DNA of 64,000 nt from Candidatus Rokuibacteriota bacterium (GTDB lineage Bacteria; Methylomirabilota; Methylomirabilia; Rokubacteriales; CSP1-6), in NCBI GenBank assembly GCA_003220225.1, contig QHRU01000035.1, positions 62,001 to 126,000 of the forward strand. Reading direction: 5' to 3'. The notes under the pieces are model-generated. The model was not told the origin of the DNA and made no database searches. It saw nothing but the letters and a program-made list of their open reading frames with translations. The position numbers and the translations under genes are program-made. Positions 1-64,000 of the stretch are shown here, one piece after another. The stretch's first letter is position 1. Each line of letters starts with the position of its first letter.

Positions 1-1211
1 TGGATCCGCCGGGCGACGTGCAGACCGACGCGCAGTTCATCTGCACGCTGGCCCACCGACTCCAGAAGATGTACGCGAGCAGCAAGAAGGAGCGGGACAA
101 GGGATTTCGGGCCGCGAACTTCACCTACGGCGCGAAGCCCGACCATCCCGAGATGGTCGAGGTCCTGAAGGAGGTCAACGGCGTCGCGACCGAGGACATC
201 ACCGACAAGGAAGGCAAGGTCCTCTACAAGAAGGGCCAGCCGATCGCCTCATTCGCGCAGCTCACGGACGACGGCAAGACGACGTCCGGTTGCTGGATCT
301 ATACGGGCGTCACCGTGGAGAGCCCGGACGGCAAGCTCATCAACAAGGCGGCCTCGCGCAAGCCGGCCGACGGCACCGACTACCTGGCACACGGCTGGGG
401 TTTCTCGTGGCCGGCGAACCGCCGCATCCTCTACAACCGCGCCTCCGCCGATCTCCACGGCAAGCCGTGGAGCGAGAAGAAGAAGCTGATCTGGTGGGAT
501 CCGGCCGCCCCGGGGGCGAAGCCGGAGGACAAGCCGGGCAAATGGGTCGGGCTCGACGTTCCCGATTTCAACGCCTTCCTGGCGCCCGACGCGAAGAACG
601 GCGACAAGCCGTTCATCATGCGCGCCGACCTCGTGGGTGGGTTCTTCGGGCCGCTCAACGACGGGCCGTTCCCCGAGCACTACGAGCCGATCGAGTCACC
701 GACGAAGAATCTGTTGTCGAGGCAGCAGAACAACCCGGTCGCGAAGATCTGGAAGGTGCCTGACCAGAAGAACGAGCTGGCACCGGTCGGCTCGAAGGAC
801 TACCCGTACGTCATCACGACGTATCGCCTGACGGAGCACCATCTGTCCGGCGTCATGTCCCGCTACCTGCCGATGCTGGCCGAGCTGCACCACTCGCACT
901 TCGCCGAGATCAGCCACGAGCTGGCCAAGGAGCTCCGGATCGAGAACGGCGAGAAAATCACGGTGCTGAGCCCGCGCGGCAAGGTCCACGTGACCGCGAT
1001 GGTCACGAACCGCATCAAGCCGTTCATCATCGACGGCAAGACCGTGCACCAGATCGGCGTCCCCTGGCACTGGGGCTGGAAGGGCGTCGATCAGCTGCCG
1101 GGCAGCAAGGGCGACATCACCAATGACCTGTCGGCCACCGTCGGCGACCCCAACGTCTACATCCAGGAGACGAAAGCCTTTCTCTGCAATGTGAAGAAGG
1201 GGGTGGTGTAG
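1..1211 (+). CDS. fdoG: Formate dehydrogenase alpha subunit, C-terminal part (5' truncated by window edge)
   Basis: The frame is open from the first bases, so only the last 400 or so residues of a large molybdopterin/tungstopterin formate dehydrogenase catalytic subunit are present. Visible are the conserved stretch with HGWGFSWPANRRILYNR and a C-terminal molydopterin-dinucleotide-binding domain containing the sequence LHHSHFAEIS and a beta-barrel with VLSPRGKVHVTA. The protein oxidises formate to CO2 and passes electrons to the iron-sulfur subunit encoded 2 bases downstream. The active-site Cys/Sec and the N-terminal cluster lie outside the window, so selenocysteine use cannot be judged. The arrangement with an FdoH-like and an NrfD-like gene and fdhE supports a membrane-anchored respiratory enzyme. 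Identification as FdnG/FdoG type is good; the precise subtype is inferred. Confidence 0.9.
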   Translation, partial: DPPGDVQTDAQFICTLAHRLQKMYASSKKERDKGFRAANFTYGAKPDHPEMVEVLKEVNGVATEDITDKEGKVLYKKGQPIASFAQLTDDGKTTSGCWIYTGVTVESPDGKLINKAASRKPADGTDYLAHGWGFSWPANRRILYNRASADLHGKPWSEKKKLIWWDPAAPGAKPEDKPGKWVGLDVPDFNAFLAPDAKNGDKPFIMRADLVGGFFGPLNDGPFPEHYEPIESPTKNLLSRQQNNPVAKIWKVPDQKNELAPVGSKDYPYVITTYRLTEHHLSGVMSRYLPMLAELHHSHFAEISHELAKELRIENGEKITVLSPRGKVHVTAMVTNRIKPFIIDGKTVHQIGVPWHWGWKGVDQLPGSKGDITNDLSATVGDPNVYIQETKAFLCNVKKGVV

Positions 1212-1213
1212 CC

Positions 1214-1990
1214 ATGGCGCGCACGCTGGCGATGTTCACGGACACGTCCCTGTGCATCGGCTGTCGGGCCTGCCAGGTGGCGTGCAAGCAGTGGAACGAG
1301 CTCGGGCTCGAGGTGCCCGAGTGGACCGGCGGCTACCAGAACCACGCCCACTTCACCGACAAGACGTACCGGCTCGTGCGGTTCGTCGAGGCACCAGGCG
1401 CCAAGCCGAACGGTGATCTCGCCTGGCTGCTCATGTCGGACGTCTGCAAGCACTGCGCTCAGGCGGGCTGCCTGGACGCCTGCCCGACGGGCGCCATCTA
1501 CCGGACCGAGTTCGGCACGGTCAACATCAACCAGGACGTCTGCAATGGCTGCCGTTACTGCGTGGCCTCGTGCCCGTTCGGCGTCGTGTCGTTCAACGAG
1601 CAGACGGGCACCGCGAAGAAGTGCACCTTCTGCAACGACCGCATCCACAACGGCCTCGGGCCCGCCTGCGCCAAGGCGTGCCCCACCGACTCCATCCAGT
1701 TCGGCTTCCGCGACGAGCTGGTTGCCAAGGCGAACAAGCGCGTCGAGACGCTGAAGGGGATGGGCTTCAAGGACGCCCAGCTCTACGGCGCCGACAGCGG
1801 CGGCTTCCTGGGAGGCCTCAACGCGTTTTTCCTGCTGCTCGCCAAGCCGGCCACGTACAACCTGCCGGACAATCCCAAGCTCCCGCAGCGCAACGTCGTG
1901 GTGGATTCGCTCCTCTCCATCGGCTCGGCGGTCCTGGTCGGCCTCGGCGCGATGCTTGCCTTCCGCGAGCGCGGGAAGGGGGGCAGGTGA
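1214..1990 (+). CDS. fdoH: Formate dehydrogenase beta (iron-sulfur) subunit
   Basis: This 258-residue ferredoxin-type subunit transfers electrons from the formate dehydrogenase alpha subunit to the membrane. It begins with a first cluster CIGCRACQVACKQW (Cys14, 17, 20, 24). Further Cys groups follow: CKHCAQAGCLDACPTGAIY, CNGCRYCVASCPFG and CTFCNDRI with a distal CAKACPTDSIQFG, which together fit four [4Fe-4S] clusters as in FdnH/HybA relatives. Near the C-terminus (about residues 225-250) is a hydrophobic segment resembling the single membrane anchor of FdnH. The ATG lies 2 bases after the alpha-subunit stop, and the stop overlaps the next gene (TGATG), indicating one transcript. Confidence 0.93.
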   Translation: MARTLAMFTDTSLCIGCRACQVACKQWNELGLEVPEWTGGYQNHAHFTDKTYRLVRFVEAPGAKPNGDLAWLLMSDVCKHCAQAGCLDACPTGAIYRTEFGTVNINQDVCNGCRYCVASCPFGVVSFNEQTGTAKKCTFCNDRIHNGLGPACAKACPTDSIQFGFRDELVAKANKRVETLKGMGFKDAQLYGADSGGFLGGLNAFFLLLAKPATYNLPDNPKLPQRNVVVDSLLSIGSAVLVGLGAMLAFRERGKGGR

Positions 1991-2814
1991 TGCTCAAGGC
2001 GCCCGGCTGGGAGATGTCGATCGTCTGGTACTTCTTTCTCGGCGGCATCGCCGGCGGTGCGTACTTCACGGCGGCCATCGCCGACAACTTCGGCTCGCTC
2101 CGCGACCGGTCGGTGGCGCGCGTCGGCTATCTCCTCTCGCTTCCGCTCGTCGCCATCTGCGGCGTGCTGCTGATCGCCGACCTCGGCGTGCCGGCGCGGT
2201 TCATGAACATGATCCTGCACTTCAAGTTCTGGGACCCGATGTCCATCGGCGCGTGGGCGGTGGGCGTCTTCGGCGGATTCACGTTCGTGTCGTCGGTGCT
2301 GTCGTTCACGTCGTCGGACTCGCTGGCATCGCTGCGGCGCAAGATCTCGCTGGTGGGGATGCTGTTCGGGTTCTTCCTCGCGGGCTACACCGGCGTCCTG
2401 CTGAGCAACTCGGCGATGCCCTTCTGGGGCGACTCGCGGCTCATGGGCGCGCTCTTCCTCGCCTCGGGCGCCTCCACCGGCATGGCCGCGGTGGCGCTGA
2501 TCATGTTCCTCAGCGGGGGCTCGGCGGGCGAGGGCTGGCACAAGATCGAGGTGGCGGACCGCTTCTCGATGATCGTCGAGGTCATCGTGCTCGGGGTCTT
2601 CCTGGCACTCCTCGGCTCCGCCGCGCGTCCGATCACCAGCGGCCACTTCGGGCCGCTGTTCTGGGGCGGTCTCGTCGGGGCCGGGCTGATTCTCCCGCTG
2701 GTCTTGAACTTCTTCGGCGGTCGAGTGCGCGCGCTCGGCGCGGTGTCGGCCGCGCTCGTCCTGATGGGCGGCTTCATCCTGCGGTACGTCGTCGTCATGT
2801 CGATCCAGGGCTGA
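1990..2814 (+). CDS. NrfD/PsrC-family membrane subunit of formate dehydrogenase
   Basis: This is a 274-residue polytopic membrane protein with about eight hydrophobic helices, starting MLKAPGWEMSIVWYFFLGGIAGG. The N-terminal helix pattern and conserved Gly-rich turn identify the NrfD/polysulfide reductase membrane family, which exchanges electrons with quinone without haem. Here it replaces the cytochrome b subunit (FdoI) of the enterobacterial enzyme. The ATG at 1990 overlaps the fdoH stop, so the two are translationally coupled. It is the likely quinone-reactive anchor of the formate dehydrogenase. Assignment to NrfD-like is firm; the direction of electron flow (quinone reduction) is inferred from context. 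Confidence 0.88.
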   Translation: MLKAPGWEMSIVWYFFLGGIAGGAYFTAAIADNFGSLRDRSVARVGYLLSLPLVAICGVLLIADLGVPARFMNMILHFKFWDPMSIGAWAVGVFGGFTFVSSVLSFTSSDSLASLRRKISLVGMLFGFFLAGYTGVLLSNSAMPFWGDSRLMGALFLASGASTGMAAVALIMFLSGGSAGEGWHKIEVADRFSMIVEVIVLGVFLALLGSAARPITSGHFGPLFWGGLVGAGLILPLVLNFFGGRVRALGAVSAALVLMGGFILRYVVVMSIQG

Positions 2815-2830
2815 CGCGGACGACGCTGAC

Positions 2831-2884
2831 GACGGCCGCATCGTTGCGGCCGGGAGGTCTGGGGGGCCGGCTCGGGGCCCCCCG
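2831..2884. repeat. Double hairpin, GC-rich intergenic palindrome (family 1)
   Basis: Two adjacent perfect hairpins fill the 100-base gap between the NrfD-like gene and fdhE. The first has a 7-bp stem and 4-base loop (2834-2851). The second pairs GGGGGGCC at 2861-2868 with GGCCCCCC at 2876-2883 around a 7-base loop. The second is nearly the same as the hairpin at 61661-61683 (same stem, same TCT in front, same TCGG in the loop). It could act as a transcriptional attenuator, but only a weak T-run follows (attgttt). Confidence 0.7.
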
Positions 2885-2914
2885 GATTGTTTCTGGAAGC
2901 TGTGAGGGCTCCTG

Positions 2915-3772
2915 ATGACTGAGCTGCGCCAGGCCTGGACCGAGCTGCTCGCGCGGCGCCGGAGTCTGGCCGCGAGTCTGGCGCCCTACGGCGAGATGCT
3001 CGAGCGCTGGGCCGCATGGACGCCGCCGCGCCGCTCGCTGAGCTGGTCGGCGCAGCGTTGCCGCGAATCCTGGGCGCGCGCCGTCCCGCTCGCGGCGGAG
3101 GCGCCGCCGCCGCTCGACGCCGGCGACGTCGAAGATCTGCTCGGCGGCGCCATGGAGGAGGTCGCGGCCGTGGACCCCGCGCGCGCCCCGGCGCTCCAGC
3201 GGCTGGCGGGTGCGTGGGACGCGGGCGCGATCGGCCCCGACGCGCTGCTGCCACGACGCGACGGGCTCGGCGACGGCAGCGTGGAAGCCGCGAGCGGTCT
3301 CGACGCCCGGGCGGTGGCCTTCCTCTCGTATGCGACGCTGCGCCCCGTGCTGGAGGCTTGGCTCGAGCCGGCGCGTCCGCACTTCACGGAGGTCGACTGG
3401 GGCCGTGGCGTGTGTCCGTTCTGCGGCGCGCCGCCGGGCTTCGCCGACGTCGTCGAAGGCGGCCACCGCCGTCTCGCGTGTCACTTCTGCGGCGGCGCCT
3501 GGGGCTTCGCGAAGCTGCGCTGCCCGCTGTGCGGCGTGGAAGGTTCCAAGGACCTCCAGCGCCTTCAGGCCGAGGGCGAGGACGCCGGCTACGTGATCTC
3601 CGGCTGTCGCGCCTGCCGCGGCTACCTCAAGGAGCTGGATCGGCGCGAGCGCTGGAACGGCGGCCCGCCGTTGCTGGAAGACTGGGCGTCGCCCCACCTC
3701 GACGTCGTTGCCCGCCGTGAGGGGCTTCGCAAGCCGCTGCCGGCGCTGCTCGACCTCGCCCGGACACCCTGA
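2915..3772 (+). CDS. fdhE: Formate dehydrogenase accessory protein FdhE
   Basis: FdhE proteins are rubredoxin-like cytoplasmic factors needed for maturation of membrane formate dehydrogenases. This 285-residue protein has an alpha-helical N-terminal half and, from about residue 168 on, four Cys-X2-Cys pairs (CPFC, CHFC, CPLC, CRAC), the family's iron-binding signature. The ATG at 2915 is preceded by a GAGGG-like ribosome site. It lies directly downstream of the formate dehydrogenase structural genes, separated by the hairpin pair at 2831-2884, so it may be expressed at a lower level from the same transcript. Length and Cys layout match the family. Confidence 0.9.
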   Translation: MTELRQAWTELLARRRSLAASLAPYGEMLERWAAWTPPRRSLSWSAQRCRESWARAVPLAAEAPPPLDAGDVEDLLGGAMEEVAAVDPARAPALQRLAGAWDAGAIGPDALLPRRDGLGDGSVEAASGLDARAVAFLSYATLRPVLEAWLEPARPHFTEVDWGRGVCPFCGAPPGFADVVEGGHRRLACHFCGGAWGFAKLRCPLCGVEGSKDLQRLQAEGEDAGYVISGCRACRGYLKELDRRERWNGGPPLLEDWASPHLDVVARREGLRKPLPALLDLARTP

Positions 3773-3795
3773 TCCCGCTCCGCGCATCGGGAATG

Positions 3796-3804
3796 TGGTA
3801 AACT
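3796..3804 (+). promoter_or_regulatory. Candidate extended -10 promoter for the haem operon
   Basis: TGG followed by TAAACT (hexamer 3799-3804) is an extended -10 element 27 bases before the hemX start, in the only non-coding gap between fdhE and the haem operon. No convincing -35 is seen. Similar GTGGTA-type elements precede the tRNA cluster (36331) and the radical SAM gene (39491). Confidence 0.45.
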
Positions 3805-3831
3805 CCCGGTGCGATTGATGTTTTAGCGGTC

Positions 3832-4635
3832 ATGCATCCGCACTTACAGAACATCGCGATCATCGCCTACGTCTGCGCCATGGGACTGGCGCTGGCGCAC
3901 CTCGTCCAGCGCCAGACGCTCGTTCATCGTCTGGCTGTGCTCGCCACGCTGGTCGGCTGGATCGCCCACACCCTGGCGCTGGTGGTCCACGCCATCGAGA
4001 TCGGCGGCCCGCCGCTCGGCACGCTGCCGAACGCGGTGTCCGTGGTCGTCTGGGTCGTCGTGCTGCTCGAGATGCTGGTCGAGCGGCAATCGGGCGTCAC
4101 GGTGCTCGGCGCGTTCGTGATGCCCGTGGTCGTCGTGCTGAGCCTCAAGTCCTCGGTGGCGCGCCCGGTCACGCTGGCCCCGGCGCTGGGCAACGCGTGG
4201 ATCTGGATCCACATCGCGCTCGCGCTGGTGGGCATCGCGGCCTTCGTCCTCAATTTCGCGGGCGCCATCATGTACCTGCTGCAGGAGCGCCAGATCCGCC
4301 ACAAGCGGCCGGGCCGCTTCTATCATCGCCTGCCGCCGCTCCAGACGCTCGATCGCTGGACGTACCGCACGCTTGCGCTGGGCTTTCCGTTCCTCACCAC
4401 GGGGCTCATTCTCGGCGCCGTGTGGGCGCGCACGGCGTGGGGCAGCGTCTTCGCCTTCGACCCGCTCGCGTTCTTCTCGCTGGTGGCCTGGGTGATCTAC
4501 GCCGGCACGCTCGCCGGCCGCGCCGCCGGCGGCTGGCACGGGCGGCGCGCGGCGTACTTCGCGATCGTCGGCTTCGCGGCGCTCGTGCTCACCCTCGGCG
4601 CCGGGCTCTTCCTGCCCGGGCGACACGGCGCCTGA
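3832..4635 (+). CDS. hemX: HemX/CcsA-like cytochrome c assembly family membrane protein
   Basis: This 267-residue protein has about eight transmembrane helices and the cytochrome c assembly (CcsA/CcmC/HemX) fold, including a WIWIHI segment near residue 122 that resembles the family's conserved tryptophan-rich loop. In many bacteria such a gene stands immediately before hemA; Bacillus HemX lowers the cellular HemA level. Here its stop overlaps the hemA ATG, so it heads the haem operon. It may act in haem handling or in control of glutamyl-tRNA reductase. A role in cytochrome c biogenesis (CcsA, with ResB elsewhere) is the alternative. The start ATG is the first in the frame after the candidate promoter. 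Confidence 0.8.
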   Translation: MHPHLQNIAIIAYVCAMGLALAHLVQRQTLVHRLAVLATLVGWIAHTLALVVHAIEIGGPPLGTLPNAVSVVVWVVVLLEMLVERQSGVTVLGAFVMPVVVVLSLKSSVARPVTLAPALGNAWIWIHIALALVGIAAFVLNFAGAIMYLLQERQIRHKRPGRFYHRLPPLQTLDRWTYRTLALGFPFLTTGLILGAVWARTAWGSVFAFDPLAFFSLVAWVIYAGTLAGRAAGGWHGRRAAYFAIVGFAALVLTLGAGLFLPGRHGA

Positions 4636-5906
4636 TGCCGCTGTTCGCCGCCGGCGTCAGCCACAAGAACGCGCCGCTGGCGCTGCGCGAGCAGCTCGCC
4701 GCCGACGAGGACAAGGTCCGCGAGATCCTGCGCGACCTCGTGGGCGGCGGCACGCTGCGCGAGGCCGTGATCCTGTCGACGTGCAACCGCGTCGAGGTCT
4801 ACGGCGTCGCCGACGTGCCGGGCGAGGCGCGCGCGGCGGCGTTCCGCCACCTGTGCCGGCAGCGGGGCGTGGCAAGCGCCGCCGTCGAGGGACTCCTCTA
4901 CACGTACGCCGAGGAGGACGCGATCCGGCACGCCTTCCGCGTCGCGGCGAGCCTCGACTCGATGATGATCGGCGAGCCGCAGATCCTCGGCCAGGTGAAG
5001 GACGCCTTCGCGCTCGCGCAGGGCTGCGAGGCGGTGGGCCCCGCGCTGCACACGCTCTTCACGCAGGCCTTTGCCGTGGCCAAGCGCGTGCGCACCGAGA
5101 CGGAGATCGCGCGGCACGCCGTGTCGGTCTCGTTCGCGGCCGTCGAGCTGGCCAAGACGATCTTCGCGAAGCTGGCTGGGCGCGCCGTGCTGCTGCTGGG
5201 CGCCGGCAAGATGAGCGAGCTGGCGGCCAAGCACCTCGTGGAGCAGGGCGCCTTCCCGATCTACGTCGTGAACCGCACGTGGGCGCGCGCCCAGGAGCTG
5301 GCGCGCGCGCTGTCGGGCACGGCGGTGCCGTTCGAGGAGCTGGGGACGGCGCTGGCCGCGGTCGACATCGTGATCACGTCCACGGGAGCGGCGGCGCCGA
5401 TCGTCACGCGCGACATGGTCGCCCCCGTCGTGCGGGGCCGCGGCACCCGGCCGCTCTTCTTCATCGACATCGCGGTGCCGCGCGACGTCGAGCCGGGCGT
5501 CGACGCGCTGCCGGGCGTCTATCGCTACGACATCGACGATCTCCAGCAGGTGGTCGACGCGAACATTCGTGAGCGGCTGCGCGAGGCGCAGCGTGGAGAG
5601 GCGCTCGTCGAGCGTGAGGTGGCGAAGTTCCGCGCGCGGCTGGGCGACGTGGAGGTCATCCCGACCATCGTGTCGCTGCGCGAGCGCCTGGAGGAGATCC
5701 GCGCCGGCGAGGTGCGGAGGACCCTGGCGCGACTGCCCGACGCCTCGCCCGAGACGCGCGCCGCCCTCGAGGCGCTGTCGGCGGGGATCGTGAACAAGAT
5801 CCTGCACGCGCCGATCACCAAGCTGCGCGAGTCGTCGCGCGCCGGCGCGCACCGCTCGTGGCTCGCGCTCGTGCACGAGCTGTTCGGCCTGGGGCGGCGC
5901 TCGTGA
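4635..5906 (+). CDS. hemA: Glutamyl-tRNA reductase
   Basis: HemA catalyses the first committed step of the C5 pathway, NADPH-dependent reduction of glutamyl-tRNA(Glu) to glutamate-1-semialdehyde. The 423-residue protein contains the STCNR motif with catalytic Cys50, the GEPQILGQVK segment, an NADPH-binding GAGKMSELAAKHL loop at about residue 193, and a C-terminal helical dimerisation domain. ATG 4635 overlaps the hemX stop (TGATG), and the 3' end overlaps hemC (GTGA). Its product is converted by HemL, which in this genome is encoded in the same region but fused to a JAMM protease (10313-12055). Confidence 0.97.
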   Translation: MPLFAAGVSHKNAPLALREQLAADEDKVREILRDLVGGGTLREAVILSTCNRVEVYGVADVPGEARAAAFRHLCRQRGVASAAVEGLLYTYAEEDAIRHAFRVAASLDSMMIGEPQILGQVKDAFALAQGCEAVGPALHTLFTQAFAVAKRVRTETEIARHAVSVSFAAVELAKTIFAKLAGRAVLLLGAGKMSELAAKHLVEQGAFPIYVVNRTWARAQELARALSGTAVPFEELGTALAAVDIVITSTGAAAPIVTRDMVAPVVRGRGTRPLFFIDIAVPRDVEPGVDALPGVYRYDIDDLQQVVDANIRERLREAQRGEALVEREVAKFRARLGDVEVIPTIVSLRERLEEIRAGEVRRTLARLPDASPETRAALEALSAGIVNKILHAPITKLRESSRAGAHRSWLALVHELFGLGRRS

Positions 5907-6829
5907 TCCGCCTGGCGACGCGCGGCAGCGTGCTGGCGCTGGCCCAGGCGCGGGTCGTCGCCTCCGGGCTCGAGGCGGCCGGCCTGCGCGTGGAGATCGT
6001 GCCGATGCGCACGGAGGGCGACCGCCGGGCCGAGGCGCGGCTGGCCGCCATCGGCGGCAAGGGCCTGTTCGTGCGTGAGATCGAGGACGCGCTGCTGCGC
6101 GGTGACGCCGACGTCGCCGTGCACAGCCTCAAGGACCTGCCGGCCGATCTGCCGCGCGGTCTGACCCTCGCGGTCTTTCCCGAGCGCGAGGACCCGCGTG
6201 ATGTGCTCGTCGCGCGCGAAGCGGGCGGCCTCGAGACGCTGCCGCGCGGCGCGATGGTCGGCACCTCGAGCCCGCGCCGTCGGGCGATCGCGCTGTCGCT
6301 GCGTCCCGATCTCCGTGTGGCGCCGATCCGCGGCAACGTCGACACGCGGCTGGTCAAGCTCCAGACCGGCGAGTGGGGCGCCGTCCTGCTCGCGGCGGCG
6401 GGGCTGCGGCGCCTCGGCCTCGAGCCGCGCCACGCGACGCCCCTGGCGCCCGAGGTGTTCGTGCCCGCGGTGGGGCAGGGGGTGCTCGGCGTGCAGGCGC
6501 GCGCGGACGACGCGGCGACGCTGGCCGCACTGCGCCCGCTCGATCACGCGGCCACGCGCGCCTGCGCGCTGGCCGAGCGCGCGTTCCTGGCGCGGCTCGG
6601 GGCCTCGTGCGTGACGCCGATGGCCGCGCACGCGCGGCTCACCGACGGGCGACTGGTCGTGCATGGTCTCGTCGCGAGCGAGGACGGGCGGGAGGTCCTG
6701 CGCGAGCGCGGCGAGGGCGCCGCCGCCGAGGCGGAGACCCTCGGTCGTGCCGTGGCCGACGCGCTGCTCGCACGCGGCGCCGCCGGCGTGACCGCGCTGC
6801 GGCCGGCGGAGGTGAGCGGTGGACGCTGA
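5903..6829 (+). CDS. hemC: Hydroxymethylbilane synthase (porphobilinogen deaminase)
   Basis: This 308-residue enzyme joins four porphobilinogens into hydroxymethylbilane. It starts at GTG 5903 inside the hemA stop (GTGA) with MIRLATRGSVLALAQA, and carries the VHSLKDLP motif, the GTSSPRR motif, and Cys236 in LGASC, which holds the dipyrromethane cofactor. Length is normal for the family. It overlaps hemD by 11 bases, supporting tight coupling in the haem operon. Confidence 0.97.
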   Translation: MIRLATRGSVLALAQARVVASGLEAAGLRVEIVPMRTEGDRRAEARLAAIGGKGLFVREIEDALLRGDADVAVHSLKDLPADLPRGLTLAVFPEREDPRDVLVAREAGGLETLPRGAMVGTSSPRRRAIALSLRPDLRVAPIRGNVDTRLVKLQTGEWGAVLLAAAGLRRLGLEPRHATPLAPEVFVPAVGQGVLGVQARADDAATLAALRPLDHAATRACALAERAFLARLGASCVTPMAAHARLTDGRLVVHGLVASEDGREVLRERGEGAAAEAETLGRAVADALLARGAAGVTALRPAEVSGGR

Positions 6830-7694
6830 TCGCGGCGCGCCGCCCCGCTCGTCCTCCCGCGCCGCGTCGCGAGCGCAGGCGCGTCCGCTGGAAGGCCGGA
6901 CCATCGTGGTGACGCGGGCGGCCGCCCAGGCGCAGCGTTTCACGCAGCTCCTCGAGGCCGCCGGCGCGCGCGTGATCGAGGCGCCGGCGATCGTCATCGG
7001 GCCGCCCGCCTCGTGGGAGCACCTCGACGCCGCGCTCGGCGCGCTGTCGACGTTCAGCTGGCTCGTCTTCACGAGCGTCAACGGCGTCACCATGGTGGAC
7101 CGCCGGCTGTCGGCGCTCGGGCTCGCGTGGTCAGGCCTGACGGGCCGGCGGGTGGCGGCGATCGGGCCGGCGACCGCCGACGCGCTGCGCGAGCACGGCG
7201 TGCGCGTCGACGTGGTGCCCGCGGAGTACCGCGCGGAGGGCCTCGTGGAGCGCCTGCGCGGCCTGCTGGGCCGCGGCGATCGCGTGCTCCTGCCGCGCGC
7301 GGCCCAGACCCGCGACGTGCTGGTGACCTCACTGCGCGCCCTCGGCGTGGAGGTCGTCGAGGTGCCGGCGTACGCCACCCGCCGCGCCGAGGGCAACAGC
7401 GCGCGGCTGGGCGAGGCGCTGAGCGCCGGCGCCGTGGACGCGGTGACCTTCACCTCGTCGTCCACCGCGCGAAACTTCGCCGAGATGTTCAGCGAGGCGG
7501 AGCGGCGGGCGTGGCGCGGCCGCGTTGCGGTCGCCTCGATCGGGCCCATCACGGCGGCCACCGCCGCCGAGTACGGCCTGGCCACCGACATCATGCCCGC
7601 GGAGTACACGATCCCCGCCCTCGCGCGGGCGATCGTCGAGTGGTTCGCGCGGATCCCGAAGCGCCCCGGCCCGCGGGGCAGGAGGAGCGACTGA
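6819..7694 (+). CDS. hemD: Uroporphyrinogen-III synthase
   Basis: HemD inverts ring D while cyclising hydroxymethylbilane to uroporphyrinogen III. The 291-residue product begins at GTG 6819, and after a 25-residue basic, Ser/Ala-rich leader the HemD fold starts at about [10 protein letters not shown]. Typical bilobal features are seen: [10 protein letters not shown] near residue 85 and [12 protein letters not shown] in the second lobe. It is not fused to a methyltransferase, unlike many HemD proteins. The stop overlaps the hemB ATG. Assignment rests on motif pattern and on the hemA-C-D-B order. Confidence 0.93.
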
Positions 7695-8683
7695 TGGCCC
7701 ACGGCATGTTCCGCCCGCGTCGGCTGCGCGAGAAGCCGCTGTTGCGGAAGCTCGTGCGCGAGACGGCGCTGTCGGTCGACGACTTCGTCTACCCGCTGTT
7801 CGTCGTGCACGGACGCGGCGTGCGCGAGCCGATCGCGCCGATGCCGGGTCAGCACCGCTTCTCGGTGGACGAGCTGGTCAAGGAGTGCAAGGACGCCGCC
7901 GGCATGGGCATCCCCGGCGTGCTTCTGTTCGGCATCCCGTCGGACAAGGACCCGCGCGGCTCGGAGGCGTACGCCGACGACGGCATCGTCCAGCAGGCGG
8001 TGCGCGCCGTGAAGGACACGGTGCCCGACCTCCTCGTCATCACCGACGTGTGCCTGTGCGAGTACACGAGCCACGGCCACTGCGGCGTGGTCGAGGACGG
8101 CGCCGTGCGCAACGACCCGACGCTGGAGTTGCTCGCGCGCACCGCGGTCTCGCACGCGGAGGCCGGCGCCGACATGGTCGCGCCCTCGGACATGATGGAC
8201 GGGCGCGTGGGCGCGATTCGCGAGGCGCTCGACGAGTCCTCGTTCGCCGAGACGCCGATCATGGCCTACTCGGCGAAGTACGCGTCCTGCTTCTTCGAGC
8301 CGTTCCGGGCCGCCGCGGAATCGACGCCGCAGTTCGGGGACCGGCGCTCGTACCAGATGGATCCCGCCAACGCGCAGGAGGCGATGCGCGAGATCGCCCT
8401 GGATCTGGACGAGGGCGCGGACATCGTCATGGTCAAGCCCGCGCTGCCCTACCTCGACGTGATCTCGCGCGCGAAGCTCGAGTTCGGAGTGCCGCTGGCC
8501 GCCTACTCGGTGTCCGGCGAGTACGCGATGATCCGCGCCGCCGGCCAGCTCGGCTGGCTCGACGAGGAGCGCGCGATGCTCGAGGCCCTGACCGGGATCC
8601 GCCGCGCCGGCGCCGACATCGTCATCACCTACTTCGCCCGGCAGGCGGCGCGGCTGCTCGAGCGCGGCCTGGGCGCGCGGTGA
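7694..8683 (+). CDS. hemB: Delta-aminolevulinic acid dehydratase (porphobilinogen synthase)
   Basis: HemB condenses two 5-aminolevulinate molecules into porphobilinogen. The 329-residue protein has the zinc-type cysteine triad (Cys120, Cys122, Cys130 in [13 protein letters not shown]), which argues for a Zn-dependent rather than Mg-only enzyme. The two Schiff-base lysines are Lys195 (YSAKYAS) and Lys248 ([10 protein letters not shown]). ATG 7694 overlaps the hemD stop. It ends 10 bases before the Rrf2 gene, so transcription may continue into the cysteine-synthase/hemL segment. Confidence 0.97.
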
Positions 8684-8693
8684 GGCCGCGCGG

Positions 8694-9109
8694 ATGAGGA
8701 TCTCGGCCAAGGGCGAGTATGCGATCAAGGCCATGCTCGACCTGGCGCTGCAGCGCGAGCGCGGGCTGATCCCCATCCAGGAGATCGCCGAGCGGCAGTC
8801 GATCCCGCAGCGCTACCTCGAACAGGTGCTCCTGTCGCTCAAACGCGCCGGGCTCCTGACCTCCAAGCGCGGCTCGACGGGCGGCTATCATCTCACTCGC
8901 GATCCCGAGGACATCACGGTCGGCGCCGTGCTGCGCGCCGTCGAGGGCACGCGCGCCGCCTTCCAGGCGGGCGCCTCCGTCGACCTCGCGGACCTCTGGC
9001 TGGAGATCTCGGAGGCGGTGTCGAAGGTGGTGGATCGCGTCACCTTCGGTGAACTGGTCGCGCGGGCGCGGGAGCGTCGCAGCCGCGCGCGGCCGATGTA
9101 CCACATCTA

Positions 9110-9110
<1 letters not shown>
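8694..9110 (+). CDS. Rrf2-family transcriptional regulator without cluster cysteines
   Basis: This 138-residue winged-helix regulator of the Rrf2 family has N-terminal MRISAKGEYAIKAMLDLAL, the helix with IPQRYLEQVL, and the wing LTSKRGSTGGYHLTR. No cysteine occurs anywhere in the protein, so it cannot bind an Fe-S cluster as IscR or NsrR do. Cys-less family members such as CymR control cysteine metabolism and bind CysK. The stop overlaps the ATG of the cysteine synthase gene (TAATG), which fits a CymR-like sensor of cysteine supply. That role is inferred from context. Confidence 0.85.
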
Positions 9111-10030
<920 letters not shown>

Positions 10031-10046
10031 GAGGTCCGCGCCGATC

Positions 10047-10319
10047 ATGGCCGTCACCGTGTACATCCCCACGCCGTTCCGCCGCGCCACCGGGAATCGC
10101 GACCGCGTCGAGGTGCGCGCGAAGGACGTCCGCGCGATGCTCGACGAGCTGGAGACAGCCCACGCCGGGCTCAAGGGGCTCGTGCGCGCCGACACCGGCG
10201 CGCTGCACCGCCACGTCACGATCTACGTGAACAGCGAGCCGATCGAGGGGCTCGCCACGCCGCTCAAGGACGGCGACGAGGTCGCGATCATTCCGGCGCT
10301 GGCGGGCGGCGCATGCTGA
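10047..10319 (+). CDS. cysO: ThiS/MoaD/CysO-like sulfur-carrier protein with masked C-terminus
   Basis: This 90-residue beta-grasp protein of the ThiS/MoaD superfamily is closest in length and context to mycobacterial CysO. It has a typical core ([16 protein letters not shown], then a VTIYVN strand) and the C-terminal run [15 protein letters not shown]. The functional diglycine (Gly87-Gly88) is followed by Ala89-Cys90, so the C-terminus that should be adenylated and thiocarboxylated is capped by two residues. The cap is encoded where the stop overlaps the next start (gcATGCTGA). Carriers of this kind, such as QbsE, need a JAMM protease to expose the diglycine; the next gene encodes such a domain. 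A MoeB/ThiF-type activator is not in the window. Confidence 0.88.
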
Positions 10320-12055
10320 TCACGCGGGAGGAGCTCGCCGCCATCAAGGAGCAGGCGGCGGCCGAGTACCCGAACGAGTGCTGCGGCGTGATCCTCGCGC
10401 GCGGCGCCGAGCGCCGGCACGTGCCGTGCCGCAACGTCCAGGACCAGATGCACGCGCGCGACCCGATCACGTTTCCGCGCACCGCGCGCAACGCGTATTA
10501 CATGGATCCCATCGACGCGCTCCGGCTCAACCGGCTCGCGGACGAAGGCTTCGCGTTCGCGGTGATCTACCACTCGCACCCGAACGCCGGCGCCTACTTC
10601 TCGGAGACCGATCGGGGCCAGGCGCTGATCAAGGGCGAGCCCGCGTACCCGGGCGCGGTGTACGTCGTCGTCTCCGTCGTGGGCCGCGAGGTGAAGGCGC
10701 TCGCCGCCTACCGGTGGAACGCCGAGCGCCGCGTGTTCGACCGCGCCGACACGGGCGACCTCGACCCGGCGGAGCCCGCGGTCTCCCGGCGCCTGCTGGC
10801 CGCCGCCGAGCGCCGCATCCCCGGCGGCGTCAACAGTCCGGTGCGCGCGTTCCGCTCCGTGGGCGGCGAGCCGCGCTTCGTCGCGCGCGCCGAGGGCGCG
10901 CGGCTCTGGGACGCCGACGGACGCGCGTACCTCGACTTCGTCGGCTCGTGGGGGCCGCTCGTGCTCGGCCACGCGCCGCGCGCGGTGGTGGAGGCGGTGA
11001 CGGCGGCGGCGGCGGGCGGGACGAGCTACGGCGCGCCCACGCGACAGGAGGTCGAGCTCGCCGAGGCGATCGCGACCGCGTATCCGTCGATGGAGCTGGT
11101 GCGGCTCGTCTCCTCGGGGACGGAGGCGGCCATGAGCGCCATTCGCGTCGCGCGGGGCGCCACCGGCCGCGACCTCCTCGTCAAGTTCGACGGCTGCTAC
11201 CACGGCCACGCCGACAGCCTGCTCGTGAAGGCGGGCTCGGGCGGCGCGACCTTCGGCATTCCCGACAGCCGCGGGGTGCCGTCGGCGCTCGCCGCGCTGA
11301 CGCTGACGCTGCCCTTCAACGACCTCGAGGCGGTGCGGGCGCTGTTCGGCGCGCGCGGCTCCGAGATCGCCGCGCTCATCGTGGAGCCCGTGGCCGGCAA
11401 CATGGGCGTGGTGGCGCCGGCCCCGGGCTTCCTCGCCGGGCTGCGCGAGGTCACCGCGCAGCACGGGGCGCTCCTGATCTTCGACGAGGTGATCACGGGC
11501 TTCCGCGTCGCCTACGGCGGCGCCCAGGAGCTCTACGGCGTGCGCCCCGACCTCACGTGCCTGGGCAAGATCATCGGCGGCGGACTGCCCGTGGGCGCCT
11601 ACGGCGGGCGGCGCGACGTGATGGACCACGTGGCGCCGCTCGGCGGCGTGTACCAGGCGGGCACGCTGTCGGGTAACCCGCTCGCGGTGGCGGCCGGGCT
11701 CGCCACCCTGCGCGCGCTCGAGGACCGCAAGGCCTACGCGCGGCTCGAGGCGCTCGGCGCCCGCCTGGAGCGCGGGCTGCGCGACGCCGCCGACAAGGCG
11801 GGCATCCCGTTCGCGCTCAACCGCGTCGGCTCCATGCTCACGGGCTTCTTCTGCGCGGGCCCCGTGCGCGACTACGCGGACGCGAAGACCGCCGACACCG
11901 CCCGCTACGCGCGCTTCTATCACGGGATGCTCGATCGCGGCGTCTATCTGGCGCCTTCCCAGTTCGAGGCGGCGTTCGTCTCGCTCGCCCACGGCGAGGA
12001 CGATCTCGATCACGCCGCGCGCGCCGCCGCCGACGCGATGGCCGCCGCCGTCTAA
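10313..12055 (+). CDS. hemL: In-frame fusion: JAMM (Mec+/M67) protease domain + glutamate-1-semialdehyde aminomutase
   Basis: A single 580-residue frame encodes two whole enzymes. Residues 1-147 form a JAMM metalloprotease domain: Glu22 in PNECCGV, then His87-Ser-His89-Pro, Ser97 and Asp100, giving the complete HxHP-x6-S-x2-D zinc motif. From about residue 155 to the end is HemL, the PLP enzyme making 5-aminolevulinate: [22 protein letters not shown], Asp391 in FDEVITGF, and Lys419 in CLGKIIGGG. The linker is only about 8 residues and HemL lacks just its first few residues. ATG 10313 overlaps the carrier gene. An internal GTG (10733) could restart HemL alone, but no ribosome site is visible. 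The JAMM half likely processes the upstream carrier, as Mec+ does; why it is joined to HemL is unknown. Confidence 0.93.
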
Positions 12056-12084
12056 CGGCAAATTCCCTAGACGAACGCCGACGC

Positions 12085-12104
12085 CTCGTGTATATATTCA
12101 CGAG
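12085..12104. promoter_or_regulatory. Perfect palindrome over an AT-rich core upstream of actA
   Basis: CTCGTG (12085-12090) and CACGAG (12099-12104) flank the 8-base AT core tatatatt in an otherwise 70% GC region, 27 bases before the actA start. The core could serve as the -10 box, and the arms as an operator half-site pair or a small hairpin. It is the only AT-rich stretch between hemL and the alternative complex III operon. Confidence 0.5.
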
Positions 12105-12130
12105 CAATCCAGGCCGCTTCCCGGGAGGTC

Positions 12131-12730
12131 GTGCGACTGTCGATGACGAAGGCGGGCGTGGGCGCGCTGGGCGTCGTACTCCTGGCCGTCCTGATCTTCC
12201 TCGTCGTGTCGTCCTGGAGCCGCCAGCCGGCGGCCGCGAAGCCGTCGGTCCAGCCGATCAACTTCCCGCACAACACCCACGTGCAAACGTACAAGATCGA
12301 CTGCCAGTACTGCCACGCCGACGCCCGCCGCTCCGAGTACGCGGGGCTGCCGTCGGTGCAGCGGTGCCTCGGCTGCCACAAGATCACCGCCGCCGACCGC
12401 CCCGAGATCAAGAAGCTGGCCGAGTACGGGGCCAAGGGCGAGCCAATCCCGTGGACGCGCGTCTACAAGCTGCCCGAGTTCACATACTTCCCGCACAAGG
12501 CCCACGTGCGCTTCGGGGTGGCCTGCCAGACGTGTCACGGCGCCGTGGAGACGATGACCACGGTGTCGGCGCGCACGGGGCCGACGCTCACCAACGACCT
12601 CCTCAACGTGGCCGGATTCCGCGCGGCGCCGCCGCCGCTGACGATGGGCTGGTGCATCGACTGCCATCGCGAGCAGAACGCGACGCGCCAGGCCCGCGCG
12701 CCGCTGGACTGCATCGCGTGCCACCACTGA
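12131..12730 (+). CDS. actA: Alternative complex III pentahaem cytochrome c subunit ActA
   Basis: This 199-residue protein has an N-terminal membrane anchor (about residues 10-30) and five CXXCH haem c motifs: CQYCH, CLGCH, CQTCH, CIDCH and CIACH. That count and length match the ActA subunit of alternative complex III (quinol:cytochrome c/oxidase oxidoreductase), which faces the periplasm and takes electrons from the ActB clusters. The GTG at 12131 gives the longest form; ATG 12143 is an alternative, and a GGGAGG ribosome site lies close to both. It opens the six-gene act operon. Confidence 0.93.
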   Translation: MRLSMTKAGVGALGVVLLAVLIFLVVSSWSRQPAAAKPSVQPINFPHNTHVQTYKIDCQYCHADARRSEYAGLPSVQRCLGCHKITAADRPEIKKLAEYGAKGEPIPWTRVYKLPEFTYFPHKAHVRFGVACQTCHGAVETMTTVSARTGPTLTNDLLNVAGFRAAPPPLTMGWCIDCHREQNATRQARAPLDCIACHH

Positions 12731-12786
12731 TGCTCGGAGAACAATCCATGACGTGCCGACGGTTCGCCGTTGGGGGTGTGGGCCGG

Positions 12787-12816
12787 GGGTACGAGGGGGG
12801 CGTCAGCCCCTCTCGC
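12787..12816. repeat. GC-rich palindromic repeat between actA and actB (family 1)
   Basis: Within the 123-base gap between actA and actB, GAGGGG (12793-12798) pairs with CCCCTC (12807-12812). The surrounding bases (GGCCGGGGG before, TCGC after) recur almost unchanged at 61613-61648, showing a dispersed repeat. The remainder of the gap (12731-12786 and 12817-12853) shows no gene. Confidence 0.65.
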
Positions 12817-12853
12817 ACAATCAAGGCCGGCGCCGCTCCCTCCCCACGTTGAA

Positions 12854-15769
12854 ATGAAGCGACGCGACTTCTTCAAGATCGTGGCCACGACCGGGGCGGC
12901 GGCCGCCGCCGGCGGCTGCCAGCAGGCGACGGAGACGATCCTCCCGCTCGTCGTGCCCAACGAGCACCTCGTGCCCGGCGTCGCCGCGTGGTTCGCCACC
13001 GTGTGCCGCGAGTGTCCCGCCGGCTGCGGCGTCCTCGCGCGCAACCGCGACGGCCGCGTCGTGAAGCTCGAGGGCAATCCCGACCACCCGGTGAATCGCG
13101 GCGGCCTCTGCATCCGGGGCCAGGCCGCGCTCCAGGGGCTGTACCATCCGGACCGCTTCGCGGGACCGCAGCGCCGCGAGGGCGCCATCTTCAAGGCGCT
13201 CGGCTGGGACGACGCGCTCAAGGCGCTCGCCGAGCGGCTGGCCGCGGCGCGCGGCGCCGGCAAGGGGCGCGGCGTGGCCCTCGTCACGCAGCTCGAGACG
13301 GGCAGCCTGGGCGCTCTGATGGACCGTTGGACGCAGGCGCTGGGCGCGCGGCCGCGCGTCGCCTTCGAGCCGTTCGGCCACGAGGCCATCCGCGCGGCCA
13401 ACCGCTCGGCGTTCGGCCGCGACGCCGTGCCGTACTACGCCTTCGAGGACGCGCAGGTCATCCTGAACTTCGGCGCCGACTGGGTGGAGACGTGGATCAA
13501 CAACGTCGCCTTGCCGTCGAGCTTCGCGCGGATGCACGCGTTCCGCGAGGGCCGAAGCGGCACCTACATCCACGTCGAGCCGCGGCAGTCGCTGACGGCG
13601 GCGAACGCCGACCAGTGGGTGCGCAACGCGCCGGGCACCGAGCTGATGATCGTGGCGGCCATCCTGAAGCTGATCGTCGAGGAGGGGAGAGGCGCCGACC
13701 GCGCGGTCGCGGCCGCCGTCGCGCAGGTGGACCCGAAGAAGGTCGCCGCCGAGAGCGGGCTGTCCTACGAAACCCTCGTCGGGCTGGCGAGCGCGCTCGC
13801 CCACGGCAGGCCGAGCCTCGTCATCGCGGGCGGCGCCGCGGCGAGCGGGCCCGACGCGACCCTGGTGCAGTATGCCGTCTCGCTCCTCAACGCGGCACTC
13901 GGCAACGTGGGCAAGACCGTACGCTTCGGCTCGGACTGGGCATACGGCAAGGCCACGCCGTACGCCGAGGTCGCGAAGCTGGTGCAGGCCATGGCGGCGG
14001 GCGAGATCGAGGTGCTGCTGCTCGGACCCGGCGTCAACCCGGCGTTCACGCTCCCGGGGGGCCTCAAGGCCGCGGATGCCATCAAGAACGTTCCGTTCGT
14101 CGTCTCGTTCGCCAACCAGCCCGACGAGACGACGGCGCTCGCCCACCTGATCCTGCCCGACACGCACTGGCTGGAGTCGTGGGGGGATTACGCGCCGCGC
14201 GAGGGCGTGACCGGCCTCATGCAGCCGACGATGAAGCCGATCCGCGACGCGCGTCCCCTGGGTGACGTGCTGCTGAGCGTCGGCCGCGCCGTGCTCGGCA
14301 CCGAGGAAGGCAAGGGCCCCCTGCCGTGGCCGGGCTTCGAGCCCTATCTGAGACAGGCGTGGGAGCCGCTGGTGAAGGGGGATCTCGCCGCCGCCCAGCG
14401 CCAGGGCGGGGTGTGGCGCGACGTGCCTGCCGCGGCCGTCGTAGGCGCCCGGGCCACGGCCGTGGAGGCCGTGCCCGCGAAGCTCGAGGGCGACGCCGGC
14501 GGCTACGCGCTGCTCGCCTACCCGTCGCTGCGGATGTACGACGGCCGCGGCGCCTCGCGCGCCTGGCTGCAGGAGGCGCCCGATCCGATCACCTCGGTGG
14601 CGTGGGACGCGTGGGTGGAGATCGCGAGCGAGACCGCGAAGTCGCTCGGTATCGCGCGCGGCGACGTCGTGCGCGTGACATCGCCCCACGGCGCGATCGA
14701 GCTGCCCGCGTATCCGACGCCGACCCTTCACCCCAAGGCGGTGGCGATCCCCATCGGCCATCGCTACGCGCGCTACCACGTGCCGCGCTACGTCGGCATG
14801 CCGCCGACGTCGCAGAATCCGGTGGCGCTGCTCTCCGGCGCGCCGGAGGCCCTCGGCGGCGGCGTGCAGTACCTCGGCGTGCGCGTGACCCTGGCGAAGA
14901 CCGGCGCGCGCCGGCCGCTGGCCGTGCTGCAGGCGACGTTCGACCAGGACCATCGCGAGCTGGCGCGCCACGTCGAGCTCGGCGCGGCGCGGGAGCAGGC
15001 GCTGCGCGGCCGAACCGAGGCGCACGAGGTCGTCACCATGTACACGGGCCAGCGCTATCCCGGCTATCGCTGGGGCATGGCGGTGGACGTCGACGCGTGT
15101 GTCGGCTGCGGCGCGTGCGTGGTGGCGTGCATCGCGGAGAACAACGTGCCCGTGGTCGGCAAGGCGGAGGCGGCGTACGGGCGCCAGGTCCACTGGCTGC
15201 GCGTCGAGCGCTGGCTCGAGGACGGCAAGGGGCCGGAGGCGCCGAACTTCTTCATGCCGATGTTCTGCCAGCACTGTGAAGTCGCGCCGTGCGAGCCGGT
15301 GTGTCCTGTTTTTGCGGCCTATCGAACCGACGAAGGCCTCAATGGCCAGGTCTATAACCGTTGTGTCGGGACTCGATATTGCGGCAACAACTGCCCGTAC
15401 CACGTGCGCCGGTTCAACTGGTACAACTACGACTTTCCCGAGCCGCTCGAGGTGCAGCTGAATCCGGACGTCACCGTGCGCCAGCTCGGCGTCATGGAAA
15501 AGTGCACGATGTGCATCCAGCGCATCATGGCGGGCAAGGACCACGCCCACCGCGACGAGAAGCGCGTCGTGCGTGACGGCGACATCGTCACCGCGTGCCA
15601 GCAGACCTGCCCGACGCGCGCGATCACATTCGGGAACCTCAAGGACGACAGCAGCACGGTGTCGAAGCTCACACACTCGCCGCGCGCGTACCAGGTGCTC
15701 GACGAGCTGGGGACCCGCCCCGGCGTGAGCTATCTGCGCAAAGTCGTCCGGGCGGCGGGCCACGCGTGA
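12854..15769 (+). CDS. actB: Alternative complex III subunit ActB (molybdopterin-like plus ferredoxin domains)
   Basis: This 971-residue two-part iron-sulfur protein begins at ATG 12854 with a twin-arginine-like signal (KRRDFFK) followed by a GGC lipobox-like site, consistent with export and lipid anchoring. The first two thirds form a molybdopterin-oxidoreductase-like domain with an N-terminal CRECPAGC cluster motif; in ACIII this domain lacks the cofactor. The C-terminal third is a ferredoxin-like domain with CVGCGACVVACIAEN, CQHCEVAPCEPVCPV, CVGTRYCGNNCPYHVRRFNW and CTMC...CQQTCPTRAITFG, fitting [3Fe-4S]/[4Fe-4S] clusters. It carries electrons from the ActC quinol site to ActA/ActE. The stretch 15305-15390 has distinctly lower GC and different codon choice from its surroundings. 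The stop overlaps actC (GTGA). Confidence 0.94.
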   Translation: MKRRDFFKIVATTGAAAAAGGCQQATETILPLVVPNEHLVPGVAAWFATVCRECPAGCGVLARNRDGRVVKLEGNPDHPVNRGGLCIRGQAALQGLYHPDRFAGPQRREGAIFKALGWDDALKALAERLAAARGAGKGRGVALVTQLETGSLGALMDRWTQALGARPRVAFEPFGHEAIRAANRSAFGRDAVPYYAFEDAQVILNFGADWVETWINNVALPSSFARMHAFREGRSGTYIHVEPRQSLTAANADQWVRNAPGTELMIVAAILKLIVEEGRGADRAVAAAVAQVDPKKVAAESGLSYETLVGLASALAHGRPSLVIAGGAAASGPDATLVQYAVSLLNAALGNVGKTVRFGSDWAYGKATPYAEVAKLVQAMAAGEIEVLLLGPGVNPAFTLPGGLKAADAIKNVPFVVSFANQPDETTALAHLILPDTHWLESWGDYAPREGVTGLMQPTMKPIRDARPLGDVLLSVGRAVLGTEEGKGPLPWPGFEPYLRQAWEPLVKGDLAAAQRQGGVWRDVPAAAVVGARATAVEAVPAKLEGDAGGYALLAYPSLRMYDGRGASRAWLQEAPDPITSVAWDAWVEIASETAKSLGIARGDVVRVTSPHGAIELPAYPTPTLHPKAVAIPIGHRYARYHVPRYVGMPPTSQNPVALLSGAPEALGGGVQYLGVRVTLAKTGARRPLAVLQATFDQDHRELARHVELGAAREQALRGRTEAHEVVTMYTGQRYPGYRWGMAVDVDACVGCGACVVACIAENNVPVVGKAEAAYGRQVHWLRVERWLEDGKGPEAPNFFMPMFCQHCEVAPCEPVCPVFAAYRTDEGLNGQVYNRCVGTRYCGNNCPYHVRRFNWYNYDFPEPLEVQLNPDVTVRQLGVMEKCTMCIQRIMAGKDHAHRDEKRVVRDGDIVTACQQTCPTRAITFGNLKDDSSTVSKLTHSPRAYQVLDELGTRPGVSYLRKVVRAAGHA

Positions 15770-17142
15770 GCGTCGCCGGAGAGCGCCACATACCCCCAGG
15801 GGGGGCACAAGCCGCGACGCCGAGCTACGGCGACGTCAACCGCGACGTCCTGGCCACGCTGCGGCCGCCCGGCAATCTCTATTTCGCCTGGATGTGCATC
15901 GTCGGCCTGCTGCTGACCTGCTTCTTCCTCGCCTGGGGCTACCAGATCTTCGCGGGCATGGGCACCGCCGGCAAGCGGACGCCGCAGATGTGGGCGATGT
16001 ACATCACGAGCTTCGTGTTCTGGATCGGCATTGGCCACGCCGGCACGCTGATCTCGGCCGTCCTCTACCTGTTCCGCGCGCGCTGGCGCACCTCGATCTA
16101 CCGCGCGGCGGAGGCCATGACCATCTTCGCGGTGATGACGGCCGGCCTGTTCCCCCTCATCCATGCCGGCCGGATGTGGTTCGCCTACTTCCTGCTGCCG
16201 TACCCGAACCAGCGCTACCTCTGGCCGAACTTCAAGTCGCCGCTCGTGTGGGACGTGTTCGCGATCTCCACGTACCTGTCGATCAGCGCCGTGTTCTTCA
16301 TCGTCGGCCTCGTCCCCGACATCGCGGCGGTGCGCGACGGCTCCGTGGGCTGGCGGCGGCGCATCTATGCGATGCTGGCGCTCGGCTGGGAGGGATCCGA
16401 CAGCCAGTGGCGGCACTACCGCCGGGCCTACGGCCTGCTCGCCGCGCTCGCGACGCCCCTCGTGCTCTCGGTGCACAGCGTGGTGTCGTGGGACTTCGCG
16501 ATGGCGCTCGTTCCCGGCTGGCACTCGACGCTGTTCGCGCCGTTCTTCGTCGACGGCGCCATCTTCTCGGGCTTCGCCATGGTGCTCGTGCTGGTGCTGC
16601 CCATGCGCTACTTCTTCAACCTGAACGCCTACATCACCGCGCGGCATCTCGACATGATGGCCAAGCTCATCCTCGTGACCGGCCTCGTGCTGACGTACTT
16701 CTACGTGTGCGAGCTGTTCACGTCGTGGTACAGCGGCGAGCACATCGAAAAAGCCTCGCTGTTCTGGCGGCTGACGAGCTCGTACGCGTGGGCGCTCTTC
16801 ACGATGTACTTCTGCAACTGCGTGTCGCCGCTGATCCTCTTCTGGAAGAAGGCGCGCACGAGCCCGGTGATCCTCTACGTCGTGTCGATCCTCGTGCTCA
16901 TCGGGATGTGGTTCGAGCGCTTCAACATCATCGTGCCGTCGCTGGGCCACGACTTCTACCCGTACACGTGGGGCATCTACGTGCCGACGGTGACGGACTC
17001 CACGATCGTCATCGGCAGCTTCGCGTGGTTCTTCCTCCTGTTCCTCGGGTTCATCAAGGTGATGCCCTCGCTCTCGGTGGTCGAGGTGAAGGAGACCCTG
17101 CCACCCCCGATGAAGGACGCGGCGCATGGCGGCCATCACTGA
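15766..17142 (+). CDS. actC: Alternative complex III NrfD-like quinol-binding subunit ActC
   Basis: This 458-residue integral membrane protein has about ten helices and belongs to the NrfD/HybB-like ActC family. The GTG at 15766 overlaps the actB stop. The first 18 residues (with HIPPGGAQAA) precede the conserved YGDVNRDVLATL start of the family. The membrane part includes FWIGIGHAGTLISAVLYLFRA, typical of the quinol-binding region next to the ActB clusters. It overlaps actD by 17 bases. ActC is one of the two NrfD-like subunits of the complex; the other is ActF. Confidence 0.93.
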   Translation: MSVAGERHIPPGGAQAATPSYGDVNRDVLATLRPPGNLYFAWMCIVGLLLTCFFLAWGYQIFAGMGTAGKRTPQMWAMYITSFVFWIGIGHAGTLISAVLYLFRARWRTSIYRAAEAMTIFAVMTAGLFPLIHAGRMWFAYFLLPYPNQRYLWPNFKSPLVWDVFAISTYLSISAVFFIVGLVPDIAAVRDGSVGWRRRIYAMLALGWEGSDSQWRHYRRAYGLLAALATPLVLSVHSVVSWDFAMALVPGWHSTLFAPFFVDGAIFSGFAMVLVLVLPMRYFFNLNAYITARHLDMMAKLILVTGLVLTYFYVCELFTSWYSGEHIEKASLFWRLTSSYAWALFTMYFCNCVSPLILFWKKARTSPVILYVVSILVLIGMWFERFNIIVPSLGHDFYPYTWGIYVPTVTDSTIVIGSFAWFFLLFLGFIKVMPSLSVVEVKETLPPPMKDAAHGGHH

Positions 17143-17647
17143 GACCGTGCTCGGCGTCTTCGCCCACGTGGACACGACCGTCCGCGCCCTGGAGGAGCTG
17201 CGCGCGAAGGGCTACCACGATCTCACCGTGTACACGCCGATCCCGGTGCACGAGATCGAGGACGTGCTGGAGCGGGACCGGCCGGTGAGCCGCGTGCGGA
17301 TCTTCACGCTGCTGGGCGGCCTGCTGGGGCTCGCGTCGGCGTGGATCCTCACCGCGTGGACGTCGCTCCAGTGGGGCCTCTTCCTGGGCGGCAAGCCGCC
17401 GATCGGCTTGCCCGTGAGCCCACCGTACGTCGTCATCATGTTCGAGATGATGGTGCTGTTCGGCGGCGTCGCGACGGTGATCGGCATGGTCGTGCTGGGG
17501 CGGCTGCCGCGCCTGTGGCCCTCGCCGAGCTTCGACCGGCGCTTCACCAACGACCGCTTCGGCGTGGCCGTGCACTGCACGCCCGCGCGGAGCGCGTCGG
17601 TGCGCGAGATCCTCCGCGCCGCCGGCGCCGACGAGGTGCGCGCGTGA
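17126..17647 (+). CDS. actD: Alternative complex III subunit ActD (DUF3341)
   Basis: ActD is a 173-residue membrane protein with a soluble N-terminal domain (VLGVFAHVDTTVRALEELRAKGY), two transmembrane helices (about residues 52-73 and 95-118), and a C-terminal domain containing DRFGVAVHC. This is the DUF3341 layout and the family's normal length. Its role in ACIII is structural or possibly linked to ion translocation; that is family knowledge, not visible here. It overlaps actC (17 bases) and actE (GTGA). Confidence 0.92.
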   Translation: MAAITETVLGVFAHVDTTVRALEELRAKGYHDLTVYTPIPVHEIEDVLERDRPVSRVRIFTLLGGLLGLASAWILTAWTSLQWGLFLGGKPPIGLPVSPPYVVIMFEMMVLFGGVATVIGMVVLGRLPRLWPSPSFDRRFTNDRFGVAVHCTPARSASVREILRAAGADEVRA

Positions 17648-18189
17648 AGTACGTCTTCCTCCTCGTGCTCCTGTGCATCGGCGGCGCCGCCGGCCTCATG
17701 GGCGCGATCATCGCGTACCGCTGGGTCCACGACATGACGCAGACGCCGCGTATCGTGCCGGGCGAGCGCGTGTTCTCCATGCCCGCCGGCGTGGTGCCGC
17801 GGGGCGCGGAGGCCGTGATCCCGAGAGAGCAGCGCGACGTGGCGGCGAAGGTCCCGAATCCCGTGAAGGCGTCGCCGGAGTCGATCGCCCTCGGCCGCGC
17901 CCGCTTCGGGACGTTTTGCGTGCCGTGCCATGGTCCCGAGGCCAAGGGCGGGGTGACGGGGCCGGTGGCGACGAAGTTCATCCCGCCGCCGGACCTCACG
18001 AACGGTGATCTCCAGCGCCAGCGCACCGATGGCTACTGGCACAGCTACATCGTCGTCGGCGGCGCCGTCATGCCGGCCTACGGCGAAGCGCTCTCCTCGC
18101 AGGAGGCGTGGCACGTCGTCAACTACCTGCGCTCGCTCGGACCGGGCGGCGCCGCCGCCCGAACGGCGACCAGGGCGGCCAAGCCGTGA
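17644..18189 (+). CDS. actE: Alternative complex III monohaem cytochrome c subunit ActE
   Basis: This is a 181-residue cytochrome c with an N-terminal membrane anchor (about residues 3-24) and one haem motif CVPCHG at about residue 99. The likely axial methionine lies in AVMPAYGEALSSQEAWHVVNYLRSL, the standard class I cytochrome c tail. It starts at GTG 17644 in the actD stop. ActE is one of the electron outlets of ACIII on the periplasmic side. The C-terminal Ala/Arg-rich tail is longer than the haem domain needs. Confidence 0.92.
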   Translation: MKYVFLLVLLCIGGAAGLMGAIIAYRWVHDMTQTPRIVPGERVFSMPAGVVPRGAEAVIPREQRDVAAKVPNPVKASPESIALGRARFGTFCVPCHGPEAKGGVTGPVATKFIPPPDLTNGDLQRQRTDGYWHSYIVVGGAVMPAYGEALSSQEAWHVVNYLRSLGPGGAAARTATRAAKP

Positions 18190-19295
18190 CGCCGGTCTGG
18201 GGCGTGCTGGCAGCGGTGGGCGCCGTGGCGTTCCTCGTCGGCGCGCGCTCCCCCGATGCGCCCGCCACGTGGTCGATCTACCTCGTCAACCTGGTCTTCT
18301 GGTCGGCGCTGGCCGTCACGGGGCCGGCCATCGCGGCCATGATGCAGCTGACCGAAGCGCGCTGGTCGCCGAGCGTGCGGCGCCTCGCCGTCACCACCGT
18401 CGGCTTCCTGCCCGTCTCCTTCGTGCTGCTGGTCGTGCTGTTCGCCGGCCGCGACGTCCTCTACTCGTGGGTCTCCCACCCGATCGCGGTGAAGGCCGCC
18501 TGGCTCAACACGAAGTTCTTCTTCGGGCGCACGCTCGTGCTGGCGGCCATCCTCTTCGGCGTGTGCTTCGCGTTCGCGGCGGCGATCCTGCGCGACACCG
18601 TCCCGCCCGGCGACGAGCGCGTGCGCGTGCACCGTAACCGGCTGGCGACCGTGCTCCTGTTCGCCTGGATCATCACCGTGTCGCTCTGGGGCTTCGACCT
18701 CGTGATGTCGTTGGACCCGCACTGGTACAGCGGGCTCTTCGGCGGCTACTTCGCGGTGAGCTCGCTCTACACCGCGTTCTGCCTGCTCGCCATCCTCACC
18801 GTGCGCGCGAACTCCCGCGGGCTGGCGGCCATCCCGCCCGCGGCCGTGCAGGACGTGGCGAAGCTGCAGTTCACGATGTCGATCATGTGGATGTACTTCT
18901 TCTGGTCGCAGTATCTCGTGATCTGGTACGGCAACGTGCCGGTGGAGACGCGCTTCTTCGTCCATCGCTTCTTCCTGCAGCCCTGGCAGACGCTGGCCTG
19001 GGTGATCTTCGCGATGGGCTGGCTCATCCCGTTCGCCTACCTCGTCAAGCGTCTGACCGGCCGGCCGCCGCAGCGCCACGCGCCGCTCGTCGTCGTCGCG
19101 CTGATGGGCCTCGTGGCCATCTTCCTCGAGCGCGTGTTCGTCGTCTTCCCGTCGGTCTCGGCGCAGAGCCGCCTGCCGTTCGGAGTGCGTGACCTCCTCG
19201 TCACGCTCGGCTTCCTCTCGCTGTTCATGCTCAGCCGGCGCCTGTACATGCAGCGCGTCCGGCCGGTCTTCAACCTGCCACACCCGACACATTAG
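18186..19295 (+). CDS. actF: Alternative complex III second NrfD-like membrane subunit ActF
   Basis: This 369-residue polytopic membrane protein has about ten helices and starts at GTG 18186 in the actE stop. It has the ActF-type segment KAAWLNTKFFFGRTLVLAAI, then FDLVMSLDPHWYSGLFGGYF and MWMYFFWSQYLVIWYGNVP, matching the 'quinol:cytochrome c oxidoreductase quinone-binding subunit 2' family. It ends the act operon. In several lineages an aa3 oxidase operon follows directly, but here the next gene is an LspA-like protein, so the oxidase partner must be elsewhere. Confidence 0.93.
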   Translation: MTPVWGVLAAVGAVAFLVGARSPDAPATWSIYLVNLVFWSALAVTGPAIAAMMQLTEARWSPSVRRLAVTTVGFLPVSFVLLVVLFAGRDVLYSWVSHPIAVKAAWLNTKFFFGRTLVLAAILFGVCFAFAAAILRDTVPPGDERVRVHRNRLATVLLFAWIITVSLWGFDLVMSLDPHWYSGLFGGYFAVSSLYTAFCLLAILTVRANSRGLAAIPPAAVQDVAKLQFTMSIMWMYFFWSQYLVIWYGNVPVETRFFVHRFFLQPWQTLAWVIFAMGWLIPFAYLVKRLTGRPPQRHAPLVVVALMGLVAIFLERVFVVFPSVSAQSRLPFGVRDLLVTLGFLSLFMLSRRLYMQRVRPVFNLPHPTH

Positions 19296-19329
19296 TGGGG
19301 CGTGTAGGGGAGCGCCGCATTTGTTGAAC

Positions 19330-19442
19330 ATGGGGGACTCGAAGTCCCCCATACCCCCTGATCGAGGCCACTCGACGTCCCCCATCCCCCCTGAGGCCGG
19401 CCACTCGAAGTCCTCGACGTCCCCCATACCCCCTGAGGCAGG
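19330..19442. repeat. Tandem repeat with hairpin at the 5' end of the LspA-like gene
   Basis: About three degenerate units of 33-40 bases share ACTCGAAGTCCCCCAT followed by CCCCCTGA. The first unit starts with a perfect 10-bp stem (19330-19339 with 19343-19352, loop cga). The units keep an open frame, and each encodes Ser-Pro-Ile-Pro-Pro. No spacer structure like a CRISPR array is present. Confidence 0.75.
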
Positions 19443-20130
19443 GAAAGCCGGATCGCTCCTCGGGATCACCGCCCTCGTCATCGCGGACGCATTGAGCAAG
19501 ATCACGGCCGTCCTGCTCTTGCCGGCGGGGGAGCCCGTGCGTCGCGAGGCGGCCCTTCAGCTCGTCCTCAGCCTCAACGACCTCGGCCTCGGGAGCTGGG
19601 CGCGCACGCTCGCCGACCGCAACGACGAGTTCGAGTGGGATCTCCCGAAGGCCGTCGCCCTCTTCGCGCTGGCGGGCGCCGTGCTGTTCGTCCGGCGCTT
19701 CCCGCACCGACGCTCGACGCGCTTCTGGTTTCTCGTGGCCGTCGCGATCTTCGCCCTCACGTCCGCGGTCTCCGTGGTGCTGGCCGAGATCACGCCGTCG
19801 GTCAGCCACCGAACCGCGGTGCTGCTGACGCGCGCCGGGCAGTCGGCGCTCTGGCTCACGCTGTGGAGCATCGGCGCGGCGGGAGTGTGGCGGCACGCCT
19901 GCGCGCTGATGGCCGCGAGCGCGCTCGGAAACTTTCTCTCCCTCTGCTACCCTCCGTACGCCATCGTCGACTTCGTCTACTCGGCGATCACGCGCCGGGT
20001 CTTCGGGCTCGGCGTGTTCAACCTGGCCGACGTCTTCCACCTGATCGGACTGGCGTTGCTCGGCGTGGCGGTCGTTCGGTGGGCCGCGCGCCGCCTGCTC
20101 GTGGCCACCGGCCGCCGCGTCGCGACGTAG
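19330..20130 (+). CDS. Divergent signal peptidase II (LspA)-like membrane protein with repeat-derived N-terminus
   Basis: The 266-residue frame has a membrane core from about residue 41 that follows the LspA plan. ITALVIADALSK resembles the LspA first helix with its D-x-x-(T/S)-K. SLNDLGLGSW occupies the position of the N-x-G loop, SALGNFL matches the GAxGN motif, and Asp214 (AIVDF) and Asp234 (FNLADV) sit where LspA has its catalytic aspartates. It is longer than typical LspA (about 160 residues), with an extra helical insert around residues 100-150. Residues 1-38 are three copies of an S-P-I-P-P peptide encoded by tandem DNA repeats, and the ATG at 19330 lies in a 10-bp hairpin stem, so the start is uncertain. 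Function as a lipoprotein peptidase is plausible but unproven; a genuine LspA may exist elsewhere. Confidence 0.7.
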   Translation: MGDSKSPIPPDRGHSTSPIPPEAGHSKSSTSPIPPEAGKAGSLLGITALVIADALSKITAVLLLPAGEPVRREAALQLVLSLNDLGLGSWARTLADRNDEFEWDLPKAVALFALAGAVLFVRRFPHRRSTRFWFLVAVAIFALTSAVSVVLAEITPSVSHRTAVLLTRAGQSALWLTLWSIGAAGVWRHACALMAASALGNFLSLCYPPYAIVDFVYSAITRRVFGLGVFNLADVFHLIGLALLGVAVVRWAARRLLVATGRRVAT

Positions 20131-20136
20131 TACACT
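20131..20136 (+). promoter_or_regulatory. Candidate -10 box for moeA (near-leaderless)
   Basis: TACACT at 20131-20136 lies only 6 bases before the moeA ATG at 20143. If it is a -10 box, the transcript would start at or next to the start codon. No clear -35 is present, so support is modest. Confidence 0.3.
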
Positions 20137-20142
20137 CCGCCC

Positions 20143-21342
20143 ATGCTGTCCGTCGAGCAGGCGCAGGCCGAGATCCTGGGACGCGTGCGGGCGCTGCCGA
20201 CCGAGCGCGTCGACGTCCTCGCGTCGCTCGGCCGCGTGCTCGCCGAGCCGATCCGCTCCACGCGGCGCATTCCGCCGTGGCCGAACTCCTCGATGGACGG
20301 CTACGCCGTGCGCGCCGCGGACGCGCGCCCGTCGGCGACGCTGCGCGTGGTCGATCGCGTCATCGCGGGCAGCCTGCCCACGCGCGCCGTCGGCGCCGGG
20401 GAAGCCGTGCGCATCTTCACGGGCGCGCCGCTGCCCGACGGGGCCGACGCCGTGGTGCCGCAGGAGGACGTCGACGCGCGCGACGGCGTGATCGCGCTGC
20501 GCGGCACGGTGGCGCCGGGCGCCTTCGTGCGGCCGGCGGGGGAGGACGTGCGCGAGGGCGACCTCGTGCTCGAGCCCGGCCGGCCGATCGGCGCCGCGGA
20601 GATCGGGATCCTGGCCACGCTCGGCCGCACGCAGGTGACGGTGGGGCGGCGGCCGCGCGTCGCGGTGCTCTCGACGGGCAACGAGCTGGCCGACCTCGGC
20701 ACGGAGCCGACGGCCGCACAGATCCCGAACGCCAACACGTACTCGCTGATGGCGCAGATCGTGGAGGCCGGCGGCCTGCCGCTCAACCTCGGCGTCGCTC
20801 CCGACCGGCTCGACGCGATCGCCGAGCGCATCGCCCGGGGCACGGAGGCCGACATGCTCGTGTCGTCCGCCGGCGTCTCCGTCGGCGAGCTCGACCTGGT
20901 GCGCGAGGCGCTCGTCAACGCCGGCGCCGACCTGCACCTGTGGAAGGTCGACATGCGGCCCGGCAAGCCGATCACGTTCGGCTCGCTCGCCGGCAAGCCC
21001 GTGTTCGGTCTGCCGGGCAACCCGGTCTCCGCGATGGTGACCTTCGAGCTGTTCGTGCGTCCGATGCTGCTGGCCATGCAGGGTCGGCGCGGCGCCGCCC
21101 GCCCGATCGTGAGGGCGACGGCGCTTACGCCCATCGTCAACCGGGGTTCGCGACGGGGCTACCTCCGGGTCGTCCTCGAAGCCCGGAACGGGCGGTGGAG
21201 CGCCCGGCTCACCGGCGACCAGGGGTCGGGAATCCTCCGGTCGATGGTGGAGGCCGATGGGCTGGCCGTTTTGCAGGGCGATACGAGCGTGGCCACAGGG
21301 GGAGAGGTGGAAGTGATGGTTCTGAGAGAGGTTAGGACCTGA
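20143..21342 (+). CDS. moeA: Molybdopterin molybdenumtransferase MoeA
   Basis: MoeA inserts molybdate into adenylylated molybdopterin to make the active cofactor, here presumably for the formate dehydrogenase at the window start. The 399-residue protein has domain I (RIPPWPNSSMDGYAVR), the FTGAPLPDGADAVVPQED segment, the MoCF domain with VLSTGNEL, SSAGVSVGELD and VFGLPGNPVSA, and a C-terminal beta-barrel domain IV. Length and motifs are typical. It stands 12 bases after the LspA-like gene. moaA is also in the window (41217), but other moa genes are not. Confidence 0.96.
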   Translation: MLSVEQAQAEILGRVRALPTERVDVLASLGRVLAEPIRSTRRIPPWPNSSMDGYAVRAADARPSATLRVVDRVIAGSLPTRAVGAGEAVRIFTGAPLPDGADAVVPQEDVDARDGVIALRGTVAPGAFVRPAGEDVREGDLVLEPGRPIGAAEIGILATLGRTQVTVGRRPRVAVLSTGNELADLGTEPTAAQIPNANTYSLMAQIVEAGGLPLNLGVAPDRLDAIAERIARGTEADMLVSSAGVSVGELDLVREALVNAGADLHLWKVDMRPGKPITFGSLAGKPVFGLPGNPVSAMVTFELFVRPMLLAMQGRRGAARPIVRATALTPIVNRGSRRGYLRVVLEARNGRWSARLTGDQGSGILRSMVEADGLAVLQGDTSVATGGEVEVMVLREVRT

Positions 21343-21377
21343 TCCCTCTGAGAGTTCTCGAAGCGTACCCTCGACTT

Positions 21378-21407
21378 TTGACATCCTTTTATAGTGCGTG
21401 CTACGGT
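21378..21407 (+). promoter_or_regulatory. Candidate sigma-70 promoter for cpoB
   Basis: A perfect TTGACA -35 at 21378-21383 and a weaker -10 TACGGT at 21402-21407 (18-base spacer) precede the cpoB ATG at 21417. They lie in the 74-base gap after moeA, which is less GC-rich than its surroundings. Confidence 0.45.
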
Positions 21408-21416
21408 CGCGCCGCG

Positions 21417-22187
21417 ATGCATCGGGCTCTCCCGGCGCTCGCCGCCGTCGCGCTGCTCGCGACCGGCTGCGCCTCGCGCGGCTCGGCTCGTCAGGTGCAG
21501 GACGATCTGGCCGGCCTGCACGCGGACGTGAGCGAGCTTCGCCACTCCTACGAGGTGTCCGCGCGGGAGCTGGCGCGCATGATGGAGGAGTTGCGCGCGC
21601 TGGACGCCCGCAACGCGGAGCTCCAGGCGGCCATCCGCGAGCAGGGTGCCGAGGCGGCGCGCCTGCGCGCGCGCCTCGACGCCGCCGAGCAGGAGTTGCG
21701 CGAGACCAGGACGCTGATCGCGTCGCCGCCGCCGGTCGGGGCGCCGGCGCCGCCAGCCGCCGCGCCCGCGCCGGCCCCGCGGCCCGACACGCTCCACCCC
21801 GACGGCGCCGAGCCGGCGTACAACGCCGCGCTGGTGCTCTTCCGCGCACGCGAGCACGGGCAGGCGGTGCTCGACCTGCTCGACTTCATCGCGAAGTATC
21901 CCGAGCATCTGCTGGCGCCCAACGCGCAGTACTGGATCGGCGAGGCGTACTATCTGCAGCGCGACTACCGGCAGGCGCTCGTCGAGTTCGAGCGCGTGGT
22001 CGACATGGCGCCGGCCTCGCCCAAGGCCGCCGACGCGCTGCTGAAAATGGGTCTCTCGTACACCAACCTTCGTGAGAACTCGCGCGCCCAGCAGGCGTGG
22101 CAGCGCGTGGTGCGCGACTACCCGGCCACCGAGTCGGCCGGCAAGGCGCGCGCGCTCTTGCGCGCTCACGCGGCGCGCCGACCGTAG
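21417..22187 (+). CDS. cpoB: Tol-Pal-associated coiled-coil/TPR lipoprotein, CpoB (YbgF)-like
   Basis: This 256-residue exported protein starts at ATG 21417 with a signal peptide ending in a lipobox (LLATGCAS), so it is probably a lipoprotein. Residues about 25-100 form a coiled coil (LHADVSELRHSYEVSARELA and following). A Pro/Ala linker comes next, and from about residue 130 there are tetratricopeptide repeats (YNAALVLFRAREHGQAVLDL, then PNAQYWIGEAYY and ALLKMGLSY). This layout matches YbgF/CpoB, which coordinates peptidoglycan synthesis and outer-membrane constriction with Tol-Pal. No tol/pal genes are adjacent here. A BamD-like outer-membrane lipoprotein is the alternative. Confidence 0.85.
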   Translation: MHRALPALAAVALLATGCASRGSARQVQDDLAGLHADVSELRHSYEVSARELARMMEELRALDARNAELQAAIREQGAEAARLRARLDAAEQELRETRTLIASPPPVGAPAPPAAAPAPAPRPDTLHPDGAEPAYNAALVLFRAREHGQAVLDLLDFIAKYPEHLLAPNAQYWIGEAYYLQRDYRQALVEFERVVDMAPASPKAADALLKMGLSYTNLRENSRAQQAWQRVVRDYPATESAGKARALLRAHAARRP

Positions 22188-22206
22188 GCGTATCCGCCGC
22201 GAGGCG

Positions 22207-23151
22207 TTGACCCTCCGCGGGCGGAGAGGCACACTCGCCGCCGCCATCACGACGACCATCCGTCATCTGCGCTCCGACGATCCCGGCTACCCGGCGCGCC
22301 TGGGTGAGCTCGCGCCCGCACCCGCGTTGTGGCTGCGCGGCACGCTGGACGACGACGACGCGCTCGCGATCGCGATCGTCGGCTCGCGCCGCGCGACGCC
22401 GTACGGGCTCGAGGTCGCGGCACGACTGGCCGGCGATCTCGCCGCGCGCGGCGTGACCATCGTGAGCGGCTTCGCGCGCGGCATCGACTCCGCCGCGCAG
22501 CGCGCGGCACTGGACGCGGGCGGGCGCACGATCGCCGTGCTCGGCTGCGGCATCGACGTCGTGTACCCGCCGGAGAACACGCGGCTCGCCGACGCGGTGG
22601 CCGCGCGCGGCGCGCTCGTCACGCAGTTCCCACCCGGCACCCCGCCGCTGCCGCATCACTTCCCGACGCGCAATCGCACGCTGGCCGCGCTGGCGCTGGG
22701 GGTCGTGGTGGTGGAAGCGGCGGAGCGCAGCGGGAGCCTGTCGACGGCTGGTTTTGCCGCCGACCTCGGGCGCGAAGTGTTCGCCGTGCCTGGCAAAATC
22801 ACGTCGCCGACCAGCGCGGGCGTCCATAAGCTCCTGAGAGACGGTGCTAGACTTGTAGAGAGCTGGACAGATGTCGTGCAAGAATTACCGGATGCGTGGC
22901 GTCGTCGCGTGCGTGACACGGGCGTCGCAACGATCGAGGCGGCGCAGCCGTCGAAAGGGAGTGACGAGGAGCGGATGCTGCGACTGTTGATGCGTGACGA
23001 GGCGCAACACATCGAGCGACTGATCGCTCGGGCGGGGTTGGACGCCGCGCGTGCAAGCGCGATCCTGACCGGTCTCGAGCTCGGCGGGTGGGCCCGCCAG
23101 CTCGGCGGCCAACGGTGGATCGCGGCCGGCGCGCGGTCGGAGGGAGCCTAG
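22207..23151 (+). CDS. dprA: DNA-processing protein DprA
   Basis: DprA protects incoming single-stranded DNA and loads RecA in transformation. The product (314 residues from TTG 22207, preceded by a weak GAGG) contains the Rossmann-like core IAIVGSRRATPYG, VSGFARGIDSAAQ and LGCGIDVVYPPEN, then FPTRNRTLAAL and the SGSLSTAGFAADLGREVFAVPG stretch. The C-terminal winged-helix (about residues 245-305) is also present. The N-terminal SAM-like domain of longer DprA proteins is mostly missing, and the start is uncertain because no ATG/GTG occurs in the region. The order dprA-topA-xerC-hslV-hslU is widely conserved. Confidence 0.92.
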   Translation: MTLRGRRGTLAAAITTTIRHLRSDDPGYPARLGELAPAPALWLRGTLDDDDALAIAIVGSRRATPYGLEVAARLAGDLAARGVTIVSGFARGIDSAAQRAALDAGGRTIAVLGCGIDVVYPPENTRLADAVAARGALVTQFPPGTPPLPHHFPTRNRTLAALALGVVVVEAAERSGSLSTAGFAADLGREVFAVPGKITSPTSAGVHKLLRDGARLVESWTDVVQELPDAWRRRVRDTGVATIEAAQPSKGSDEERMLRLLMRDEAQHIERLIARAGLDAARASAILTGLELGGWARQLGGQRWIAAGARSEGA

Positions 23152-23153
23152 CC

Positions 23154-25393
<2,240 letters not shown>

Positions 25394-25397
<4 letters not shown>

Positions 25398-26263
25398 AGG
25401 AGCCGGTCACAGCCTTCCTGCGTCACCTCGAGGTGGAGAAGCACGCTTCACCCCATACCATTCGGGCGTATCGCGGCGACCTGCAGCACTTCGCGCGCAG
25501 TGTCGGCGTCGTTGGTACGGCGACCGGGCGCGACGTGCGCGCCTGGCTCGCCTCGCTCCACGCGCGCGGCCTCGACGCGGTCTCCGTCGGACGCAAGCTG
25601 GCGGCCGTGCGCAGCCTCTACCGCTTCCTCGCACGGCGCGGGGTGGTGCGGCGCAACCCGGCGCGCGAGGTGCGGGCGCCGCGTCCGGCGCGAAAGCTCG
25701 TGACGTTTCTCCCGGCCGACGAGGCGGCGGCGGTGGTCGACGCGCGCGGCCTCGCCGGCGCCGCACGCGACCGCGACGTGGCGGTGCTCGAGATGCTCTA
25801 CGCGACGGGGCTGCGAGTCTCCGAGCTGGCGGGCCTCGACCTCGACGCGCTCGACCGCGATGCGCGCACCGTCCGCGTGCTCGGCAAGGGAAGCAAGGAG
25901 CGCATGGTGCCCTACGGCGCGCCGGCCGCGCGCGCGCTGGACGCCTATCTCGGGCGGCGCGCCGCCCGCAGCGGGCCGGTCTTCGTCAACCATCGGGGCG
26001 GGCGGCTCGGCGTGCGCTCGATCCATACGATCGTCCGGCGCGCGGTCCGCGCCGCCGGCGTCACGCGCCGCGTGAGCCCGCACACGCTGCGCCACACGTT
26101 CGCCACGCACCTGCTCGACCACGGCGCCGACCTCCGGATGATCCAGGAGCTGCTCGGCCACAGCCGGCTCTCGACCACGCAGCGCTACACCCATGTCAGC
26201 ACCGCCCGGCTCTTGCAGACGTACGAAGCCGCGCATCCCCGGGCTCGCGCGGCGTCGTCGTGA
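25394..26263 (+). CDS. xerC: Tyrosine recombinase XerC
   Basis: This 289-residue tyrosine recombinase resolves chromosome dimers at dif. The N-terminal SAM-like DNA-binding domain covers residues 1-90. The catalytic domain has Arg141 (ATGLRVSEL), His230-x2-Arg233 (HTLRH), His256 ([11 protein letters not shown]) and nucleophile Tyr265 (RYTHVS). Start ATG 25394 overlaps the topA stop, and the 3' end overlaps hslV (GTGA). Its place in the conserved topA-xerC-hslVU string argues for the housekeeping recombinase rather than a phage integrase. No dif site was recognised nearby. Confidence 0.94.
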
Positions 26264-26789
26264 CCACGGTCCACGCCACCACGGTGCTGGCGGTCCGGCA
26301 CCGGGGGCAGGTGGCGATGGCGGGCGACGGGCAGGTGAGCATCGGCCAGACCATCGTCAAGGCCGGCGCGCGCAAGGTCCGCAAGGTCCACGGCGACCGC
26401 ATCCTCGCGGGCTTCGCAGGCACCGCCGCCGACGCCTTCACCCTCTTCGCGCGCTTCGAGGCCAAGCTGGAGGAGCACCGCGGCAACCTGCCGCGCGCCG
26501 CCGTCGAGCTGGCCAAGGACTGGCGCACCGACCGCGTGCTGCGCCGGCTCGAGGCGCTCCTCGCCGTGGCCGACCGCGACCATTCGCTGATCGTGTCGGG
26601 CACGGGCGACGTCATCGAACCCGACGACGGCCTGATCGGGATCGGCTCGGGCGGGCCGTACGCGCTCGCCGCCGCGCGCGCGCTCGTCGCGCATTCGGAG
26701 CTCGACGCCAAGGCGATCGTCACCGAGGCGATGCGCGTGGCCGCGTCGATCTGCGTCTACACGAACGACCAGATCACGGTAGAGACGCT

Positions 26790-26793
<4 letters not shown>
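26260..26793 (+). CDS. hslV: ATP-dependent protease proteolytic subunit HslV
   Basis: HslV (177 residues) forms the proteasome-like peptidase core that works with the HslU unfoldase. After the GTG start the sequence is [14 protein letters not shown]. Aligned with E. coli HslV, the catalytic Thr would be Thr7 (ATTVL), leaving a six-residue leader to remove; alternatively Thr2 acts as the N-terminal nucleophile, as reported for Ser2 of the Bacillus homologue. The [11 protein letters not shown] and [14 protein letters not shown] segments are typical. It overlaps xerC and hslU by 4 bases each (GTGA). Confidence 0.95.
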
Positions 26794-28148
<1,355 letters not shown>

Positions 28149-28156
28149 TCATGGGA

Positions 28157-28190
28157 GTGAGAGCCGCAGCCGTAGGCGAGGCGAGCCTGT
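28157..28190. repeat. Dispersed repeat, family 2, between hslU and argB
   Basis: The segment carries GAGCCGCAG (28161-28169) and GAGGCGAGCC (28178-28187) with a short variable core. The same two boxes occur at 52784-52816 and, inverted, at 63097-63154. It occupies most of the 43-base gap before argB and places its GAGGCGAG just ahead of the argB start, where it may substitute for a ribosome site. Confidence 0.65.
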
Positions 28191-28191
28191 G

Positions 28192-29058
28192 ATGGAAAAT
28201 CAGGTCAAGCGCGTCGAGATCCTCATGGAGGCGCTCCCGTACATCCGGGAGTTCCGGGGGAAATCCGTCGTCATCAAGTACGGCGGCGCCGCCATGGACC
28301 AGGCCGACCTCAAGGAGACGTTCGCGCTGGACGTCATCCTCCTGCACCTCGTCGGCATCAACCCCGTCATCGTCCACGGCGGCGGGCCGCAGATCGGCGC
28401 CCTCATGAAGCGGCTCGGCAAGGAGCCGACGTTCGTGGGCGGCATGCGCGTCACCGACGAGGAGACGGTCGAGATCGTCGAGATGGTGCTGGTCGGCAAG
28501 ATCAACAAGGAGATCGTCGGCCTCATCAACCACCACGGCGGCAAGGCGGTGGGGCTGTCGGGCAAGGACGGCACGCTGCTGCTCGCGCGTCGCCGGCTGC
28601 ACCGGCTGGAGAACGGCACGGCGGTCGACATCGGGCTCGTCGGCGAGGTGGAGCGGGTCAACGCCGATCCGATCCGCCTGCTGGAGGAGCGCGGCTACAT
28701 CCCGGTGATCGCGCCCGTCGGCGTGGGTGGCGGCGGCGAGACCTACAACATCAACGCGGATCTCGTGGCCGGCGAGATCGCGGCCGCGCTCGGCGCCGAG
28801 AAGCTGATCCACCTCACGGACGTGCAGGGCATCCAAGGCAAGGACGGAAAGCTCGTGAGCACGCTCGCGCGCAAGGACGCCGAGCGGCTCGTGAAGGCGG
28901 GCGTGATCGACGGCGGGATGCTGCCGAAGGTCGAGTCGTCGCTGCGCGCGCTGGAGGGCGGCACCGCCAAGGCGCACATCATCGACGGCCGGCTGCCCCA
29001 TGCGATCCTCCTCGAGCTGTTCACACGCGAAGGCATCGGCACGGAGATCGTACTGTGA
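28192..29058 (+). CDS. argB: Acetylglutamate kinase
   Basis: ArgB phosphorylates N-acetylglutamate, the second step of arginine synthesis. The 288-residue protein (ATG 28192; GTG 28189 directly before it is possible) has VVIKYGGAAM near residue 25, the HGGGPQI loop, and GGMRVTDEETVEIVEMVL. The sequence SGKDGTLLLARR and a C-terminal GGMLPKVESSLRALEGG complete the amino-acid kinase fold. The MENQVKRVEILMEALPYI N-terminal helix is of the type found in arginine-inhibited hexameric enzymes, which suggests feedback control. It is first of four coupled arg genes. Confidence 0.96.
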   Translation: MENQVKRVEILMEALPYIREFRGKSVVIKYGGAAMDQADLKETFALDVILLHLVGINPVIVHGGGPQIGALMKRLGKEPTFVGGMRVTDEETVEIVEMVLVGKINKEIVGLINHHGGKAVGLSGKDGTLLLARRRLHRLENGTAVDIGLVGEVERVNADPIRLLEERGYIPVIAPVGVGGGGETYNINADLVAGEIAAALGAEKLIHLTDVQGIQGKDGKLVSTLARKDAERLVKAGVIDGGMLPKVESSLRALEGGTAKAHIIDGRLPHAILLELFTREGIGTEIVL

Positions 29059-30262
29059 AGGACGACAAGGTCGACACCAGGACGCTGCTCGAGTGGTCCG
29101 CCAAGTACCACACGCCCAACTACGGCCGGACGCCGATCCTCCTCGTCCGCGGCGAGGGCACGCGCGTGTGGGACTCCGACGGGCGCGAGTACCTCGACTT
29201 CACCACGGGCATCTCGGTGACCTCGCTCGGCCACTGCCATCCCGTCGTGACCGGCGCCATCCGCGAGGCGGCGGCGACGCTGCTGCACGTCTCCAACATC
29301 TTCCACGCGGCGCCGCAGATCCACCTCGCGAAGCTGCTGGTCGAGAACTCGTTCGCCGATCGCGTGTTCTTCTGCAACTCGGGGGCGGAGGCCAACGAGG
29401 CGGCGCTGAAGCTGGCGCGCAAGTACGGCAAGGAGAAGCTGGCCGACGACCGCTACGAGGTCATCGCCACCAACAATTCCTTCCACGGGCGCACGCTGGC
29501 GACGGTGACCGCCACCGGCCAGCCGAAGTACCAGCACGGCTTCGAGCCGCTCATGCCGGGGTTCAAGCACGTGCCGTACAACGACCTGCGCGCCATGGAG
29601 CGCGCGATGGACAGCCACACGGCGGCCATCCTCGTCGAGCCGATCCAGGGCGAGGGCGGCGTGAACGTCCCCGACGACGACTACCTGCCGGGGCTGCGAA
29701 AGTTGTGCGACGAGTCGGGAGCGCTGCTGATCTTCGACGAGATCCAGACGGGCGTCGGCCGCACCGGCAGGCTGTGGGCCTACGAGCACGCCGGCGTCGA
29801 GCCCGACGTGATGACGCTCGCGAAGGCGCTCGCCAACGGCGTGCCCATCGGCGCCATGCTCTGCCGGGACGAGGCCGCGTCCGTGCTGACGGCGGGCTCG
29901 CACGGCTCGACCTTCGGCGGCACGCCGTTCGTCACGCAGGTCGCCCTCGCCACGCTGACGACCGTGATCGGCGACAAGCTGCCCGAGCGCGCCGCGCGGA
30001 TGGGCCGCGAGCTGATGGACGGCCTGCGCGCGCTGCAGCCCGCGTGCCCGGTCGTCAAGCAGGTCCGCGGCCGCGGCCTCCTCATCGGCGTCGAGCTCTC
30101 GACGCCGGCGGCGCCGATCGTCGACGCCTGTCGCGAGGCGGGGCTCCTCGTCCTCAGCGCCGGCGAGAAGGTCGTGAGGCTGGTGCCGCCGCTCATCGTC
30201 GAGTCCGCGGACGTCCGCCGGGCCCTCGGCATCTTGAACACCGTGCTCGCCAAGGCCAAGGC

Positions 30263-30266
<4 letters not shown>
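29055..30266 (+). CDS. argD: Acetylornithine aminotransferase
   Basis: This is a 403-residue class III PLP aminotransferase converting N-acetylglutamate semialdehyde to N-acetylornithine. It has FFCNSGAEANEAALKLAR, NSFHGRTLATVTATGQ, LIFDEIQTGVGRTG, and the PLP lysine in MTLAKALANGVPIGA. GTG 29055 overlaps the argB stop, and the end overlaps argF (GTGA). Its place between argB and argF settles the function among class III aminotransferases. Confidence 0.95.
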
Positions 30267-31178
<912 letters not shown>

Positions 31179-31186
<8 letters not shown>

Positions 31187-32384
31187 CGTGAAGCGGGTGG
31201 TGCTCGCCTATTCCGGCGGGCTCGACACCTCGGTCATCCTCCGCTGGCTCATCGAGACCTACAAGTGCGAGGTCGTCGCGTACTGCGCCGACCTCGGCCA
31301 GGGCGAGGAGCTGATCCCCATCCGCGACAAGGCGCTCAAGACGGGCGCCGTGGGCGTGCACGTGGTGGACCTGCGCGAGACCTTCGTGCGCGACTTCATC
31401 TTCCCGATGCTGCGCGCCAACGCCGTGTACGAGGGCGCCTACCTCCTTGGCACCTCGATCGCGCGGCCGCTCATCGCCCAGGCGCAGGTCGAGATCGCGC
31501 TCAAGGAGCGCGCGGACGCCGTGGCGCATGGGGCGACCGGGAAGGGGAACGACCAGGTGCGCTTCGAGCTGACGTACGCCGCGCTCGCGCCACAGCTCAC
31601 GGTCATCGCGCCCTGGCGCGAGTGGGACCTGAACTCGCGCAGCGCGCTGATGGACTTCGCGCGGCGCCACGACATCGCGGTGCCGGTGACGGCCGAGCGT
31701 CCGTACTCCACCGACCGCAACCTGTTCCACATCTCGTACGAGGGCGGGATCCTCGAGGATCCGTGGGCGGAGCCGCCGGACAAGATGTTCCAGCTCACGC
31801 AGTCCCCGGAATCGGCGCCCGACATTCCCGTCGAGGTGCGGCTGGAGTTCGAGCACGGCGACCCCGTCGCCGTCGACGGCCGCCGGCTCGGCCCGGTCGA
31901 GCTGCTCACCGCGCTGAACCGCCTGGGCGGCGAGCACGGGATCGGCCGCGTGGATCTCGTGGAGAACCGCTACGTCGGCATGAAGTCGCGCGGCGTGTAC
32001 GAGACGCCGGGCGGGACGATCCTCCACGTGGCGCGGCGGGCCCTCGAGTCGCTCACGCTCGACCGCGAGGTGCTGCACCTGCGCGACGGGCTCGTGCCGC
32101 GCTACGCCGAGATGATCTACTACGGCTTCTGGTTCGCGCCCGAGCGCCGCGCCCTGCAGACGCTGATGGACGAGTGCGCGCAGGATGTGACGGGCACGGT
32201 GCGGCTCAAGCTCTACAAGGGCAACGTGACCGTGGCCGGCCGCCGCTCCCCGCGCTCGCTCTACCGCACGGACTTCGCGACGTTCGAGGCGGACACCGTC
32301 TACCGGCAGCGCGACGCCGAGGGCTTCATCAACCTCAACGCGCTCCGTCTCAGGATCCGCTCGCTGCGCGACCGCCGGGGCTGA
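31179..32384 (+). CDS. argG: Argininosuccinate synthase
   Basis: This 401-residue enzyme ligates citrulline and aspartate using ATP. It starts with [23 protein letters not shown] (PP-loop SGGLDTS), and has [13 protein letters not shown] and the [15 protein letters not shown] signature. Length is typical. It is the last arg gene here, and the ComB-like gene follows 2 bases later. Confidence 0.97.
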
Positions 32385-32386
32385 GC

Positions 32387-33112
32387 GTGCGCGTCGACGT
32401 CGCCGTCACCCCTGACGGCCTCGACCGGGCGGCCGTCCCGACCTCCACCGTTCTCGTCGTCGACGTCCTGCGCGCCTCCACCTGCATCGTCACCGCGCTC
32501 GCCAACGGCTGCGCGGCCATCGTGCCGGTGGCCACGCCCGAGGAGGCCCGCGCGCGACTGGCCGGACTGCCCGAGGCGCTGGTGGCCGGCGAGCGGCGCG
32601 GCGAGCCGCTCCAGGGCTTCGACCTCGGCAACTCGCCGCTCGAGTTCACGCGCGCGCGCATCGGCGGCCGCGCCGTGATCATGACGACCAGCAACGGCAC
32701 GCGTGCCCTGCTGGCCGCGCGGGGCGCCGCCGCCATCGGGGTGGCCGCCTTCGTGAACCTCGGCGCCGCCGCGGCGTGGGCGCTCGCCGGGCGACGCGAC
32801 GTGCTCCTGCTCTGCTCGGGGGAGCGGGGGGCCCGCTCGCTGGAGGACCACGTGTGCGCCGGGCTGCTGGCCGAGCGGCTGCTGGCCGCCGAGCCCGGGG
32901 CGGACGCGACGTCGGCCGCCAGGGAAGCGGCGGAGCTGGCGCGGCCGTACGGCAAGGACGTGGGACGGCTGGCCCGGGACTCGTCGTGGGCCCGGCACCT
33001 GGCCTCGCGCGGACGCGCGGCCGACGTCGCCGCCTGCCTGACCCTGGACACGGCCAGCGTGGTGCCCGTCTACCGTGCCGACGTTGACAAGGTCGTCGCG
33101 GGGCGCGGATAA
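32387..33112 (+). CDS. comB: ComB-family 2-phosphosulfolactate phosphatase-like protein
   Basis: The 241-residue product from GTG 32387 belongs to the ComB family (Mg-dependent 2-phosphosulfolactate phosphatase of coenzyme M synthesis). Typical segments are VVDVLRASTCIVTAL, LVAGERRGEPLQGFDLGNSP, TTSNGTRAL, LCSGERGARSLEDHVCAGLL and the C-terminal acidic-rich helix. Many bacteria without coenzyme M have this gene, so the true substrate here is unknown. It is coupled to argG, and the promoter for pgsA lies within its 3' end. Confidence 0.88.
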   Translation: MRVDVAVTPDGLDRAAVPTSTVLVVDVLRASTCIVTALANGCAAIVPVATPEEARARLAGLPEALVAGERRGEPLQGFDLGNSPLEFTRARIGGRAVIMTTSNGTRALLAARGAAAIGVAAFVNLGAAAAWALAGRRDVLLLCSGERGARSLEDHVCAGLLAERLLAAEPGADATSAAREAAELARPYGKDVGRLARDSSWARHLASRGRAADVAACLTLDTASVVPVYRADVDKVVAGRG

Positions 33113-33113
33113 T
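33084..33113 (+). promoter_or_regulatory. Sigma-70-like promoter for pgsA inside the comB 3' end
   Basis: TTGACA at 33084-33089 (perfect -35) and GATAAT at 33108-33113 (5 of 6 for TATAAT) are separated by 18 bases. Transcription would start near 33120, 30 bases before the pgsA GTG. It gives the phospholipid genes their own promoter downstream of the arginine operon. Confidence 0.6.
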
Positions 33114-33149
33114 GGCGCAGCCCAGCGGTCGGGCGAGCGGGAGCGAAGC

Positions 33150-33719
33150 GTGAACTTACCGATCGGGCTCACCCTCACGCGGATCGTCGCGGTTCCACTG
33201 CTGATCCTTTTCCTGATCTCCAGCTCCCGCGTGCACGCGCTCATCGCGGCGGCCATCTTCACGGCGGCGGCGCTGACGGACTGGCTCGACGGCGTGCTGG
33301 CGCGACGCCGCAACCAGGTGACCACGCTCGGCACGCTGCTCGACCCGATCGCCGACAAGCTGCTTGTCGCCGCCGCCCTCGTGTCGCTGCTCACCATCGA
33401 CAAGATCGCCGCCTGGGCGGTGGTGGTGATCATCGGGCGCGAGCTGGCCGTGACCGGGCTGCGCGCGGTGTCGGCCGGCCACGGCGTCATCGTGCCCGCC
33501 TCGCGGCTGGCGAAATGGAAGACGGCGAGCCAGTACGTCGCGATCACGATGCTCATCCTCGAGAAGGGAATCGTCTCGCCCACGTTCCACGGCGCGGCCG
33601 TCGGCGTGCTCTGGGTCGCCGTTGCGCTCACCCTTGTCTCGGCCGTCGACTACTTCTACCGGTTCTTCCGCAAGGCGGACTACCGCGCGATCGTGCCGGA
33701 CGAAGAACGCTGGTCGTGA
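33150..33719 (+). CDS. pgsA: CDP-diacylglycerol-glycerol-3-phosphate 3-phosphatidyltransferase
   Basis: PgsA makes phosphatidylglycerol phosphate in the inner membrane. The 189-residue protein (GTG 33150) has the full CDP-alcohol phosphotransferase signature D-G-x2-A-R-x8-G-x3-D-x3-D beginning at WLDGVLARR and ending LLDPIAD, with several transmembrane helices. It starts MNLPIGLTLTRIVAVPLLIL, standard for PgsA. It overlaps plsY (GTGA) and precedes gpsA, forming a small phospholipid cluster. Confidence 0.95.
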   Translation: MNLPIGLTLTRIVAVPLLILFLISSSRVHALIAAAIFTAAALTDWLDGVLARRRNQVTTLGTLLDPIADKLLVAAALVSLLTIDKIAAWAVVVIIGRELAVTGLRAVSAGHGVIVPASRLAKWKTASQYVAITMLILEKGIVSPTFHGAAVGVLWVAVALTLVSAVDYFYRFFRKADYRAIVPDEERWS

Positions 33720-34333
33720 TCGTCCTCGCGGCCGTCGCCGCGTACCTCGTCGGAGCCGTCCCGGTCGGATACCTCGTCGCGCGGCTGTTCGGCGTGGCCG
33801 ACATCCGCCGCCACGGCAGCGGCAGCATCGGGGCGACCAACGTCCTGCGCACGGCCGGCCGGCTCCCCGGGATCGTCACGCTGCTCGGTGACATCGTGAA
33901 GGGCTATCTCGCCGTCGCGCTCGCGGGCTGGATCGATGGCGGCGCTCCCCGCGCGCTGGCCGTGGGGGCGGTGGCGGCCGTGGTCGGCAACTGCTGGTCG
34001 CTCTTTCTCGGCTTCCGCGGGGGCAAGGGCGTGGCCACCGGCCTGGGCGCGCTGCTCAGGCTGATCCCGCTGGCAACCCTCGCCGCGCTCCCCGTGTTTC
34101 TGGTGGTGGTGATCACGACGCGCTTCGTCTCTCTCGGCTCGCTCCTCGGCGCCGCGTGCGTTCCGTTCGGCGCGCTGGCGCTCGGCGCCCCGCGCCCGGC
34201 GGTGGCCGGCGCCGTCGCGGTGGCCGCGATCGTCGTGCTGCGCCACCACGAGAACATCGCGCGCCTGCGTGCGGGCACCGAGCGTCGCCTCGGCGAGCGC
34301 CGCGCCTCCGGCGCCCAGGACCCCGCGCCATGA
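33716..34333 (+). CDS. plsY: Acyl-phosphate glycerol-3-phosphate acyltransferase PlsY
   Basis: This 205-residue polytopic membrane enzyme transfers an acyl chain from acyl phosphate to glycerol 3-phosphate. PlsY motifs are visible: GSGSIGATNVLRTAG, GDIVKGYLAV and FRGGKGVATGLG, with a C-terminal RHHENIARLRAGTE. GTG 33716 overlaps pgsA and the stop overlaps gpsA (ATGA), which supplies its substrate glycerol 3-phosphate. The last 15 residues are an Ala/Arg-rich extension. Confidence 0.95.
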   Translation: MIVLAAVAAYLVGAVPVGYLVARLFGVADIRRHGSGSIGATNVLRTAGRLPGIVTLLGDIVKGYLAVALAGWIDGGAPRALAVGAVAAVVGNCWSLFLGFRGGKGVATGLGALLRLIPLATLAALPVFLVVVITTRFVSLGSLLGAACVPFGALALGAPRPAVAGAVAVAAIVVLRHHENIARLRAGTERRLGERRASGAQDPAP

Positions 34334-35334
34334 TCGCCGTCGTCGGAGCCGGCTCCTGGGGCACCGCCCTCACCATCCACCTGGCGCGCACCGGCGCGCC
34401 GGTCCGGCTGTGGGCGCGCGAGACCGAGATCGTCGACGGGATCCGCGCGCGCCGCCGGAATCCGATCTACATGCCCGACTTCGACCTGCCGGCCGGCGTC
34501 GAAGCGACCGGCGACGTCGCGGCCGCGGTGGACGGTGCCGAGGTCATCGTGATGGTCGTGCCCTCGGAGTTCTTCGCCGCCACGCTGGCGAGCGTGCCGG
34601 CCCGTCGCGAGACGATCATCGTCTCGGCGACCAAGGGCTTCGATCCCGTGCGCCACGTCCGGATGAGCGAGCTGGTGCGGGAGCGCTTTCCCCAGGCGCG
34701 CGTGGCCGCGCTCTCGGGGCCCACGTTCGCGCGCGAGGTGGCCCAGGGCAGCCCGACGGCCGCCGTCATCGCCGCCGCCGACGACGCGCTCACGTCGATG
34801 CTGCAGGGCAAGCTCGGCGCCCGCGCCTTCCGACTCTACGCCAACCGCGACATCGTCGGCGTCGAGGCGGGCGGCGCGCTGAAGAACGTCGTCGCGCTGG
34901 CCACGGGGCTGTCCGACGGCCTCGGCCTCGGCGAGAACGCCCGCGCCGCGCTGGTCACGCGCGGGCTCGCGGAGATGACGCGGCTGGCGGTGGCGCTCGG
35001 CGGCGAGCCGACCACGCTCGCCGGCCTCGCGGGGATGGGCGACCTCGTGCTCACCGCGACGGGAACCCTGTCGCGCAACCGCTCGCTGGGCATGGCGCTG
35101 GCGCGCGGCGACAGTCTCACCGCGGCGTCGGCGAAGACGCCCATGGTCGCGGAGGGCGTGCCGACGGTCCGCTCGGCGCTGGCGCTGGCGACCCGCCACG
35201 GCGTCTCGCTGCCGATCTGCGCCGAGGTCGCCGCCGTGCTCTTCGACGGCAAGCCCGCCGCCGACGCGCTGGCGTCGCTGCTCGGCCGCGCGCCCACGCG
35301 CGAAGACGCGCCGCTCGAGGGCCGCCGTGCCTGA
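34330..35334 (+). CDS. gpsA: Glycerol-3-phosphate dehydrogenase (NAD(P)+)
   Basis: GpsA (334 residues) reduces dihydroxyacetone phosphate to glycerol 3-phosphate for phospholipid synthesis. It starts MIAVVGAGSWGTALTIHL (Rossmann GxGSWGT), contains SATKGFDP and LSGPTFAREVA, and has the catalytic Lys region GGALKNVVALATGLSDGL. The GMGDLVLTATGTLSRNRSLG segment is also canonical. ATG 34330 overlaps plsY, and the 3' end overlaps galT by 8 bases. Confidence 0.96.
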   Translation: MIAVVGAGSWGTALTIHLARTGAPVRLWARETEIVDGIRARRRNPIYMPDFDLPAGVEATGDVAAAVDGAEVIVMVVPSEFFAATLASVPARRETIIVSATKGFDPVRHVRMSELVRERFPQARVAALSGPTFAREVAQGSPTAAVIAAADDALTSMLQGKLGARAFRLYANRDIVGVEAGGALKNVVALATGLSDGLGLGENARAALVTRGLAEMTRLAVALGGEPTTLAGLAGMGDLVLTATGTLSRNRSLGMALARGDSLTAASAKTPMVAEGVPTVRSALALATRHGVSLPICAEVAAVLFDGKPAADALASLLGRAPTREDAPLEGRRA

Positions 35335-36325
35335 GCTGCGCAAGGATCCGGTCGTCGGCCGCTGGGTGATCATCTCGACCGAGCGGGCGCGCCGACCGAA
35401 TGACTTCAACACCGAGCCGGTGCGGCCGCGCGGCGGGCCGTGCGTGTTCTGCACGGGCAACGAGGACAAGACGCCGCCCGAGATCGTGGCCGTGCGCCCG
35501 CCCGACACCACGCGCGACGGGCCCGGCTGGTCGCTGCGCGTCGTCCCCAACAAGTTCCCGGCGCTGCGCATCGAGGGTGACCTCGAGCCGTCCGGCGAGG
35601 GCCTCTACGACCGGATGAACGGCGTCGGCGCCCACGAGGTCGTGATCGAGACGCCCGACCACTACGCGTCGCTGGCCACGATGTCGATCGACGCGGTGGC
35701 CGACGTGTTCCTCACGTTCCGCGACCGCATCCTCGACCTCAAGAAGGACCCGCGCTTCGAGTACGTGCTCGTGTTCAAGAACCACGGCGAGGCCGCCGGC
35801 GCCTCGCTCGAGCACCCGCACAGCCAGCTCATCGCGACGCCGATCATCCCGATCATGGTGACCGAGGAGCTGGCGGGCTCGCAGCAGTACTGGCAGCGCA
35901 AGGAGCGCTGCGTGTGGTGCGACGTCATCCGCCAGGAGCGGCGCGACCGGCGGCGGGTCGTCGCCGAGAGCGCCGGGTTCATCGTGCTCGAGCCGTTCGC
36001 GCCGCGCTTTCCGTTCGAGACGTGGATCCTGCCCGTGCGCCACCGCTCGGCCTTCGAGGAGTCGGGCGTCGAGGAGCTGCGCGGGCTGGCCGAGATGGTC
36101 GGCACCTTCCTGCGTCTGATGAACCGCACGCTCGGCTCGCCACCGTTCAACTTCATGCTCCACACGGCGCCGTTGCGCGAAGGGGCGGTGGAGTACTTCC
36201 ACTGGCACCTGGAGATCATCCCGAAGCTCACGCGCGTGGCCGGCTACGAGTGGGGGAGCGGCTTCTTCATCAATCCCGCCCCGCCGGAGGACGCCGCGGA
36301 GGCCCTGCGGGCCGCCGCCCCCTGA
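35327..36325 (+). CDS. galT: Galactose-1-phosphate uridylyltransferase (GalT-type HIT protein)
   Basis: This 332-residue HIT-superfamily nucleotidyltransferase exchanges UMP between UDP-glucose and hexose 1-phosphate. It has N-terminal zinc-site cysteines Cys39 and Cys42 (CVFC), an internal CVWC pair, and the catalytic His-Pro-His-Ser-Gln motif (LEHPHSQLIATP). A C-terminal YFHWHLEIIPKLTR repeat half follows. GTG 35327 overlaps gpsA. Without other gal genes nearby, the substrate sugar could differ; relatives in this family also act as ADP-sulfurylases. Confidence 0.88.
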   Translation: MPELRKDPVVGRWVIISTERARRPNDFNTEPVRPRGGPCVFCTGNEDKTPPEIVAVRPPDTTRDGPGWSLRVVPNKFPALRIEGDLEPSGEGLYDRMNGVGAHEVVIETPDHYASLATMSIDAVADVFLTFRDRILDLKKDPRFEYVLVFKNHGEAAGASLEHPHSQLIATPIIPIMVTEELAGSQQYWQRKERCVWCDVIRQERRDRRRVVAESAGFIVLEPFAPRFPFETWILPVRHRSAFEESGVEELRGLAEMVGTFLRLMNRTLGSPPFNFMLHTAPLREGAVEYFHWHLEIIPKLTRVAGYEWGSGFFINPAPPEDAAEALRAAAP

Positions 36326-36331
36326 GGGGCG

Positions 36332-36340
36332 TGGTACAAT
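36332..36340 (+). promoter_or_regulatory. Extended -10 promoter of the tRNA cluster
   Basis: TGG then TACAAT (36335-36340) forms a good extended -10 box 16 bases before tRNA-Gly. The -35 region overlaps the galT end and is not recognisable. Confidence 0.55.
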
Positions 36341-36356
36341 TCGACTCCGCTGGAAC

Positions 36357-36431
<75 letters not shown>

Positions 36432-36455
36432 GCGTTTCACTTCTTCCTCGCGCAC

Positions 36456-36531
36456 GGCGGCGTACCCAAGTGGTTAAGGGAGCGGACTGCAAATCCGCGA
36501 TGCGCCGGTTCGAATCCGGCCGCCGCCTCCA
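36456..36531 (+). tRNA. tRNA-Cys (anticodon GCA)
   Basis: Acceptor GGCGGCG pairs with CGCCGCC, then T and encoded CCA. The anticodon stem GCGGA/TCCGC encloses CTGCAAA (anticodon GCA), and the T arm is GCCGGTTCGAATCCGGC. It lies 24 bases after tRNA-Gly, with nothing recognisable between them. Confidence 0.96.
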
Positions 36532-36580
36532 TTTCTTTCGCTCCGGGACAGGTCGCCGTGTACGCTGAATCACTGGAAGC

Positions 36581-36669
36581 GGGGGCGTTGCTGAACTGGT
36601 ATAAGCGGAGGGCTTAAAACCCTTTGTCCCGACAGGGAATTGCAGGTTCGAATCCTGCCGCCCCCACCA
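36581..36669 (+). tRNA. tRNA-Leu (anticodon TAA)
   Basis: Acceptor GGGGGCG pairs with CGCCCCC, then A and encoded CCA (36667-36669). The anticodon loop CTTAAAA gives TAA. A long variable arm (TGTCCCGACAGGGA) marks a type II tRNA, and the T arm is GCAGGTTCGAATCCTGC. A homing-endonuclease-like frame begins directly after its 3' end. The 49-base gap before it holds no gene. Confidence 0.95.
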
Positions 36670-37250
36670 ATCCCAGCCGGTTCCTCGAAAGCGGCTTCGA
36701 TCTGCTTGCCGAGCATCAACACTCGGCCTACGCTTATCTTCTCGGTGTGTATCTCGGCGACGGCTGCATCGAGCGACACCCTCGAACGTCGCGTCTGACG
36801 ATCTATCTCAATCGCAACCGGCCCGACATCATCCGAAGCTGCGCTGCCGCCATGTTCGTCGTGCTTCCCGAGAGACGCGTCGGGCTCGTGAAGCATGGAG
36901 AAAACTGCATCTACGTCAGCTCATACTCTCGCGCGTGGTTGAGACTATTCCCGCAGCATGGGCCCGGCCCGAAGCACACGCGGGCCATCGTTCTGGAGCC
37001 GTGGCAAGGGGCGCTCGTTCGGTTGCATCCGATGAACTTCGTCCGTGGCTGCATCGAGTCCGATGGGTGTCGCCACCGTCGCATCGTCAACGGGAAAGAC
37101 TATCCGACCTGCTCGTTCGACAACCGTTCCGAAGACATCCTGACGCTGTTCACGTGGGCGTGCGGGCTGATCGGCATTCCGGCCCTGGGGCTCCCTCGCC
37201 GAAGCCGTCGCGTTTCTTGGACTAACCGCCTCCCACGGTTTATCGTAGTC
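36670..37250 (+). pseudogene. Decayed LAGLIDADG-type homing-endonuclease-like gene abutting tRNA-Leu
   Basis: Starting immediately after the tRNA CCA, a frame encodes AYAYLLGVYLGDGCIERHP, then CIYVSSYSRAWLRLFPQHGPG, LEPWQGALVRLHP, FVRGCIESDGCR and SFDNRSEDILTLFTWACGL. This is the core of a protein family common in Actinobacteria and related to LAGLIDADG homing endonucleases. No ATG, GTG or TTG occurs between the tRNA and the first motif (an upstream ATG lies inside the tRNA), and the usual N-terminal helix-turn-helix is absent. Near 37200 the expected C-terminal AVAFL stretch appears in a different frame, implying an indel. Base composition is lower in GC than neighbouring genes. A broken, laterally acquired gene is the best reading. 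This covers the only stretch of more than 300 bases without an intact gene. Confidence 0.7.
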
Positions 37251-37254
37251 CGTC

Positions 37255-38064
37255 ATGTTCGCGTCACCCGGCGCCATCGCGTTCCAGATCCCTGCGATCT
37301 TCGGGTTCGGGCCGTTCCCCGTGCGCTGGTACGGGATCCTCATGGCGACCTCGATCGTGGTCGGGCTCTGGGTCGCCCATCGCCAGGCCAAGCGCGAGGG
37401 CCTGCCGGCCGACGACATCATCAGCGTGGCGCAGTGGTCCATCCTCGCCGGGATCATCGGCGCTCGGTTCTACGAGGTGATCTTCAACTGGGACTACTAC
37501 GGCCAGCAGCCGTGGAAGATCCCCGCGGTGTGGGAGGGCGGCCTCGCGATGCACGGCGGGCTGATCGTCGGCCCCCTGGTCGGCGTGCTGCTCGCGTGGA
37601 AGTGGCACGTGCCGATCCTGAAAGGGCTCGACGTCATCGCGCCGGCCATGGTCCTCGGCCAGGCCATTGGACGCTGGGGGAACTTCTTCAACGAGGAGGC
37701 GTTCGGCCGGCCGACCGACGTGGCGTGGAAGCTCTACATCTCGCCCGCGCATCGGCCGCCGGGCTTCGGGCAGTTCGAGTACTTCCACCCGACGTTCTTG
37801 TACGAGTCGATCTGGGACTTCGCCGTCTTCGTCGCGCTGGTCAGCTGGCTGCGCCCGTCGCTGCGCCAGTACCCGGGCGCGCTCTTCTTCTGCTACATCG
37901 GCCTCTACTCGATCGGGCGCTTCGCCATCGAGGCGCTGCGGCTCGACAGCTTCTGGCTCGGCAACTTTCGCGTGCCGCAGCTCGCGAGCGTGCTCGGCGT
38001 GCTCGTGGCCGTGATCGGCCTCGCGTGGACGCGGCATCGCTCCTCGCCGGTGCCGGCGAGCTGA
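37255..38064 (+). CDS. lgt: Prolipoprotein diacylglyceryl transferase
   Basis: Lgt attaches diacylglycerol to the lipobox cysteine of prolipoproteins. The 269-residue membrane protein has the family sequence VRWYGILMATSIVVGLW, ARFYEVIFNWDYY and GGLAMHGGLIVG (with the essential His), GRWGNFFNEEAFGRPT, and HPTFLYESIWD. Seven or so transmembrane helices fit. ATG 37255 follows the decayed endonuclease frame by a few bases, with no visible ribosome site. Its substrate would include CpoB and other lipoproteins; the LspA-like protein (19330) would act after it if active. Confidence 0.95.
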   Translation: MFASPGAIAFQIPAIFGFGPFPVRWYGILMATSIVVGLWVAHRQAKREGLPADDIISVAQWSILAGIIGARFYEVIFNWDYYGQQPWKIPAVWEGGLAMHGGLIVGPLVGVLLAWKWHVPILKGLDVIAPAMVLGQAIGRWGNFFNEEAFGRPTDVAWKLYISPAHRPPGFGQFEYFHPTFLYESIWDFAVFVALVSWLRPSLRQYPGALFFCYIGLYSIGRFAIEALRLDSFWLGNFRVPQLASVLGVLVAVIGLAWTRHRSSPVPAS

Positions 38065-38079
38065 GCCCCGCGGTGGGCG

Positions 38080-39480
38080 ATGCGCGTCGAGCAGGTCGGT
38101 CCGTACCTCTGGCGCATCCCGCCTGACGCGGCGCCCGGCATGCGCGTGCCGGGGCTCGTCGTCGCCGACGAGCCGCTGATGCGCCAGATCCGCACCGACG
38201 CCGCGCTCGCGCAGCTCGCCAACGGCGCCACGCTGCCGGGCATCGTGCGCGCCGCGCTCGCCATGCCGGACATCCATCAGGGCTACGGGCTGCCCGTCGG
38301 GGGCGTGGTGGCCACCGACGTGCGCAGCGGCGTGGTGAGCCCCGGCGCGATCGGCTTCGACATCAACTGCGGCGTGCGGCTCCTGCGCACGGGCCTGGAG
38401 GCGTCCGCGGTGGCGCCGCGGGTGAGCGCGCTCGTCGAGGCGCTCTACGCGACGGTGCCCACCGGCGTCGGCGGGCGCGGCTCGGTCAGCCTCGACGCGC
38501 GCGAGCTCGGCCGCGTGATGGCGGACGGCGCGGGGTGGGCGGTCGGGCGCGGCCACGGCACGCGCGAGGATCTCGAGGCCATCGAGTCCGCCGGCGCCGT
38601 TCCCGGCGCCGACCCCGAGGCCGTCTCGCGCCAGGCCATCGAGCGCGGCGTGCGCCAGCTCGGCTCGCTCGGCTCCGGCAACCACTTCATGGAGGTGCAG
38701 GTCGTCGACGAGGTGTACGACGAGGCCGTCGCGGCGCGGCTCGGCTTGCACGCGGGCGGGGTCACGCTGATGATCCACACCGGCTCGCGCGGCCTCGGGC
38801 ACCAGGTGTGCACCGACTTCTTGAAGACAACGGGCGCCGCGCTCGCGCGCTACGGCATCAGCGTCCCCGACCGCCAGCTGGCGTGCGCGCCCATCGACTC
38901 GCCGGAAGCGCGCGCGTATCTCGGCGCGATGCGGGCGGCCGCCAACTTCGCCTTCGCCAACCGCCAGGTGCTGGCCGAGGCGGCGCGGCACGTCTTCGAG
39001 CGCGTTCTCGGCGTCACGCCGGCCGGGCTGGCCATGCGCGTGGTCTACGACGTCGCCCACAACATCGCCAAGGAAGAGGAGCACGACGTCGACGGTACGC
39101 GCCGCCGGCTCCTGGTCCACCGCAAGGGCGCGACGCGCTCGTTCCCCGGGCAGCCCGTGATCGTGCCGGGCGACATGGGACGCTACTCGTTCGTGCTGGT
39201 GGGCACGGAGGCGGCCATGCGCGAGACGTTCGGCTCGACCTGCCACGGCGCCGGCCGCGTGATGAGCCGCACGGCCGCGGTGAAGGCCGCCAGGGGCCGG
39301 CGGATCGTGGACGAGCTGGCGCAGCGCGGGGTCGTCGCCCGGGCCGCGGGCTTCCAGTCGCTCGCCGAGGAGATGCCCGAGGCCTACAAGGACGTGCGAG
39401 AGGTCGTCGACGTCGTCCATCGCTTCGGCATCTCGACGCGCGTGGCGCGCCTGAAGCCGATCGGCGTGATCAAGGGCTGA
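38080..39480 (+). CDS. rtcB: RNA-splicing ligase RtcB
   Basis: RtcB seals 2',3'-cyclic phosphate (or 3'-phosphate) and 5'-OH RNA ends using GTP and Mn2+. The 466-residue protein has the metal-binding Cys97 in FDINCGVRLL, GSLGSGNHFMEVQ, the loop HTGSRGLGHQV, VYDVAHNIAKEEEH, and the guanylated His in STCHGAGRVMSR. All expected ligands appear intact. No archease or RtcA gene is adjacent. It follows lgt by 15 bases; the nearby tRNA cluster is suggestive for RNA repair but not evidence of function. Confidence 0.95.
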   Translation: MRVEQVGPYLWRIPPDAAPGMRVPGLVVADEPLMRQIRTDAALAQLANGATLPGIVRAALAMPDIHQGYGLPVGGVVATDVRSGVVSPGAIGFDINCGVRLLRTGLEASAVAPRVSALVEALYATVPTGVGGRGSVSLDARELGRVMADGAGWAVGRGHGTREDLEAIESAGAVPGADPEAVSRQAIERGVRQLGSLGSGNHFMEVQVVDEVYDEAVAARLGLHAGGVTLMIHTGSRGLGHQVCTDFLKTTGAALARYGISVPDRQLACAPIDSPEARAYLGAMRAAANFAFANRQVLAEAARHVFERVLGVTPAGLAMRVVYDVAHNIAKEEEHDVDGTRRRLLVHRKGATRSFPGQPVIVPGDMGRYSFVLVGTEAAMRETFGSTCHGAGRVMSRTAAVKAARGRRIVDELAQRGVVARAAGFQSLAEEMPEAYKDVREVVDVVHRFGISTRVARLKPIGVIKG

Positions 39481-39490
39481 GCCGGACGAC

Positions 39491-39500
39491 GTGGTAGACT
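39491..39500 (+). promoter_or_regulatory. Candidate extended -10 element for the radical SAM operon (near-leaderless)
   Basis: GTGGTAGACT contains TGG plus TAGACT (39495-39500), ending 7 bases before the ATG at 39508. It matches the GTGGTA-type elements at 3795 and 36331. If used, the mRNA would begin at or beside the start codon. Confidence 0.4.
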
Positions 39501-39507
39501 GATCCGG

Positions 39508-41211
39508 ATGTCATGGAAACTTAAGCAAAAAGCGCAGGCACTGCTGGCCGCCGAGCAGGGGACGGTGTACCGGGACTGGGGCGGCCGCGTCTCGATCGCG
39601 CTCGTCTACCCCAACACCTACGCCGTCGGGATGTCGAACCTCGGCTTTCAGACGATCTATCGCCACCTCAACGCGCTGCCCGCGGTCGTGTGCGAGCGCG
39701 TGTTCCTGCCCGAGCCGGCCGATCTCGACGAGATGCGGCGGACGTCGACGCCGCCGCTGTCGCTCGAATCGCAGCGCCCGCTCACCGACTTCCAGCTCAT
39801 CGGGTTTTCGGTGACCTACGAGGGCGATTACATCAACGTCCTGCGCCTGCTCGAGCTCGCGAAGATCCCGCTGCGCGCCGCCGAGCGGCGGTACCACGAT
39901 CCGCTGATCCTGATGGGTGGCGTCTGCGCCTTCTCCAACCCGGAGCCGATCGCGCCCTTCATGGACTTCATCGTGGTCGGCGAGGGTGAGGAGCTGGTCG
40001 GCGAGCTGATGCAGGCGTATCGCGAGGGCTACCGCGAGCGTGAGACGTTCCTCGACGGCCTCGTGCGGCTCGAGGGCGTCTACGTGCCCGAGCGCCACGA
40101 CGTCACCTACGCGCCGGACGGGACGGTGGCCGACGTGCGGCCCCAGCGCGGCGCGCCGCCGATCGTGGTGAAGCGACGGCTCAAGCAGGTCGACGAGTTC
40201 CGCACGATCGCGGCCGTCAAGACGCCGAACGCCGAGTACGGCCACATGGCCCTCCTGGAGGTCGGCAAGGGGTGCGGCCGTGGTTGCCGCTTCTGCCTCG
40301 AGGGCCAGGTCTATCGGCCGGTCAGGCACCGGAGCGTGGCCGCGCTGAGCGCCACCATCGCCGACCTCGCCGCTCAGGGCGAGAAGCGGATCGGCCTCGT
40401 CGGGGCCTGCGTGTCGGACTATCCGTGGATCGGCGAGCTGCTGAAGATCGTCGAGGACAATGGCATGGAGCTGTCGATCTCCTCGCTGCGCGCCGACAGC
40501 CTCACCGACGACCTCGTCGCCTCGCTCGCGCGCGGCGGCCACCGCACGCTCACGATGGCGCCGGAGGCGGGGACCGAGCGGCTGCGGCGCGCCATCCGCA
40601 AGGCGATCACCGACGCGCAGCTCATGGCCGCCTGCGACCTCGTGCGCGCCCGGGGCATCCCGAATCTCAAGTGCTACTTCATGATCGGCCAGCCCACGGA
40701 GACGTCCGAGGACGTGGCGGCGATTCCCGACCTCGCGGGCCGGATGCTCGAGCGGCTGCGCGTGCTCGATCCCACCGGCAAGCCGTTCGGCAAGCTCACG
40801 CTGTCGATCTCGTCGTTCGTGCCCAAGCCATGGACGCCGTTCCAGTGGGCGCCCTTCGACGGCGCCGAGTCGCTCAGCGCCAAGCTCGAGACGATCAAGC
40901 GCGGTGTGCGTACCTTCTCGAACGTCCGGGTGCTGCACGAGAATCCGCGCGAGGCGGCGCTGCAGGCGTTGCTCGCGCGCGGCGACCGGCGCGTGGGCGA
41001 CTTCCTCGAGCTGGCGGCCCGCCTGGAGGGCGACTGGCGGCGCGCGCTGCGCGAGTGGGACGGCGACGCCGGCTTCTACACGACGCGCGAGCGGCCGGTC
41101 GGCGAGCGGATGCCCTGGGATCACTTCGAGGTCGGCGTGAAGAAGGCGGGTCTCGTGCGCGAGTGGGAGCGCGCGCTGGCCGCCGAGCCGGCGCTGGCGG
41201 GGACCGCCTGA
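39508..41211 (+). CDS. B12-binding-domain radical SAM protein (TIGR03960-like)
   Basis: The 567-residue protein has an N-terminal cobalamin-binding-like Rossmann domain ([21 protein letters not shown], then [17 protein letters not shown]). A radical SAM domain follows, with the cluster motif C-x3-C-x2-C in [12 protein letters not shown] at about residue 255. It resembles the uncharacterised TIGR03960 family, whose members are often fused to or followed by a DUF2344 protein; that partner is absent here. Substrate is unknown. The ATG 39508 sits just after a candidate -10 box. It is followed by moaA with a 5-base gap, but a link to molybdopterin is not established. Confidence 0.85.
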
Positions 41212-41216
41212 CCGAC

Positions 41217-42245
41217 ATGGCCACCGCGCTCGTCGACACGCGCAACCGTCCGCTCCGAAACCTCCGGGTCTCGGTCACCGATCGGTGCAACCTGCGCTGC
41301 GGCTACTGCATGCCCGAAGAGGAGTACGTCTGGCTGCCGCGAGAGGAGATCCTCCACTTCGAGGAGGTCAGCCGCCTCGTCGACGTCTTCATCGAGCTCG
41401 GCGTGGACAAGGTCCGCCTCACGGGTGGTGAGCCGCTGCTGCGGCGCGGCCTGCCGGCGCTCATCCGGCTGCTCGCGGCCCGGCCCGCGCTCCGCGACCT
41501 CGCGATCACGACGAACGGCGTGCTCCTCGCCGAGCATGCCCCCGCGCTGCGCGCCGCCGGTCTGCACCGCGTGACCGTCAGCCTCGACACGCTGCGGCCC
41601 GAGCGGTTTGCGGCGCTCACCCGGCGGAACCACCACGCGCAGGTGCTCGAGGGCATCGCGGCCGTGCCGCGCGCCGGCTTCAGCGGCACCAAGCTCGACA
41701 CGGTGGTGATCCGCGGCGTCAACGACGACGAGCTGGCCGACCTCATCGAGTTCGGCCGGCGCGTGCCCGCCGAGGTGCGGTTCATCGAGTACATGGACGT
41801 CGGCGGCGCCACGCGCTGGTCGGCCGAGCAGGTCGTGAGCCGCACGGAGATGCTGGACGTGCTGGCGCGGCGCTACGGTGGGATCGTGCCCGTGGTCGAG
41901 ACGTCGTCGGCGCCGGCCGATCGGTTCCGGCTGCCGGACGGCACCGTCTTCGGCATCATCGCCTCCACGACGGCGCCGTTCTGCGCGGAGTGCGACCGCA
42001 GCCGGCTCACCGCCGACGGCCTCTGGTATCTCTGCCTCTACGCGATGCGCGGCATCGACCTGCGCGGCCCGCTGCGGGGCGGCGCGTCGAGCGCCCAGCT
42101 CAAGGCGCTGATCACCGGCGGCTGGACGGCGCGGACGGACCGCGGCGCCGAGGACCGCCTGGCGCTGGGCGAGCGGACGCCGCTCGTGCAGATCAGCGGC
42201 CTCAAGCGCGACCCGCACCTCGAGATGCACACGCGGGGAGGCTGA
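41217..42245 (+). CDS. moaA: GTP 3',8-cyclase MoaA
   Basis: MoaA (342 residues) is a radical SAM enzyme opening molybdopterin synthesis from GTP. It has the N-terminal cluster [21 protein letters not shown], the TTNG motif, and the second cluster in [14 protein letters not shown] with a Cys 13 residues further on (YLCLYA). It ends in Gly-Gly, the catalytically required MoaA tail (HTRGG). The start ATG 41217 is 5 bases after the preceding stop. The enzyme would support formate dehydrogenase together with MoeA. Confidence 0.95.
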
Positions 42246-42247
42246 GG

Positions 42248-42979
42248 GTGAGCGCGGGCGTCGGGCAACCGGGCGGAGAGCAGGTCAAGGCCGACGTCCG
42301 CGAGCGCGGCGCCGGCGGCCAGCACGCCGACCGCCGCCTCTTCATGCAGCTCCAGGTGCTCGGAGGCTGCGCCGATCCCAAGCCGCTCGTCACCGCGCTG
42401 GAGACGAGCCGCCTCGAGGCGGTGCTATACCAAGACGTCAACGACCCACGCGGCGTCGGCGTGCTCGCCATGAGCGAGGACCCGACCGCCCTCGTCGGCG
42501 CGTATCGCGACCTGCTCAACACCGAGCCGTTCGCCGGCCTGTCGCTGCGTCGCGAGCTCACCATGCTCGGACGCACGTACGCCGCGGGCTTCGAGCAGGA
42601 CCTCGAGGAGTGGTTGTTCCTCCGGCCGCGGCGGACCGTGCTCAACTCGGCGTGGCCGTGGGCGATCTGGTACCCGCTGCGCCGCACGGGGGCGTTCGGG
42701 CGCCTCTCGCCGAAGGAGCAGGGGGAGATCATCCGCGAGCACTCGATCCTCGGCCGCGCGTACGGCGACGCCGACCTCGCCCACGATGTCCGGCTGGCTT
42801 GCCACGGCCTCGACGTCCACGACAACGACTTCGTGATCGGCCTCATCGGCCGCGAGCTCCACCCGCTGTCGCACCTGGTGCAGACGATGCGCAAGACCGC
42901 CCAGACCTCGCAGTATCTCCAGACGCTCGGTCCCTTCTTCGTCGGGCACGTGCGCTGGCAGAGCGCCGCGCCGCGCTGA
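42248..42979 (+). CDS. Chlorite dismutase-family (HemQ/Cld) haem protein
   Basis: The 243-residue product from GTG 42248 belongs to the chlorite dismutase/coproheme decarboxylase superfamily. After a 30-residue Gly-rich leader, the two ferredoxin-like halves are seen, with the characteristic EHSILGRAYGDADLAHDV, GLDVHDNDFVIGLI and MRKTAQTSQYLQTLGPFFVGH segments. By a hand alignment to Bacillus HemQ, the distal glutamine position is Arg182 here, the residue found in genuine chlorite dismutases, so either haem synthesis or oxidant detoxification is possible. It lies 2 bases after moaA and before a DsrE-like gene, away from the hem operon. Confidence 0.82.
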   Translation: MSAGVGQPGGEQVKADVRERGAGGQHADRRLFMQLQVLGGCADPKPLVTALETSRLEAVLYQDVNDPRGVGVLAMSEDPTALVGAYRDLLNTEPFAGLSLRRELTMLGRTYAAGFEQDLEEWLFLRPRRTVLNSAWPWAIWYPLRRTGAFGRLSPKEQGEIIREHSILGRAYGDADLAHDVRLACHGLDVHDNDFVIGLIGRELHPLSHLVQTMRKTAQTSQYLQTLGPFFVGHVRWQSAAPR

Positions 42980-42995
42980 GCGCCGGCCTGGAGGC

Positions 42996-43430
42996 ATGAC
43001 GATGACGACGCGCGCGATCGCGTGGCTGGCCCTGGCGCTGCTGCTCGCGCCGCTCCTGTCGGCCGGCGCCGCCGAGCCGGTGAAGGTCGTCTATCACCTC
43101 AACGAGGGCGTCGAGCAGGCCGCGCGCACGATGACCAACATCCGCAATCACCTGTCGGCGGACCCGACGGCGAAGATCGTGGTGGTCGCCCACGGCCGCG
43201 GCATCGACTTCCTGCTCAAGGAGGCGAAGACGCCGGGCGGGACCGCGTTCGTCACCGACGTCGACGAGCTGGCCTTGCGCGGCGTCGAGTTCCGCGTGTG
43301 CCGCTTCACGCTGGAGCGCCGGAACATCGAGCCCTCGCGGGTGGTGCCGGACGCCAAGCTCGTCCCCTCCGGCGTCGCGGAGGTGGCCCGCCTGCAGTCG
43401 CGCGAGCACTATTCGTACCTGAAGCCCTGA
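42996..43430 (+). CDS. Exported DsrE-family protein
   Basis: This 144-residue protein has an N-terminal signal peptide (about residues 6-26, ending SAGAAEP) and a DsrE/DsrF-like domain (VKVVYHLNEGVEQAARTMTN, then KIVVVAHGRGIDFLL, and GVEFRVCRFTLERR with Cys at about residue 103). Periplasmic DsrE-like proteins are often found with sulfur-oxidation or thiol systems, but the exact role of this branch is unknown. A GGAGG ribosome site precedes the ATG 42996. Its stop overlaps the next gene's CTG (CTGA). Confidence 0.85.
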   Translation: MTMTTRAIAWLALALLLAPLLSAGAAEPVKVVYHLNEGVEQAARTMTNIRNHLSADPTAKIVVVAHGRGIDFLLKEAKTPGGTAFVTDVDELALRGVEFRVCRFTLERRNIEPSRVVPDAKLVPSGVAEVARLQSREHYSYLKP

Positions 43431-44806
43431 AGCGCCGCGCCGTCGTCCCCGCGCTGGCGGTCCTCGGCCTCGCGCTGTGGCTGCCGCCGTGGCTCGCCGA
43501 CCTGCCGCTCGCCGGCCAGCGCGCGCTGCTCGTGATGCTGATCGCGATCGTGCTGTGGACGAGCGAGACGCTGGAGCCCGGCGTCACCGCGCTGCTCGCC
43601 GTCACCCTGCTGCCGCTCAGCGGCGCCACGCCGACGATGCGCGCGGCGCTGCAGGGGTTCGCGAGCCCCGTGCCGTACTTCCTGGTCGGCGTGCTCACGA
43701 TGGGCGCCGCCGTCGTGAAGAGCGGGCTCGCGGAGCGGCTGGCGCGCACGATCCTCGAGCGCGCGCGCGGCCGCAGCCTCGCCGTCTACGTGCAGCTGGT
43801 GCTGGCGTTCCCCGTGCTGACCTTCGTGCTGCCGTCGGCGACGACGCGCTCGGGCATCCTCATCCATATCTACGACGAAGTGTTCGCGCTGGGCCGCGTG
43901 CCCCGCGGCGCCGACATCGCGAAGGCCGTGATGCTGGCGCTGTCCTCGATCAACCGCCTCGCCTCCACGGCGCTGCTCACCGGGGGCATCACGCCGGTGA
44001 TGAGCGCGGCGATCATCGGCGGGCTCTCGTGGACGGGCTGGTTCGCGCTCATGGCGGTGCCGTACTGGGCGATCCTGGTGCTGGGCGGCCTCCTGACGTA
44101 CGCGCTCTACCGGCGCGGCTTCGCCCACGGCCTGCCGGTGCCCGAGCGCGAGCGTCGCCGGCCGATCTCGGGCACCGAGTGGCGGACGCTGGCGATCATC
44201 CTGGGCGCCTCGGCGCTGTGGCTCACCGACCCGCTGCACCACCTCGATCCCGCGATCCCGGCGCTGCTGGCCTTCGCGGCGCTGCTCACGCCGGGCCTCG
44301 GTCCGCTCGGCTGGTCCGATCTCGAGCGCGGCGTGGGGTGGGCGAACTTCTTCGTCATCGCGGCCTCGATCTCGCTCGCCCACGCCCTCGACGCGAGCGG
44401 CGCGGCGCCGTGGCTCGGACGCCTGCTCGTCGGCGGCCTGCCCGGGCTGAGCCGGAGCGCCGTCGGTACGATCGTGTTCCTCGTGCTGGGGGCCACGCTG
44501 CTCCGGGCGCTGGTGCCGAACATCTCGGCGTTCCTGGCCCTGGCGCTGCCGATCGCGATGTCCGTCGGCCGCGAGGCGGGGCTGAATCCGGTCGTCTGTG
44601 CGCTGGCGGTGATGATGACGGGCGACGCCGTCGTCTACTACCCCGCGCAGAGCTCCTCCGCGCTCGTCATCTACGAGCGCGGCCACGTCTCGGCCGGCGA
44701 GATCTTCCGCTTCGGGCTCTGGATGACGCTGCTGGGCTGGGTGACCGTGCTCGTCGTCGCGCTGCCGTGGTGGTCGCTGGTGGGCGAGCCGTTGATACCA
44801 CGGTGA
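43427..44806 (+). CDS. SLC13/DASS-family anion transporter
   Basis: The 459-residue polytopic membrane protein has about 12 helices of the divalent anion:Na+ symporter type (dicarboxylate, sulfate and similar substrates). The segments SETLEPGVTALLAVTLLPLSG, SSINRLASTALLTGGITPV, GWANFFVIAASISLAHAL and PNISAFLALALPIA are typical. No ATG, GTG or TTG is in frame near the expected N-terminus; the likely start is CTG 43427 in a CTGA overlap with the DsrE-like gene. The final 116 bases are duplicated downstream, and the actual C-terminus (EPLIPR) differs from the one encoded by the downstream copy (EPLTGP), pointing to a rearranged 3' end. Confidence 0.82.
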   Translation: MKRRAVVPALAVLGLALWLPPWLADLPLAGQRALLVMLIAIVLWTSETLEPGVTALLAVTLLPLSGATPTMRAALQGFASPVPYFLVGVLTMGAAVVKSGLAERLARTILERARGRSLAVYVQLVLAFPVLTFVLPSATTRSGILIHIYDEVFALGRVPRGADIAKAVMLALSSINRLASTALLTGGITPVMSAAIIGGLSWTGWFALMAVPYWAILVLGGLLTYALYRRGFAHGLPVPERERRRPISGTEWRTLAIILGASALWLTDPLHHLDPAIPALLAFAALLTPGLGPLGWSDLERGVGWANFFVIAASISLAHALDASGAAPWLGRLLVGGLPGLSRSAVGTIVFLVLGATLLRALVPNISAFLALALPIAMSVGREAGLNPVVCALAVMMTGDAVVYYPAQSSSALVIYERGHVSAGEIFRFGLWMTLLGWVTVLVVALPWWSLVGEPLIPR

Positions 44807-45010
44807 GGCGGGCGCTTCGAGCGCCGGCTTTGCCGGCGCCATCGATCTTTGGGGGAGGCATCGGAGGGGGCCGTCGAGGCCCCCTCCGAATGAAAGCGCG
44901 GTCACGTCTCGGCCGGCGAGATCTTCCGCTTCGGGCTCTGGATGACGCTGCTGGGCTGGGTGACCGTGCTCGTCGTCGCGCTGCCGTGGTGGTCGCTGGT
45001 GGGCGAGCCG
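44676..45010. repeat. 116-bp direct duplication of the transporter 3' end flanking a palindromic insert
   Basis: Bases 44676-44791 and 44895-45010 are identical apart from one C/T difference (44683 versus 44902). Between them lie 103 bases not present in the gene, made up of two strong hairpins. The second copy runs into a different stop (ctgaccggtccttag), probably the ancestral gene end. Confidence 0.9.
44821..44889. repeat. Two strong hairpins inside the duplication (family 1 repeat)
   Basis: An 8-bp perfect stem with a ttt loop (44821-44839) is followed by a 12-bp perfect stem with a 5-base loop (44861-44889, arms TCGGAGGGGGCC and its complement). The second belongs with the GGGGG-type palindromes at 2861, 12793 and 61661. 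They could end transcription from both sides, as the next gene is convergent, though no T-run follows. Confidence 0.75.
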
Positions 45011-45021
45011 CTGACCGGTCC

Positions 45022-45726
45022 TTAGTGTCTCGCCACCCATGCGAGCACCGCCGGGACGAGCTCGCGCAGGCAGCGACGGCTCAGGACGAGGCCCCAGTGT
45101 GACGCGTCCGCCTCGAGCCAGTCCGACGTCAGCGGCAGATCCGCGTAGCGGCTGCGTGGCCACTGCCTGTCTTGCGTGCCCACGACGATCAGCAGCGGAC
45201 ACGGCAGCCGAGCGAGCACGATGCCGGCCTGCCGGTCGTCCCGCGCGAGCAACGACTCCGGGCCCAGCGAGGCGAGGGCGATGAGCCGCTCGTCACGATC
45301 GAGATCGGGCATCATCGCGTCCTGCCGGTCCGGATCGCGATCGACGATGCCGTACGCCTCGGGCCCGAAGACCCCGGGGCGCAGCGGCACGCGAGGATCC
45401 CGTTTCGTCGCCGGCGTGCTCGGGGCGAGCCCCACGCACGCGTGCGCGCCGCCGCGCGCGGCCGCCATGAGTGCGGCCAGCCCGCCCATGCTCCAGCCGA
45501 CGAGCACGGGTGGGGTGCCGAGCCGATCGATCGCACGCCGGACGTCGTCGGCGTAGTCCGCCATCGCCGTGTGGGCGAGGTCCGCCCGCGGGCCGTCGCC
45601 ATGCCCGCGCAAATCGAGCGCGTCGGCGGTCACGCCGTGCGCGGCCAGCGCGGCGCGCCAGTACGTCCAGACGCGCGCCGAGTTGGCGGCGCCGTGGACG
45701 AGGAGGAACGGGGGCGAGGCGCTCAG
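45022..45726 (-). CDS. Alpha/beta hydrolase
   Basis: A 234-residue alpha/beta-hydrolase fold is encoded if translation starts at CTG 45726. This start is needed to include the oxyanion strand FLLVHGAANSARVW, since the first GTG (45633) would cut it off. The nucleophile elbow is GWSMGG, the acid is probably in VVGTQDRQW, and the His in DASHWG. It lies 1 base after the gltD stop on the same strand, so it is probably the last gene of the gltBD operon. Substrate is unknown; no lid-domain feature points to a particular class. Confidence 0.78.
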   Translation of the reverse strand: MSASPPFLLVHGAANSARVWTYWRAALAAHGVTADALDLRGHGDGPRADLAHTAMADYADDVRRAIDRLGTPPVLVGWSMGGLAALMAAARGGAHACVGLAPSTPATKRDPRVPLRPGVFGPEAYGIVDRDPDRQDAMMPDLDRDERLIALASLGPESLLARDDRQAGIVLARLPCPLLIVVGTQDRQWPRSRYADLPLTSDWLEADASHWGLVLSRRCLRELVPAVLAWVARH

Positions 45727-45727
45727 G

Positions 45728-47173
45728 TCAGGGCAGCGGCGCCGGGAGCTCGGTGGCGCCCATCAGCCAGCGGTCGACGCCGGCCGCGCACGAGCGCCCC
45801 TCGGCGATCGCCCACACGATCAGCGACTGGCCGCGCTGCATGTCGCCGCACGTGAAGACGCCCGGCACGCTCGTCATCCAGTTGGCGTCGCGCCCGACGT
45901 TGCCGCGCTCGGTGAGCGTGACGCCGAGGTCCGCGAGCATGCCCGGCCTCTCGGGGCCGACGAAGCCCATGGCGAGCAGCACGAGGTCGACGTCCAGCGT
46001 GAACTCGCTGCCGCCCACCGGCTTGAAGTCGAGCCGGCCGCCCGCGCGCACCATCTCGACCGTCTGCGCCTCGAGCTTCTTCACGCGGCCGCCCTCGCCG
46101 AGGAAGCGCTGGGTCGAGACCGAGTAGACGCGCTCGCCGCCCTCCTCGTGCGCCGAGGACACGCGGAAGATGTTGGGCCACTGCGGCCACGGATTGTCGG
46201 CCGCGCGGGCGTCGGGCGGGCGCGGCAGCAGCTCGAACTGATGGACGGAGAGCGCGCCCTGGCGGTGCACCGTGCCGAGGCAGTCGGCGCCCGTGTCGCC
46301 GCCGCCGATGATGACCACGCGCTTGCCCTTGGCGGTGATGAACGCCTCGTCGGGAACGGGGTCGCCCTCGCAGCGCTTGTTCGAGAGGGTCAGGTACTCC
46401 ATCGCGAAGTGGATCCCGCCCAGCTCGCGGCCGGGGATCGGCAGATCGCGCGGCGCGCAGGCGCCGCCCGCGAGCACGATCGCGTCGAAGTCTTTCTTGA
46501 GATCCGCCACCGGCACGTTGACGCCGACGTGGGCGTTGGTCTGGAAGACCACGCCTTCCTTCTCCATCAGCCCCAGCCGCCGATCGAGGTGCCGCTTTTC
46601 CATCTTGAACTCGGGGATGCCGTAGCGGAGCAGGCCGCCGATGCGATCGGCGCGTTCGAACACCATCACCGAGTGCCCCGCGCGGTTGAGCTGCTGGGCG
46701 ACGGCGAGCCCGGCGGGACCGGAGCCGACCACGGCGACCTTCTTGCCCGTGCGCACGGCCGGCATGTCCGGATGCACCCAGCCGTGCTCGAACGCGTGGT
46801 CGATGATCGAGACCTCGATGGCCTTGATGGTGACCGCGTCATCGTTGATGCCGAGCACGCACGAGCCCTCGCACGGCGCCGGGCAGAGCCGCCCCGTGAA
46901 CTCCGGGAAGTTGTTGGTCGCGTGCAGCCGCTCGATGGCGTCCCGCCAGCGGTCCTTGTAGACGAGGTCGTTCCAGTCCGGGATCAGGTTGCCGAGCGGG
47001 CAGCCCTGGTGGCAGAAGGGGACGCCGCAGTCCATGCAGCGCGCGCCCTGCTTGCGGAGGTCCTCGACCGGAAACGGAAGGTAGACCTCTTTCCAGTCGC
47101 GCAGCCGCTCGGCGATCGGCCGCGTCGGAAACTTCTTGCGCTGGATCTCCAGGAAGCCGGTGGCCTTACCCAC
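45728..47173 (-). CDS. gltD: Glutamate synthase small subunit
   Basis: GltD (481 residues) passes electrons from NADPH via FAD and Fe-S clusters to GltB. N-terminal cluster cysteines are in [17 protein letters not shown] and [12 protein letters not shown]. The FAD site is [15 protein letters not shown] and the second nucleotide site [15 protein letters not shown]. The C-terminal FAD motif is [14 protein letters not shown]. The ATG at 47173 overlaps the gltB stop by 8 bases. Expression is likely controlled with gltB by the divergent LysR gene. Confidence 0.97.
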
Positions 47174-50100
47174 TCGTGGCCCCGACCAGCTCGGCGAACG
47201 TCGGCTCGCGCCCCTCGGCGCGCGCCTTGTTCTCCGCCGCCAGCACGCGCTTGAAGTCCTTCGGCGTCACCTTCACGAAGCGCGGCCGCATCGCCCGCCA
47301 CTCGGCGAGGATCTTCGCGGCGTGCGCGGAGTGGGTGTAGGTCACGTGGCGGTCGATCAGCTCGCCCACCAGCGACACGTCGGCCGGCTGGTCGAGCGGC
47401 TCGAGGTCCACCATCTCGCGGTTGCAGAGGCGGTGGAAGTCGCCGTCGAGATCGAGCACGAAGGCGAGGCCGCCCGACATCCCCGCCGCGAAGTTGCGTC
47501 CCGTCCGGCCGATGACGACCACGCGGCCGCCCGTCATGTACTCGCAGCCGTGGTCGCCGAGGCCCTCGACGACCGCGTGGGCGCCGCTGTTGCGCACGGC
47601 GAAGCGCTCGCCGGCCACGCCCCGCACGTAGGCCTCACCGCTCGTGGCGCCGTAGAGGGCGACGTTGCCGATGACGATGTTGTCCTCGGGCACGAAAGTC
47701 GCGCGACGGGGCGGGTGGACGATGAGACGTCCGCCCGACAGGCCCTTGCCCCAGTAGTCGTTGGCGTCGCCCTCGAGCGTGAACGAGATGCCGCGGGGGA
47801 GGAACGCGCCGAAGGACTGGCCGGCGGAGCCCGTGAAATGAACCTTGATCGTGTCGTCGGGCAGGCCGGCGGCGCCACGCTTCAGCGTCACCTCGTAGCC
47901 CAGGGTGGTGCCGACGGTGCGGTTGACGTTGCGGATCGGCAGCGAGAGCTCCACGCGGGTGCCGTGATCGATCGCGTCGCGGCAGGCCGGGATCAGCGTC
48001 GTGTGGTCGAGCGACTTCTCGAGGGCGTGGTCTTGCGCCACCACGCAGCGCCGCGCCACCTCCGGCGGCATCGCCGGCGAATACAGGATCGACGACAGGT
48101 CGAGCCCGCGAGCCTTCCAGTGGTCCACGGCAGCCGAGACGTCGAGACAGTCCGCGCGGCCGATCATCTCGCTCATCGACCGGAAGCCGAGCGAGGCCAT
48201 CAGCTCGCGGACCTCCTGGGCGACGAAGCGGAAGAAGTTGACGACGTGCTCGGGCCGGCCCGCGAACCGCTTGCGCAGCTCGGGGTCCTGCGTGGCCACG
48301 CCGACAGGACACGTGTTCAGGTGGCAGACGCGCATCATGATGCAGCCGAGCACGACCAGCGGCGCCGTCGAGAAGCCGTATTCCTCGGCGCCGAGCAGGG
48401 CGGCGATCACGACGTCGCGGCCGCTCTTCATCTGGCCATCGGTCTGCACGACGATCCGGTCGCGCAGCTTGTTGAGCACCAGCACCTGCTGCGTCTCGGC
48501 GAGACCGAGCTCCCACGGCACGCCGCCGTGCTTGATCGACGTCAGGGGCGAGGCGCCGGTGCCGCCGTCGTGGCCCGAGATCAGCACCACGTCGGCGTGG
48601 GCCTTGGCCACGCCGGCGGCGACAGTCCCCACACCCACTTCGGCGACGAGCTTGACGTGGATGCGGGCGCTGGGATTCGCGCTCTTCAGATCGTGGATCA
48701 GCTGCGCCAGGTCTTCGATCGAGTAGATGTCGTGGTGCGGGGGCGGGGAGATCAGCCCCACGCCCGGCATCGCGTAGCGCACCTTGGCGATCCACGGATA
48801 AACCTTGTGGCCGGGCAGCTGGCCGCCCTCGCCGGGCTTGGCGCCCTGGGCCATCTTGATCTGCAGATCCGTGGCGTTGACGAGGTACTCGCTGGTCACG
48901 CCGAAGCGGCCCGACGCCACCTGCTTGACCGCGCTGCGCCGCCAGTCGCCGTTGGGATCGCGCACGTAGCGCGCGGGATCCTCGCCGCCCTCGCCGGTGT
49001 TCGAGCGCCCGCCGATGCGGTTCATGGCGATGGCGAGCGTCTCGTGCGCCTCCTGGCTGATCGAGCCGTACGACATGGCGCCGGTGGCGAAGCGCTTCAG
49101 GATCGACTCCACCGACTCGACCTCGTCGAGCGGCACCGACGGGCCGGCCGGCTTGAGCGTGAAGAGCCCGCGCAGCGTCGCGCGGTGGCGGCTCTGGTCG
49201 TCGACGATCTTCGAGTATTCCTTGAAGGCGGCGTAGCTGCCCGCCCGCGTGGAGGCCTGCAGCTTCGCGATCATGTCGGGGTTCACCTGGTGATGCTCGC
49301 CGTCACGCCGCCACTGGTACTCCCCGCCCCAGTCCAGCTCGGGCTTCTCGACGGGCCGCTCCGGGTAGGCCGCGGCGTGACGTTGCCGCACTTCCTCGGC
49401 GATGACGTCGATGCCGATGCCGCCCACGCGCGACGCGGTGCCGGTGAAGTAGCGGTCGACCACGGCACGGTTCAGGCCGATGGCCTCGAAGATCTGGGCG
49501 CCGCAGTAGGACTGCAGCGTCGAGATCCCCATCTTGGCCATGACCTTGAGGATTCCTTTGTTCAGCGCCTTGATGTAGTTCTTCACGGCCTTGGCGCGGT
49601 CGAGGCCGGCCAGCACGCCCTCCTGGATGAGGTCGTCGAGCGTCTCGAAGGCCACCCACGGGTTCACGGCGCCGGCGCCGTAGCCGATCAGCAGGCACAT
49701 GTGGTGGACTTCGCGCGCGTCGCCCGTCTCGACGACGAGGCCGCAGCGCGTGCGCTCGCCGTGGCGCACGAGGTGGTGATGCACGGCGGCGGTGGCCAGC
49801 AGGCTCGGGATCGGCGCGAGCTCGCGCGTGACGCCGCGATCGGAGAGCACGAGGACGTTGTGGCCGTCGGCGATCGCGCGGCTCGCGCGCTGCTGCAGCG
49901 CCTCGATGGCGCGCTCGAGCCCGGGCGCGCCCTCGGTCACCGGGTAGAGCATCGGCAGCGTCACCGCCTTGAAGCCCAGCGCGGAGACGTGCGCGAGCTT
50001 CGCCAGATCCTCGTTGGACAGCACCGGGTCCTTCAGCACGATCTGGCGGCACGACCCGGGCTCGGCGGCCAAGAGGTTCCCCTCGGGCCCGATCGTGGAC

Positions 50101-51746
50101 TCCATCGCCGTCACCAGCTCCTCGCGGATCTGGTCCAGCGGCGGGTTGGTCACCTGCGCGAAGAGCTGCTTGAAATAATCGTAGAGCGGCCGCGGCCGGT
50201 CGGACAGCACGGCCAGCGCGGTGTCGGTGCCCATCGAGCCGATCGGCTCCTCGCCGTTCTTGGCCATGGGCGCCAGCAGCAGTCTCAAATCTTCGTGCGT
50301 GTAACCGAACGCCATCTGCCGCGTCAGCACGGTGGCGTGGTCGGACTCCGTGACCGGCGCCGCCGCCACGTCCTCCAGCCGCACCTGGTTCTGGCGGAGC
50401 CAGTCGCCGTACGGGTGCTCGGCGGCGAGCTGCGCCTTGATCTCGTCGTCGTCGATGATGCGGCCCTGCGCGGTGTCGACGAGGAAGATCTTGCCCGGGT
50501 GCAGCCGCTCCTTGACCAGCACCTTTTCGGGCGGGATGTCGAGCACACCGACCTCGGAGGCCATGACCACGAGATCGTCCCGCGTGACGTAGTAGCGCGA
50601 CGGCCGCAGCCCGTTGCGGTCGAGCACGGCGCCGATGACGGTGCCGTCCGTGAACGCGATGGAGGCGGGGCCGTCCCACGGCTCCATCAGCGAGGAGTGG
50701 TAGTCGTAGAACGCGCGCCGCTCGGGGCTCATCGACTCGTGGTGCTGCCACGGCTCCGGGATCATCATGAGAATCGCGTGGGGCAGCGAGCGGCCGTTCA
50801 TGACGAGGAACTCGAGGACGTTGTCGAAGGTCGCGGAGTCCGACAGCCCCTCGCGGGTCACGGGCAGCACCTTGGCGAGGTCGTCGCCGAGCACGTCGGA
50901 GCGGCACAGCGCCTCGCGCGCGCGCATCCAGTTGATGTTGCCGCGCAGCGTGTTGATCTCGCCGTTGTGTGCGACGTAGCGGTACGGGTGCGCGAGCGGC
51001 CAGGACGGGAAGGTGTTGGTGCTGAACCGCTGGTGGACCAGCGCCAGCGCCGACTCCATGTCGGGGTCGAGCAGGTCGGGGTACATCGACTCGATCTGGT
51101 CGGCCGACAGCATCCCCTTGTAGATGAGCGTGTTGCTGCTGAGGCTCGGGAGGTACGTCAGCCGCTTCTCGGAGAAGTCCATCGCCTCCACGGCGTGCTC
51201 GATGCGCTTGCGGACGACGTAGAGCTTGCGCTCGAAATGGGCGGCGTCGCGCGCCGCGCCGCGGCCGATGAACACCTGCTTGATGGTCGGCTCGACGTTG
51301 AGGGCGCTGGCGCCCAGCAGGCGGTCGTCGGTGGGGACGTCACGCCAGCCCAGAAGACGCTGGCCTTCCTCGGCGACGATCGTCGCGATGAGCGCCTGGA
51401 CCTTCTCGCGCTGCATGGCGTCGCGCGGCAGGAACACGCAGCCCACGCCGTAGTCCTTCGGCCCGGGCAGGGGAATGCCGAGCCGACCACACTGCTTGCG
51501 GAGGAACTTGTCGGGGACCTGCAGCAGGATGCCCGCGCCGTCGCCGGTGTTCGGCTCGCAGCCGCACGCGCCGCGGTGCAGGAGGTTGATCAGCACCAGC
51601 AGGCCCTGGCGGACGATCGCGTGGGACTTGCGGCCCTTGATGTCGACCACGAAGCCGACGCCGCACGCGTCGTGCTCGTGGGCGGGGTCGTACAGACCCT
51701 GCGGGGGAACTTCGCCGATGGTCGCGACCGGCGTCTGCTCCTTCAT
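47166..51746 (-). CDS. gltB: Glutamate synthase large subunit
   Basis: GltB (1526 residues) converts glutamine and 2-oxoglutarate to two glutamates. After a 27-residue propeptide, Cys28 (HDACGVGF) is the class II glutaminase nucleophile. Central and FMN domains are present ([43 protein letters not shown]), with the 3Fe-4S cluster site in [19 protein letters not shown]. The C-terminal beta-helix domain has [21 protein letters not shown]. Full length for the family. It reads away from the LysR gene across a 112-base control region, and its 2-oxoglutarate substrate links it to korAB nearby. Confidence 0.98.
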
Positions 51747-51775
51747 CGTCCTACCCCTATGTGAACAGTTGCACG

Positions 51776-51829
51776 ATACTACCGGAGGAACCAGTATTAG
51801 TCAGCAGCGAAAACACGGATGGTAGGTAT
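51776..51829. promoter_or_regulatory. gltB promoter with overlapping inverted repeats (LysR-type operator candidate)
   Basis: On the minus strand, -35 CTGACT (51799-51804) and -10 TAGTAT (51776-51781) are 17 bases apart, pointing at gltB. An inverted repeat ATACT-N12-AGTAT (51776-51797) covers the -10 and spacer, and a further GGTAGGTAT (51821-51829) mirrors ATACTACC at 51776. Divergent LysR regulators typically bind such sites; binding here is inferred. A candidate -10 for the LysR gene itself, TAGAGT at 51847-51852, is only 6 bases from its GTG. Confidence 0.5.
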
Positions 51830-51858
51830 CAGCCTGGCTAATGGTGTAGAGTGGGCCC

Positions 51859-52773
51859 GTGCACCTGGAGACGCTGCGCCTCTACTGCGACGTGGTCCGG
51901 CTCCGCTCCTTCTCCAAGGGCGCCGAGCAGAACTTCGTCTCCCAGTCCGCCGCCAGTCAGGCCGTCCAGCAGCTCGAGGCGCAGGTGGGGGCGCCTCTCA
52001 TCGACCGGACCAAGCGGCCGTTCGCGGTGAGCCCACAAGGGAAGGCCCTCTACGAGGCTTGCCGGTCGATGCTGGCGGCGTGGGAACAGGCCAAAGCGGA
52101 GGTGGCGGCGGTGAAGGCGCGGCTGGACGGCACGGTGCGCGTCGCCGCCATCTATTCGGTGGGCTTGCACGACGTCAGCCGGCCGATGCAGCAGTTCGCC
52201 TCGCTCTATCCCGCGGCGCGCGTCCAGCTCGAGTGCCTGCACCCTCACAAGGTGGTCGAGGCGGTGATCAATGGCGACGCCGATCTCGGGATCATGTCGT
52301 ACCCACCCTCCGACCGCTCGCTCACCGTGGTGCCGTTGCGGGTGGAGCCGATGGCGGTCGTCTGCCATCCCAACCACCGGTTCGCGCGCCGACGGCTCGT
52401 CATGCCCGCCGACCTGAACGGCGAGCGCTTCATCGCCTTCGACCGGGCGCTACCGATCCGCAAGGCCATCGACCGGGCGTTGCGGCAGCACGGCGCGAAG
52501 GCCAATATCGTGATGGAATTCGACAACATCGAGACGATCAAGCAGGCCATCATCATCGCGGCCGGCGTCAGCGTCCTGCCGCGTCACACGGTGGAAAAGG
52601 AAGCGGGGATCCGCACGCTGGCCACGGTGCCCCTCGGCGTGCCGGACCTCGCACGGCCGGTCGGGATCATCTATCGTCGTCAGAAGCCGCTCACCCCGAC
52701 CGCCAGCCGCTTCGTCGAGATGCTGAAGGAGGCGAGCGCCGTGCCCGCCCAGGTCGCGGCCGGCGACCGCTGA
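51859..52773 (+). CDS. LysR-family transcriptional regulator, divergent from gltBD
   Basis: This 304-residue LysR regulator starts at GTG 51859 with a winged-helix domain (LETLRLYCDVVRLRSFSKGA, then QSAASQAVQQLEAQVGAPLI) and has a periplasmic-binding-protein-like effector domain from about residue 90 (GTVRVAAIYSVGLHD). It is transcribed away from gltB, the arrangement of Bacillus gltC-gltAB and many LysR targets, so control of glutamate synthase is the best guess. The effector domain also resembles CysB/CysL-type regulators; the ligand cannot be read from the sequence. Confidence 0.88.
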   Translation: MHLETLRLYCDVVRLRSFSKGAEQNFVSQSAASQAVQQLEAQVGAPLIDRTKRPFAVSPQGKALYEACRSMLAAWEQAKAEVAAVKARLDGTVRVAAIYSVGLHDVSRPMQQFASLYPAARVQLECLHPHKVVEAVINGDADLGIMSYPPSDRSLTVVPLRVEPMAVVCHPNHRFARRRLVMPADLNGERFIAFDRALPIRKAIDRALRQHGAKANIVMEFDNIETIKQAIIIAAGVSVLPRHTVEKEAGIRTLATVPLGVPDLARPVGIIYRRQKPLTPTASRFVEMLKEASAVPAQVAAGDR

Positions 52774-52781
52774 GTGGCCGT

Positions 52782-52818
52782 GCGAGCCGCAGGCCGTTCG
52801 ACGGCCGAGGCGAGCCTA
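52782..52818. repeat. Dispersed repeat, family 2, between the LysR gene and the CBS gene
   Basis: GCGAGCCGCAGG (52782-52793) and GAGGCGAGCC (52807-52816) flank a core that can pair (ggccgttcgacggcc). The element abuts an in-frame ATG (52818) just as the copy at 28157 abuts argB. Confidence 0.65.
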
Positions 52819-52838
52819 TGAAGCGCGGAGGAGCCGTC

Positions 52839-53360
52839 ATGACGGAGTTCGACGATCGCGCCCAGGACATCGAGGACGAGTTGCAGGAAGTACGCGGCGC
52901 CCTGCTGGACGACACCATCGCTACGCTCGGCCCCGCCGAGCCGATCTGCATGGCGCCGACGGCGACGGTCGAGGAGGCCATCGCGCGGATGCTCGAGCGC
53001 CGGCAGGCCTGCGTGCTCGTCGTCGACGGCGACGGCCGGCTGACGGGGATCCTGACCGAGCGCGACGTGCTCATGCGCGTTGCGGGCGCGGGACGCGAGC
53101 CGCGCCGTACCGTGCTGCGCGACGTCATGACGCCGAACCCCGAGGCGCTGACGGCGGGTCACCGGGTGGCGTATGCCGTGCACTGCATGAGCGTGGCGGG
53201 CTTCCGCACGGTGCCGCTCGTCGACGCCGAGCGCCGCCCGATCGGCGTGGTGACGGTCAGCGACGTGATCCGCTGGCTGGCGCAGCTGTTCCCGGAGGCG
53301 GTCCTGAACCTGCCGCCCGGCGATACGCTCAAGCACCCGCACGAAATGGACGCGGGATAG
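52839..53360 (+). CDS. Two-CBS-domain protein
   Basis: This 173-residue cytosolic protein has a paired CBS (Bateman) module. CBS1 runs from about residue 38 (MAPTATVEEAIARML, VDGDGRLTGILTERDVL), and CBS2 from about residue 100 (MTPNPEALTAGHRVAYAVHCM, VVTVSDVIRWL). ATG 52839 is chosen because GGAGGAG lies 6 bases upstream; ATG 52818 would add seven residues. Such modules bind adenine nucleotides and often regulate a partner. It stands between the LysR gene and korAB, but no direct partner is indicated. Confidence 0.88.
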   Translation: MTEFDDRAQDIEDELQEVRGALLDDTIATLGPAEPICMAPTATVEEAIARMLERRQACVLVVDGDGRLTGILTERDVLMRVAGAGREPRRTVLRDVMTPNPEALTAGHRVAYAVHCMSVAGFRTVPLVDAERRPIGVVTVSDVIRWLAQLFPEAVLNLPPGDTLKHPHEMDAG

Positions 53361-53366
53361 GGCGGT

Positions 53367-53383
53367 CGGTGGTCTAACCACCG
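53367..53383. terminator. Possible terminator hairpin after the CBS gene
   Basis: A 7-bp perfect stem (CGGTGGT/ACCACCG) with loop cta directly follows the CBS stop and precedes the korA promoter. It is followed by aattaacctt rather than a clean T-run, so efficiency is uncertain. Confidence 0.4.
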
Positions 53384-53391
53384 AATTAACC

Positions 53392-53420
53392 TTGCCGAAT
53401 GAGCACACGTCCATTAAAAT
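53392..53420 (+). promoter_or_regulatory. Sigma-70-like promoter for korAB
   Basis: TTGCCG (53392-53397) and TAAAAT (53415-53420) are 17 bases apart, one of the better-formed promoters in the window. It would give a leader of about 120 bases before the korA ATG at 53550, in which no clear riboswitch-like structure was recognised. Confidence 0.6.
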
Positions 53421-53549
53421 GAAGCACGCCCTGTCGACACCGTTGACCGACGGGCGGCCTCAGCGCAAATCCCGCGCGACCCGAACGACGCACGGGCGGT
53501 GTGCGCGCGAGGCCCGGACGATGACGACCAGGCTCAGGAGAGGGAATCG

Positions 53550-55418
53550 ATGAGCGAGACGGCGGCGCCCGTGAAGGGGGCCAAAGCGCGGCGCGAGCTT
53601 CAACGCGCCGTGATCCGGTTCGCCGGAGACTCCGGCGATGGCATGCAGCTGACGGGCGAGCAGTTCACCACCGAGTCGGCGTGGGCGGGCAATGACATCG
53701 CCACGCTGCCGAACTTCCCCGCCGAGATCCGCGCCCCGGCCGGCACGCTGTTCGGCGTCTCCAGCTTCCAGCTGCAGTTCGGCAGCCAGCGCGTGTACAC
53801 GCCGGGCGACCGTCTCGACTGCCTGGTGGCGATGAATCCGGCTGCGCTCAAGGTGCATCTTCGCGACCTCAAGGGCGGCGGCCTGCTGATCGTCAACACC
53901 GCGGCCTTCGAAAAGCGCAACCTCGACAAGGCCGGCTACGCGCAGAACCCGCTGGACGATCCCGCGCTGGCCGAGCGCTACCGCCTGCACAAGGTCGACA
54001 TGACCGGCCTCACGCACAAGGCCATCGCCGACCTCAAGCTCGACACGAAAGAGAAGGACCGCACGAAGAATTTCTTCGCGCTGGGCCTCGTCTCCTGGAT
54101 CTACACGCGGCCGCTGGAGCCGACGCTCGAGTGGATCGGCAAGAAGTTCACGAAGAGCGCCGATATCGCGGAGGCCAACACGCGCGTGCTCAAGGCGGGC
54201 CACGCCTTCGGCGAGACGGCGGAGTTCTTCGAGGAGGCCTACACCGTCGAGCCGGCGGAGATGGCACCCGGGCTCTACCGCGCCATGACGGGCAACCGCG
54301 CGCTCGCCTGGGGCCTGCTGGCCGCGGCCGAGCGCTCGAAAGTGCAGATCGTGTACGGCGCCTATCCGATCACGCCCGCCTCCGGCGTGCTCGAAGAGCT
54401 GGCGATGCACAAGCGCTTCCGCATCCGAACCATCCAGGCCGAGGACGAGATCGCGGCGGTGACGGCGGCCATCGGCGCGGCCTTCGGTGGCGCCATCGGC
54501 GTCACGTGCTCGAGCGGGCCCGGCATCGCCCTCAAGGGCGAAGGGATCGGCCTCGCGGTGACGGCGGAGCTGCCGCTGGTGATCCTCAACATCCAGCGTG
54601 CCGGCCCGTCGACGGGCATGCCGACCAAGACCGAGCAGGCGGACCTGATGCAGGCGCTCTACGGCCGCAACAGCGAGTCGCCGGTGGTGGTGCTGGCGCC
54701 CGCGACGCCGGGCGACTGCTTCTACATCGCCTACGAGGCGGTGCGCATCGCCGCCAAGTACATGGTGCCGGTCATCGTGCTCTCCGACGGCTTCCTCGCC
54801 AACGGCTCCGAGCCGTGGCTCATCCCCGATCCGACGACGCTGCCGACGATCGACGTCCAGTTCCGCACGGAGAAGGAGGGCTTCTTCCCGTACCTGCGCG
54901 ATGCCGCCACGCTGTCGCGGCCGTGGGTCCGGCCCGGCACGCCGGGGCTCGAGCACCGTATCGGCGGCATCGAGAAGCAGGACGTCACCGGCAACATCTC
55001 CTACGATCCGGACAACCACGACCACATGGTCCGGACGCGCGCCGAGAAGGTGCGGCGCGTGGCGCAGGAGATTCCGCCGACCACGATCAACGGCCCGGCC
55101 ACCGGCGACCTGCTCGTGGTCGGCTGGGGCGGGACGTACGGCTCGATCACGGCGGCGGTGGAGCGCGCGCAGGCGGCCGGACATTCGGTCGCGTCGATCC
55201 ATCTGCGGCACCTGAACCCGCTGCCGCCGGACCTCGGCCACATCCTGCGCGAGTATCGCAAGGTGCTGGTGCCCGAGATCAACAGCGGCCAGCTCGTTCG
55301 CGTGCTGCGCGCGGAATATCTCGTCGACGCCGTCGGCTTCAATCGCGTGCGCGGGTTGCCGCTGGCGAGCGAGGAACTCCTTGAAGCGATCCATCAACTC
55401 ATCGGGAGCACACCATGA
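53550..55418 (+). CDS. korA: 2-oxoacid:ferredoxin oxidoreductase, fused gamma/alpha subunit
   Basis: This 622-residue protein joins the gamma domain (residues about 15-200, with RFAGDSGDGMQLTGEQF) to the alpha domain (from about 240, YGAYPITPASGVLEEL, AAIGAAFGGAIGVTCSSGPG, and NIQRAGPSTGMPTKTEQADL). The fused layout matches 2-oxoglutarate:ferredoxin oxidoreductase (KorA) of many aerobes and anaerobes. With KorB it decarboxylates a 2-oxoacid to acyl-CoA while reducing ferredoxin, or runs in reverse. ATG 53550 follows a GGAGAGGG ribosome site. The substrate, probably 2-oxoglutarate, is inferred. Confidence 0.93.
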   Translation: MSETAAPVKGAKARRELQRAVIRFAGDSGDGMQLTGEQFTTESAWAGNDIATLPNFPAEIRAPAGTLFGVSSFQLQFGSQRVYTPGDRLDCLVAMNPAALKVHLRDLKGGGLLIVNTAAFEKRNLDKAGYAQNPLDDPALAERYRLHKVDMTGLTHKAIADLKLDTKEKDRTKNFFALGLVSWIYTRPLEPTLEWIGKKFTKSADIAEANTRVLKAGHAFGETAEFFEEAYTVEPAEMAPGLYRAMTGNRALAWGLLAAAERSKVQIVYGAYPITPASGVLEELAMHKRFRIRTIQAEDEIAAVTAAIGAAFGGAIGVTCSSGPGIALKGEGIGLAVTAELPLVILNIQRAGPSTGMPTKTEQADLMQALYGRNSESPVVVLAPATPGDCFYIAYEAVRIAAKYMVPVIVLSDGFLANGSEPWLIPDPTTLPTIDVQFRTEKEGFFPYLRDAATLSRPWVRPGTPGLEHRIGGIEKQDVTGNISYDPDNHDHMVRTRAEKVRRVAQEIPPTTINGPATGDLLVVGWGGTYGSITAAVERAQAAGHSVASIHLRHLNPLPPDLGHILREYRKVLVPEINSGQLVRVLRAEYLVDAVGFNRVRGLPLASEELLEAIHQLIGSTP

Positions 55419-56449
55419 GCGCCCAGGAGGCAGGGGCGGCGGCCGCGCCGACGCCCAAGTACACGAAGAAGGATTTCGAGTCGGACCAGGACGTTCGCTG
55501 GTGCCCGGGGTGCGGCGACTACGCCATCCTCAGCGCCGTGCAGAAGTCCATGCCGGACCTCGGCATCCCGCGCGAGAACATCGTGTTCATCTCGGGCATC
55601 GGCTGCTCGAGCCGGTTCCCGTACTACATGAACACGTACGGCTTCCACACGATCCACGGCCGCGCGCCGGCGATCGCCACCGGGCTGCGCGTGGCGCGCC
55701 CCGACCTCAAGGTGTTCGTGGTCACGGGCGACGGCGACGGGCTGTCGATCGGCGGCAACCACATGCTGCACGTGCTGCGCCGCAACGTGAACCTCACCAT
55801 CTTGCTGTTCAACAACCGGATCTACGGGCTCACGAAGGGCCAGTACTCACCGACGAGCGAGCTCGGCAAGGTGACGAAGTCGACGCCGATGGGATCGGCG
55901 GACCGGCCCGTGAATCCGCTCGCGTTCGCGCTCGGCTGTGGGGCGACATTCGTCGCCCGGACCGTGGACCGCAACATCCAGCACATGGAGGAGACGCTCA
56001 AGCGCGCGGCCGCCCACAAGGGCGCCGGGTTCATCGAGATCCTCCAGAACTGCAACGTGTACAACGATCTCGCCTGGAACGTCATCTACGACAAGACCTC
56101 GAAACTCGCCTACGAGCTCCGGCTCGAGCACGGCAAGCCGCTGCTCTACGGGCCTCCCGACGCCAGGAAGGCCGTGATCATGGACGGCGTGATGCCGAAG
56201 GTCGTCGACGCCAAGGACGTCCAGGAGAGCGCGCTCTGGATCCACGACGAGAAGAACGTCAACGCAGCCAAGATCCTCGCCGATCTCTTCGCGCCGGACT
56301 TCCCGGTGCCCATCGGCGTGCTGGAGGCGATCGAGGCTCCGATCTACGAGGAGGTCATACTCGAGCAGGAGCAGCGGGCGATCTCCGACCGCGGGCCGGG
56401 GAACATCGCCAAGCTCTTGACGTCGGGCGACACCTGGAAGATCGGCTGA
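55415..56449 (+). CDS. korB: 2-oxoacid:ferredoxin oxidoreductase, beta subunit
   Basis: This 344-residue TPP- and Fe-S-binding subunit has cluster cysteines in WCPGCGDYAIL and GIGCSSRFPYYM, and the TPP-Mg motif GDGDGLSIGGNH followed by FNNRIYGLTKGQYSPT. It overlaps korA by 4 bases (ATGA). A third cluster Cys (NCNVYND) is also conserved. It has no ferredoxin-domain delta subunit in the cluster, as is usual for the two-gene Kor type. Confidence 0.94.
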   Translation: MSAQEAGAAAAPTPKYTKKDFESDQDVRWCPGCGDYAILSAVQKSMPDLGIPRENIVFISGIGCSSRFPYYMNTYGFHTIHGRAPAIATGLRVARPDLKVFVVTGDGDGLSIGGNHMLHVLRRNVNLTILLFNNRIYGLTKGQYSPTSELGKVTKSTPMGSADRPVNPLAFALGCGATFVARTVDRNIQHMEETLKRAAAHKGAGFIEILQNCNVYNDLAWNVIYDKTSKLAYELRLEHGKPLLYGPPDARKAVIMDGVMPKVVDAKDVQESALWIHDEKNVNAAKILADLFAPDFPVPIGVLEAIEAPIYEEVILEQEQRAISDRGPGNIAKLLTSGDTWKIG

Positions 56450-56462
56450 TCCGCGTCACGCC

Positions 56463-57908
56463 GTGGCGCTTTCCGCCAGCGTAGTCGCCGGGCTCCAGCA
56501 CCTGCTCGGACCGGCGGGCGTCGTGCTCACCCGCGAGGGCCGCCTCACCTACGAGAGCGACATGCTCACGCTCTACAAGGGCATGCCCGACGCCGTCGTC
56601 CTGCCCACGAGCACCGAGGAGGTCCAGGCCGTCGTCCGGATCTGCCGCGAGGCCAGGGTGCCCGTGGTGCCGCGCGGCTCGGGCACGGGGCTCATCGGCG
56701 GCGCCACCGCCCCGCAGGGCGGCGTGATGGTCTCGATGACGCGCATGACCCGGATCCTCGAGCTGGACCTCGCGAACCGCTGCGCCACCGTCCAGCCCGG
56801 CCTCATCAACCTCTGGCTCACCAACGCCGTGCGCGACCGCGGCTGGTTCTTCGCGCCCGATCCGTCCAGCCAGATGGTCTCCTCGATCGGCGGTAACGTC
56901 GCCACCAACGCCGGCGGCCCGCACTGCCTCAAGTACGGCATCACCACCAACCACGTGCTCGGCCTCGAGATGGTCATCGGCACCGGAGAAGTCGTAAGCG
57001 TCGGCGGCAAGGCCGCCGACCGGCCGGGCTACGACCTCACCGGCACGATGGTCGGCAACGAGGGCACCTTCGGGCTCGTGACGGCGATCACCGTGCGGCT
57101 CCTGCACCTGCCGGAGGCGGTGAAGACAGCCCTCGCGTCGTTCGCCAGCCTCGTCGAGGCCTCCGAGGCGGTGTCGGCGATCATCGCCGCGGGGATCATC
57201 CCGGCCGCGCTGGAGATGCTCGACGACGCGATGATCGGCGCCGTCAACGCCGCGGTGGGCAAGGTGTATCCCGACGGCGCCGGCGCCGTGCTCCTCATCG
57301 AGCTCGACGGCCCCCGCGCCGAGGTGGAGGCTCAGGCCGAGCGCGTCGCGGCGATCTGCCGCGAGCGGCAGGCGCTCATGGTGACCGTCGCGCGCGACGA
57401 GACCGAGCGCGCGCTGCTGTGGAAGGGGCGCAAGGAGGCCGCGGGCGCCGTCGGCCGGATCACCGCCGCCTACCTGCTCCAGGACGCCGTGGTGCCGCGC
57501 AGCAAGCTGCCGCAGATCATGCGCGAGATGGTCGCGATCAGCAAGCGTCACCGTCTCCTCTTCGCGAACGTCTTCCACGCCGGCGACGGGAACCTGCACC
57601 CGCTGATCTGCTACGACGACCGCAAGCCGGGTGAGCTGGAGCGCGCGCAGCAGGCCAACGAGGAGCTGCTCCACGCGTGCATCGCGCTCGGCGGCAGCGT
57701 GAGCGGCGAGCACGGCATCGGCATGGACAAGGCCAAGAACCTGCCGCTGCAGTACGCCGAGGCCGACCTGAACTTCATGTTCCGCCTGCGCCGCGTCTTC
57801 GACCCCGACGGCCTCATGAACCCGGCGAAGCTGCTGCCCTCGCACCCCGCGTGCGGCGAGGGCTTTCGGCCGGCGCGCCCGACGCTGCCCGCGGGCACGT
57901 GGGTCTAG
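56463..57908 (+). CDS. glcD: Glycolate oxidase subunit GlcD (FAD-binding)
   Basis: This 481-residue FAD-linked oxidase of the vanillyl-alcohol oxidase family starts at GTG 56463. The FAD domain has PRGSGTGLIGGA and SSIGGNVATNAGGPHCLKYG. The C-terminal cap domain has NVFHAGDGNLHPLI and SGEHGIGMDK with catalytic histidines. With GlcE and GlcF downstream it forms glycolate oxidase, making glyoxylate and reducing quinone; D-lactate is a common alternative substrate. It follows korB by 13 bases, so may be co-transcribed with it. Confidence 0.93.
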   Translation: MALSASVVAGLQHLLGPAGVVLTREGRLTYESDMLTLYKGMPDAVVLPTSTEEVQAVVRICREARVPVVPRGSGTGLIGGATAPQGGVMVSMTRMTRILELDLANRCATVQPGLINLWLTNAVRDRGWFFAPDPSSQMVSSIGGNVATNAGGPHCLKYGITTNHVLGLEMVIGTGEVVSVGGKAADRPGYDLTGTMVGNEGTFGLVTAITVRLLHLPEAVKTALASFASLVEASEAVSAIIAAGIIPAALEMLDDAMIGAVNAAVGKVYPDGAGAVLLIELDGPRAEVEAQAERVAAICRERQALMVTVARDETERALLWKGRKEAAGAVGRITAAYLLQDAVVPRSKLPQIMREMVAISKRHRLLFANVFHAGDGNLHPLICYDDRKPGELERAQQANEELLHACIALGGSVSGEHGIGMDKAKNLPLQYAEADLNFMFRLRRVFDPDGLMNPAKLLPSHPACGEGFRPARPTLPAGTWV

Positions 57909-57912
57909 CGCG

Positions 57913-59196
57913 GTGGTGGTGACGACGCCCGCGCTCGGCGGCGCGCTCCGCGCGATCGTCGGCACCGAGCACCTGCACGAGGGCGGCGCGCCGGTGGACG
58001 GCGCCGCGCCACGCTGGACGGCGGCGCCGGCCACGATCGAGCAGGCGGCGGCGCTGGTGGCGCTCGCCCACGACGAGCGCCTGGCGGTCGTCCCGCGCGG
58101 CAGCGGCGCCGCCCTCGAGCTGGGGCACCCGCCCACGCGCGTCGATCTCGTGCTCGACACCCGGCGGCTCGACGCCGTGCTCGAGTACAACCCCGACGAC
58201 CTGACCGTCAGCGTGCAGGCCGGGTGCACCGCCGGCGCGCTGGCCGCGCGCCTGGCCGGCCGGCGGCAGATCCTGCCGCTCGACCCGCCGGGCTGGGCCG
58301 CGCGCTCGCTCGGCGGGATCGCGGCGACCCAGGCGAGCGGCCCGCTGCGCCAGCGCTACGGGACGATGCGCGATCTCCTGCTCGGCGTGCGCTTCGCGCA
58401 GGCGGACGGCGTCCTGACATGGGGCGGCGCGAAGGTCGTGAAGTCGGTGAGCGGCTACGACGTCCCGAAGCTCATGGTCGGCGCCCTCGGCACGCTCGGC
58501 GTGCTGCTCGAGCTGACGCTGCGCCTGCATCCCGCGCCGGACCACGAGGCGACGTGGCTCGCGAGCTTCCGGACGCCGGCCCACGCCCAGGACTGCGTCG
58601 CCGCGCTGCTCGACTCGACGGTGCAGACGAACCGCCTCGAGGTCCTCGACGGCCGCGTGCTCGCCGCGTGCAGCCTGCCGGTCAGCGCGGCGGCCCTGGC
58701 GATCTCGATCGCCACGGTGGAGCCCGCGGTCCGCGCGCAGGAGGGGCTCGTGAAGGCGATCGTCCAGCGCGCGCCCGGCGCGGTGCAGACGATGGGCGCC
58801 TCCTTCTGGAAGACCTACGACCGCGCGCTGGCCGGCTTCGACGGCGTCACGCTCCGGATCGGCACCGTCCCGGCGCGCCTGGTGGAAACGCTCGGCGCCG
58901 TGCAGGCGGTGCTGCCCGGCGCCGCGGTGGCCGGCGCCGCCGGGCTCGGCGCGCTCCGCGCGCTCGTCACGCACGCCGACGTGTCCGTGCTGCTCCCGCC
59001 GCTCGAGCGGCTGCGCGCGACGGTGGGCGAGGTCGGCGGCGGCGTGACCGTCGAGCGCGCGCCGCGCGCCCTGCGCGAGCGCCTCGATCCCTGGGGTCCG
59101 GTGCCGGCGGCGGCCCTGGCCGTCATGCGCGCGATCAAGACCGAGTTCGATCCGCGCGGCGTGCTCAACCCCGGTCGCTTCGTCGGACGGCTGTGA
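57913..59196 (+). CDS. glcE: Glycolate oxidase subunit GlcE (FAD-binding)
   Basis: This 427-residue second FAD-domain subunit begins at GTG 57913. It has the FAD-binding PRGSGAALELGHPP loop, GGIAATQASGPLRQRYG and SVSGYDVPKLMVGALGTLGV. It resembles GlcD but is shorter in the cap, and ends with the EFDPRGVLNPGRFVG motif typical of GlcE. The stop overlaps the glcF ATG (TGATG). Confidence 0.92.
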   Translation: MVVTTPALGGALRAIVGTEHLHEGGAPVDGAAPRWTAAPATIEQAAALVALAHDERLAVVPRGSGAALELGHPPTRVDLVLDTRRLDAVLEYNPDDLTVSVQAGCTAGALAARLAGRRQILPLDPPGWAARSLGGIAATQASGPLRQRYGTMRDLLLGVRFAQADGVLTWGGAKVVKSVSGYDVPKLMVGALGTLGVLLELTLRLHPAPDHEATWLASFRTPAHAQDCVAALLDSTVQTNRLEVLDGRVLAACSLPVSAAALAISIATVEPAVRAQEGLVKAIVQRAPGAVQTMGASFWKTYDRALAGFDGVTLRIGTVPARLVETLGAVQAVLPGAAVAGAAGLGALRALVTHADVSVLLPPLERLRATVGEVGGGVTVERAPRALRERLDPWGPVPAAALAVMRAIKTEFDPRGVLNPGRFVGRL

Positions 59197-60461
59197 TGGC
59201 GACGGGGACCGACCGGTTGGCCGCGCCGGCCACCCTCGACGACATTCGCTCGTGCGTGCACTGCGGCATCTGCCTGCCGGCGTGTCCGACCTACCGCGCG
59301 CTCGGCGAGGAGATGGACTCGCCGCGCGGTCGCATCTATCTGATGCGCGCCGTCGCGGAGGGCCGGCTCGACGTCACCGAGACTTACACGCACCACCTCG
59401 ACCTCTGTCTCGGCTGTCGCGCGTGCGAGACCGCGTGCCCGGCGGGCGTGCCGTTCGGCTCGTTGCTCGAGACGGCGCGCGCGGAGATCGAGCGCGGCGG
59501 CCGGCGCCCCCTGCGGCGGCGGCTGCTCGAGGCCTTCATCTTCGGCGTCTTCCCGCATCCCCACCGGCTCGCCATCGTGCTCGGCCTGCTGCGGCGGTAT
59601 CGGCGCTGGGGCCTCCAGGCGCTCGTGCGGCGCTCGGGTCTGCTGCGGCGCATCCCGCCGCTGGCCGCGATGGACGCGCTGCTGCACGACATTCCGAGGA
59701 CCGACGGCGCGCCGCCCGAGTTCCTGGCCGCGCGCGGCCGCGCGCTCGGGCGCGTCGCGCTGCTGACCGGCTGCGTGCAGCGTCACCTCTTCGCGGACGT
59801 CAACCACGACACGATGCGACTGCTCGCCCTGGCGGGCTGGGACGTCGTCGCGCCGCGCGAGCAGGGCTGCTGCGGCGCGCTCGAGCTGCACGGCGGGCGG
59901 CTCGACGCCTTCCGGGCCCGGGCGCGGGCGCTGGCCGCGACGCTGCCGTCCGACGTCGACTGGATCGTCACCAACGCCGCGGGCTGCGGCTCGGCGCTGC
60001 GCGACTACGGCCACTGGGTGGACGAGGATGCCACCCGGCGCGTCGCCGCCCGCTCCCGCGACGTCACCGAGCTGCTCGTGGAGGCCGACCTGCCGCTCGG
60101 CTCGCTGCCGCTGACGGTGACGTACCACGATCCCTGCCACCTCGCCCACGGCCAGCGCGTGCGCACGGCGCCGCGGGCGCTGCTGGGCCGCATCCCGGAC
60201 CTCGCCGTGGTCCCGCTCGCCGACAGCGACCTGTGCTGCGGCAGCGCCGGGGTCTACAACGTGCTCGAGCCCGAGATGGCCGACCGGCTGCTCGCGCTGA
60301 AGATCGCGCGGATCGTCGAGACCGGCGCGCGCACCGTCGTCACCGGCAACCCGGGCTGCCTCATGCAGATCGCGCGCGGCGCCCGGGCGCGCGGGCTCGA
60401 CCTCGAGCTCGTGCATCCGGTGACGCTGCTCGCCCGCGCGATGCGATGGGAGGACCGATGA
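59196..60461 (+). CDS. glcF: Glycolate oxidase iron-sulfur subunit GlcF
   Basis: This 421-residue electron-transfer subunit starts at ATG 59196. Two [4Fe-4S] motifs are present (CVHCGICLPACPTY at about residue 22, CLGCRACETACPAG near residue 73), then two CCG domains with GCCGALELHGG and DPCHLAHGQ...DLCCGSAGVYN. It passes electrons from GlcDE towards quinone at the membrane. Its stop overlaps the cupin gene (ATGA). Confidence 0.94.
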   Translation: MATGTDRLAAPATLDDIRSCVHCGICLPACPTYRALGEEMDSPRGRIYLMRAVAEGRLDVTETYTHHLDLCLGCRACETACPAGVPFGSLLETARAEIERGGRRPLRRRLLEAFIFGVFPHPHRLAIVLGLLRRYRRWGLQALVRRSGLLRRIPPLAAMDALLHDIPRTDGAPPEFLAARGRALGRVALLTGCVQRHLFADVNHDTMRLLALAGWDVVAPREQGCCGALELHGGRLDAFRARARALAATLPSDVDWIVTNAAGCGSALRDYGHWVDEDATRRVAARSRDVTELLVEADLPLGSLPLTVTYHDPCHLAHGQRVRTAPRALLGRIPDLAVVPLADSDLCCGSAGVYNVLEPEMADRLLALKIARIVETGARTVVTGNPGCLMQIARGARARGLDLELVHPVTLLARAMRWEDR

Positions 60462-60781
60462 AGATCCGGCTCGCCGACCGCGCGAAGTACCAGCCCGACA
60501 AGATGGCGAAGATCGCCCTCGCGTCCACGCCGCGTGCCCAGGTCGATCTCTACTGCCTCGAGCCGGGCCAGAGCCAGAAGGTGCACGCCCACGACGGTCA
60601 GGACAAGGTCTACGTCGTGCTCGAGGGGCGGGGCCGCTTCACGCTCGACGGCGGCGAGCACGCGTTGCAGGCGGGGGAGGCGCTGGTGGCCGCGGCCGGC
60701 AGCCAGCATGGCGTCGCCAACGACTCGCGCGAGCGCCTGCTGCTCCTCGTCTTCGTGGCGCCGCCGCCGCCCCACGCATGA
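60458..60781 (+). CDS. Small cupin-domain protein between the glc and lut genes
   Basis: This 107-residue single-domain cupin has metal-binding-type motifs KVHAHDGQDKVYVVLEGRG (His and Glu ligands of motif 1) and GSQHGVAN (His of motif 2). It overlaps both neighbours by 4 bases (ATGA), so it is firmly within the glcDEF-lutABC operon. No function is assignable; it might sense or process a hydroxyacid or protect the oxidases. Cupins of this size can be enzymes or binding proteins. Confidence 0.85.
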   Translation: MKIRLADRAKYQPDKMAKIALASTPRAQVDLYCLEPGQSQKVHAHDGQDKVYVVLEGRGRFTLDGGEHALQAGEALVAAAGSQHGVANDSRERLLLLVFVAPPPPHA

Positions 60782-61554
60782 CCGCGAGCCCGACCCCGCC
60801 CGCAGCGCCCCGGCGCGTCGCGCTGATGATCACGTGCCTCGCGGACATGTTCTATCCCGAGGTCGGCGAGCGAATCGTCGGGCTCCTGCGCCGGCTCGGC
60901 GTCGAGGTGACGCTGCCGGCGGGCCAGACGTGCTGTGGCCTGCCGCTCTTCAATTCGGGCTATCACGCCGAGGCAGCGGCCGTCGCGCGGCGGACGGTCG
61001 CGGTGTTCCGCGACGCCGACGCCGTGGTCGTGCCGTCGGGATCCTGCGCCTGGATGGTCAAGCACGAGTACCCGGGCCTGCTACGCGGCACCCCGGAGGC
61101 GCCAGCCGAGGCGCATGACGCCGAGCGGCTGGCCGAGCGCACCTGGGAGTTCTCCCAGTTCCTCGTCCGCGCACTGGAGCGCACCGAGTTCGAGAGCGCG
61201 GTCGAGGGCCCCCTCGCGTACCACGACTCGTGTCATCTTCTGCGCGGGCTGCACGAGGGCGAATCGCCGCGCGTGCTGCTGCGCCATCTCAAGGGCGCGG
61301 CGGCGGTGCCCCTGCCGGGCAGCGACGAGTGCTGCGGCTTCGGCGGCTCGTTCTCGGTGCGGCTGCCGGAGGTCTCGACCGCGATCCTCGACAAGAAGCT
61401 CGCCAACCTCGAGGCCTCCGGGGCGCGCTGCCTGGTGGCGTGCGACGCGGGCTGCCTCATGCAGATCCGCGGTGGCCTCCTGCGCCGCAATTCACCGCTG
61501 CGCGCGCTGCACCTGGCCGAGGTTCTCGAGTACCCCCAGGAGGGGCATCGATGA
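60778..61554 (+). CDS. lutA: L-lactate oxidation complex subunit LutA (CCG-domain protein)
   Basis: This 258-residue protein has two CCG cysteine-rich domains: MITCLADMFYPEVG with QTCCGLPLFNSGY, and DSCHLLRGLHEGE with DECCGFGGSFSVR. This is the YkgE/LutA layout. With LutB and LutC it forms the iron-sulfur L-lactate dehydrogenase complex that yields pyruvate. ATG 60778 overlaps the cupin stop. It is followed by a repeat-filled gap of 139 bases before lutB. Confidence 0.92.
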   Translation: MTASPTPPAAPRRVALMITCLADMFYPEVGERIVGLLRRLGVEVTLPAGQTCCGLPLFNSGYHAEAAAVARRTVAVFRDADAVVVPSGSCAWMVKHEYPGLLRGTPEAPAEAHDAERLAERTWEFSQFLVRALERTEFESAVEGPLAYHDSCHLLRGLHEGESPRVLLRHLKGAAAVPLPGSDECCGFGGSFSVRLPEVSTAILDKKLANLEASGARCLVACDAGCLMQIRGGLLRRNSPLRALHLAEVLEYPQEGHR

Positions 61555-61610
61555 GACATCCTGTGTCAAGCCCGAGGCGCGCCACGGCTGCGCCGGGGCG
61601 CGTCCGAGCG

Positions 61611-61683
61611 ATGGCCGGGGGAGTCCGAGGGGGGCGTAGCCCCTTTCGCTTGAAGGATCTGGGGGGCCATATCGGGGCCCCCC
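61611..61683. repeat. Two family 1 palindromes in the lutA-lutB gap
   Basis: The first palindrome (61627-61645, GAGGGGGGCGTAGCCCC) resembles the one at 12793. The second has GGGGGGCC (61661-61668) pairing with GGCCCCCC (61676-61683) and nearly copies 2861-2883. The last stem base is 10 bases before the lutB ATG, leaving no usual ribosome site. The rest of the gap (61555-61610) shows nothing recognisable. Confidence 0.75.
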
Positions 61684-61693
61684 ACGACGATCG

Positions 61694-63103
61694 ATGAGCG
61701 AGCCGATCGTCACCACGCCCCTCCGCGAGCGCGCCTCCAACGCCCTGCGGGACCGCTTCCTGCACGAGGCGCTCGACATCGCGACGACGAAGTTCATCGC
61801 GCTGCGCCGCGAGGCCTTCGGGGACTTTCCCCAGGGCGAGGCGCTGCGCGACCGCGCCCGCGCCATCAAGGAGGCGACGCTCCAGCGGCTGGACGCGCAC
61901 CTCGAGACGCTCGTCGCCAACGTCGAGCGGGTCGGCGGCCACGTGCACTTCGCGACGACGGCCGAGGAGGCACGCCGGATCATCCTCGACATCGCCAGGC
62001 GCACCGGCGCGCGCATGGCCGTGAAGTCCAAGTCGATGGCCACGGAAGAGATCCACCTCAACGACGCGCTGGAGGCGATCGGCGTGACGCCGGTGGAGAC
62101 CGACCTCGGCGAGTACATCATCCAGCTCGCCCACGAGCGCCCCTCGCATATCATCGCGCCGGCCATCCACAAGACGAAGGGGCAGGTGGCCGAGCTGTTC
62201 TCGCGTGAGCTGCACCGGCCCGGCCTGGCCGCCGACCCGGAGGTCCTCACGAAGATCGCGCGCGAGGAATTGCGCGAGAAGTTCCTCCAGGCCGATCTCG
62301 GGATCACCGGCGCCAACTTTGCGGTGGCCGAGACGGGCACGGTGGTCCTCGTCACCAACGAGGGCAACGGCCGCATGACGACGTCGCTGCCGCGCGTGCA
62401 CGTGGCCGTGATGGGCGTGGAGAAGGTCATCCCGTCGATGACCGACCTCGCCGTGTTCCTCGCCATCCTCGCCAAGAGCGCGACCGGCCAGAAGCTCTCC
62501 GTCTACACGACGCTGGTGCAGGGGCCCCGGCGGCCGGGCGAGCTCGAGGGGCCCGACGAGTTCCATCTGGTCCTGCTCGACAACGGCCGCATCGCGCAGA
62601 TCGCGGGCCCGCTGCGCGAGTCGCTCTACTGCCTGCGCTGCGGCGCGTGCCTCAACGTCTGTCCCGTCTATCGCCAGATCGGCGGCCACGCGTACGGCTA
62701 CACGTACCCGGGCCCGATCGGCATCCTCCTCACCGCGATGCTCAACGGCCCCGCGTCGGTGAAGGATCTGGCGCACGCCTCGTCGCTCTGCGGCGCCTGC
62801 GCGGATGCCTGCCCGGTGCGCATCGACATTCCGAAGATGCTGATCGAGCTGCGGCGCCAGGTCGACGAGGAGCGCATCGCGCCCTGGCCCGAGCGCGTCG
62901 TCTTCAAGGCCTTCGCGCACATTCTGGCTCATCCCGTGCTCTATCGCCTCGGGGCCCGGATCGGCCGCACGCTCCAGCGCCCGTTCGTGCGTGACGGCCG
63001 CATCCGGGCCCTGCCGTCCTTCTTCGGGCAGTGGACGCGGACGCGCGACCTGCCGCCCGTGGCCGCGCGCACCTTCCAGGAGCGCTGGCGTGACCGTTCA
63101 TAG
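61694..63103 (+). CDS. lutB: L-lactate oxidation complex subunit LutB (iron-sulfur)
   Basis: The 469-residue protein has an N-terminal LUD domain (residues about 60-300, KSKSMATEEIHLNDALE and ITGANFAVAETGTVVLVTNEGN). Two ferredoxin motifs follow, CLRCGACLNVCPVY and CGACADACPVRID, then a C-terminal DUF3390-like tail. This is the LutB/YkgF structure. Its TAG stop lies inside a family 2 repeat and inside the lutC start region (14-base overlap). Confidence 0.94.
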   Translation: MSEPIVTTPLRERASNALRDRFLHEALDIATTKFIALRREAFGDFPQGEALRDRARAIKEATLQRLDAHLETLVANVERVGGHVHFATTAEEARRIILDIARRTGARMAVKSKSMATEEIHLNDALEAIGVTPVETDLGEYIIQLAHERPSHIIAPAIHKTKGQVAELFSRELHRPGLAADPEVLTKIAREELREKFLQADLGITGANFAVAETGTVVLVTNEGNGRMTTSLPRVHVAVMGVEKVIPSMTDLAVFLAILAKSATGQKLSVYTTLVQGPRRPGELEGPDEFHLVLLDNGRIAQIAGPLRESLYCLRCGACLNVCPVYRQIGGHAYGYTYPGPIGILLTAMLNGPASVKDLAHASSLCGACADACPVRIDIPKMLIELRRQVDEERIAPWPERVVFKAFAHILAHPVLYRLGARIGRTLQRPFVRDGRIRALPSFFGQWTRTRDLPPVAARTFQERWRDRS

Positions 63104-63896
63104 GCTCGCCTCGGACGGCGGGGCCCCAGCCCCACGACGTCCTGCGGCTCGCACGACCAAGGCAGAGTTCCTGGCGCGGATCCGCGGGGAGATGGCGAAG
63201 ACGCGTGGGCTCTTCCCCGCCTCGCCCGCCGAGCGGCCCACGCAGCCCCGGCAGCGGCTGGATCTGCTGCGCCGCGAGCTGAGCGAGCGGTGCCCGCAGA
63301 CCCTGGCCCGCTTCCGCTCGGAGTTCGAGCGCGTCGCCGGCGTCTTCCACCGCGTGGCGAGCGCCTCCGACGTGCCCGCGGAGCTCGAGCGGATCTGCCA
63401 CGAGCGCGCGGCGCGGCGGCTGATCGCGTGGCCAGCCGAGGAGCTCGGCGTGGCCATCGCTCCCGCGCTCTCCGCGGCGGGCATCGCCGTCGAGAGCATG
63501 CCGCACGATCGGCCCCCCGACGCCGAGCGGCGCCGCCTGCGCGCGCTGATCGCCGAGGCCGACCTCGGCGTCACGGGCGCCGACCTCGCCGTCGCCGAAA
63601 CCGGCACGCTGGTCCTCGTCTCGGCAGCCGGACGGCCACGCACCACGTCGCTGCTGCCGCCGTGCCACGTGGCCGTCTTCGATCGCACCGCGCTCGTGGA
63701 GTCGCTGGAGCAGGTCGGCCTGGTCCTCGAGGCGTGGCACGACGGCCCGGCGCCGCCGGAGCGCGGCGCGGCGATCAACTTCATCACCGGGCCCAGCCGC
63801 ACCGCCGACATCGAGCTGACGCTCACGCGGGGCGTGCATGGGCCGAAGGAGATCCACGCGATCTTCGTGGACGGCGGCCTGGGCCTTCATGGCTGA
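63090..63896 (+). CDS. lutC: L-lactate oxidation complex subunit LutC (LUD domain)
   Basis: The 268-residue protein from GTG 63090 has the LUD-domain signature VTGADLAVAETGTLVLVSA and a C-terminal ITGPSRTADIELTLTRGVHGP...HAIFVDG, typical of LutC/YkgG. Residues 3-22 (HRLASDGGAPAPRRPAART region) are encoded by an inverted copy of repeat family 2, giving an N-terminal extension foreign to the family. The conserved part starts near TKAEFLARIRGEM. It completes a lutABC set; the next gene overlaps its stop by 8 bases. Confidence 0.92.
   Translation: MTVHRLASDGGAPAPRRPAARTTKAEFLARIRGEMAKTRGLFPASPAERPTQPRQRLDLLRRELSERCPQTLARFRSEFERVAGVFHRVASASDVPAELERICHERAARRLIAWPAEELGVAIAPALSAAGIAVESMPHDRPPDAERRRLRALIAEADLGVTGADLAVAETGTLVLVSAAGRPRTTSLLPPCHVAVFDRTALVESLEQVGLVLEAWHDGPAPPERGAAINFITGPSRTADIELTLTRGVHGPKEIHAIFVDGGLGLHG
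63097..63154. repeat. Inverted family 2 repeat inside the lutB/lutC junction
   Basis: On the minus strand this 58-base segment reads GCGAGCCGCAGG, a GC-rich core able to fold (ggggccccagcccc), then GAGGCGAGCCTATGAA. The final 16 bases equal 52807-52822 exactly. It supplies the lutB stop codon and codes for the first residues of LutC. Confidence 0.75.
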
Positions 63897-64000
63897 GCGC
63901 TACTTCGAGCCGGCCGAGGTGGAGCGGCTGATCCCGACGCTCACGCGGCTGATGGCCGGCGTGATGCGCGCGAACGAGGAGGCCACGACGATCGCGGGAC
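63889..64000 (+). CDS. DUF2203-like protein, N-terminal part (cut by window end)
   Basis: ATG 63889 overlaps the lutC stop and opens a frame reading MAERYFEPAEVERLIPTL followed by a helix with ANEEATTIAG, continuing past the window end. The start (YF-x-P-x-E-x3-L-I-P-x-L) resembles DUF2203 proteins, small helical proteins of unknown function. Only 37 residues are visible, so the family call is tentative. Confidence 0.6.
   Translation, partial: MAERYFEPAEVERLIPTLTRLMAGVMRANEEATTIAG

Follow-up and report, generated by a model that had tools for sequence, protein, structure and literature searches.

A two-hairpin repeat of Candidatus Rokuibacteriota that can lie between long direct repeats of gene ends

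The stretch of DNA analysed here, called the window, is 64,000 nucleotides long and corresponds to positions 62001-126000 of contig 108 in a 6.03-Mb draft genome of 167 contigs. On its forward strand, from 43511 (the start of the analysed part) to 44806, lies the gene of a DASS-type transporter, assigned by the Pfam family Na_sulph_symp (PF00939, 8.5e-38) and reading in frame to a TGA stop. The end of this gene occurs twice in the same orientation, with the upstream copy T1 (44676-44795), which belongs to the working gene, being repeated in the repeat search of the window as the downstream copy T2 (44895-45014) over 120 nt, of which 118 are identical (98%), at a start-to-start distance of 219. 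The duplication of a gene end around a hairpin-rich insert, claimed in a sequence-only reading of this stretch, is therefore real. In the transporter frame the upstream copy ends GEPLIPR before the stop TGA and the downstream copy ends GEPLTGP before the stop TAG (45023-45025), the two stops having the same offset. The pair has a score of 230, while only 3 of 1082 shifted control sites reach 45 (one of them at 290), so that the duplication cannot be ascribed to chance.

Between the two copies, three stretches follow one another on the forward strand. The first, X (44796-44814), is a novel stretch of 19 nt that gives the transporter gene its stop TGA and is matched over its full length nowhere else in 1.55 Mb of collected sequence. 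The second, E (44815-44889), is a dispersed element with two hairpins, where hairpin 1 (44821-44839) has an 8-bp stem and hairpin 2 (44861-44889) has a 12-bp stem, as defined by repeat search, folding and pairing, with its outer base representing the fixed end of the element. The third is a spacer of 5 nt (44890-44894) that leads to T2. The whole insert folds with -50.9 kcal/mol (z -4.2). Downstream, on the reverse strand, lies a convergent alpha/beta hydrolase gene (open reading frame 45022-45633; Pfam Abhydrolase_6, 2.5e-16), the stop of which overlaps the stop of T2. It is noted that a 25-nt inverted repeat inside the transporter gene (44658-44682) extends across the left boundary of the duplication, the position of which it may or may not have determined. 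Two more strong G/C hairpins are present in the window, at 19330-19352 and 61660-61684, neither of which is E.

The element E is a dispersed repeat of about 75 bp of Candidatus Rokuibacteriota. A search with the insert gave 50 matches in the genome of the window (hereafter the own genome, G000), and the profile match at the locus covers 44816-44889 with an E-value of 8.4e-21. The sequence-only reading had assigned the insert to a repeated family, its family 1 type; the assignment is valid genome-wide and fails within the window, because E occurs there only once and all further profile matches there have E-values above 1. From the 50 aligned copies (mean column identity 90%) the consensus is TCGAGCGCCGGCTTTGCCGGCGCAATC-nnn-TCCTGGGGGAGGCnTCGGAGGGGGCCGTCGAGGCCCCCTCCGA, the two ends of which do not form clear inverted repeats. 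The stems are well preserved, with standard pairs in 99.8% of 1000 pair cells over the 50 copies, and in hairpin 1 two of the eight pairs vary on both sides (12 cells). Some copies have a longer or different second module, and in a longer variant (L025, L026, L031, L037, L040 and L093) an extra hairpin is found between the two common ones. A scan of the window against Rfam at gathering scores returned three tRNAs only, with E matching no RNA family.

Among the relatives located via the DASS transporter are soil genomes of Candidatus Rokuibacteriota, of which seven show 75-90% identity. A search of 40 relatives found E in 27, namely in all 27 of its order and in none of the 13 from other families of the class.

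To see how the copies of E are flanked, 166 distinct copies were gathered and 300 nt on each side were compared with other copies masked; 7 copies were skipped, leaving 159, and the 1082 controls were sites in the same loci shifted by 800-6000 nt. Strong flanking direct repeats, defined by a score of at least 45, occur at 13 of the 159 copies vs 3 of the 1082 controls, where the copies, drawn from part of the matches and, for some matches, from the surrounding 20-kb stretch, form a non-random sample. The strong cases divide into 5 of 45 copies from the own genome and 8 of 114 from other genomes. Since three loci (L076, L172 and L209) were fetched via genes with a duplication already known elsewhere, the count without them is 10 of 156; in a smaller, earlier set it was 10 of 119 vs 0 of 602 controls. 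The search for other copies of the element flanked by long direct repeats, which the sequence-only reading had proposed as a check, thus gave a positive result.

The placement of the two repeat copies relative to E is asymmetric. In all 13 strong cases the right copy begins 3-7 nt after hairpin 2 (at 3 nt in seven cases, 4 nt in four, 5 nt in one and 7 nt in one) and is 33-130 nt long. The gap between the end of the left copy and E measures 0-79 nt, the only exception being a comparison made inside an array (255 nt). Weaker cases with similar placement are L259 (16 nt), L275 (12 nt), L021 and L031, and at L259 the 16-bp repeat spans an ATGA stop/start overlap. By Pfam, the genes at the duplication sites belong to nine unrelated families, namely the DASS transporter, an ETF subunit, an Ldh_2 dehydrogenase, TctA, NuoF, fumarase, RNase J, thiolase and QueA; at L006 the repeat looks like the start of an opposite-strand gene resembling an acyl-CoA dehydrogenase. 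Both tail copies keep the reading frame up to a stop in 13 of 13 pairs, 11 of which have the two stops at the same offset. Most pairs are 94-100% identical and then diverge abruptly. In addition, arrays of the form T-E-T-E and T-E-T-E-T occur at L101 and L130.

We then consider the same gene junctions in relatives, where it is noted that all the named relatives are draft metagenome assemblies. At queA/tgt, 17 of 19 loci lack E, with the two genes directly joined, and E with a duplication is present in G000 and G015, with the duplication starting at different places in the two; in the congener G002, which has no E there, the queA stop runs directly into tgt and the tail is nearer to T2 than to T1. 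At nuoF/nuoG, 17 of 20 loci lack E, including that of the congener G001, and the junction is filled in G000, in G002 (T-E-T-E) and in G015 (T-E-T-E). The filled junction of G000 (L165) holds a head-to-tail array of three E that parts nuoF from nuoG, two genes that nearly abut or overlap in the relatives. At thiolase/hbd, 14 of 17 loci lack E and the junction is filled in G000, G001 and G002, the cases of G001 and G002 having been found after the tally and standing outside the 13 of 159; it is also filled in G018, a locus that had already been collected as a carrier of E. Between G000 and G001 the thiolase duplications have a common start, X differs beyond easy alignment and T2 is well kept. 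In the filled junctions T2 runs on into the downstream gene as the upstream gene joins it at sites without E. The comparison with relatives lacking the insert, proposed beforehand for the locus of the window, gave at these three other junctions directly joined genes without E. At the thiolase/hbd locus of G002 (L279), E is followed by a thiolase tail copy and then by a remnant like the tail kept in G000 and G001, a layout that looks as if two rounds may have taken place. At the thiolase end in G025 (L294), a degenerate hairpin 1 of E lies behind the stop with no recognisable hairpin 2.

For the DASS transporter itself, seven Rokuibacteriota loci can be compared, of which one (AR5) has E and a duplicated end starting at about the same base as that of the window, three have E only and three are without E. 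In L073, L074 and L075, E stands behind the transporter gene and a second tail is absent, with one of the three E being degenerate. The two copies are 98% identical within the window and 93% within AR5, vs 78% between the genomes, and the thiolase copies of G001 and G000 are likewise more alike within than between genomes, which calls for either gene conversion or several events at the same place. The proposal that TGP is the original end of the transporter is not supported by the relatives, with the tails of L071, L073, L074, L075 and AR5 ending in Arg-stop and thus being nearer to IPR, and that of L072 ending in Gln; yet the downstream copy with TGP is the one that abuts the stop of the neighbouring hydrolase gene.

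The sites without E in relatives imply that the starting state is A-T-B, where T is the stretch at the junction of an upstream gene A and a downstream gene B, and that X, E and the spacer arrived together with the second T. Together with the arrangement recurring at unrelated genes, the fixed right junction and the two in-frame copies, all seen directly, this leads us to propose that E probably, if with only modest confidence, inserts with a long target duplication of variable length, so that overlapping or abutting genes both stay intact. Based on this proposal, on entry of E the junction A-T-B would be converted to A-T1-X-E-spacer-T2-B, with 12 to 130 bp of the target directly duplicated. 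The inserted DNA would have one fixed end, lying 3-7 nt beyond the outer base of hairpin 2, and one loose end, given by an X of 0-79 nt. In packed operons a usable A and a usable B would result only if the duplication spans the region of the A end and the B start, and such insertions would for that reason be the ones observed. We infer that E and the duplication arise from one event, with a stagger of tens of bases in the cut or strand exchange, and that selection decides which sites survive. An insertion with an unusually long target duplication, one of the origins offered in the sequence-only reading, is hence the best fit to the sites without E, and it recurs at other copies. Against this model it should be said that the left boundary of the inserted DNA is not fixed, unlike the ends of an ordinary transposon. 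The longest X, that of L006 with 79 nt, has no other match in the own genome, and for nine X stretches compared with the collected 1.55 Mb a full match was likewise absent. Also against it are the mobiliser families tested, none of which follows E, and the copies at DASS and thiolase that are more alike within than between genomes.

It is also noted that many copies of E lie beside convergent genes. A convergent open frame ends within 80 nt to the right of E in 84 of the 155 copies with enough flank, and in 62 of these 84 the stop is 0-6 nt from hairpin 2, with none at 7-13 nt. On the left side the distances are broad (median 30 nt, n=99), so that hairpin 2 is again the anchored end. A strong duplication occurs at 0 of the 62 copies with a tight convergent stop vs 13 of 90 others (Fisher p 0.0008; 3 of the 155 are without a duplication test), and weak left copies with a score of at least 12 occur at 2 of the 62 vs 0.28 expected. 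This contrast is not predicted by a plain target-duplication model. Either the tight-stop copies have had old duplications that decayed, where the left copy would be unconstrained, or the copies have a different origin.

The duplication by template switching has to be weighed against the target-duplicating insertion. Here the growing strand would copy an E located elsewhere together with part of its left flank (X), leave just past hairpin 2 and re-enter upstream, so that T is copied twice with no transposase needed. The two have the same product and differ in the agent: an enzyme making a staggered cut and a polymerase returning upstream would each yield A-T1-X-E-spacer-T2-B. The right breakpoint lying always just beyond hairpin 2, the arrays at L101 and L130, and the finding that none of the tested mobiliser families tracks E all agree with template switching. 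So does a perfect 60-nt tandem duplication of an etf gene tail on the minus strand of L130, which lies before the first of two tandem E, has its breakpoint inside the first arm of hairpin 1 and is a slippage scar at the hairpin; for the replication slippage at the palindrome that had been suggested for the window, support has come from this one other locus. By contrast, template switching predicts a donor flank, and the X of L006 is unmatched elsewhere in the own genome; nor does it alone account for the about 50 dispersed copies. We regard it as an unlikely explanation that nevertheless deserves serious weight.

A still less probable explanation, to which we give little credence, is that the tail of a donor gene A was imported with E by homologous recombination and was then joined illegitimately at the E hairpin to the resident tail. 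This would explain why both copies are full coding tails with the same stop offset in 11 of 13 pairs, and why the thiolase tails of G000 are of two types, REWA and KDPA. Over the 13 tail pairs the codon differences comprise 26 synonymous and 20 non-synonymous ones, an excess of synonymous changes over what two freely drifting copies would show (p 5e-6, with 25% assumed for such copies); however, about 57% synonymous (26 of 46) is also roughly what codon comparison would lead one to expect for one constrained and one free copy. If a donor allele had entered, the abrupt change from 94-100% identity to divergence in most pairs would not be expected, and upstream of T1 in queA the identity to the close relative shows no drop, remaining at 0.98 and 0.88 in the last two 60-nt windows, so that no long imported tract is seen in queA.

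That E came first at a gene end and the tail was duplicated afterwards by slippage is very improbable: L073, L074 and L075, with E behind the DASS gene and no second tail, speak for it, but T2 is joined to gene B as closely, or with the same overlap, as at sites without E, which means that E has native sequence downstream of it and does not separate the original end from B. An assembly artefact, conceivable in that all the assemblies are drafts, can practically be dismissed, because unrelated genes in several separately assembled genomes show the arrangement, with copies that differ in bases and flanks.

Returning to the insertion with target duplication, bacteria commonly carry small palindromic repeats, and the duplications described here are a direct trace of the event that placed one of them, with one junction fixed to a few bases, the length of the copied target given and sites without E available for comparison. 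E can enter packed operons because the stretch shared by the two genes is copied, whereby the upstream gene retains its end and the downstream gene its start region, which suggests that the entry of E is a route for the evolutionary separation of overlapping genes. In the literature searched, with most subscription papers outside the search, no report was found of long variable duplications for a tiny palindromic repeat, nor of E in Rokubacteria. Tentatively, then, E may be the first example of a class of minimal palindromic elements that have an exact end (3-7 nt beyond the base of a hairpin) and a loose one, make target duplications that are long and variable, are moved by an undescribed enzyme or host process and invade overlapping-gene junctions with neither gene inactivated.

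More generally, E is best explained as a small non-autonomous dispersed palindromic element of Rokuibacteriota, and it can be compared with several known systems. REP and REPIN sequences are short palindromic high-copy repeats, many of them near stop codons, that are mobilised by RAYT transposases, and E resembles them in being short, palindromic, of high copy number and often near stop codons. REP elements reportedly carry a GTAG or CGTC tag beside the hairpin, which the consensus of 50 copies of E lacks, and we know of no REP insertions with long duplications. The Y1 transposase (PF01797, RAYT) gave no match in G000, G001, G002, G015, G018 and G019; it is present in 6 of the 27 genomes of the order of E and in 11 of the 13 from other families of the class, all of which lack E. 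A RAYT-driven REP is thus rejected, PF01797 being missing from the own genome and from most E-bearing genomes. Reverse transcriptases (RVT_1) gave 3 matches in G000 and 1 in G015 and none at an E-value of 0.001 in G001, G002, G018 and G019, a presence that is not consistent across the carriers of E. With MITEs, E has in common that it is small, non-coding, dispersed and present or absent at the same junction among relatives, and it differs from them in that its duplication is long and variable (that of MITEs being short and fixed), that one end is loose and that the ends are not clear inverted repeats.

In the duplication itself there is a likeness to IS1549/IS1634 (IS1634 family, formerly in IS4), for which a review describes direct repeats of 8-514 bp with variable length and states that no model had been proposed (PMC2266710). 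E shares the long variable direct repeats, 33-130 bp in the 13 strong cases and shorter at L259 and L275; IS1549 and IS1634 are, by contrast, full insertion sequences with a transposase, while E is about 75 bp long and has no gene. The IS1634 transposase (NF033559) is found in none of G000, G001, G002 and G015 and is above the cut-off in 3 of 26 genomes (G011, G012 and G033), and its absence from G000 rejects IS1634 as the mobiliser in the own genome, where the two matches to DDE_Tnp_1 are IS1380 and IS5. With E, the puzzle of the long variable target duplications of IS1549/IS1634 becomes testable in a second, simpler system.
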